The notes beneath the pieces were generated by a model, which saw only the letters and a program-made list of their open reading frames with translations, did not search any database and was not told where the DNA came from. A stretch of 36,811 nt of DNA, taken from Pseudomonadota bacterium (GTDB taxonomy: Bacteria; CALINM01). The stretch is taken from positions 1 through 36,811 of the forward strand of contig JAOABK010000017.1 of assembly GCA_026418415.1 (NCBI GenBank), given 5' to 3'. Shown one piece after another: positions 1 to 36,811 of this stretch (positions are counted from its first letter, which is position 1; every line of letters begins with the position of its first letter). A program made the position numbers and the translations under genes.

Positions 1-1
1 A

Positions 2-706
2 GATAAGATCCTTAAGGAAATGGATCAGGTCTTTCTCATTAAAAGGGGTGAGATACCATCAAAAGAAGAGCTTGAATACATGATGATCGCGAGACACACT
101 CCTGGTATTTATGAGAAATTAAAAAAATCAGTTGTTGGTATAGCAGGTCTTGGTGGGTTGGGTTCTAATATCGCTATAGCTCTTGCAAGGGTTGGGGTTG
201 GGCATCTTGTGATTGCTGATTTCGATGTTGTTGAGCCTTCAAATCTAAATAGACAGCAATATTACATCGAACAAATAGGGCTTTTTAAAACAGATGCTCT
301 TTCTTATCATCTAAAAAGGATAAATCCCTTTATTTCCCTTTCTACTCATACTGTTATTCTTAATCCTGAAAATATTCCAGAAATTTTTTCTAATTGTGAT
401 GTAGTCGTTGAAGCCTTTGATAGGGCTGATATGAAAACTATGTTAATACATACTGTTCTTGAGAAACTACCTAATTCTTATATTGTTGCTGCATCAGGGC
501 TTGCAGGGTATGGTCCAAATAATGATATAGTTACAAGACGTATTGCAAAAAAACTATTTGTTGTTGGAGATCTTGTCAGCGAAGCAAAACCTGGTAGTGG
601 GCTTATGGCACCCCGTGTGGGTATTGCAGCCCATCATCAAGCAAATCAGGTAGTTAGGATAATCTTAGGAGAATTTGATGAATTTGAAAAAGAAAGGGAT
701 GAATAG
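2..706 (+). CDS. thiF: ThiF family adenylyltransferase for sulfur carrier ThiS (5' partial)
   Basis: E1-like enzyme that adenylates the C-terminus of ThiS so that it can be converted to a thiocarboxylate for thiazole synthesis. The Rossmann ATP-binding stretch reads GIAGLGGLGSN and is followed by DFDVVEPSNLNRQQY, the hallmark of the short ThiF family 2 of anaerobes. There are no CxxC zinc pairs and no obvious equivalent of the E. coli persulfide cysteine. The first ATG is at 20, but the frame stays open to the window edge. The residues before the domain (KEMDQVFLIKRGEIPSKEEL) resemble the end of a ThiS-like domain as seen in ThiS-ThiF fusions, so I infer that the true start lies outside the window. 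The end overlaps thiD. Identity is firm; the fused N-terminus is inferred. Confidence 0.88.
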   Translation, partial: DKILKEMDQVFLIKRGEIPSKEELEYMMIARHTPGIYEKLKKSVVGIAGLGGLGSNIAIALARVGVGHLVIADFDVVEPSNLNRQQYYIEQIGLFKTDALSYHLKRINPFISLSTHTVILNPENIPEIFSNCDVVVEAFDRADMKTMLIHTVLEKLPNSYIVAASGLAGYGPNNDIVTRRIAKKLFVVGDLVSEAKPGSGLMAPRVGIAAHHQANQVVRIILGEFDEFEKERDE

Positions 707-2051
707 ACCAAAGAGGCTACTTATAATTGCAGGTTCAGATCCTACTGCAGGGGCTGGTGTGCAGGCTGATTTGAAAACTGCTTCTGCTATTGGTGTTTAT
801 GGTTTAACAGTCATAACATCTATAACTGCCCAAAACACCAAGGGTGTACAGGGTGTATTTAATCTTTCTGATGAGTACGTAGAATCGCAATTGAATTCTA
901 TTTTAGAAGATGTTGAATTCGATGGGATAAAAATTGGCATGATTGGAGAGGATAGAATTGCTAAGGTTATAGAAAAATTTATTAAAAAGCAGAAAAAAAT
1001 AATAGTTTTGGATCCTGTGCTTGTAGCTCAAAGCGGTGGTATTCTTGCGAATAAAAAATATATTGAATCATTATTCCCCTTCTGCGATTTGATTACACCA
1101 AATGCCTTTGAGGCAGAGAAATTAGCAGGGATTAAAATTAAAACTCTGAATGATGTATTAAAGGCTGGTAAAGAATTGTTGAAAAAGGCAAAAAGGGTGC
1201 TAATAAAAGGTGGTGACTCAAAAATTGATTTTGATATTTATTTTGAGAGTAATCTAATTCATAAATTTCCTATAGAAAGGCTTGATACTAAAAACACTCA
1301 TGGTACTGGCTGTAGTCTTGCGACGGCAATAGCGTCATATTTAATTTTAGGTTTTGATTATGTCTCTGCCATATCTAAGGCAAGGGAGTTAATTTACAAA
1401 GCCCTGCAAAATGGTTTAGAGTTGGGTAGTCAGTTTGGTACGATTGACCAGTTTGCAACGTTGAAAGAAGATGCTAAAAGATATGAGATTATTGAGCATC
1501 TTAAGTTAGCTTTTGAAAGCATTAAAAATGAAAATATAGGTTATCTTGTGCCAGAGATTCAGACTAACTTTGTTTATGCCCTTCCCAATGCTAAGAATTA
1601 TAGAGATGTAGCTGGTTTCCCAGGAAGAATCATAAATTTTAAAGGTAATCTATGTGCTCTTTCATCACCAGAGTTTGGGGCATCTAAGCATGTAGCATCT
1701 CTTGTTTTATCTGCTAAAAGGTTTTATCCAGAGATTTCTTCAGCAATAGCCTTGAGATACATCCCTGAACTAATACCTTTACTTAAAAAGGCAGGCTTAA
1801 GAGTCTCTAATTTTGATAGAAAAAAGGAACCAAAGAATATTAAAGAAAAAGAAGGTAGTAGTCTTGATTGGGGTGTGAGTGAAGCATTAAAAAATACATC
1901 GGTAATGCCAGATATAATTTATGATTTAGGAGATGTAGGGAAAGAGCCAGTGATAAGGGTTTTTGGTAATAACCCATTCGAAGTTGTAGAAAAGGTAATA
2001 AAAATAAAAAAGATATGGGAAAGTAAAAATGTTAGAGTTTCAAAAGATTAA
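678..2051 (+). CDS. thiD: Bifunctional HMP/HMP-P kinase - thiamine-phosphate synthase (ThiD-ThiN fusion)
   Basis: The N-terminal half (about 8-265) is ThiD, which phosphorylates hydroxymethylpyrimidine and its monophosphate. It has the ribokinase-like start IAGSDPTAGAGVQADLKT, the DPVLVAQSGG segment and the catalytic THGTGCS loop. The C-terminal half (about 275-450) is a ThiN domain, with VAGFPGRI, FGASKH, a KKEP segment, KEGSSLDWG and DLGDVGKEP. ThiN is the thiamine-phosphate synthase used by many archaea and some bacteria in place of ThiE, and ThiD-ThiN fusions are well known. ATG 678 is preferred because AGGAG lies six bases upstream; TTG 675 and ATG 699 are alternatives. It overlaps thiF by 29 bases and the next gene by 23. 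Confidence 0.93.
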   Translation: MNLKKKGMNRPKRLLIIAGSDPTAGAGVQADLKTASAIGVYGLTVITSITAQNTKGVQGVFNLSDEYVESQLNSILEDVEFDGIKIGMIGEDRIAKVIEKFIKKQKKIIVLDPVLVAQSGGILANKKYIESLFPFCDLITPNAFEAEKLAGIKIKTLNDVLKAGKELLKKAKRVLIKGGDSKIDFDIYFESNLIHKFPIERLDTKNTHGTGCSLATAIASYLILGFDYVSAISKARELIYKALQNGLELGSQFGTIDQFATLKEDAKRYEIIEHLKLAFESIKNENIGYLVPEIQTNFVYALPNAKNYRDVAGFPGRIINFKGNLCALSSPEFGASKHVASLVLSAKRFYPEISSAIALRYIPELIPLLKKAGLRVSNFDRKKEPKNIKEKEGSSLDWGVSEALKNTSVMPDIIYDLGDVGKEPVIRVFGNNPFEVVEKVIKIKKIWESKNVRVSKD

Positions 2052-3351
2052 AGAGTTATCTGAAAAAAAGTCTGAATTTGATAAAGGGAGATTTGATGAG
2101 ATAATTCATAAATCGATCTCTTTTGAAGAATTAAGTCTTGATGAAATTTCTTTTCTCTTAGGAATAGAAGATAGGGATGTAGTTTCTGATTTGTGTAAAT
2201 GGGCTTTTGAAATTAAGAGGCTCGTTTTTGGTGATAGAATTGTCCTTTTTGCTCCACTCTATCTTTCAAATGAATGCTCTAATAAATGTTTGTATTGTGG
2301 CTTTCAAAGTGGTAATGAGTATGAAGTTAGAAAAACATTAAGTGTGGAAGAAGCGGTTAATGAGGCAAAATTCCTTACAAAGCGAGGCTTTAGAAGGACA
2401 TTGCTTGTAACTGCTGAAAACAAAAAAATATGTGGGGTTGATTATATCACTAAAATTGTAAAGGCGCTTTATGATGAAACTGATATGAATATTTTACATC
2501 TAAATTCTGCACCGATGGAGGTTGATGAATTAAGGCAAATTCGTGAGATTGGCGTGGGGGTTTTTCAGGTATTTCAAGAAACCTATCATGAAGAGACTTA
2601 CAGAAAATACCATGTGTCAGGAAAGAAAAAGGATTTTTACTATAGGTTGACCTGCATGGATAGAGCACTTACCGCTGGTTTCAAAGACGTTGGTATTGGC
2701 TGTCTATTAGGCCTTTATGATTATCGCTTTGATGTCCTTGCAACTATAGAACACGCGAAATATTTGAAAAAAAATTATGGAACCTATCCCCATACAATTT
2801 CAGTTCCAAGGTTAAGATATGCAAAGGGAGCTTTGGTAGAAAATCCGCCATATCCAGTAGATGATACAACCTTTAAAAAGATAGTTGCAGTTTACAGATT
2901 GGCGGTTCCCACTTCTGGTATTGTAATATCAACGAGGGAACCAGCTTTATTAAGAGATGAAATTTTAGAGTGTGGTGCTTCTCAAATAAGCGCAGAATCC
3001 TCAACCGCTCCAGGTGGGTATACTGGCAAGGTTTTAAACGAAGAAGGAGCACAGTTTACACTTAATGATACACGTAGTTTAGAGGATGTTATTATATCGA
3101 TTCTTGAGAAAAATATGTTGCCCAGTTTTTGTACTTCCTGTTATAGAAAGGGTAGAGAAGGTGGAGTTTTCCATGATCTTGCTATAAAGGGACATATTAA
3201 AGATTTTTGCGAAGAGAATGCTATTAACACCTTCTTAGAATATATTAAAAATCTTGAGGATACTGCAAAGAAGGAGAGAATGTTAGAACTTTTTGATCGG
3301 ATTTATAAGAATAATCAGGCTAAGGAGAAGATGGTTTGCGTGTTAAAGTAA
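2029..3351 (+). CDS. thiH: Radical SAM tyrosine lyase, ThiH/HydG family (2-iminoacetate synthase in thiamine operon)
   Basis: In the thi context this should cleave tyrosine to dehydroglycine and p-cresol for the thiazole ring. The radical SAM cluster motif CX3CX2C is at C83, C87 and C90. The body strongly resembles the ThiH/HydG family: FQETYHEETY, MDRALTAGF, DVGIGCLLGLYDYRFDVL, PHTISVPRLR, ISTREP. The C-terminus is unusual for a thi gene. SFCTSCYRKGREG plus a later Cys gives C368-X2-C371-X22-C394, the spacing of the second iron-sulfur cluster that distinguishes HydG (hydrogenase maturase) from classical ThiH. Length (440 aa) lies between ThiH (about 370) and HydG (about 470). Position between thiD and thiS argues for a thiamine role. 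ATG 2029 overlaps thiD; the stop overlaps thiS by 16 bases. Confidence 0.87.
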   Translation: MLEFQKIKELSEKKSEFDKGRFDEIIHKSISFEELSLDEISFLLGIEDRDVVSDLCKWAFEIKRLVFGDRIVLFAPLYLSNECSNKCLYCGFQSGNEYEVRKTLSVEEAVNEAKFLTKRGFRRTLLVTAENKKICGVDYITKIVKALYDETDMNILHLNSAPMEVDELRQIREIGVGVFQVFQETYHEETYRKYHVSGKKKDFYYRLTCMDRALTAGFKDVGIGCLLGLYDYRFDVLATIEHAKYLKKNYGTYPHTISVPRLRYAKGALVENPPYPVDDTTFKKIVAVYRLAVPTSGIVISTREPALLRDEILECGASQISAESSTAPGGYTGKVLNEEGAQFTLNDTRSLEDVIISILEKNMLPSFCTSCYRKGREGGVFHDLAIKGHIKDFCEENAINTFLEYIKNLEDTAKKERMLELFDRIYKNNQAKEKMVCVLK

Positions 3352-3536
3352 ATGGTAAAGAATATGAATTGCCAGAAAATCTCACAGTTTTGCAAATGCT
3401 CAATTTTTTTAAAATAAATCATAATTTTGTAGCAGTGGAACGTAATAAGGAAATAGTCTCAAGAAAGGATTGGGAGAATGTGAAGGTTTGTGACGGAGAT
3501 GTGTTTGAAATTGTTACCTTTGTAGGTGGTGGTTAA
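3336..3536 (+). CDS. thiS: Sulfur carrier protein ThiS
   Basis: Small ubiquitin-fold protein of 66 residues whose C-terminal glycine is adenylated by ThiF and converted to a thiocarboxylate, the sulfur donor to ThiG. It shows the family pattern MRVKVNGKEYELPENLTVLQML near the start and ends in FVGGG, one glycine more than the usual GG tail. The start is TTG, chosen because AAGGAG lies eight bases upstream and the sequence from there matches the expected N-terminus exactly. The gene begins inside the end of thiH, so translation is probably coupled. Confidence 0.92.
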   Translation: MRVKVNGKEYELPENLTVLQMLNFFKINHNFVAVERNKEIVSRKDWENVKVCDGDVFEIVTFVGGG

Positions 3537-3557
3537 AAATTTTCATAGGGAGGCAAT

Positions 3558-4331
3558 ATGAGTGAAGATTATCTTGTTATTGGAGACAAAAAATTTAAAT
3601 CCAGATTATTTGTGGGGACAGGTAAATACTCTACACCAGAATTAATGCTTGGTGCAATTGAGGCATCAGGTGCAGAAGTTGTTACTGTTGCATTAAGGCG
3701 GATGAATATTGAAGGACAACAAAGAACAATCCTTGATTACTTGGCAGAAATTAACTGTACCATATTACCTAATACAGCAGGTTGTTACACAGCAGAAGAG
3801 GCTATAAGAACAGCAAGGCTTGCAAGGGAGTTGGGCTTGAGCAATATGGTCAAATTAGAGGTAATAGGCGATCAAAAAACGCTTTTTCCAGATAACGAGG
3901 CCTTACTTGAGGCTGCAAGGGTCCTTGTCAAAGAAGGCTTTATTGTTCTGCCCTATACTAATGATGATCCAGTTATGGCAAAAAAATTAGAGGATATTGG
4001 TTGTGCGGCGGTAATGCCTTTGGGGGCGCCGATTGGTTCTGGGCTTGGTATTAGAAACCCCTATAATATAAGGATTATCCTTGAAACTGTTAGGGTCCCA
4101 GTTATAGTAGATGCAGGGGTTGGTACCGCTTCTGATGCCTCTTTCGCTATGGAGCTTGGTTGTGCGGGTGTTTTAATGAATACAGGTATAGCGGGAGCAA
4201 AGGATCCTATTAAAATGGCAAAGGCAATGAGGTTAGCGGTTGAGGCGGGAAGACTTGCCTATTTAGCTGGTCGAATCCCCAAAAAACTTTATGCTTCTGC
4301 CTCAAGTCCTATGGATAATCTTATAGAGTAG
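3558..4331 (+). CDS. thiG: Thiazole synthase ThiG
   Basis: Condenses 1-deoxyxylulose 5-phosphate, dehydroglycine and ThiS thiocarboxylate into the thiazole phosphate carboxylate. It is a TIM-barrel of 257 residues, the usual family length. Visible family motifs are [36 protein letters not shown], the Schiff-base lysine segment [19 protein letters not shown] and [13 protein letters not shown] good ribosome site (GGGAGG) precedes ATG 3558. It lies directly after thiS, as in many thi operons. Confidence 0.96.
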
Positions 4332-4341
4332 GAGAAAAAAT

Positions 4342-4941
4342 TTGCTTCCAAGGATTTGCATTGTAACTGATAGAAAGTTAGTGGGAGATGGGTTTTTAGT
4401 TACAATGCAAAAATTAATTGAGAATGGTTTTAATTTCATACAGTTAAGAGAAAAGGATTTAAATGCCAAAGAACTATATTTATTAGCAAAAAAAATAATA
4501 GACTTAAGGGGAGATAAAGTTAGGCTTGTTATTAATGATAGGGTTGATGTAGCGTATGTGGTTGGAGCAACGGGTGTGCATTTAGGGGCAAATAGCCTTC
4601 CATCTTGTATTGTGAAAGAAAAATTTGAAGGGTTAATAGTAGGAATTTCAGTCCACAGTAAAGAAGAGTTAGAAAAAAATAGCGGTTATGACTATGTTTT
4701 TTTTGGGAATGTATTTGAGACTGATTGTAAGCCAGGTATTACTGGCAAAGGTCTGGATTTATTAAAAAACATAGTTGAAATGACAGATAAGCCTGTTTAT
4801 GCAATAGGAGGAATCACCCCTGATAATGTTTTAGAGGTTCTTAGAACAGGTGTCTATGGTGTGGCTGTGAGAAGTTTGGCTTTTAAGGGGTTAGATGAAA
4901 TGTTGAGGTTAAGAAAACTTATTGGAGAATATTATGGATAA
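4342..4941 (+). CDS. thiE/tenI: ThiE/TenI family protein; probably TenI-type thiazole tautomerase rather than thiamine-phosphate synthase
   Basis: A 199-residue TIM-barrel with QLREKDL, INDRVDVA, GVHLG and AIGGITPDN, shared by thiamine-phosphate synthase ThiE and thiazole tautomerase TenI. Details lean to TenI. After GVHLG the sequence is ANSLP, so the second Mg-binding Asp of ThiE (GQxD; Asp112 in B. subtilis from memory) is replaced by S85. The phosphate-loop region reads GNVFETDCKPG, like GHVFPTDCKKG of B. subtilis TenI and unlike GPxFPTxTK of ThiE. The length also fits TenI. However, the TenI catalytic His is Asn123 here. A coupling enzyme is already present as the ThiN domain. The start is TTG with GGAG upstream. 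Automatic pipelines would probably call this thiE. Confidence 0.85.
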   Translation: MLPRICIVTDRKLVGDGFLVTMQKLIENGFNFIQLREKDLNAKELYLLAKKIIDLRGDKVRLVINDRVDVAYVVGATGVHLGANSLPSCIVKEKFEGLIVGISVHSKEELEKNSGYDYVFFGNVFETDCKPGITGKGLDLLKNIVEMTDKPVYAIGGITPDNVLEVLRTGVYGVAVRSLAFKGLDEMLRLRKLIGEYYG

Positions 4942-6202
4942 AAAAGATGTGAGTTATTTAAAGAAAATTGCGAAGATAGAAGAGATTAGTTATGAGAACC
5001 TAATACAGGGTATTAATGAGGGCAAGATAGTCTTTTTTAAAAACAAAAAAAGAGATACTAAACCTATGGCGGTTGGAAAGGATTTAACAGTAAAGATAAA
5101 TGCCAACATTGGTACATCAATGAAATGTAATGATATTTCTTTGGAGTTAAAAAAGGTAAAAGTCTGTGAAGAGGCTGGTGCAGATGCGATTATGGACCTT
5201 TCAACAGGGGGTGATATTGATAAAATTAGAAAAGAAATTTTAAATACTACCAACCTACCTTTAGGTACTGTTCCCATATACGAAGTGGCTTATGATATTA
5301 TGGTGAAGAAGAAAAAGGGGATAGAAAAACTTGATTTTTCCCATTTCATAGAAGTGATGGAAAAACAGGCGGAACAGGGTGTAGATTTTATGACCATCCA
5401 TTGTGGTATAACTCTAAATTCACTTAAGAGATTGGAAAGAAGCAAAAGGGTTATGGGGGTTGTGTCAAGAGGGGGCGCATTACTTGTAGAATGGATGAAA
5501 AAAAATAAAAAAGAAAATCCTCTATATGAAAACTTTCAAGAAATTTTAAAAGTTGCGAAGAAATTTAATATAGTGATTAGTCTGGGAGATGGCTTAAGAC
5601 CTGGCTCAACTCTCGATGCTACAGATGGTCCACAGATTGAGGAGCTGATAACATTGGGTGAGCTTGTAATAGAATGCAGGAAAGCAGGTGTTCAGGTGAT
5701 TGTCGAAGGACCAGGGCATGTACCAATTAACCAAATAGAGACAAATATAAAACTACAAAAAGCTCTTTGCCATGAATCACCTTTTTATGTTCTTGGTCCC
5801 CTTGCAACAGATATTGGTGCTGGTTATGATCATATAGTGTCTGCCATTGGTGGAGCTTGGGCAGCTTACTTTGGCGCAGATTTTCTTTGTTATGTTACAC
5901 CTGCTGAGCATTTGCATTTGCCAAATATTGAAGATGTGAGAATGGGAGTGATTGCATCAAAGATTGCAGCCCATTGCGCTGATCTTGCAAGGGGTAAGAA
6001 GAGGGCATGGGAATTGGAAAGAAGGATGTCTGAAAGCAGATTCAAACTGAACTGGGAGGGACAGATTCAAAATGCCCTTGATTCTTATAGTGTAAAGAAA
6101 ATTGTTGAAAGAGAAAAACAAAGGAAAGAAGAGCCTTGTTCTATGTGTGGGGATTTGTGTTCCATAAAAACATCTGAAAGAAGTTTAAAAAAGGTGAAAT
6201 AG
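4934..6202 (+). CDS. thiC: Phosphomethylpyrimidine synthase ThiC
   Basis: Radical SAM-like enzyme that rearranges aminoimidazole ribotide into HMP phosphate. Length is 422 residues, the short form common in anaerobes and archaea. Typical segments are KINANIGTS, GADAIMDLSTGGD, VDFMTIHCGI, SRGGALLVEWM, SLGDGLRPGS, VEGPGHVPINQIE and YVTPAEHLHLP. The C-terminal cluster motif is CSMCGDLC (CX2CX3C), as in this subgroup. ATG 4934 is preferred to TTG 4922 because GGAG at 4924-4927 is correctly placed for it. It overlaps the preceding gene by eight bases and closes the visible thiamine pathway genes. Confidence 0.95.
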   Translation: MDKKDVSYLKKIAKIEEISYENLIQGINEGKIVFFKNKKRDTKPMAVGKDLTVKINANIGTSMKCNDISLELKKVKVCEEAGADAIMDLSTGGDIDKIRKEILNTTNLPLGTVPIYEVAYDIMVKKKKGIEKLDFSHFIEVMEKQAEQGVDFMTIHCGITLNSLKRLERSKRVMGVVSRGGALLVEWMKKNKKENPLYENFQEILKVAKKFNIVISLGDGLRPGSTLDATDGPQIEELITLGELVIECRKAGVQVIVEGPGHVPINQIETNIKLQKALCHESPFYVLGPLATDIGAGYDHIVSAIGGAWAAYFGADFLCYVTPAEHLHLPNIEDVRMGVIASKIAAHCADLARGKKRAWELERRMSESRFKLNWEGQIQNALDSYSVKKIVEREKQRKEEPCSMCGDLCSIKTSERSLKKVK

Positions 6203-6217
6203 GGAGAGAAATGTTTT

Positions 6218-6745
6218 GTGGAAAATTATGAGCTAAAAGAAATTATAGGTGAAAAACAGATTAAGGAGAAGATTTTAGTTCTTTCTGAAAAAATTAATAG
6301 TTTTTTTCAAAATAGCAGTTTTATCGCCATAGGTGTACTCAAAGGTGCTCTTTTTTTTATGGCCGATTTGATTCCCCATCTAAGAAATTGTGAAACCTAT
6401 GATTTTATTCAGGCGAAATCTTACGAAGGAAGTGAATCGACAGGAAGTATTAAAATTTTAAAAGAGCCATCAACCTTATTAGAAAACAAAAATGTGTTAG
6501 TGATAGAAGATATACTTGATACAGGCATCACTGCAACTGCCATAAAGGATTATCTATTAAAAAAAGGAGCAAAGAATATTTATTTTTGTGCGCTTCTTGA
6601 TAAACCATCGAGGAGAATTAAGCAAATTGTTCCTGATTTTTGTGGGTTTGTTATTGATAATTATTTTGTTGTTGGATATGGTTTGGATTATGAAGAAAAA
6701 TTCAGGGAAAAGAGAGGGATATATATATTTAAACTTAAAGATTAA
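6218..6745 (+). CDS. hpt: Hypoxanthine phosphoribosyltransferase
   Basis: Purine salvage enzyme transferring ribose 5-phosphate from PRPP to hypoxanthine or guanine. The PRPP-binding loop is VLVIEDILDTGITATA (about 89-104). VLKGALFFMADL near residue 41 and the KPSRR/DNYFVVGYGLDY region near the C-terminus complete the family pattern. It is 175 residues, the normal length. The start is GTG 6218, about nine bases after GGAGAG; a nearby ATG at 6209 is in another frame and closes quickly. The 15-base gap after thiC makes co-transcription with the thi genes likely. Its last 11 bases overlap the convergent zinc-ribbon gene. Confidence 0.94.
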   Translation: MENYELKEIIGEKQIKEKILVLSEKINSFFQNSSFIAIGVLKGALFFMADLIPHLRNCETYDFIQAKSYEGSESTGSIKILKEPSTLLENKNVLVIEDILDTGITATAIKDYLLKKGAKNIYFCALLDKPSRRIKQIVPDFCGFVIDNYFVVGYGLDYEEKFREKRGIYIFKLKD

Positions 6746-6947
6746 TATTGCTAACCTTTGAACGAAGCATTTTTTCTAATACATCTCTACCAATAAAGTC
6801 TTTTAGGCTACTACCTGATTCATCTAAAACATCAATAAGTTTCCAATTACATTTACAGCGAGCAATAATTATGTTATAATTTTTTATCTTATGTTCTTCT
6901 TTTATGATAGATTCACCGCATTTTTTGCAGGTTTTATTCTTTCCCAT
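6735..6947 (-). CDS. Small zinc-ribbon-like hypothetical protein
   Basis: 70-residue protein with four cysteines spaced like a zinc ribbon: C7-X2-C10, then twenty residues, then C31-X-C33 (TCKKCGE ... ARCKCNW). The C-terminal half is a charged helix-like segment without recognisable motifs. I start it at ATG 6947. The longer open frame to 7088 runs into the helicase gene, and its extra residues are low complexity (runs of F, L and I), so they are unlikely to be coding. No clear ribosome site precedes ATG 6947. It is convergent with hpt (11-base overlap) and divergent from the helicase. The function is unknown, and a fortuitous frame cannot be excluded. Confidence 0.5.
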   Translation of the reverse strand: MGKNKTCKKCGESIIKEEHKIKNYNIIIARCKCNWKLIDVLDESGSSLKDFIGRDVLEKMLRSKVSNINL

Positions 6948-6993
6948 GAAATGAAATACTATAAGAAAAAAGAAAAAATTTAAAGGAAAAAAA

Positions 6994-8568
6994 GTGAAAA
7001 AGATTAAGACAATTAGTAAATTTGAAGATTTAGGTTTATCAAGGCAGTTAGTAGAACCTTTGTACGAACTGGGATTTGAAGAACCCACACCAGTTCAGAA
7101 AGAAGCAATACCGCTTATTTTAACGGGGAAAAACCTGATAGTTCAGGCTCCTACAGGTACTGGTAAGACTATGGCTTTTGCTTTGCCAATTTTAGAGAGG
7201 TTAAAAAAGCAAAAAAATCCTTATGCAATAGTTATTGTTCCAACAAGAGAGCTCTGCATTCAAGTGGCACAGGAGATTAATAAAGTATCTTCTGATAAAA
7301 GAGCCTTTGCAGTGCCAATTTATGGTGGACAATCAATAGAAAATCAGATAAGGGCATTAAAAAAGGGGGTACAGATTGTTGTTGGAACACCAGGTAGATT
7401 AATAGATCACATAAATAGAAAAACATTAAATCTACAAGAAATTAAATGTGTTGTCCTTGATGAAGCAGATGAGATGCTTGATATGGGTTTTGAAGAGGAT
7501 ATAAAAGAAATACTAAACTTTGTCCCCGAAGATTGCCAGAGGTTGTTATTTTCAGCTACCATGCCTCAGGAGATAATAGCAATTTCAAGAAAATATTTAA
7601 AGGATGCTGAGAGAATATCCTTGAGTAGAGAGAATATTATTGTACCAAATATCAAACAAATTTTTTATGAAGTTAGGGAGAATGAAAAACTTGATGTATT
7701 GACAAAGATCCTTGATACAGAAATAGAAGATCAAGTTCTTATATTTTGTCATACCAAAAAAGAGACTGATGAAGTTGCTTATGCTTTGAAAAATAGAGGA
7801 TACAGTGCTGATGCTCTTCACGGTGATTATTCACAGGCTCAAAGAGAAAGGGTAATGGGTAAATTCAGAAAAAAAGATATTAATATACTTGTGGCAACAG
7901 ATGTCGCTGCAAGGGGTATCGATATTAGTGATGTTAGCCATGTAATTAATTATAGTATCCCACAAAATCCTGAAAGCTATGTGCATAGAATTGGTAGAAC
8001 TGGTAGGGCAGGCAGAGAGGGTGTAGCAATTACATTTGTCACACCCCATGAATATAGAAGCTTAAGAGAGATAGAGAAAAGGACAAAGACAAAAATTTTG
8101 AAAACTGAAGTCCCAGAAATGGAGGAACTAATAGAAATCAAGTTGAAGAATTTCCTATCTCAAATTGACGAGATGTTAAAGAAAGGAAACAAAGTGGTTG
8201 AGACACTTCTATCAAAATTTCCAAATAAGACTAAGGAAGATTTATTAAGAATGCTTTCAGCTTCATTTTTGATAAGTATAGGACTTACGGACCTTGATGA
8301 TGATAAAAGAGATCGTTCAGATCAAAATATGAAAAAGCTTCTTGTAACAATTGGCAGGAAGGATAAAATTGAACCTAAGGATATCTTTAAGGCATTTATT
8401 GAAAAAGCTGGAATTAAAGGTGATGATATTGGAAGGATCAGGATATCCGATACCACAACTCTTGTAGAAGTAAAAGAATCCGTTGCAGAATTGGTTATCA
8501 ATGCACTTGATAAATTTGTCCTGAAGGGTGTATCAGCGAGGGTTTTTACTGCAAAAGATAAAAGATAG
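6994..8568 (+). CDS. deaD: DEAD-box ATP-dependent RNA helicase, CsdA/DeaD type
   Basis: RNA helicase that likely acts in ribosome assembly or RNA turnover. It has an aromatic residue and Q-motif (FEDLGLS ... EPTPVQKEAIP), motif I APTGTGKT (52-59), PTREL, TPGR, DEAD at 156-159, SAT, and the helicase C-terminal domain with DVAARGIDI and HRIGRTGRAG. After a helical linker, residues about 446-522 form a DbpA-type RNA-binding fold (VTIGRKDKIEPKDIF ... IGRIRI ... VEVKESVAE), which places it with DeaD/CsdA rather than short RhlE-like helicases. The 524-residue length fits. The start is GTG 6994 with AAAGGA upstream. It appears to be a single-gene unit ahead of the shape operon. Confidence 0.94.
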   Translation: MKKIKTISKFEDLGLSRQLVEPLYELGFEEPTPVQKEAIPLILTGKNLIVQAPTGTGKTMAFALPILERLKKQKNPYAIVIVPTRELCIQVAQEINKVSSDKRAFAVPIYGGQSIENQIRALKKGVQIVVGTPGRLIDHINRKTLNLQEIKCVVLDEADEMLDMGFEEDIKEILNFVPEDCQRLLFSATMPQEIIAISRKYLKDAERISLSRENIIVPNIKQIFYEVRENEKLDVLTKILDTEIEDQVLIFCHTKKETDEVAYALKNRGYSADALHGDYSQAQRERVMGKFRKKDINILVATDVAARGIDISDVSHVINYSIPQNPESYVHRIGRTGRAGREGVAITFVTPHEYRSLREIEKRTKTKILKTEVPEMEELIEIKLKNFLSQIDEMLKKGNKVVETLLSKFPNKTKEDLLRMLSASFLISIGLTDLDDDKRDRSDQNMKKLLVTIGRKDKIEPKDIFKAFIEKAGIKGDDIGRIRISDTTTLVEVKESVAELVINALDKFVLKGVSARVFTAKDKR

Positions 8569-8625
8569 TTTTTTTATTTCAAAGTTTTTAATAAAATATT
8601 AAAGCACAATTCTTTTGGAGGTTAA

Positions 8626-9672
<1,047 letters not shown>

Positions 9673-9677
9673 AATAA

Positions 9678-10493
9678 ATGTTTGAGAAAAGACTAAAAAA
9701 AACATTACTGGCCCTTTTATTTATCTATATTTCTGCTAATGCTCTTTATGTAGCTAAACCTGCTATTTTTAATGAGGGCAGTTTTTCTGTAAAAATTATT
9801 CTTTTCCCAACATTTGCTATGAGGACTATTTTTAATAAAACCCTCGAAGTATTTAATACTATTATGAATTCAAAAAACATTCTTAAGGAAAATGAGGAAT
9901 TAAAAAAAAGACTGGATTCTCTGCAACTGGAAAATATGTTTTTGAAAAGGGAATTAGAGAATTTTCAGCGTTTGAATAATGTCGAAAATTATGCAAAAAA
10001 ATTCCCCTTTTCAGTGGAAATTTCTAAAATTGTGGGAAGAAATCCCAAGTTATGGCATCAATATTTAATAATAGATGGGGGAAAGAATAAATATTTCACT
10101 CCTGGTATGCCAGTTGTTACAAAAGACGGTTTAATAGGTAAAATAGTTGAAGTTTATGACAGTTATTCAAAAGTCTTACTCCTAATTGATCCTGAATTCT
10201 CTGTAGATGTAAGGGGAGAAAAGTCTGGTGTCCTTGCACTTTGTTCTGGTATAGGAACCTCGGTTTTAAAAATAAACTATGTACCCAAATTTGAAGAATT
10301 AGTACTTGGTGAGACACTTGTAACTTCAGGGCTTGATGGTTCTTTCCCTGAAGGGATCCCAGTAGGTTATGTAATAGAGATAAATAAACCCTTTGGAGAC
10401 TACTTTCTTGATGCCTATGTAGTGCCTGTTGTAGATATTTTAAAAATAAAAGAAGTGATAGTAATAAGGGCTTTTCATAAGAAAATAAAATGA
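9678..10493 (+). CDS. mreC: Rod shape-determining protein MreC
   Basis: Periplasmic scaffold of the elongasome. It has a short cytoplasmic start, one membrane segment (about 8-26), a coiled coil (about 65-100, rich in heptad L/E/K: KENEELKKRLDSLQLENM), then the beta-domain with the typical PVVTKDGLIGKIVEV and GLDGSFPEGIPVGYV segments. It lies five bases after mreB and overlaps mreD by four bases (ATGA). Length of 271 is normal. Confidence 0.95.
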   Translation: MFEKRLKKTLLALLFIYISANALYVAKPAIFNEGSFSVKIILFPTFAMRTIFNKTLEVFNTIMNSKNILKENEELKKRLDSLQLENMFLKRELENFQRLNNVENYAKKFPFSVEISKIVGRNPKLWHQYLIIDGGKNKYFTPGMPVVTKDGLIGKIVEVYDSYSKVLLLIDPEFSVDVRGEKSGVLALCSGIGTSVLKINYVPKFEELVLGETLVTSGLDGSFPEGIPVGYVIEINKPFGDYFLDAYVVPVVDILKIKEVIVIRAFHKKIK

Positions 10494-10984
10494 TTTTAAA
10501 TTTATCAGTGATTTTTTTCTTGTTCGCTTTGTCCTATGGGGCTAATTATTATTTTGCACCACTCTATTTTCAAATTGATATAACAGTACCTATATTAATT
10601 TTTTTTGCAAAGGACCTCAAGTTTTTCAAATTTTTCTTTATCGTTTTCTTTGTAATTTTTATGAATGCATTATTTGAGAGATTTGCATTTACACTGGCAA
10701 TTTACATCTTAGTCTTTTCTCTATTAATATTTGTAAGCAAAAAAAATTTCAATATAATATCAATAAGATATATTTTTTTAGCCTCTTTAACTTACATGGC
10801 AAATAAGTATCTTCTGGTTTATTTGATGTATTACAAAAGGTTATTTTTTAATGGTGTAGTATTTTTAAACATTGTTTTTGATGTATTGATAAATCTGGCT
10901 TTTTCTTTTATAGTTTTTAGTTTGCTTGAAAAAGTAATTTTTGAGTTGAGGAAGAAGTGTGAAAAAGCTTTATGTAGTTCTTGA
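10490..10984 (+). CDS. mreD: Rod shape-determining protein MreD
   Basis: Hydrophobic protein of 164 residues with about five membrane spans and very few charged residues until the C-terminal tail. Sequence conservation in MreD is low. The assignment rests on hydropathy, length, and its place between mreC and mrdA, all tightly overlapped (4 bases with mreC, 26 with the next gene). Its Phe/Ile-rich composition is normal for this family in AT-rich genomes. Confidence 0.88.
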   Translation: MILNLSVIFFLFALSYGANYYFAPLYFQIDITVPILIFFAKDLKFFKFFFIVFFVIFMNALFERFAFTLAIYILVFSLLIFVSKKNFNIISIRYIFLASLTYMANKYLLVYLMYYKRLFFNGVVFLNIVFDVLINLAFSFIVFSLLEKVIFELRKKCEKALCSS

Positions 10985-12797
10985 TTCAATACCCTATTTG
11001 GAGAAAAGACTCTCACTTTTTTTAAAAGTATTTAGTGTTTTGGTTCTGCTACTTATTGGGTACTATTGGTTATTACAAATTGTTAGGCATGCCTATTATA
11101 CAGAGTTGTCTGAAAAAAGTAGGATTCGTAATATAAAAATAGTAGCACCAAGGGGTGTAATAAGAGACAGAAATGGAGTAATTATTGCATCGAGCTCTCC
11201 AAGCTTTGTTTTAGAAATTGTTAGAGAGGAGGTAGAAAACAAGGATTTATTACTCAATGAGATCGCGAATATCCTAAAAAAAGATGTTTTGGAGTTAAAA
11301 AATTTATATGAGACTAAAGAGAGAGTTACGCCAAGATTTTATCCAATAATATTAATGGAAAATCTCTCGAGAGAAGAAGTGGTAAAAATAGAAGCCTATA
11401 AGTGGAAACTTAAGGGGGCTAAAATAAGCTATAGATCTGAGAGAAGTTATCCCTTTAATGATTATTGTTCACATTTGATTGGTTATGTATCTCAGATAAC
11501 AAAAGAAGATATTGAAAGGTTGAAAAACAAAATATATGGAGCAAAAATCGGCAAGACAGGCATTGAAAGTATATTCGAAGATTATTTAAAGGGATTTGAT
11601 GGCGTTACCAAAGTAGAAGTGGACGCCTATGGAAGAAAACAAAAAGTTTTATATAGATTGGATCCAGTTTCGGGTGGGTCAATAAAATTAACCATAGATT
11701 GGGAATTACAAGAGATTGCAGAAAAATCTTTGGGTGATAAAAATGGAGCGGTAGTTGCTATCTCAACAAAAACAGGAGAAGTGCTTGCTTTAGTTAGCCA
11801 TCCAAACTTTGATCCCAATCTTTTTGTTAAGGGATTGGATAAAGATGAATGGAAGAAAATTAATAATAATCCCTTTCATCCTTTACAAAATAAGGCAATT
11901 CAAGGCGCCTATCCACCTGGTTCAACTTTTAAGATTATTACTGCCATAGCTGGATTAGAGGAGGGTGTTATTAATGAAGACACAGCTTTTTATTGCTATG
12001 GAAAAAAAAGATTGGGTAATAGAGATTTCAGATGTTGGAAGGATGGAGGTCATGGGCGAGTAAATATTCACAAAGCCATGGTTGAGTCATGTGATGTATT
12101 TTTTTATGAAGTTTCGCTAAAGTTAGGGCCTGATAAAATTGCCCATTATGCAAGGTTGTTTGGTTTTGGTGAAAAGACATCAATAGGACTGCCCGGAGAG
12201 CTTTCTGGAAATGTACCGGACTCCCAATGGAAAAAGAAAAGGTATAAACAGATATGGTATGATGGAGATACTCTTCCTTACGGGATTGGACAGGGTTACT
12301 TAACTGTTACTCCACTGCAACTTGCTCTTTCATACGCAGCTTTTGCTAATGGCGGGAGTCTTTTTAAACCAATTATTGTAAAAGAGATAGAAACAAATGA
12401 TGGTAAAATTATCAAAGAACAAATACCAAGCGTAAGAAAACATGTAAATTTAAATCCCAAAACTATTGAAATAATAAGAAAGGCGTTAATTGGTGTGGTT
12501 AATGAGGCTGGAGGAACAGGCTATGCATCAAGGTTAAATGGTATTATAGTTGCGGGTAAAACAGGAACGGCACAGGTTAGGTCCTTTAAGGAAAGGCGAA
12601 AACTATCGGGCTTTCATAATGACCATGCATGGTTTGTAGGATTTGCGCCCGCTTATGATCCAGAAATTGTAGTATGTGCCTTTGTTATGCATGGTGGTCA
12701 TGGTGGAGGTGTTGCAGCACCTATTGTTAAAGATGTAATAGAAAAATATTATTTAAAAAAGAAGGTTGAGTATGCTAAGGCAAGTGAAAACAAATAA
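10959..12797 (+). CDS. mrdA: Penicillin-binding protein 2, peptidoglycan transpeptidase
   Basis: Class B PBP that cross-links side-wall peptidoglycan together with RodA. There is one N-terminal membrane segment (about 20-42), a dimerisation domain with RGVIRDRNGVIIASS, and a transpeptidase domain with all three active-site motifs: S322-x-x-K325 (PPGSTFK), S377-C-D379 and K534-T-G. Length of 612 is typical of MrdA. The start is GTG 10959, preceded by GAGGAAG and placed inside the end of mreD. It overlaps rodA. Confidence 0.96.
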   Translation: MKKLYVVLDSIPYLEKRLSLFLKVFSVLVLLLIGYYWLLQIVRHAYYTELSEKSRIRNIKIVAPRGVIRDRNGVIIASSSPSFVLEIVREEVENKDLLLNEIANILKKDVLELKNLYETKERVTPRFYPIILMENLSREEVVKIEAYKWKLKGAKISYRSERSYPFNDYCSHLIGYVSQITKEDIERLKNKIYGAKIGKTGIESIFEDYLKGFDGVTKVEVDAYGRKQKVLYRLDPVSGGSIKLTIDWELQEIAEKSLGDKNGAVVAISTKTGEVLALVSHPNFDPNLFVKGLDKDEWKKINNNPFHPLQNKAIQGAYPPGSTFKIITAIAGLEEGVINEDTAFYCYGKKRLGNRDFRCWKDGGHGRVNIHKAMVESCDVFFYEVSLKLGPDKIAHYARLFGFGEKTSIGLPGELSGNVPDSQWKKKRYKQIWYDGDTLPYGIGQGYLTVTPLQLALSYAAFANGGSLFKPIIVKEIETNDGKIIKEQIPSVRKHVNLNPKTIEIIRKALIGVVNEAGGTGYASRLNGIIVAGKTGTAQVRSFKERRKLSGFHNDHAWFVGFAPAYDPEIVVCAFVMHGGHGGGVAAPIVKDVIEKYYLKKKVEYAKASENK

Positions 12798-13860
12798 GCT
12801 TTTCTGGGAAGGTATTTTTATAATTTCAGTAATTATAATTATTGGATGTATTAATTTGTACAGCGCATTATATTCTCAGACTGGAAGGATTGATATTTTG
12901 TTTTATAAGCATCTAATATGGTTAGTGGTTGGAATATTTTTATCTTTTTTATTTCAACAGTTAAAACCAGTGGATATTGAAAATTTTTCTTCCATATTCT
13001 ATATAATCTCTTGTGCCTTACTTGTTGTAGTACTGCTTATAGGTAAAAAAGTTAATGGTGCACAAAGATGGTTAGGATTTGGGAGTTTTTCCTTTCAACC
13101 CTCAGAGTTCGCTAAATTAGCGTTAATCTTCTTCATGGCGAAGTTATTTAAACAAATGCCTGTTGTTGAAACTGGCTATAGGTTAAATCAACTTTTTGTT
13201 CCCCTTCTAATTGTTATGATTCCCGTTGTTTTAGTTTTAAAACAACCCGATTTAGGAACTGCGATAATAATTTTTTCCATCACCTTTTTTATGATTCTTT
13301 TAATGGGGATAAACAAGAGACTTTTAATGACTTCAATTACTGGGTTTGTTTTACTATCTCCAATATTATACCATTTTTTAAAGGATTATCAAAAAAAGAG
13401 ATTTTTGGCTTTCCTTTCTCCAGAGTCGGATCCTCTGGGAATTGGTTATCATACAATTCAGGCAAAAATTGCAGTAAGTACTGGCGGACTGATGGGTAAG
13501 GGATTTCTAAAAGGCACCCAAAGCAAGTTAGGATATATACCTGAAAAACACACTGATTTTGTTTTTTCTGTTTTTTCTGAAGAATGGGGGTTTGTAGGAG
13601 TAGTTTTTTTTATCCTTGCCTATGTTTATTTAATTTACTGGATGTTTAGAGTAACAAAGGGTATTAATGACAGATTTTTATTCCTATCAGCTTCTGGAAT
13701 TATTTTTCTTTTTTCCTTACATTTTTTGATTAATTTAGCAATGGTCGGAGGCCTTTTTCCCGTTGTTGGGATTCCTCTTCCTCTAATGAGTTATGGTGGC
13801 TCGGCGCTGATTATATATCTAATAGCAATTGGCTTTATGTTAAAACAATCTTTGCAGTAA
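12772..13860 (+). CDS. rodA: RodA, SEDS-family peptidoglycan glycosyltransferase
   Basis: Polytopic membrane polymerase of side-wall peptidoglycan, about ten spans over 362 residues. SEDS hallmarks visible are NGAQRWLGFGSFSFQPSEFAK, KQPDLGTA, the Asp-containing GYIPEKHTDFVFSVFSEEWGFVG loop and the final GIPLPLMSYGGSALI. ATG 12772 is preferred over TTG 12766 because GAAGG ends six bases before it. It overlaps mrdA by 26 bases and is the last gene of the shape operon. Only nine bases separate its stop from the convergent tlpA-like gene, and I see no hairpin terminator there. Confidence 0.95.
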   Translation: MLRQVKTNKLFWEGIFIISVIIIIGCINLYSALYSQTGRIDILFYKHLIWLVVGIFLSFLFQQLKPVDIENFSSIFYIISCALLVVVLLIGKKVNGAQRWLGFGSFSFQPSEFAKLALIFFMAKLFKQMPVVETGYRLNQLFVPLLIVMIPVVLVLKQPDLGTAIIIFSITFFMILLMGINKRLLMTSITGFVLLSPILYHFLKDYQKKRFLAFLSPESDPLGIGYHTIQAKIAVSTGGLMGKGFLKGTQSKLGYIPEKHTDFVFSVFSEEWGFVGVVFFILAYVYLIYWMFRVTKGINDRFLFLSASGIIFLFSLHFLINLAMVGGLFPVVGIPLPLMSYGGSALIIYLIAIGFMLKQSLQ

Positions 13861-13869
13861 TAATCAGAT

Positions 13870-14346
13870 TTATTGGAGAAGTTTCTTTAGTTGATTCTCT
13901 ATCTCTGACTCAGTGTCTTTTTTTAATCCCACTATCTTTTTAACTAATTTACCGTTCTTATCAAGTATGATGAAGGTTGGTAAAGAGGAAATACCGCCAA
14001 AATGAAAATTCCCCTCTTGATGGTTTATCCAAACAGGAAATTTTATATTATTTTCTTCTATTATGTCTTTTAGTTCCAAAGGATCTTCTACGTCAGTGTT
14101 TATCCCTATTGTGTATATCTGTTTTTTATATTTTTCTGCAATTTTATTTGTATGTGCAAAGGACATTGTGCAGGCAAAACACCAACTTGCCCAAAATTCA
14201 AGCAGTACGGGCTTACCTTTTAGTTCTGCTAATGTTACTTTTTTGCCTTCTAAGGTCCTAAACGGTAAATTTAAATACTTCGTTTCATCAGCAACAAGAG
14301 GTCTTATAAACAATAATAAAATTAATGTTACTAAAAAAAACCTCAT
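13870..14346 (-). CDS. TlpA-like periplasmic thioredoxin-fold protein
   Basis: Exported thiol-disulfide protein of 158 residues. The N-terminus (MRFFLVTLILLLFIRPLVA) is a signal peptide or anchor. The active site is WASWCFACTMSF with a CFAC redox pair, unlike the CGPC of cytoplasmic thioredoxin. The cis-Pro loop SSLPTFIILD and the NTDVEDP insert fit the TlpA/ResA group. It probably keeps periplasmic cysteines reduced, for example during cytochrome c maturation, but no ccm genes are visible. ATG overlaps the trxA stop by four bases, so it is translated from the same message. Confidence 0.88.
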   Translation of the reverse strand: MRFFLVTLILLLFIRPLVADETKYLNLPFRTLEGKKVTLAELKGKPVLLEFWASWCFACTMSFAHTNKIAEKYKKQIYTIGINTDVEDPLELKDIIEENNIKFPVWINHQEGNFHFGGISSLPTFIILDKNGKLVKKIVGLKKDTESEIENQLKKLLQ

Positions 14347-14669
14347 ATATATTTTTTTAGAACTTCTTCAATCTTGTTTTTGGGCAACGCTCCTACCGTT
14401 GTATTAACTGCCTGTCCATCTTTAAAAAGGATAAGAGTTGGTATGCCACGTATACCATATTTCTTTGGAGTTTCGGAGTTTTCATCGACGTTAATTTTAA
14501 CAAAATCAATTCTATCTCCATATTCATTTGCTAATTCTTCTATTATTGGCGCAAGCATTCTACAGGGACCACACCAACTTGCCCAAAAATCAACAAGAAC
14601 TGGTTTTGTAGCCTTTAGCACCACTGTTTCAAACTCCGAGTCTTTTATTTCCTTAACATTTCCTGCCAT
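14343..14669 (-). CDS. trxA: Thioredoxin
   Basis: Canonical cytoplasmic thioredoxin of 108 residues with the WASWCGPCR active site (CGPC), the DFVKINVDEN strand and the cis-Pro GIPTLILFKDG loop. A strong ribosome site (AAAGGGGGA) precedes the ATG. A candidate promoter of its own lies just upstream at 14704-14732. It is followed by the overlapping TlpA-like gene. Confidence 0.96.
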   Translation of the reverse strand: MAGNVKEIKDSEFETVVLKATKPVLVDFWASWCGPCRMLAPIIEELANEYGDRIDFVKINVDENSETPKKYGIRGIPTLILFKDGQAVNTTVGALPKNKIEEVLKKYI

Positions 14670-14688
14670 AATTCCCCCTTTGATAAAT

Positions 14689-14698
14689 TAATCGATTA
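14689..14698. promoter_or_regulatory. Perfect 10-bp palindrome near the trxA transcription start
   Basis: TAATCGATTA reads the same on both strands and sits about where transcription from the predicted trxA promoter would begin. Such placement suits a repressor site, and an Rrf2-type regulator gene lies immediately upstream, but a short AT-rich palindrome can easily arise by chance. Confidence 0.25.
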
Positions 14699-14703
14699 CT
14701 TAA

Positions 14704-14732
14704 AATTTATCTTGAAAATTTAGAAAAGTCAA
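14704..14732 (-). promoter_or_regulatory. Candidate sigma-70 promoter for trxA-tlpA
   Basis: On the minus strand, TTGACT (14727-14732) is followed after exactly 17 bases by TAAATT (14704-14709). It lies in the gap after the Rrf2 gene and about 35 bases before the trxA ATG. The -35 box is five of six to consensus, the -10 box four of six. Confidence 0.5.
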
Positions 14733-14734
14733 GT

Positions 14735-15160
14735 TTAGGTGTTTTTACCAACCATCTTTCTATATTCGTTTACTATGTCTTTAATACTTTTTTGGGTCAG
14801 GATCTTTTTTAATTGTAACTGGGCCTCTTCCCATATTAAGTGAACTGGACAATACTTTTCTCTCGAACAATCGAATCCATCTAAAAGACATTTGTTTAAT
14901 GCCATGGGTCCGTCGATAGCTTCAATAATGTCAAAAAGTGTTAAAGTATCAATAGGTTTTTTAATTTTAAACCCCCCCTTGATGCCTCTTGTAGAGCTTA
15001 AAATTTTCTTTTGAGCAAGCTTTTGAAGGATTTTTGAAAGGAATTTTTGTGGAGCTTCAATATCGACAAACAACTCAGTTGCTGTATAGACCCTATCTGG
15101 TTCCATAGCCATCTTTAAAACAGCCCTAATGGCATATTCTGCTGCATTAGTAATTCTCAT
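14735..15160 (-). CDS. Rrf2-family transcriptional regulator with a three-cysteine cluster
   Basis: Winged-helix regulator of 141 residues. The N-terminal MRITNAAEYAIRAVLKMA and the wing segment SSTRGIKGGF are typical of Rrf2/IscR/NsrR proteins. Three cysteines lie in KCLLDGFDCSREKYCPVH, the position where family members bind an iron-sulfur cluster, so it probably senses redox state, NO or cluster supply. It starts one base after the HD gene with AAGGAG inside that gene, and it precedes trxA on the same strand. The target genes are unknown; trxA-tlpA are natural candidates. Confidence 0.92.
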   Translation of the reverse strand: MRITNAAEYAIRAVLKMAMEPDRVYTATELFVDIEAPQKFLSKILQKLAQKKILSSTRGIKGGFKIKKPIDTLTLFDIIEAIDGPMALNKCLLDGFDCSREKYCPVHLIWEEAQLQLKKILTQKSIKDIVNEYRKMVGKNT

Positions 15161-15161
15161 C

Positions 15162-15740
15162 TTATTTCTCCTTTTTGGCGTTTATCCACCAATCACTGGT
15201 TTTATCAAACCACCAGTTGGTAGAATCGGTGTTTATAATTATTTCTGCTAATTTTTTACCCTCTTCAGTAACTAATCTTTGTAAGGTAAAATAAATCCAG
15301 TCATCTGCGTATGGATTACCCAAATCTTTTTGCTCTTTTAATTGTAATAGCAATTCAATATTATCAGCATCCTTTACAAGCTTTGATTCTAATGTTTTCT
15401 CTTCCCATAGCTCTTCGAATAGTTCTCTTAAATCAGTTTCAAATGGTAAACCCTTTACAGCATCTTCCATAGCCTTTTTCTCATCGGTAGCAGTATATTT
15501 TTTATTCATATAGTTCAGATCACCTATTCTTGCTTCAAGAAAATCGTGAAATAGAGCTAAGAGTATGAGTTTATTCTTGTCAGCTTTTTCAGAGATGTGG
15601 GCTAAACAGAAGGCTGTATAAGCGGTTCGCAAGATATGTTCAGCAACAGACTCACTGCCTGATCCTAAGAATTGAAATCCCGTCCTTGGAGTTCTTTTTA
15701 GCATCCCTGCTTCGAAGAGAAAATCAGCGATGGTTTTCAT
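15162..15740 (-). CDS. HD-domain phosphohydrolase, YfbR/HDDC2-like
   Basis: Metal-dependent phosphohydrolase of 192 residues. The HD signature is present: H35 in SVAEHILR, H65-D66 in ALFHDFLEARIGD, and a later Asp in KDADNIELL. This arrangement, with a GSGSESVAEH start and an ARIGDL segment, matches the 5'-deoxynucleotidase YfbR/HDDC2 group. Its substrate here is not shown by the sequence. It is the first gene of the minus-strand block, divergent from tkt. Confidence 0.88.
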   Translation of the reverse strand: MKTIADFLFEAGMLKRTPRTGFQFLGSGSESVAEHILRTAYTAFCLAHISEKADKNKLILLALFHDFLEARIGDLNYMNKKYTATDEKKAMEDAVKGLPFETDLRELFEELWEEKTLESKLVKDADNIELLLQLKEQKDLGNPYADDWIYFTLQRLVTEEGKKLAEIIINTDSTNWWFDKTSDWWINAKKEK

Positions 15741-15753
15741 TTTTTTATAAACA

Positions 15754-15782
15754 TTGTATCAATTTTATGATAAAAATACTAA
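15754..15782 (+). promoter_or_regulatory. Candidate sigma-70 promoter for tkt
   Basis: TTGTAT (15754-15759), a 17-base spacer and TACTAA (15777-15782) lie in the divergent gap upstream of tkt. The predicted start near 15789 would leave a leader of about 25 bases with the ribosome site AAAGGGAG in it. Confidence 0.45.
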
Positions 15783-15814
15783 ATATTATTTTTTGTGTAA
15801 AGGGAGATTTTATC

Positions 15815-17743
15815 GTGAGACAGAAAGGCACAAGATTTAGTGATGAGTTTCTTCAAAGAGAAACCGAAGAGTATTTAAAAGAACTTGCTTTGAAGGCAAG
15901 AGGAGCAATTCTGACAATGACAACTCTTGCTGGTTCTGGACATCCTGGTGGATCTATGTCTTCAATTGATGTTTATCTTTCACTTTATTATTTTCTGAAT
16001 ATTACTGGAGACATTAATAAAGAAGACAGAGATTTTGTTGTGGTAAGTCATGGACATACCTCTCCAGGTGTTTATTCTGCTCTTGGTGTTCTGGGTTATA
16101 TTGATTTAGATGAGTCAATAGCCTTATTTAGAAAGGCAGGTAGTCCATATGAGGGGCATGTGGAAAGGCATATTAATGGGGTTGAGTGGTCAACAGGTAA
16201 TTTAGGGCAAGGACTGTCAGCGGGATGTGGTTTTGCTCTTGTTTCAAAAATTAAAAAAATTAATAATTTTGTTTTTGTGGTAATGGGTGATGGTGAGCAA
16301 CAAAAGGGGCAGTTATCAGAAGCAAGAAGATTTGCAAAAAAGTATGAACTGAAGAATCTATTTGGAATAATTGATCTAAATCAGTTGCAAATTTCAGGAA
16401 AAATTTCTGATGTGATGAAACAAAATATAAGGGAAAATTATCTTTCCGATGGCTGGCTTGTTTATGAATGTGATGGCCATGACTATAAGGATTTGTATAA
16501 TTCCATAAAAAAGATGATAAAAAATGGTGGACCAGCAGTTTTATTGGCTAATACTGTTATGGGCAAAGGTGTTAGTTTTATGGAACACGTTAAGGACTAT
16601 CATGGGAAGGCTCTAACAAGGGAACAGTATGATAAGGCCATGATAGAATTGGGATTGGAAAATAAAATAGACTATTATGCTGAATTAAGGAGCAAAAAAG
16701 GGGAATATCATACATCTAATTTAAAATCACTTTATCCTTCTATAAAATTGCCAAAGTCGAAAGTTTATGATATAAATACAAAAATAGATAATAGATCGGC
16801 CTTTGGTGAAGCATTGCTTGATATAGCTAAAGAAAATAATAAGAGTCTTTATTTGCCCATTGCTGTTTTTGACTGCGATTTAGCCAGTTCAGTAAAAACC
16901 GACGGTTTTGCCAAGCATTTTTCAGAAAACTTTTTTCAATCTGGAATACAGGAACATAACACAGCAACAATTGCTGGCGCAGTTTCAGTAGAAGGCATTT
17001 TATCAGTTTTTGCTGATTTTGGAGTTTTTGGTATTGATGAAGTTTATAATCAGCAAAGACTAAACGATATTAATGGGACTAATCTAAAGGTTGTATGCAC
17101 CCATTTAGGTGTTGATGTTGGAGAAGATGGTAAAACTCATCAAGCGATAGATTATATTGGTCTTTTGAGAAATCTTTATAATTTTCATTGTATAATACCT
17201 GCTGATGCAAACCAGACTTACAAAGCAATTTTGTATAGTTTTTCAAGGCCGGGAAACTTTTTTATAGGTATGGGAAGATCAGTCACCCCAATTATTTCAA
17301 AGGAAGATGGAACTCCCTTTTTTGGTGAAGGCTATGAATTTGAATATGGAAAGGCTGATATTATTTCAGAAGGCGATGATGGAGTTATATTCTCATATGG
17401 AGTTATGCTTTACAGAGCGATTAAGATAAAAGAAATTTTATCTAATAAGGGGATTAACTTGATGGTTGTAAATGTTTCTTGTCCCAAAAAATTGGATGAT
17501 AAAGTTATGGAAAAAGCTAATAAAATAGGTAAAATAATAGTTTACGAAGATCATAATGTAAATACAGGTTTGGGTAGTATTATTGCTGATTATTGTATTG
17601 AGAAAGGTTATAATATAAAATTATTAAAATTAGGAATCGAGAATTATTGTTATTCTGGAAAACCTGATGATTTATTTGCTCTTATTGGATTAAGCCCTGA
17701 AGATGCAGCAGTAAGAATTGCAAGGTTTCTGGAGGAGAAGTAG
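15815..17743 (+). CDS. tkt: Transketolase (single-chain)
   Basis: TPP-dependent transfer of two-carbon units in the non-oxidative pentose phosphate route. The single 642-residue chain has an N-terminal TPP-binding domain (GSGHPGG near 45; GDGEQQKGQ from G158, closing with DLNQLQISG) and a pyrimidine-binding domain with the catalytic Glu in GIQEHNTATIAG (E380). The N-terminal half (GHTSPGVYSALGVLGY, STGNLGQGLS) resembles the N-subunit of two-part archaeal transketolases, so it looks like a fused form of that type. GTG 15815 is chosen because AAAGGGAG sits eight bases upstream; earlier in-frame starts would run into the divergent HD gene. Confidence 0.9.
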   Translation: MRQKGTRFSDEFLQRETEEYLKELALKARGAILTMTTLAGSGHPGGSMSSIDVYLSLYYFLNITGDINKEDRDFVVVSHGHTSPGVYSALGVLGYIDLDESIALFRKAGSPYEGHVERHINGVEWSTGNLGQGLSAGCGFALVSKIKKINNFVFVVMGDGEQQKGQLSEARRFAKKYELKNLFGIIDLNQLQISGKISDVMKQNIRENYLSDGWLVYECDGHDYKDLYNSIKKMIKNGGPAVLLANTVMGKGVSFMEHVKDYHGKALTREQYDKAMIELGLENKIDYYAELRSKKGEYHTSNLKSLYPSIKLPKSKVYDINTKIDNRSAFGEALLDIAKENNKSLYLPIAVFDCDLASSVKTDGFAKHFSENFFQSGIQEHNTATIAGAVSVEGILSVFADFGVFGIDEVYNQQRLNDINGTNLKVVCTHLGVDVGEDGKTHQAIDYIGLLRNLYNFHCIIPADANQTYKAILYSFSRPGNFFIGMGRSVTPIISKEDGTPFFGEGYEFEYGKADIISEGDDGVIFSYGVMLYRAIKIKEILSNKGINLMVVNVSCPKKLDDKVMEKANKIGKIIVYEDHNVNTGLGSIIADYCIEKGYNIKLLKLGIENYCYSGKPDDLFALIGLSPEDAAVRIARFLEEK

Positions 17744-17775
17744 CAGCATCAAAAAACATTTAAAAGGAGGGCTTT

Positions 17776-18009
17776 ATGGAATTAGTCAAAGAAGAGGCAT
17801 TGGTCAAGGTTTTACTCGAGAGCAATGAGGAGTTTAAAAAGCTTTATAATGAGCATCTTGAGCTGGAGAAAAAAATAGCAGAATTCGATAGCAAGCATTA
17901 TTTAACCCCAGAAGAGGAGATGGAAAGAAAAAGGCTTCAAAAAATAAAATTAGCAGGTAAAGATAGAATGTTTGAAATTATCAGGGAGTTCAAAAACAAA
18001 AACAATTAA
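17776..18009 (+). CDS. DUF465 (YdcH-like) small helical protein
   Basis: 77-residue charged helical hairpin: NEEFKKLYNEHLELEKKIAEFD, a short turn, then TPEEEMERKRLQKIKLAGKDRM. This is the DUF465/YdcH pattern, of unknown function. A perfect AGGAGG precedes the ATG. It sits between tkt and ilvD in the same direction and is probably co-transcribed. Confidence 0.82.
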   Translation: MELVKEEALVKVLLESNEEFKKLYNEHLELEKKIAEFDSKHYLTPEEEMERKRLQKIKLAGKDRMFEIIREFKNKNN

Positions 18010-18028
18010 TTAAATTAATGAGGTTTTT

Positions 18029-19684
18029 ATGATAAGTGATGATGTAAAAAAGGGGATTGAAAAATCTCCACACCGTGCTTTACTTATGGCCTGTGGTCTT
18101 CCGAGGACACAGATGGATAGGCCTTTTATAGGCATTGTTAGTAGTTTTACTGATTTAATCCCTGGGCATATAGGCATGAGAGATTTAGAAAGGTTCATTG
18201 AGAAGGGTATTCATACAGAGGGTGGTTATGCTTTTATATTTTGTGTTCCCGGTATTTGTGATGGTATAGCCATGGGGCATTCAGGTATGAGGTACTCTCT
18301 CCCTTCTCGAGAAGTTATTGCTGATATGATTGAGTGCGTAGTTTCGGCTCATAAATTAGACGGTCTTGTTTTTTTAACAAACTGTGACAAGATAACCCCA
18401 GGAATGTTAATGGCATCATTAAGGCTCAATATACCTTCTATTTTTGTAACTGCGGGTCCTATGCTTGCAGGTTATTATAAAGGTCAAAGACTTTCTTTAG
18501 TAAGTGGAACTTTTGAGGCAGTTGGAAGGTTTAAAAAGGGAGAGCTAAGCGAAGAGGAGTTTTATGGATATGAGGCTAATGCCTGCCCTGGGGCTGGTTC
18601 ATGTCAGGGTTTATATACTGCAAATACAATGGCTTGTATCACTGAGACCATTGGCATGTCGCTACCAGGTTGTGCAACCGCTCTTGCTGTATCGAGTAAA
18701 AAAAGGCATATTGCCTTTGAGAGCGGAAGGAGAATTGTGAATCTCGTTAGAGAAAATATAAAACCAAGGGATATTGTAACAGAGAATGCATTAAGGAATG
18801 CTATAAAAGTAGATGTTGCATTAGGTGGATCTTCAAATACAGTACTTCATTTAACCGCTATATCCCATGAAGCTAAAAGACCCATTGATATAGATTTGTT
18901 TGATGAAATTAGTAAGAAAACTCCCCATATTGTAAGTATGATTCCCGGTGGCAAGTATTATATGGAAGATTTGGATAGGGCTGGTGGAATTCCTGCTGTA
19001 TTAAATAGACTAAAAGATCTCTTGGATTCTTCGATTACTGTTTCTGGAAAGGATATCAAAGAGATAGCCAATGAGGGTGTTATATATGATGAGGATATAG
19101 TAAGACCTCTTTCAAATCCCTATCATAAAGAAGGTGGATTAGCGATTTTAAAGGGTAATCTGGCGCCTTTAGGGGCAGTAGTTAAACAATCTGCGGTAAG
19201 TAGTGAAATGCTTGTTTTTGAGGGTAAGGCAAGGGTATTCGAATGTGAAGAAGATGCTATGAATGCAATATTAAGTGGTAGTATAAAGGCAGGTGATGTT
19301 GTTGTTATAAGGAATGAAGGCCCAATTGGTGGCCCTGGTATGAGAGAGATGTTGTCACCAACTGCTGCTTTAATTGGCATGGGCCTTTCAAAATCTTGTG
19401 CTTTGATCACAGATGGTAGATTTTCTGGTGGTACACAAGGTCCCTGTATAGGCCACATATCACCAGAAGCAGTTGAAGGTGGATTAATAGGTCTTCTAAA
19501 GGATGGAGACGTAATTAGAATAAATATACCAGAAAGAAAGATTGAAGCTCTTTTAGCTGAAGAGGAGATTGAAAAAAGAAAAAAGAGTTATAAACCATTA
19601 AAGAAGGATTTAAAAGGATATTTAAGTAGATATGCCCAATTAGTTACCTCTGCATCAAAAGGGGCAATTTTAAGGGAGGAATAG
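18029..19684 (+). CDS. ilvD: Dihydroxy-acid dehydratase
   Basis: Iron-sulfur dehydratase making the 2-oxo acid precursors of valine, isoleucine and leucine. Length is 551. Cysteines expected to bind the cluster or Mg-carbamate region lie in [15 protein letters not shown] and [44 protein letters not shown] and [16 protein letters not shown] are also typical. It starts at ATG 18029 after TGAGG and shares its last base with the first base of ilvB. It opens the ilv run; I see no leader peptide or attenuator before it. Confidence 0.96.
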
Positions 19685-21420
19685 TGAAATTAAGTGGTGC
19701 TGAAATTTTTGTAGAAACTTTAAAGAAAGAAGGTGTAAAGGTATTATTTGGCTACCCTGGTGGTGTTGTACTACCAATTTTTGATGTTCTTTATCATGAA
19801 AAGGAAATAAGGCTTATCTTGCCGAGGCATGAACAAGCAGCGGTTCACATGGCAGATGGTTATGCACGTTCAACAGGAAATGTTGGGGTAGCACTTGCAA
19901 CATCTGGTCCAGGAGCTACAAATACTGTTACAGGAATAGCAACTGCATTTATGGATTCAATACCTATAGTTGTTTTTACTGGACAGGTACCTACACCAAT
20001 GATTGGTGTAGATGCCTTTCAGGAAGCTGATATTGTTGGTATAACAAGGCCATGTACAAAATATAATTATTTAGTAAAAAATACAGCAGATCTACCATAC
20101 ATAATAAAAGAGGCTTTTTATATAGCTTCAAAGGGAAGGCCTGGACCAGTTTTAGTAGATTTGCCAAGGGATGTACTGGCTAACAAAGCAGATTTTGTAT
20201 ATCCTGAAACTGTCTCTTTGCGTAGCTATAATCCAACTTATATTGGCAATAGATGGCAGATTAAAAAAGCTGCAGATGCTATACTAAAGGCTAAGAAACC
20301 TGTTATTTATGCAGGTGGTGGTGTAATATCTTCCAATGCCAGTCAAGAATTAAAAGAGTTAGCTGAATTTACAGAGATCCCTGTTACATTAACTTTAATG
20401 GGGCTTGGTGGTTTTCCTGGTGATCATCCTTTGTTTTTGGGTATGCTTGGCATGCACGGAACTTATGCAGCAAACATGACAATTCATAATTCAGATCTAA
20501 TTATAGCAATTGGAGCAAGATTTGATGATAGAGTTACTGGTAGGGTAAAGGATTTTGCACCAAACGCAAAAATTATTCATATCGATATAGATCCAACTTC
20601 TATAAGAAAAAGTGTACATGTAGATATACCGATAGTTGGTGATGTAAGACTTGTGTTAATAGATTTGTTAAAAGAATTAAAGTCTATGAAAGAGACGAAT
20701 GAAGTCATTGAAGAAGCAAGAAAACACTGGGCGAAGCAGATTAAAGATTGGCAGAAGGAACATCCTCTTTGGTATGAATATGACGATGAGGTAATTAAAC
20801 CCCAATTTGTAATAGAGAAAATATTTGAAATAACAAAGGGCGACGCAATAATATCAACTGAGGTTGGTCAAAACCAGATGTGGACAGCTCAATTTTATAA
20901 ATTTTTAAAACCAAGGACTTGGCTCACTTCAGGTGGTCTGGGCACAATGGGTTATGGATTTCCTGCTGCATTGGGTGCTCAAGCGGCATTTCCTAATAAG
21001 CTTGTTTTTGACATTGCTGGGGACGGCAGTATACAGATGAATATACAGGAACTCGCAACTGCAGTTATTGAAAGATTAAATGTAAAAGTGGCAATTCTTA
21101 ACAATTCCTGTCTTGGTATGGTAAGACAATGGCAAGAGCTCTTCTACGGAGAAAGATATTCAGGTATTGATTTAGGCGAAGTCCCAGATTTTGTAAAAGT
21201 TGCAGAAGCCTATGGTGCGGTGGGATTCAAAGCGGTAAAACCAAGTGAGGTAGAACCTGTTATAAAAGAGGCGATAAAAATTAAAAAACCTGTATTGATG
21301 GATTTTAGAATAGATAGAATGGAAAAGGTTTTCCCAATGGTTCCAGCGGGTGCTGCAATCCATGAGATGATTTTTCTGGAGAAAAAGAAAAAAACTGAAA
21401 AGATGAAAGTAGTTAGGTAA
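19684..21420 (+). CDS. ilvB: Acetolactate synthase, large (catalytic) subunit
   Basis: TPP- and FAD-dependent enzyme condensing pyruvate with pyruvate or 2-oxobutyrate. It has the FGYPGG start, catalytic Glu50 in [17 protein letters not shown], the central FAD domain, and the TPP motif [14 protein letters not shown] ... ILNN near residues 440-468. At 578 residues it has the usual length. The start is GTG 19684, overlapping the ilvD stop by one base, with GGGAGG just upstream. It pairs with the adjacent ilvN. Confidence 0.96.
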
Positions 21421-21429
21421 GGAGAATAT

Positions 21430-21915
21430 ATGACCCACATTTTATCATTGCTTGTGGAAAACAAGTTTGGAGTTTTATCAAGGGTTGCTGGGCTTTTTAG
21501 TGGTAGAGGTTTTAATATTGAGGCACTCTCTGTAGCGCCAACTCAGGATCCCTCGGTATCTCAAATGACAATAGTAACCAGTGGTGATGATAGGGTAATT
21601 GAGCAGATAACGAAACAACTAAATAAGATGATTGATATAATAAAGGTTAGTGATTTCAGTGATAAGGACTATGTATTAAGAGAAGTAGCTTTAATAAAGG
21701 TTTCGGCTAAAGGTGCAGATAGAGAGGAAGCACTGAGGATTGCAACCATATTTAGAGCAAAGGTTGTAGATTCAAGTCCAACAACCTACACAATAGAAGT
21801 TACAGGTGATGATAAAAAAATAGAAGCCATAGTTAATCTTTTAAGGCCTTTAGGCATAAAAGAGCTTGTTAGAAGTGGTCCAATTGCAATTTTGAGAGAA
21901 GATAAAAATAAATAA
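21430..21915 (+). CDS. ilvN: Acetolactate synthase, small (regulatory) subunit
   Basis: Regulatory subunit that gives valine feedback control. The N-terminal ACT domain is clear (HILSLLVENKFGVLSRVAGL, FSGRGFNIEALSVAPT), followed by the C-terminal ferredoxin-like domain (EVALIKVSAK ... EVTGDDKKIEAI). 161 residues, as expected. Strong ribosome site AAGGAG. Confidence 0.96.
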   Translation: MTHILSLLVENKFGVLSRVAGLFSGRGFNIEALSVAPTQDPSVSQMTIVTSGDDRVIEQITKQLNKMIDIIKVSDFSDKDYVLREVALIKVSAKGADREEALRIATIFRAKVVDSSPTTYTIEVTGDDKKIEAIVNLLRPLGIKELVRSGPIAILREDKNK

Positions 21916-21931
21916 AAGGAGGAGATTTTAG

Positions 21932-22942
<1,011 letters not shown>

Positions 22943-22945
22943 TTC

Positions 22946-23593
22946 ATGGCTGTAAAATGGGAAAATGCAATAATTGCACCTGAAGGGTTAAAACTATCTA
23001 TCATATTTTTTCTTGTTGCACTAATAAGTTTTATTGGTGGTTATTATATAATTTCAGGTGCAGTTTTTTTACTTTTTTTATTTAATTTATTTTTTTTCCG
23101 TAATCCTAAAAGGATACCACCTGAAGGACCTTATATAGTTGCACCAGCCGATGGAGAGGTTATTCTTATAAAGAGTATTTATGAGGATAGATTTTTTAAA
23201 GGAGAGGTAAATTTAGTAAGCATTTTTATGTCTGTTTTTAATGTTCATATTAATCGAGCGCCCTATGATGGGAGGATTATAGATTTTAAACATTTTGATG
23301 GCAAGTTTTTTTCAGCAAATTTAGACAACGCCTTTGAAGAGAATGAAAGAAACTTCGTATTTATTGAAACCCCCGAGGGTAAAAAAATATTATATTCGCA
23401 GGTTGCTGGTCTTATTGCAAGAAGGATAATTAGTGAGGTAAGAGTAGGGGATTATATTAGAAAGGGGAATATTGTTGGGCTTATATGTTATGGCTCTCGT
23501 GTAGATATTTTTCTTCCTAAAGAAATTAGATTAAAGGTAAAATTAAAGGATAAAACAAAGGCAGGAGAAACCATAATAGGAGTAATTGAATAA
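22946..23593 (+). CDS. psd: Phosphatidylserine decarboxylase, short form, proenzyme
   Basis: Makes phosphatidylethanolamine. This is the short 215-residue form with two N-terminal membrane spans (about 16-50), APADGEVILI, SIFMSVFNVHINRAP, and the self-cleavage Gly-Ser in CYGSRVDIF (S184), which gives the pyruvoyl group. Only three bases separate it from ilvC, without a strong ribosome site, so its translation is probably coupled. It overlaps pssA by one base. Confidence 0.95.
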   Translation: MAVKWENAIIAPEGLKLSIIFFLVALISFIGGYYIISGAVFLLFLFNLFFFRNPKRIPPEGPYIVAPADGEVILIKSIYEDRFFKGEVNLVSIFMSVFNVHINRAPYDGRIIDFKHFDGKFFSANLDNAFEENERNFVFIETPEGKKILYSQVAGLIARRIISEVRVGDYIRKGNIVGLICYGSRVDIFLPKEIRLKVKLKDKTKAGETIIGVIE

Positions 23594-24345
23594 TGCCAGA
23601 TGAAAATGATAAGTATCCAAAGGATAGTGTTAAAAAGGGAGTTTATATTTTCCCAAATTTATTAACTTCTGCAAGTCTATTTTCTGGTTTCTTTGGGATG
23701 ATTTCAGTCTGGAATGGCAATTTTAAGCTATCTGCCTATCTTATAATTCTCTCTGCAATATTTGATATGTTAGATGGTAGGGTAGCGAGAATGACAGGTG
23801 CAGTATCAAGGTTTGGGGTAGAGTATGACTCAATAGCTGATGTGGTTGCTTTCGGTGCAGCACCTGCATTTCTTGTTTATGTTTGGGCTCTTGAGCCTTA
23901 TGGCAGATTTGGGATAATAGTATCCTTTTTGTATCTGGTTTGTGGTGCTCTTAGGCTTGCAAGATTTAATGTACAGGTAAATACAGTTGAAAGCAGAAAA
24001 TTCAATGGTTTACCAATACCAGGTGCTGCGATGGTTATTGCTTCTGTAGTTTTATTTTATTATGAATTAGGTGGTGAAGGTAAAACCTTAAAAGAGTTTT
24101 TAATTCTAACCCTTGTTATAGCTCTTGCTTTTTTGATGATTAGCAATATTAAATATCACAGTTTTAAGGATTTAGATCCTATTAAAAGAAAGCCCTTTTC
24201 AGTGCTTGCAATAGTAATACTCGCATTAATATTAATAGTGGCGCATCATGAATTGTTTTTCTTTATTATCTTTTTTGGCTATTCAATGTCAGGTCCTGCA
24301 ATGTATTTGTATGACCGATATAAGCAAAAAAGGGGAGGTAAATAA
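23593..24345 (+). CDS. pssA: CDP-diacylglycerol-serine O-phosphatidyltransferase
   Basis: Integral membrane enzyme making phosphatidylserine, the substrate of Psd. It carries the CDP-alcohol phosphotransferase signature DG-x2-AR-x8-G-x3-D-x3-D (from DGRVARMTG to YDSIAD, about 63-85) and about seven membrane spans in 250 residues. The pair psd-pssA inserted among branched-chain amino acid genes is a conserved arrangement in several anaerobic Gram-negative lineages. It overlaps both neighbours by one base. Confidence 0.95.
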
Positions 24346-25880
24346 TGGAATATGTAAAGATTTTTGATACCACACTTAGAGATGGTGAACAAGCACCGGG
24401 TGCCACTATGAACATAGATGAAAAAGTAAGAATTGCTCTTCAGTTGGAAAAGTTAGGGGTAGATATAATAGAGGCTGGCTTTCCAGCTGCATCAGATGGA
24501 GACTTTGAAGCAGTAAGAATGGTTGCAAAGAATATAACTAAATCAGAAGTTGCTGGTCTTGCAAGAGCTACAGAGTCAGATATTGAAAGGGCCTGGGAAG
24601 CAATAAAGTATGCAAACAAACCAAGAATACACACATTCCTTGCTACATCTGATATTCATTTAAAGTATAAATTGAAGATTGATAGAGAAGAAGCCTTAAA
24701 AAGAGCGGTTCATGCAGTTAAATTTGCTAAGAAATTTACTGACAATGTAGAGTTTTCTGCTGAGGATGCCTGTAGGACTGATATAAATTTCCTCTGTAAA
24801 GTGGTTGAAGCGGTAATAGAGGCGGGTGCAACGACTGTGAATATACCAGATACTGTAGGATATATAACCCCTCTTGAATTTTACAATATTATAACAACGA
24901 TTAAGAAAAAGGTGAAAAATATTGATAAAGCTGTTATAAGTGTCCATTGTCATAATGATTTAGGTCTTGCTACTGCAAACTCACTTTCTGCCCTTCTTGC
25001 AGGAGCAAGGCAAGTGGAGTGCACAATAAACGGTATTGGAGAAAGGGCTGGAAATGCGGCGATGGAAGAGATTGTAATGGCTCTTAAAACAAGAAAAGAT
25101 GTTTATAATTTAGCAACAAAAATAAATACAAAGCATATTTACAGGACCAGTAAGCTGGTATCTCAAATAACAGGAATGATGGTCCAGCCGAATAAAGCAA
25201 TTGTTGGTGCTAATGCTTTTGCTCATGAATCGGGTATCCATCAGGATGGTGTTCTCAAGGAAAGGCTTACCTACGAAATTATGACCCCAGAATCTGTTGG
25301 TATTCCCCAAAGCATTCTTGTTCTCGGTAAACTTTCAGGAAGGCATGCATTTAAAAAGCGTTTAGAAGAGATGGGCTACAATCTTAATGAAGAGCAGTTG
25401 AACAAAGCTTTTAAACGTTTCAAAGAGCTTTGCGATCAAAAGAAATATTTATATGACGAAGATATTGATGCAATAATTTCTGAAGAGATACTAAAAATAC
25501 CAGAGAAATATAAATTTATCTATCTCAATGTCGTTTCGGGCAATAGAACCATGCCTTGTGCCACTGTTGAGATAGGCGTGGATGGCAAAATAATAAAAGA
25601 AGCTTCCTTTGGTAATGGTCCAGTTGACGCAGTATTTAACACGATTAAAAAAATCATAAAAACTAAGAGTAAGCTTTTGAGCTTCGTTATAAGTGCAATC
25701 ACAATGGGTACAGATGCTCAAGGTGAAGTAACAGTGAAATTAGAAGAAGGAGGAAGGCAGGTTGTAGGAAAAGGTGTAGATCCCGATGTTCTTGTTGCAA
25801 GTGCAAAAGCTTATATAAATGCATTAAATAGGCTCTATTTCAAGAAAGAAGCAAGTTCAATGAAAGAAACGCTTCCATAA
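24345..25880 (+). CDS. leuA: 2-Isopropylmalate synthase
   Basis: First committed step of leucine synthesis, joining acetyl-CoA and 2-oxoisovalerate. The catalytic barrel begins [16 protein letters not shown] and carries [14 protein letters not shown] with the metal-binding histidines and [14 protein letters not shown]. The C-terminal LeuA regulatory domain (about 390-495; [17 protein letters not shown]) indicates leucine feedback and separates it from homocitrate synthase. 511 residues. The ATG shares one base with the pssA stop. Confidence 0.95.
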
Positions 25881-25904
25881 AATTAGATAAAAGGAGTTTT
25901 GGAT

Positions 25905-27182
25905 ATGGGGATGACAATAACGGAAAAAATTCTTGCTGACCATTGTGGCAAAAAAGAGGTTAGCCCTGGTGAGCTCATTATGGCTAAAGTAGATTTAGTT
26001 CTTGCAAATGATGTAACAGCACCTATTGCAATCAAAGAGTTTGAAAAAACTGGTGCAAAAGATGTATTTGATAAGACTAAAATTGCTCTTGTTCCTGACC
26101 ATTTTACACCGAATAAAGATATAAACTCAGCCGAACAGGCAAAGCTTGTACGTGATTTTGCTAAAAAATATGGAATAGTTAATTATTTTGAGATTGGCGA
26201 GATGGGAATTGAGCATGCCCTTTTACCAGAGAAAGGGCTGGTAGTGCCAGGTGATTTGGTTATAGGTGCGGATAGCCATACCTGTACCTATGGTGCTCTT
26301 GGAGCTTTTGCAACAGGTGTAGGAAGCACCGATGTTGCTGCATGTTTTTTGACTGGACAGGCTTGGTTTAAGGTTCCTGAAAGTATTAAGTTTATAGTTT
26401 ATGGCAAAAGAAAAAGCTTTGTTTATGGCAAGGATATAATTCTATATATAATTGGTAAAATTGGGGTTGATGGTGCTCTTTACAAAGCAATGGAGTTTGA
26501 GGGTGAGGGGATTTCGGAACTTTCAATGGACAGTAGATTTTCAATTACCAATATGGCAATAGAAGCAGGTGGAAAAAGCGGCATAATTGCACCTGATGAT
26601 AAGACTATTGAGTTTGTTAAAACAAGGGCAAAAAGGGAATGGAAAATCTATTATAGTGACAAAGATGCAAAATATTCAGAGATTTATGAGATAAATTTAT
26701 CAGATGTTGAACCGCAGGTTGCATTTCCCCATCTGCCAGAAAATACCAAACCTGTATCTGAATCAACAAATGTAAAGATAGATCAGGTTGTAATAGGCTC
26801 ATGCACGAATGGACGAATGGAAGATATGCGTATAACAGCCAAAATCTTGAGGGGAAAAAAGGTTGCTCCCTATGTAAGACTTATAATTATCCCCGCTACC
26901 CAAGAAATATATAAAAATTGTATTAAAGAGGGTTTGGTTGATATTTTTATTGACGCTGGTGCGGTAGTATCGACCCCCACTTGTGGTCCCTGTTTAGGTG
27001 GGCATATGGGCATACTTGCGAAGGGAGAAAAGGCAATTGCAACTACCAATAGAAACTTTGTTGGTAGAATGGGTCATCCAGAAAGTGAAGTTTATCTATC
27101 CAATCCAGCTGTTGCTGCTGCTTCAGCTGTTTTAGGAAGGATTGGTTCTCCAGAAGAACTTGGCATCAAAGAATCGGAATAG
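25905..27182 (+). CDS. leuC: 3-Isopropylmalate dehydratase, large subunit
   Basis: [4Fe-4S] aconitase-family subunit, 425 residues, the shorter archaeal/thermophile type (HacA/LeuC group). Cluster cysteines are in [13 protein letters not shown] and [36 protein letters not shown] and [13 protein letters not shown] are also typical. ATG 25905 is preferred because AAGGAG lies eight bases upstream; TTG 25899 and ATG 25911 are alternatives. By sequence alone, homoaconitase or citramalate-pathway use cannot be excluded, but the leu context is strong. Confidence 0.93.
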
Positions 27183-27194
27183 CAGGAGGAAAAA

Positions 27195-27686
27195 ATGATT
27201 TTAAAAGGTAAAGCATGGAAATATGGTGATGACATAAATACTGATTTGATAATACCTGCAAGATATTTAAATACTTCAGATCCCTTAGAATTAGCCAAGC
27301 ACTGCATGGAAGATGAAGACCCAGATTTTCCCAAAAAGGTCTCAAAGGGTGATTTTATTGTTGCAGGTAAGAATTTTGGATGTGGAAGTAGTAGAGAACA
27401 TGCTCCAATATCCATTAAGGCTACCGGGGTATCTGCGGTTATTGCAAAAAGTTTTGCAAGGATATTTTATAGAAATGCCTTTAATATGGGGCTTTTGATA
27501 CTTGAATGTGCAGAGGCAGATGATATTTCAACTGGTGATGAGTTAGAAGTGGATACAGAAAAGGGGTTGATAAAAAATCTCACTAAAAATAAAAGCTATC
27601 AGATAAAGCCAATACCTCCTTTCATGGAAGAGTTGCTTTCAGCGGGTGGGCTAATGGAGTACGTTTTAAAAAAAAGGGAGAGCTAA
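27195..27686 (+). CDS. leuD: 3-Isopropylmalate dehydratase, small subunit
   Basis: Swivelling subunit of 163 residues that completes the LeuC active site. Motifs: [49 protein letters not shown]. The length and motifs match the short archaeal-type LeuD that partners the short LeuC. A strong ribosome site (AGGAGG) precedes the ATG. leuB, which often follows, is not here. Confidence 0.94.
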
Positions 27687-27689
27687 ATT

Positions 27690-28736
27690 TTGATAGTTTT
27701 AAAAAAAGAGGTTTATAAAACCACTTATTTAAGTCCAAGAAATAGCTTTGAATTGACAGATGTCTATGCTGAAAAAAGGTATGATCCTTTAACAGGTCAT
27801 AGGGTAAGGGTTTATGAGATTGAATGGTATACTAAGCCTGTTGATTTTTATACCTTAGGAGAAAAGAGCCAGAGACGATGTCCCTTTTGCGATGGAAAAC
27901 TCGAATTATATGGTGCAAGGTTTGATACTAAATTTTGTAAAGAGGGATACCTAAAAAAGGGAGAGGTAATTTTAATCCCCAATATACTTCCCTACGCTGA
28001 AAATGCAGCGGTTTCCATATTAACAAAAGAACATGTTGTTCCTATGGGTAAGATGAGCAAAGATACTATTTGTGATAGTATAAATCTTATTTTTGACTAT
28101 GCCAAAAGAGTTTCTAAGTTTCACAAAAAAAAATATAGATTTGCCCATCTACACTGGAATTACATGCCCACCTCAGGTGGTTCTATAATTCACCCACACA
28201 TGCAAGTATATGTTACAGATGAGCCTTTAAATTACCATAGAAGGGTTTTAGAAAAAGCAGAGGCATTTAAAAAAAAGCATAAAAGAGAGTTTTTCAAAGC
28301 CTATCTTGATTATGAAGAGAAATTAGGTGAGAGAATAATTGAAGTTACAGAAAATTGTGCTCTTCTGTCCCCCTTTGCTTCAAGGGGGATGTTAGGAGAG
28401 TTTTTAATAATAATGAAAAACGCTTTTTCCTACATTGATATTACCGAAAATGACATAGAAAGTATAGCTTCATTAATCCATAATTTAATGTTATTTTTTG
28501 AAAGCAGGCTGATACCGGGTTTTAATTTAGCATTTTATGCTTCCCCAATAGACAAAAAGATTATGAGAGCTCATATAAGAATTTATCCCCGTGTTTATAG
28601 AGATACCGAAACATTTGCAACTGATGTGGAAACCCCCACCCTTTTATATGGTGAGTCTTTTTCTTTAATTTCTCCAGAAAAAAATGCAAAAAATATCAAA
28701 GATTTTTTAAAAAATAAAATAAAAACAAATACTTAG
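27690..28736 (+). CDS. GalT-like (HIT superfamily) nucleotidyltransferase, substrate unknown
   Basis: 348-residue protein resembling galactose-1-phosphate uridylyltransferase. It has the GalT-type YDPLTGHRVRV start, a metal-type pair C64-PF-C67, IPNILPYAENAAVSILTKEH, and the active-site triad region SIIHPHMQVYV with H168 and H170; the second His is the nucleotide-linking residue in this family. The C-terminal half (AHIRIYPRVYRDTETFA) is not typical of sugar-pathway GalT, and no galactose genes are nearby. The start is TTG 27690, nine bases after GGGAG. It lies three bases after leuD and replaces the expected leuB position. Family is fairly sure; reaction unknown. Confidence 0.75.
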   Translation: MIVLKKEVYKTTYLSPRNSFELTDVYAEKRYDPLTGHRVRVYEIEWYTKPVDFYTLGEKSQRRCPFCDGKLELYGARFDTKFCKEGYLKKGEVILIPNILPYAENAAVSILTKEHVVPMGKMSKDTICDSINLIFDYAKRVSKFHKKKYRFAHLHWNYMPTSGGSIIHPHMQVYVTDEPLNYHRRVLEKAEAFKKKHKREFFKAYLDYEEKLGERIIEVTENCALLSPFASRGMLGEFLIIMKNAFSYIDITENDIESIASLIHNLMLFFESRLIPGFNLAFYASPIDKKIMRAHIRIYPRVYRDTETFATDVETPTLLYGESFSLISPEKNAKNIKDFLKNKIKTNT

Positions 28737-28758
28737 CTTATTTGCAATCATTTAAAAA

Positions 28759-28787
28759 TTGACATTAGGGGTTTATTTATATAAAAT
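28759..28787 (+). promoter_or_regulatory. Near-consensus sigma-70 promoter for the M23 peptidase gene, nearly leaderless
   Basis: TTGACA (28759-28764), a 17-base spacer, and TAAAAT (28782-28787). The predicted start point, 6-8 bases downstream, falls at about 28793-28795, directly before ATG 28796. No ribosome-binding purine run lies between. Confidence 0.65.
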
Positions 28788-28795
28788 GCAAGTTT

Positions 28796-29758
28796 ATGAA
28801 TAAGTATTTAGAAAAAATTAAAATTTTCTTGAGTGACGTTGGTAACAGGGTTAAGGATTTTTGGCATAAACATAAGAATGATTGGAAGAATCCCAAGTTT
28901 TTCACCCTAATGATTCTTCCCCATGATACTTCTAATGTAAAAAAGATACAGTTGAATTCAAACTGGTTTAAAGTATTTGCTATAATCTCAGTAATTTTCT
29001 GGGTTTCTTCACTTTTTATGTTCTTTAGCTATTTTAGTCTTAAAAATAGGATAGCTTACCTTGAGGATGTTGAGAAAAAGGCAATTAAGCAGAAAATAGA
29101 AATGGAGAATCTTAATTCAAAAATTCAATTTCTTGAAACCCAATTGGCAAGGCTCCAAAATATGGATCTCAAAGTTAGAGAAATGGTAAATTTAGAAGTA
29201 AAAAGTTCTGGTACAAACTTTGCTGGTGGGATTTCAAATGTTAAAAGCGATGATATGACAAAGGTTATGTTAGAAAAAGCAGAGAATTTAGAAAAAGAGA
29301 TGAAATTAAGAGAAAAGAGCATGAGCGAGCTTATTGAGTATTTAGAAGATAGAAGATCCCTATTTATGGCTACCCCTTCTTTATGGCCAGCAAGAGGATT
29401 TATAACTTCTGATTTTGGATGGAGAAGAGACCCAGTTACTGGGGTAACTGAGTTTCATGAGGGTATAGACATATCGAGCCCCTATGGCACTAAAGTTGTG
29501 GCAGCAGCAGAAGGCGTGGTTATAGAATCAGGAGCTGATGCTGGATATGGAAAAGTTGTGGTCATTGATCATGGATATGGTATTGTTACAAGGTATGCCC
29601 ATTTATCTGCAAGTTATGTTCCTGTAGGTAAGAAAGTGAAGAAGGGAGAAGTAATAGGTGCAGTTGGAAACTCTGGAAAAAGTACAGGACCACATGTACA
29701 TTATGAGGTACGTATAGACGGTGTGCCCATCAATCCTCTCAAGTACCTCTTTGGATAA
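28796..29758 (+). CDS. Membrane-anchored M23 (LytM-type) peptidase with coiled coil
   Basis: Envelope protein of 320 residues: cytoplasmic N-terminus, one membrane segment (about 61-83), a coiled coil (about 88-175), then a LytM domain (about 195-320). Zinc ligands are present: H221 and D225 in FHEGID, and H300-x-H302 in GPHVHYE, so it should be an active endopeptidase of peptidoglycan or an activator of one. GDFGWRRDP-like text (SDFGWRRDPVTG) is typical. It has no Shine-Dalgarno sequence, and its promoter abuts the start codon. Placement just before secA is seen in several Gram-negative lineages. Confidence 0.92.
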   Translation: MNKYLEKIKIFLSDVGNRVKDFWHKHKNDWKNPKFFTLMILPHDTSNVKKIQLNSNWFKVFAIISVIFWVSSLFMFFSYFSLKNRIAYLEDVEKKAIKQKIEMENLNSKIQFLETQLARLQNMDLKVREMVNLEVKSSGTNFAGGISNVKSDDMTKVMLEKAENLEKEMKLREKSMSELIEYLEDRRSLFMATPSLWPARGFITSDFGWRRDPVTGVTEFHEGIDISSPYGTKVVAAAEGVVIESGADAGYGKVVVIDHGYGIVTRYAHLSASYVPVGKKVKKGEVIGAVGNSGKSTGPHVHYEVRIDGVPINPLKYLFG

Positions 29759-29810
29759 TATCTTCTTTGTTTTTCTCATACACTTCAATAAAGAATCACT
29801 GGAGTAGAAA

Positions 29811-32435
29811 ATGTTTGAATTTATTTTAAAAAAAATCATGGGTACTAAAAATGAAAGAGAATTAAAGCAATTGTATCCAATTGTTGAGAGAATAAATAGT
29901 CTTGAAAATCAAATAAGAGCACTTTCTGATGAAGAATTAAGAAATAAAACAAAAGAATTTAAAGAGAGAATTTCTAAAGGTGAGTCTTTAGATTCTTTGT
30001 TACCTGAAGCCTTTGCAGTTGTGAGAGAAGCTTCGAGAAGAACCTTGAACATGAGACATTTTGATAGTCAGCTCATAGGTGGTATTGTGCTTCATCAGGG
30101 AAAAATCGCTGAAATGAAAACAGGTGAGGGAAAAACCCTTGTTGCGACTCTTCCAGCATACCTAAACGCCTTAACTGGAAAAGGTGTTCATATCGTAACT
30201 GTAAACGATTATTTAGCAAAAAGAGATAGTGAGTGGATGGGTACAATTTATAAATTTTTGGGATTGACCGTGGGTTGTATTGTACATGAACTTGATGATG
30301 AAGAGAGAAAAAGTGCGTACAATGCAGATATTACTTATGGTACTAATAATGAGTTTGGGTTTGATTATTTAAGAGATAACATGAAGTTTTCCCTTGATGA
30401 CTACGTTCAAAGGGAGTTTAATTATGCAATTGTTGACGAAGTTGATAGTATATTAATTGATGAAGCGAGAACACCCCTTATAATTTCTGGACCATCTGAG
30501 GAATCGACAGAGCTTTACTATGAAATTGACAAGATTATTCCCTATCTAAAAAGGGATTCAGATTTTACAATTGATGAGAAGTCAAGGGTTGTTGTTCTTA
30601 CTGAAGAGGGAATAACAAAGGTAGAAAAATTACTTAATATTACTAATCTGTATGACCCAAGACATGTAAATATACTTCATCATGTTAATCAAGGATTAAG
30701 AGCACATCATCTTTTTAAGAGAGATGTAGACTATGTGGTAAAAGATGGTGAAGTAATTATAGTAGATGAGTTTACTGGTAGGCTCATGCCAGGTAGAAGA
30801 TGGAGCGATGGACTTCATCAGGCGGTTGAGGCAAAGGAAAAGGTAAAGATAGAAAAAGAAAACCAAACCTTGGCAACAATTACCTTCCAGAACTTTTTCA
30901 GAATGTATAAAAAACTTGCCGGTATGACAGGTACTGCGGAAACTGAAGCTGCTGAATTTAAGAAAATCTATAATTTAGATGTAGTTGTTATACCAACAAA
31001 CAAACCAATGATAAGGATTGACTATCCCGACGTTGTTTATAAAACAGAAAAAGAAAAATTTAAAGCGGTTGTTGAAGAAATAAAAAAGTTATACCAGATG
31101 GGAAGGCCAGTACTCGTAGGTACAACATCTATAGAAAAAAATGAAAAATTATCAGCTCTTTTAAGGAGAGAGGGTATTCCCCACCAAGTTTTAAATGCAA
31201 AGCACCATGAAAGGGAAGCGGAAATCATTGCTCAGGCTGGAAGGTTAAAAACAGTGACGATTGCAACAAATATGGCAGGGCGTGGAGTTGATATTCTTTT
31301 AGGTGGTAATCCCCAGCTTCTTGCAAAGGCAAAGGTAAATTATGACACATCCAATCCTGAATATGAAAATATCCTACAGGAATATATACAAAAATGTGAG
31401 GAGGAAAGAAAGAAGGTTATAGAGTTAGGCGGGCTTCACATAATTGGTACAGAAAGGCACGAAAGTAGAAGAATAGATAATCAGCTAAGAGGTAGAGCGG
31501 GAAGGCAGGGTGATCCTGGTAGTTCAAGATTTTACCTCTCTTTAGAAGATGATTTGATGAGGATTTTTGGTTCAGAAAGAATTGCCTCTGTTATGAATAA
31601 GTTAGGTATTGAAGAGGGGGAATCAATAGAACATTCCCTTGTTACAAAGGCTATAGAAAACGCCCAGAAAAGGGTTGAAGCCCATAATTTTGAAATAAGA
31701 AAACATCTTCTTGAGTATGACGATGTAATGAATAAACAAAGAGAGTTTGTTTATACTTTCAGAAGAAGATTGCTAATGAAAGAAGATCTTAAAGAAGCGA
31801 CAAGAGATGTTATCTATGAAGTTTTGGATTGGTGTTTTGACGAACTAATTTCAGAAAAAAAGAAAGAATGGAATATTCATGGTTTTACAGAACTTTTGAG
31901 AAATATTTTCGATATAAGGGTTACTCCTGAAGAGGTAGAAGATTTCTATCCCGATGATGAAAAGCTATATGATCACATAGAAAGGCTTGTTTTCAATACC
32001 TATAATGCAAAGGAACAAGAATATGGCACAGAGGTTATGAGGGAGTTAGAAAAGTATTTTCTACTAACATCCCTTGATAATGCATGGAAAGAGCATCTTC
32101 TTAATATTGACCACCTAAAGGAAGGGATTGGACTTAGGGGCTATGCCCAGAAAGACCCACTTGTTGAATATAAAAAAGAAGCCCATCTTCTTTTCATTGA
32201 AATGCTTAATAATTTTAGAAAAGATGCTATGATGAAGCTTTTCAATGTTAGAATTGTCCAGAAAGAAGAAATACCTGATTTAGAAAGGGAGAGAGAGAAA
32301 TCAAAGGGGCTCATTTTTGGTGGTGGAGAAGTTAGAAGAGAGCCAACAAGGAAAAAGTCAAAGGTTGGTAGAAATGATCCCTGTCCCTGTGGGAGTGGCA
32401 AAAAGTATAAAAAATGTTGTGGGGCAAAGGAATGA
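29811..32435 (+). CDS. secA: Protein translocase ATPase SecA
   Basis: Motor of the Sec export pathway, 874 residues. Visible: [29 protein letters not shown]-type Walker A region near 100, [20 protein letters not shown] (DEAD-like motif II), [24 protein letters not shown] and [24 protein letters not shown], and the C-terminal zinc motif [13 protein letters not shown] that binds SecB or phospholipid. A ribosome site GGAG precedes ATG 29811. Its stop overlaps the argJ start. Confidence 0.98.
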
Positions 32436-33604
32436 TTAAAATAAAGGGTGTTAAGTTTTCAGGTATCTATTGTGGTATAAAAAAAAATAAAAAGAAGGAT
32501 TTAGCTCTTGCCTATTTTGAGAAACCCGCTTTAGCTTCGGGAGTATTTACAAAAAATAGAGTTAAAGCACCATCGGTTATTATTACAAAGAAAAGAATCA
32601 ATAATCCAATACAAGCTCTAATTGTTGTTAGTGGCAATGCCTGTGTTTGCGCAAAAGGGGATTATGAAGATTCAAGGGCTATAACAAAGACTTTGGCGAG
32701 GCATTTAAGCGTTGAAGAAAAATCGGTTGCCCATTCTACAACTGGGGTTATCGGTGTTAAATTGCCAGTTGAAAAGGTTATAGATGGGATTCCCCAATTG
32801 ATTAAAGAACTAAAAGATAATTATGAAGATTTTGCAGAAGCAATTACAACAACAGATGCTTACAAAAAAGTAGAAAAAATAACTGAGACAGTGAATGGCG
32901 GGGAAATTAACATACTTGGAATAGCAAAGGGTGCAGGCATGATTGCTCCTGATTTAGCAACCATGCTGGTCTATATATTTACAGATGCAAAGATCGAGAA
33001 GAAAGCCCTTGATAGGGCTTTAAAAGAGGCAGTTGATTGTTCCTTTAATTCAATAAGTGTTGATGGTGATACGAGCACAAATGACATGGTACTTATATTT
33101 TCTACTGGGGTAGCTAATAACAAAGAAATAACTATAAGATCTGGATACAAGGATTTTCTTGAGGCACTTAAAAAAATATGTATATCTCTTGCTAAAATGA
33201 TTGTGAGAGATGGCGAGGGTGCAACAAAAGTAATTGAAATTAATGTAAAAAATGCAAAAAGTGCTAAAGATGCTAAAAAAATTGCTAAAACAGTTGCTAA
33301 CTCACCATTGGTAAAAACTGCATTTTTTGGAGAAGATCCAAACTGGGGCAGGATCATAGCAGCAATTGGAAGATCCGGTGTATCAATCAAAAAAGAAAAA
33401 ATAGACATTGATATACAGGGGAAACCGGTGGTTAGAAATGGCATTGAGGCTAATGGATTTGATGAAAGGGGATTAAAGGAAGCTTTAGCGGTTGAGGAGA
33501 TACAAGTAGAGATTAACCTGCATGCTGGAAAGGCATCGACAAAATTTTATACCTCCGATTTAACCTTAGATTATGTAAAGATTAATTCTTCATATAGAAC
33601 CTAA
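32432..33604 (+). CDS. argJ: Bifunctional glutamate N-acetyltransferase / ornithine acetyltransferase
   Basis: Arginine-pathway enzyme that recycles the acetyl group from acetylornithine to glutamate. It is self-cleaved before Thr177 in [14 protein letters not shown] to give two chains. Other family text: [57 protein letters not shown] and [20 protein letters not shown] start it at ATG 32432, which overlaps the secA stop as ATGA; a TTG at 32414 is also open. Retention of [10 protein letters not shown] and of the cleavage site suggests an active enzyme; mono- or bifunctionality cannot be read directly. Confidence 0.94.
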
Positions 33605-33618
33605 TGGGAGAATCATAG

Positions 33619-34917
33619 ATGAAAAAAATATATGTTCTTGATACTAATGTACTTGTCCATGATCCAGAATGTATTTTTAAGTTTGAGGACAACGATATTG
33701 TTATTCCCATTACTGTTGTTGAAGAATTAGATAAACTTAAAAAAGGGCATGGTGATATACCCTTTTCAGCAAGAAGTGCCTTAAGAATAATAGATTCTCT
33801 AAGAGAAAAGGGCAATATTTCTAAGGGTATCAAACTTGAAACTGGTGGAACACTAACAGTTGCTATTGATAAGAACTATGACCCCTGTAGTCCAGTCCTA
33901 ATGGACAATAGGATAATTTCACTTGCAATTGAGTTAAGCAAGAGAAAGAAAAAAACACCGGTAATATTAGTATCCAAGGATACAGCAGTAAGAATCAAGG
34001 CAGAAGCATTAGGCGTTGAGGTTCAGGATTACAGGCATGATAAAACATACCTTTTCCAGAAATATGGTCTTATTAGAGAAGATGATTATGAAAACGGCAT
34101 AAAATCCCTTCGTTATTTGAAAAAAGGGGATGAGATATATAGGCTAATAGGTGAAAAAACTATCGAGCAGGTTAAGAAGTGGAAAAATATAATGGGCATA
34201 AGCCCTAAAAATATGGAACAGTTATGTGCTTTAGACGCCCTTCTAAATGATAGGATTGATGTTGTTGCATTGACCGGTAAGGCAGGCACAGGGAAAACTC
34301 TCCTTGCCTTAGCAGCTGGGATGTATTTATTAGAAAAATCAATGGCGAGGATGCAGAGCTTAAAAAATCAACAGAGAGAGCAGGAGATTGGCAATGAGAG
34401 ATATTTTGAACAAATTCTCGTTGCAAGACCAGTCATCCCAATTGTTGGGCAGGATATTGGATTCCTCCCCGGTGATGTTGAAGAAAAGTTAGGCCCCTGG
34501 ATGCAACCTATTTATGACAACTTGGATGTTATCATAGGTGGTCCAGCGGATCCAAAAAAAGAAGGGAAACCTGTCAAATATAAAAGCTCAAGATATCTAA
34601 TAGATTCAGGGATGATACAAATAGAACCACTAACATATATTAGAGGAAGAAGTCTGCCACATAGATATATAATAGTTGATGAAGCCCAGAACTTACGCCC
34701 CTTAGATGTCAAAACTATAATAACGCGTTGTGGAGAAGGCACAAAAATTATATTTACAGGTGATTTATATCAGATAGATACCCCCTATTTAGACTTTGGT
34801 TCGAATGGTCTGGCATATTTAATAAGTAGATTTATAAACGAAGAGAATTTTTGTTATCTCAATCTTGTTCATAGTGCAAGGTCAAGATTAGCAGAAAGGG
34901 CTGCAGAGTTATTATAA
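33619..34917 (+). CDS. PIN domain - PhoH family ATPase (PhoH2 type)
   Basis: Fusion of an N-terminal PIN ribonuclease domain (about 1-130; YVLDTNVLVHDP, VVEELDKLKK, MDNRIISLA, VSKDTAVRIKA carrying the acidic residues) with a PhoH ATPase (about 195-432; Walker A LTGKAGTGKT at 218-227, VDEAQNLRP Walker B, FTGDLYQIDTPY). PhoH2 proteins of this build have been described as RNA helicase-ribonucleases, in some species part of a toxin-antitoxin pair. No small antitoxin-like gene precedes it here: argJ is directly upstream by 14 bases. 432 residues; GGGAG before ATG. Confidence 0.92.
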   Translation: MKKIYVLDTNVLVHDPECIFKFEDNDIVIPITVVEELDKLKKGHGDIPFSARSALRIIDSLREKGNISKGIKLETGGTLTVAIDKNYDPCSPVLMDNRIISLAIELSKRKKKTPVILVSKDTAVRIKAEALGVEVQDYRHDKTYLFQKYGLIREDDYENGIKSLRYLKKGDEIYRLIGEKTIEQVKKWKNIMGISPKNMEQLCALDALLNDRIDVVALTGKAGTGKTLLALAAGMYLLEKSMARMQSLKNQQREQEIGNERYFEQILVARPVIPIVGQDIGFLPGDVEEKLGPWMQPIYDNLDVIIGGPADPKKEGKPVKYKSSRYLIDSGMIQIEPLTYIRGRSLPHRYIIVDEAQNLRPLDVKTIITRCGEGTKIIFTGDLYQIDTPYLDFGSNGLAYLISRFINEENFCYLNLVHSARSRLAERAAELL

Positions 34918-34931
34918 ATCGGAGGTTTTTT

Positions 34932-35201
34932 ATGAAAATAAAGATAATTAAACCTTCAGAGGAATATCTAAAAGAAAGGGGCATAAGAAACTGGCCTATT
35001 TGGACCAAGGAAGTTTCAGAATTTGATTGGTATTACGATGAAACAGAAGAATGCTATATTTTAGAGGGAAAGGTAATCGTTGAAACAAAAGAGGGTGATA
35101 AAGTGGAGATTAAATCTGGAGATTTTGTAACTTTTGAGAAAGGTCTTGCCTGTAGATGGAAAGTTTTAGAGCCAATCAGAAAACATTATAATTTTAGATA
35201 A
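34932..35201 (+). CDS. Small cupin-domain protein (EutQ-like/DUF861)
   Basis: 89-residue single cupin barrel: WPIWTKEVSEFDWYYDETEECYILEGKVIVETKEG, then KSGDFVTFEKGLACRWKVLEPIRKHYNF. This is the cupin_3 (DUF861) pattern, with a Glu/Tyr-rich strand in place of the usual HxH metal site. The biochemical role is unknown. A strong ribosome site (CGGAGG) lies 15 bases after phoH, so the two are likely on one message. Confidence 0.85.
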   Translation: MKIKIIKPSEEYLKERGIRNWPIWTKEVSEFDWYYDETEECYILEGKVIVETKEGDKVEIKSGDFVTFEKGLACRWKVLEPIRKHYNFR

Positions 35202-35280
35202 AGCCATCATATCTTTTAAAAACATCTTCTAATCTTTGTATACTTTAATTCAGAAAAGTACTATCAAAATTAAAACACTG

Positions 35281-35289
35281 TGTTATAAT
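35281..35289 (+). promoter_or_regulatory. Extended -10 promoter for the C_GCxxG_C_C gene
   Basis: TGTTATAAT is an exact extended -10 element (TGn followed by TATAAT). No convincing -35 box is seen at the usual distance, which such promoters can do without. The predicted start is near 35296, just ahead of GGAG (35303-35306) and ATG 35314. Confidence 0.5.
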
Positions 35290-35313
35290 TATCTTAAAAA
35301 ATGGAGATGAAAT

Positions 35314-35880
35314 ATGGAAAAACAAGAATTGATAGAAGCAATTAAGCAAAGGGCAAGAAAAAATTTTTCCTTGGGTTATAACTGTGCCGAATGTGTTTTT
35401 GAAGCTGTTCTTCATTATCTCGATACGGGTCTTCCAAAAGAGGTTTTAAAAGTTGCTACTGGTTTTGGAGGAGGAGTTGGTCTATTTGGGGATACTTGTG
35501 GAGCAGTGACTGGTGCAGTTCTATCAGTTAGTGCTGTATATGGTAGATCTAAGTTGCCTGAAGGAGAAGGTAAAGAAGCAATGAGGTTATCAGCAAATGA
35601 ACTTTATGGAAAACCTGGTCTATACAGAATATTCAATCAAATACCAAATAGATTAAAGGCAAAATATGGGGATACTATTTGTAGAAAAATTACCGAAAAA
35701 TGGCATGAATCATGGCTTTGTAGAGAGCATGCCTTACATTGCAGAGAGATAATTACTGATGCAGCCGGCATTTCTGCTGAGTTAATACTGCTTGGAAAAG
35801 ATGTTGTAGCTAACCTTCCTTTCGGTGAAAATGTAGAAAAACTAAAAGATGACTCTCCCTGTAGTAAAGAAGGGACCTGA
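35314..35880 (+). CDS. C_GCxxG_C_C family redox/metal protein
   Basis: 188-residue cysteine-rich protein of the C_GCxxG_C_C family (TIGR01909 type). The family core is present: YNCAECVFEAVL, FGGGVGLFGDTCGAVTGAVL, then paired cysteines DTICRKI and CREHALHC. Members are widespread in anaerobes and thought to bind redox or metal centres; the function is not established. It has its own extended -10 promoter and is followed by a terminator, so it is probably monocistronic. Confidence 0.88.
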   Translation: MEKQELIEAIKQRARKNFSLGYNCAECVFEAVLHYLDTGLPKEVLKVATGFGGGVGLFGDTCGAVTGAVLSVSAVYGRSKLPEGEGKEAMRLSANELYGKPGLYRIFNQIPNRLKAKYGDTICRKITEKWHESWLCREHALHCREIITDAAGISAELILLGKDVVANLPFGENVEKLKDDSPCSKEGT

Positions 35881-35891
35881 GGTAGTAATTT

Positions 35892-35916
35892 AGCCAGATA
35901 GTCTGTCTGGCTTTTT
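35892..35916 (+). terminator. Rho-independent terminator
   Basis: A 7-bp stem AGCCAGA (35892-35898) pairs with TCTGGCT (35906-35912) around a seven-base loop and is followed by a T run (35912-35916). It lies 11 bases after the stop codon of the C_GCxxG_C_C gene. The clearest terminator in the window. Confidence 0.85.
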
Positions 35917-35944
35917 CTATATTCGTTTTACCACTTGACAGTAG

Positions 35945-36466
35945 CTTGAATCTTATCTATCACATTTAAATAATCGAAGATGTTATGATGGTTGTAATCT
36001 AATCCCTATAAGAAGGGATCTTTTAGAACAAAAATCGTATCAAATGCTTAAAACTGCAGACAATGTATATAATTTTTTGGCTTTAAGACACAGATAAAAT
36101 AATGAAGATTTAAACATAGTTAATCATATTGATTTTACTTCAGCGGTTATCTGTTTGACAAAGGTGTTTGAAAGAGAATTAAACTTATCAATAGTTCATT
36201 GGATACGTAAAGAGCTTGGTATAAGGCTTCCAGGTTATTTTAACAAACCCCAGCCAGATGTAAGAGCATTATGTTTGAAAAGTTTTGCCAGATTAAAAAT
36301 GGATACTGAGGAACTGTTTGATATAATCTTTTTTAAACTCAACCAAATGTGGCTTTATCTTAGAAAAATATTAAAAGCCTTCAGTATATCTTATAATCAA
36401 TTTTTATTAATCGGTGATTTAAATGCCCTAAAGGAGTTTGAATACGCCCGATTGCACTTTTCATAG
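35945..36466 (+). pseudogene. Decayed gene remnant with internal stop codon, function unknown
   Basis: One reading frame runs from 35945 to 36466, broken only by TAA at 36095-36097. Before it the text is ...LIPIRRDLLEQKSYQML... ending FLALRHR; after it NNEDLNIVNHIDFTSAVICL and ERELNLSIVHWIRKELG. The protein-like texture on both sides and the single stop suggest a broken gene. It has no ATG start at its head. The part after the stop could be read alone from TTG 36155 (103 residues) but has no ribosome site. The amphipathic text (SAVICLTKVFERELN) recalls helical C-terminal domains of some large uncharacterised prokaryotic proteins, but I cannot assign a family. It ends at the junction with the MacB fragment. 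Confidence 0.5.
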
Positions 36467-36791
36467 ACCTATAGCGGGCAATCAGGACATACAAATTATT
36501 CAGGTGTCGGTGGGTGAGGGAGCGTCAACAGATAAGGCAAAAGAGGATATTAGAAGACTCATGAGGGAGTTAAGACACCTATCACCAAGTGATGATGATA
36601 ACTTTAATGTAATGGATATGAAAGAGATAACAAAGATGCTCACGGGAACTACAGAGCTACTCACAATGCTTTTAGGAGCGGTATCTGCGGTAAGTCTTCT
36701 TGTTGGTGGTATTGGTATAATGAAGATAATGCTTGTGTCTGTAACAGAAAGAACCCGTGAGATAGGTATCCGTCGTGCTATAGGCGCAACA
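36465..36791 (+). pseudogene. macB: MacB/FtsX-type ABC transporter permease fragment, truncated at both ends
   Basis: The frame encodes the end of the periplasmic domain ([40 protein letters not shown]) and the first part of the FtsX permease domain ([42 protein letters not shown]), characteristic of MacB-like exporters. There is no start: the matching region begins mid-protein near 36465-36480 with unrelated sequence before it, and it is cut at the right by adapter sequence. Three of its arginines near the end are CGT, whereas genes in the rest of the window use AGA/AGG almost exclusively. This could be a foreign fragment, a relic, or an assembly or amplification chimera. Confidence 0.8.
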
Positions 36792-36792
36792 G

Positions 36793-36811
36793 CTGTCTCT
36801 TATACACATCT
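36793..36811. other. Nextera/Tn5 mosaic-end adapter sequence (sequencing artefact)
   Basis: The last 19 bases read CTGTCTCTTATACACATCT, which is exactly the Tn5 mosaic end used in Nextera (tagmentation) libraries and the standard trimming sequence for them. It is not part of the genome and marks an untrimmed read at the contig end. Confidence 0.97.

Follow-up and report, generated by a model that had tools for sequence, protein, structure and literature searches.

What does a radical SAM tyrosine lyase with the second iron-sulfur cluster motif of HydG do in a thiamine operon? The question is raised by a single open frame (positions 2029–3351, 440 amino acids, ATG start) in the window, the whole 36,811-nucleotide stretch of DNA that was analysed. 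The original prediction regarded its product as a ThiH and offered three readings of it: an evolutionary intermediate, a bifunctional lyase, or a ThiH that had retained the cluster for another purpose. The clade that holds this protein is here called HX and is represented by 40 genomes, loci and rows.

The window operon and its tyrosine lyase

The window contains a thiamine cluster in the order thiF, thiDN, HX, thiS, thiG, thiE/tenI-like and thiC, with the following features.

20–706, + strand: thiF, ThiS adenylyltransferase (NF006395, 305.8 bits, cut-off 159)
675–2051, + strand: thiD-thiN fusion (PF08543, PF10120)
2029–3351, + strand: HX, HydG-type radical SAM tyrosine lyase in the place of ThiH (TIGR03955; PDB matches, HydG first; tree)
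2275–2298, + strand: radical-SAM motif C83-X3-C87-X2-C90 (translation; invariant in alignment A1)
2497–2499, + strand: codon of H157, His in 40/40 HX rows (L047 included) and Asn in 79/79 HydG rows (alignment)
2503–2505, + strand: codon of N159, aligned with TcThiH Glu158 (alignment)
2791–2793, + strand: codon of H255, aligned with the HydG dangler-iron histidine (PHT motif; 4wcx, 4rtb; alignments)
3130–3210, + strand: second-cluster motif C368-X2-C371-X22-C394 (translation, alignment)
3336–3536, + strand: thiS, sulfur carrier ending in GGG (TIGR01683, 74 bits, cut-off 37.45)
3558–4331, + strand: thiG, thiazole synthase (PF05690, 382 bits)
4342–4941, + strand: thiE/tenI-like (PF02581, 163 bits; TIGR00693, 137.8 bits, below its cut-off of 145.1)
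4922–6202, + strand: thiC (TIGR00190, 575 bits, cut-off 460)

As listed, the HX frame shares 23 bases with thiD-thiN and 16 with thiS. Of the two neighbours originally named, thiS lies downstream as described, and the upstream thiD is refined to a ThiD-ThiN fusion. No Rfam family matched the window at gathering scores; with 19 nt of contig ahead of thiF, an upstream riboswitch would be out of reach.

Judged by family score, residues and tree, HX belongs with HydG, and it stands where ThiH should be; the earlier label of ThiH is thus not upheld. The window protein scores 359.8 bits against TIGR03955, the NCBI HydG model (cut-off 312.15), and 323.2 bits against the ThiH model TIGR02351, under the cut-off of 380. 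In a profile search, HX-clade matches exceed the TIGR03955 cut-off in 43 of 43 handles. With phmmer, the protein aligns through the C-terminal domain with the HydG structures 4rtb (E 1e-107) and 4wcx (E 5e-104), and thus end to end with HydG, whereas the alignment with ThiH 7pd1 reaches residue 360 only (E 3e-51). An AlphaFold model (pLDDT 92.7) superposes on 4wcx with a Z score of 52.7 over 433 residues and 39% identity, compared with 30% identity to 7pd1. The radical SAM relatives NosL and HydE share the fold (Z 41.7 and 36.2, respectively) but act on other substrates and score far lower by sequence. The score, the tree and the full C-terminal alignment rule out a classical ThiH in which a CxxC motif arose by chance.

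In agreement with the original prediction, C368-X2-C371-X22-C394 is present within SFCTSCYRKGREG at exactly the HydG spacing. All 39 readable HX proteins have the same exact CX2CX22C motif, as do 76 of 79 HydG rows but none of 23 ThiH rows; the latter bears out the statement that ThiH lacks it. H255 and S366 are retained with the three Cys residues in all 39 readable HX rows, so that the second site, made up of the three Cys residues and the His aligned with the dangler-iron ligand, is intact throughout. The HydG histidine that aligns with H255, which we take to be the ligand holding the dangler iron, is absent from the 23 ThiH rows. As had been proposed, this thi-operon enzyme therefore keeps both halves of HydG, with the HydG second-site residue set. 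For these residue statistics, merging of identical proteins and removal of L025 reduced the set from 165 to 140, and L047, which has an in-frame stop in its match, was left out.

HX nevertheless differs from HydG. Three positions separate the HX rows from the 79 HydG rows without exception, namely 157 (His/Asn), 178 (Val/Thr) and 299 (Val/Ile), and two more are mostly changed (R155I, T296A); all five sit at or beside barrel strands. The GxRDxxF-like tail of HydG is missing in the three proteins of the window's family. The shared features are the full-length fold, both cluster motifs, the dangler-iron His, Asn159, E130 and the C-terminal extension. With ThiH (TIGR02351; 7pd1, 7pd2), HX shares the place in the operon, the partners ThiG and ThiS, the conserved tyrosine-site residues T302, R303, R309, S321 and S324, TPP control, and being the sole dehydroglycine source found. 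Position 159, aligned with TcThiH Glu158, the partner of the tyrosine carboxylate, is Asn in the window protein, Asn or Glu among HydG rows and Glu in ThiH.

One way to account for the second site is as a structural relic: HydG would have been recruited for its first half, with the C-terminal domain folding around a cluster at which no chemistry occurs. Consistent with this reading, three HydG-like proteins kept outside the HX and HydG counts (L174, L175 and L176) have lost all three Cys residues and the His, and L174 is placed inside the HX clade. It carries Asn rather than His at 157 (read by eye), so His157 is not universal if L174 is a true HX member. Genome G357 has ThiG and L176, with no ThiH over the cut-off and no ThiO match; if L176 serves ThiG there, the task can be done without the second cluster. 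L174 and L175, however, need not serve ThiG, because G345 has a ThiO over the cut-off and G075 a split ThiO match below it. Moreover, 39/39 readable HX rows have kept both the dangler-iron His and the residues that surround the cluster in HydG, even though the 18 aligned rows outside the window's family are only 43–55% identical to the window protein, and a fold anchor would not require a dangler-iron His that the 23 ThiH rows lack. A relic is considered rather unlikely.

Position of HX relative to HydG and ThiH

HX and HydG group together against ThiH with a support of 100 in a 142-row tree and 100/100 in a more careful 63-row tree; the placement deep inside ordinary ThiH that would have spoken against the original prediction did not occur. 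Two rows are absent from the trees: L025, which is short, and L161, taken to be a broken HydG. Since the relatives are the best 80 of 499, the deeper HydG diversity is sampled more thinly than HX.

The tree sets disagree as to whether HX lies beside or inside HydG, and its position is undecided. This bears on the reading of HX as an evolutionary intermediate, in which HX and HydG share an ancestor that worked in thiamine synthesis, and the HydG of [FeFe]-hydrogenase maturation was derived from that ancestor. The 142-row tree unites the 79 HydG rows in a single clade (SH-aLRT 82), flanked by HX in two parts, and would fit such an origin, as would the fact that the outgroup, ThiH, is a thiamine enzyme. 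In contrast, the 63-row tree nests HX (96/94) within HydG next to Bacillota sequences (98/96), although an AU test does not reject HydG as a single clade with HX as its sister (p 0.388). The long ThiH branch makes the rooting weak, and the deep order shifted again on addition of six rows, four of which have lost or divergent C-termini, three of these being long-branched. A sister position is compatible with the data, and the intermediate of the original prediction is viewed as rather improbable.

Thiamine linkage and hydrogenase context

The genes around HX point to thiamine synthesis. thiS or thiG lies beside HX in 36 of 40 loci, and among the best 80 of 499 relatives, taken from named genomes, 32 adjoin thi genes; ThiF was looked for within loci. 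A TPP riboswitch, always on the same strand, is found upstream in 32 of the 39 HX loci examined (none in the other 7), and in 24 of these 32 it ends less than 450 nt from the HX match. L040, a lone HX away from thi genes, has one that ends 39 nt before the match, and riboswitches are also present at L034 and L035, relatives of the window HX. HydG controls gave none (0/8 hyd-linked loci and 0/6 HydG-paralogue loci from HX genomes, 0/14 in total).

No ThiH-type match was detected in the 40 HX genomes, where HydG-model matches at E<=1e-15 are HX, HydG or HydE by our reading of score and place, and no ThiO exceeds the cut-off, with weak matches in 7. ThiO, a flavoprotein unrelated to HX, is a glycine oxidase that provides another route to dehydroglycine and has the supply role for ThiG that is proposed here for HX. 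Among 177 ThiG-bearing genomes of 386, 61 have a ThiH over the cut-off and 10 have HX, with no overlap (Fisher p 0.016). Most of the genomes are MAGs, and absences may partly reflect gaps. Given the lack of a ThiH-type match and of a ThiO over the cut-off, HX most likely replaces ThiH in anaerobic thiamine synthesis, and a thiamine role is very probable.

An ordinary HydG that lies by chance in a thi operon is thereby rendered extremely improbable: the NCBIfam name for HX is indeed HydG, but the thi linkage is conserved, the riboswitch is present, ThiH-type and above-cut-off ThiO matches are lacking, the clade has residues of its own, and the window's genome has a separate HydG. Misplacement or contamination was rejected too, as the congener L034 has the same operon and the window's genome has another HydG; in the family member L035 the operon is as in the window up to the end of its contig.

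The intact second site would also suit a bifunctional lyase that feeds ThiG and, besides, produces the CO and cyanide of a hydrogenase or some other metal centre. The proposed search of the same genome for hydE, hydF and hydrogenase identified a HydG-HydE pair, HydF in split form, [NiFe]-hydrogenases and a single protein with PF02906, the C-terminal domain of [FeFe]-hydrogenase, which may be a regulator; in G386, HX is accompanied by no other HydG but by a HypC-HydE-like frame that is truncated at the end of its contig. Against such a dual function, 31 of 40 HX genomes have no PF02906 domain, and 28 of 40 have neither this domain, another HydG, nor a HydE or HydF over the cut-off (two of these, G228 and G386, have weaker HydE matches). 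In addition, a vitamin need fits the TPP riboswitch, the window's genome has its own HydG-HydE, and residues invariant in HydG are altered in HX. The bifunctional reading of the original prediction is therefore judged improbable for the clade. CO supply for [NiFe]-hydrogenase was likewise rejected as a general reason, because PF00374 (E<=1e-10) is missing from 11 of 40 HX genomes; in many others its only matches are weak and, by our reading of the scores, NuoD-like.

Proposed role of the second site

On the observed genes, motif, residues, riboswitch control and lack of a ThiH-type match or above-cut-off ThiO, HX probably supplies dehydroglycine to thiamine synthesis as its dedicated task and carries a genuine second cluster. 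The third reading of the original prediction survives in part: another purpose fits best, but the enzyme is not a ThiH. For its chemistry, the hand-over to ThiG and the loss of CO and cyanide formation, we infer the following course. The first [4Fe-4S] cluster (C83, C87, C90) would cleave SAM, and the resulting 5'-deoxyadenosyl radical would attack L-tyrosine to yield p-cresol and dehydroglycine, as in ThiH and HydG. Dehydroglycine would then move down the barrel to ThiG, which would join it with DXP and ThiS-thiocarboxylate to form the thiazole. The C-terminal [4Fe-4S] site would cap the barrel, binding or gating the unstable dehydroglycine for hand-over with no cleavage to CO and cyanide. 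This gating role is a possibility that we hold with some doubt. In a more tentative version, dehydroglycine would be bound at the dangler iron as a metal-held imine, and ThiG would receive either dehydroglycine itself or a product formed at that site. Every residue known to us as needed for the second reaction of HydG is retained in HX, so HX may still form CO and cyanide.

To our knowledge, work on the second site of HydG concerns only its production of the Fe(CO)2CN unit of [FeFe]-hydrogenase, and we know of such an iron-sulfur-iron centre only from hydrogenase maturation. In the portions of the literature available to us, no description of HX was found. The NCBI HydG model labels HX proteins as [FeFe]-hydrogenase maturases, and thiamine reconstructions for the genomes that carry them are likely to list thiH as missing. 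The arrangement is shared by distant bacteria in which no [FeFe]-hydrogenase was found, and one named isolate, Moorella mulderi DSM 14980 (L079), carries the gene. In genomes where no [FeFe]-hydrogenase was found, strict conservation of the second site under thiamine control detaches it from the purpose known for it and raises the question of what a dangler iron does to dehydroglycine where CO and cyanide are unwanted. Swaps at 157, 178 and 299 could convert an enzyme that makes CO and cyanide into one that donates dehydroglycine, or vice versa. If the dangler-iron version of the role holds, the iron-sulfur-iron centre of hydrogenase maturation would take an active part in making the thiazole in organisms that lack [FeFe]-hydrogenase.

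Assignment of HX to the HydG side

The open frame at 2029-3351 encodes a 440-residue protein whose translation contains C368-X2-C371-X22-C394, in agreement with the CX2CX22C second-cluster motif that the original prediction had described. In contrast, the proposed identity as ThiH did not hold: HX scores 323.2 bits with the NCBIfam ThiH model, below the cut-off of 380, and 359.8 bits with the HydG model, above the cut-off of 312.15. Among solved structures, its top matches are HydG 4rtb and 4wcx, with alignments that span the C-terminal domain, followed by ThiH 7pd1, for which the alignment ends at residue 360. The AlphaFold model of HX (pLDDT 92.7) superposes on HydG 4wcx over 433 residues (Z 52.7), as compared to 361 residues for ThiH 7pd1 (Z 47.9). 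Across the clade, HX proteins score 360-468 bits on NCBIfam TIGR03955 and pass its curated HydG cut-off (312 bits); they are therefore likely annotated as [FeFe]-hydrogenase maturases.

HX was also placed by phylogeny against both families. In a quick IQ-TREE tree of 142 rows, ThiH forms one clade (100), and HydG and HX together form another (100), in which all 79 HydG rows are grouped (82) and HX lies beside them, split into groups of 37 and 3 rows. A careful tree of 63 rows instead recovers HX as one clade (96/94), nested in HydG beside five Bacillota sequences (98/96). Forcing all HydG into a single clade lowers the likelihood by 4.0 log units (AU p 0.388). Adding six rows to the 63 joins HX and L174, a HydG/HX-like relative, in one clade (95/91) and again rearranges the deep branching. 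HX is thus a branch of the HydG side, either sister to HydG or nested within it.

Thiamine context and control

In the window, HX shares its strand with thiF, a thiD-thiN fusion, thiS, thiG, a thiE/tenI-like gene, and thiC. The ThiD-ThiN fusion (675-2051) co-occurs with the ThiE/TenI-like protein (4342-4941), which falls under the ThiE cut-off; thiamine phosphate synthase activity may reside in ThiN, with the ThiE/TenI-like protein as the tautomerase. In two other HX operons, a gene resembling lgt by eye is placed between thiG and thiE (L050:3442-4269 and L054:10602-11438).

An alignment of five such proteins served as the query for a scan of genome contigs, and the best 80 of the 499 relatives found were kept. 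By tblastn labels, thi genes adjoin 32 of these 80, and three (L065, L067, L076) have neither a thi nor a hyd neighbour; of the other 45, 41 are in loci labelled with a hyd gene, and four (L095, L096, L098, L118) are in loci that lack such a label. The source records of the thi-linked relatives include Deltaproteobacteria, Nitrospirae/Nitrospiria, Moorella mulderi, and others. From the scan loci and sampled genomes, 40 different HX rows were drawn. Either thiS or thiG is seen at 36 of the 40 loci, thiF and thiDN precede a contig end at L035, and no thi neighbours are seen at L040, L067, and L076. Of 386 genomes sampled around that of the window, 11 have an HX (assigned from score, neighbours, and tree); the HX of G042 lacks a thi neighbour.

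A TPP riboswitch above the Rfam gathering score is found in 31 of 38 HX loci (12/14, 10/12, and 9/12) and in L034 from the window's genus, a total of 32/39. All 32 are on the HX strand and upstream of HX; the distance from riboswitch end to HX match is <450 nt in 24, with the other eight further upstream. In L040 (G042), the riboswitch lies 39 nt upstream of HX even though HX sits away from thi genes. The seven negative loci are L046, L047, L063, L066, L076, L131, and L134: no riboswitch is found in L046, L047, L131, or L134 even at E<=1, and L066 and L076 have scant or zero upstream DNA. HydG control loci gave 0/8 and 0/6. Any such riboswitch of the window's operon would be out of sight, as the contig starts 19 nt before thiF.

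Other sources of dehydroglycine were sought in the HX genomes with the HydG model, on which ThiH gives 184-206 bits. The search covered 43 handles, three pairs of which are the same genome, leaving 40 genomes; none has a ThiH-type match at E<=1e-15. The ThiH model, run on 11 of the 40, yielded none above its cut-off, and ThiO is above cut-off in 0/40, with weak matches in seven. ThiG is present in 177 of the 386 sampled genomes, and ThiH is above cut-off in 61, every one with ThiG. Among the 177 ThiG genomes, HX occurs in 10 and ThiH in 61, with an overlap of 0 (p 0.016). In G002, which has HX, the contig stops short of thiG.

The second site and the cavity

H255, the His of PHTISVPRLR, aligns with the histidine that holds the dangler iron in HydG, and is replaced by other letters in all 23 ThiH rows. 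H255, S366, C368, Y372, R376, G378, F381, C394, and N397 are >=97% conserved in HX and HydG alike, and C371 is kept in 39/39 HX rows and substituted in 3/79 HydG rows. Since the 18 aligned HX rows from outside the window's family are only 43-55% identical to the window's HX, this conservation indicates strong constraint.

In a comparison of 39 HX with 79 HydG rows, three positions are invariant within each group yet differ between the two: 157 (His in HX, Asn in HydG), 178 (Val in HX, Thr in HydG), and 299 (Val in HX, Ile in HydG). Position 382 has no letter common to both, HydG having Met or Leu and HX others, and two further positions are near-exceptionless: 155 (Ile in 36/39 HX, Arg in 79/79 HydG) and 296 (Ala in 31/39 HX, Thr in 79/79 HydG). 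In the predicted structure, 155, 157, and 159 share one strand and equal parity, 178 starts a strand, and 296 is just before the strand that contains 299. Position 159 is known to face the tyrosine, and the side chains of 157 and 155 should therefore point toward the cavity. The residue that binds the tyrosine carboxylate in TcThiH is Glu158, with Asn at that place in HydG (PMC9046217); at position 159, HX has Asn (Asn159), whereas both Asn and Glu occur among the HydG rows compared. In HydG, the second [4Fe-4S] cluster and dangling iron are at the barrel bottom, ~2.4 nm from the first cluster (PMC6212873). Dehydroglycine is cut into CO and cyanide, both of which bind the dangler iron (PMC11736057), and the C-terminal cluster is essential to hydrogenase maturation according to mutational work cited in PMC9431212.

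In three HydG/HX-like relatives, L174:6604-7887 (G075), L175:6612-7883 (G345), and L176:5620-6975 (G357), the Cys of the second cluster have, by reading, all been lost along with the dangler-iron His, which is evidence that the second site can be lost. By reading, all three have Asn at 157, and an aconitase-like gene precedes two of them. No TPP riboswitch was found at these loci. ThiO is above cut-off in G345 and a split match under cut-off in G075, so L174 and L175 need not serve ThiG. G357 has ThiG, with ThiH not above cut-off and no ThiO match.

Hydrogenase maturation genes and the proposed role of HX

A same-genome search for hydE, hydF, and [FeFe] hydrogenase, as originally suggested, located maturation genes outside the window. 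The window's genome (2.03 Mb, 161 contigs) encodes a second HydG (477.6 bits) on another contig, with hydE and the beginning of hydF downstream of it; HydF matches are split over two contigs. The congener G001 has two more HydG besides the thi-operon one, and the family member G002 has one more. HX is therefore a paralogue kept alongside normal HydG in these genomes. The [FeFe]-hydrogenase domain PF02906 is present in 9/40 HX genomes, HydF above cut-off in 7/40 plus the split HydF of the window's genome, HydE above cut-off in 11/40 with weaker matches in three more, and a second HydG in 12/40, one a fragment. Taken together, 28/40 have HX alone, and in two of these, G228 and G386, HydE is matched under cut-off. 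[NiFe]-hydrogenase PF00374 is matched in 29/40 at E<=1e-10, many matches being weak and NuoD-like.

In L037, from the window's genus, a PF02906 protein (8803-11070) is placed between hydF and [NiFe]-hydrogenase genes and is likely a regulator, because it forms a fusion with a sigma-54 activator (PF00158) and a Fis-type HTH. In the window's genome and in G002, the sole PF02906 match has a frame of similar length (762 and 760, as compared to 767 in L037), and the match in the window's genome may itself be a regulator.

In three HX genomes, HydE begins with a HypC domain at its N-terminus (PF01455, 47-56 bits against a cut-off of 28.5):

L181:6566-9742, HypC-HydE region of G410
L182:2291-10796, HypC-HydE region of G413
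L183:21-3531, HypC-HydE region of G409

HydG follows HypC-HydE (552 and 571 bits; truncated by the contig end in L183), a HycI-type hydrogenase protease is nearby in all three, and [NiFe]-hydrogenase small, large, and cytochrome b genes precede the fusion in L182. No PF02906 match and no HydF above cut-off were found in these genomes. This arrangement suggests that a [NiFe]-hydrogenase gets its iron-CO/cyanide unit from HydG and HypC-HydE. No account of such a supply appears in titles and abstract starts among the matches listed, and its novelty possibly goes beyond the HX finding. By reading, HypC-HydE-like fusions are also seen at L184:8911-10227 (G017; start MCYSIPGRV), beside a membrane-type hydrogenase-like complex, and at L186:8978-9790 (G386; start MCLTIPAKV, truncated at the end of its contig), next to a [NiFe]-like set of cytoplasmic type. 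HX is the sole HydG-type match in G386.

The evidence for HX comprises sequence, context, control, and conservation, and the tyrosine-lyase step is taken from established work. Dehydroglycine from HX would pass to ThiG, an occupied second site would gate or hold it, and the altered cavity would suppress HydG's second reaction. At its best search depth, ProPhylo finds HydG in 180 genomes and HydF in 179 of them, and it treats ThiH as a homologue (PMC3226654). A 2004 delta-proteobacteria survey lists thiF, thiH, and thiM as missing in Geobacter (PMC545781), and according to PMC3543383 thiH is not identified in Geobacteraceae. No account of a thi-linked HydG was found in the literature searched (titles and abstract starts among the matches listed, and passages), which covers few subscription journals, and an earlier description may exist. 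The fold of HX is already known and its first reaction probably so; the new element would be the use of a HydG-type second site within a thiamine context.
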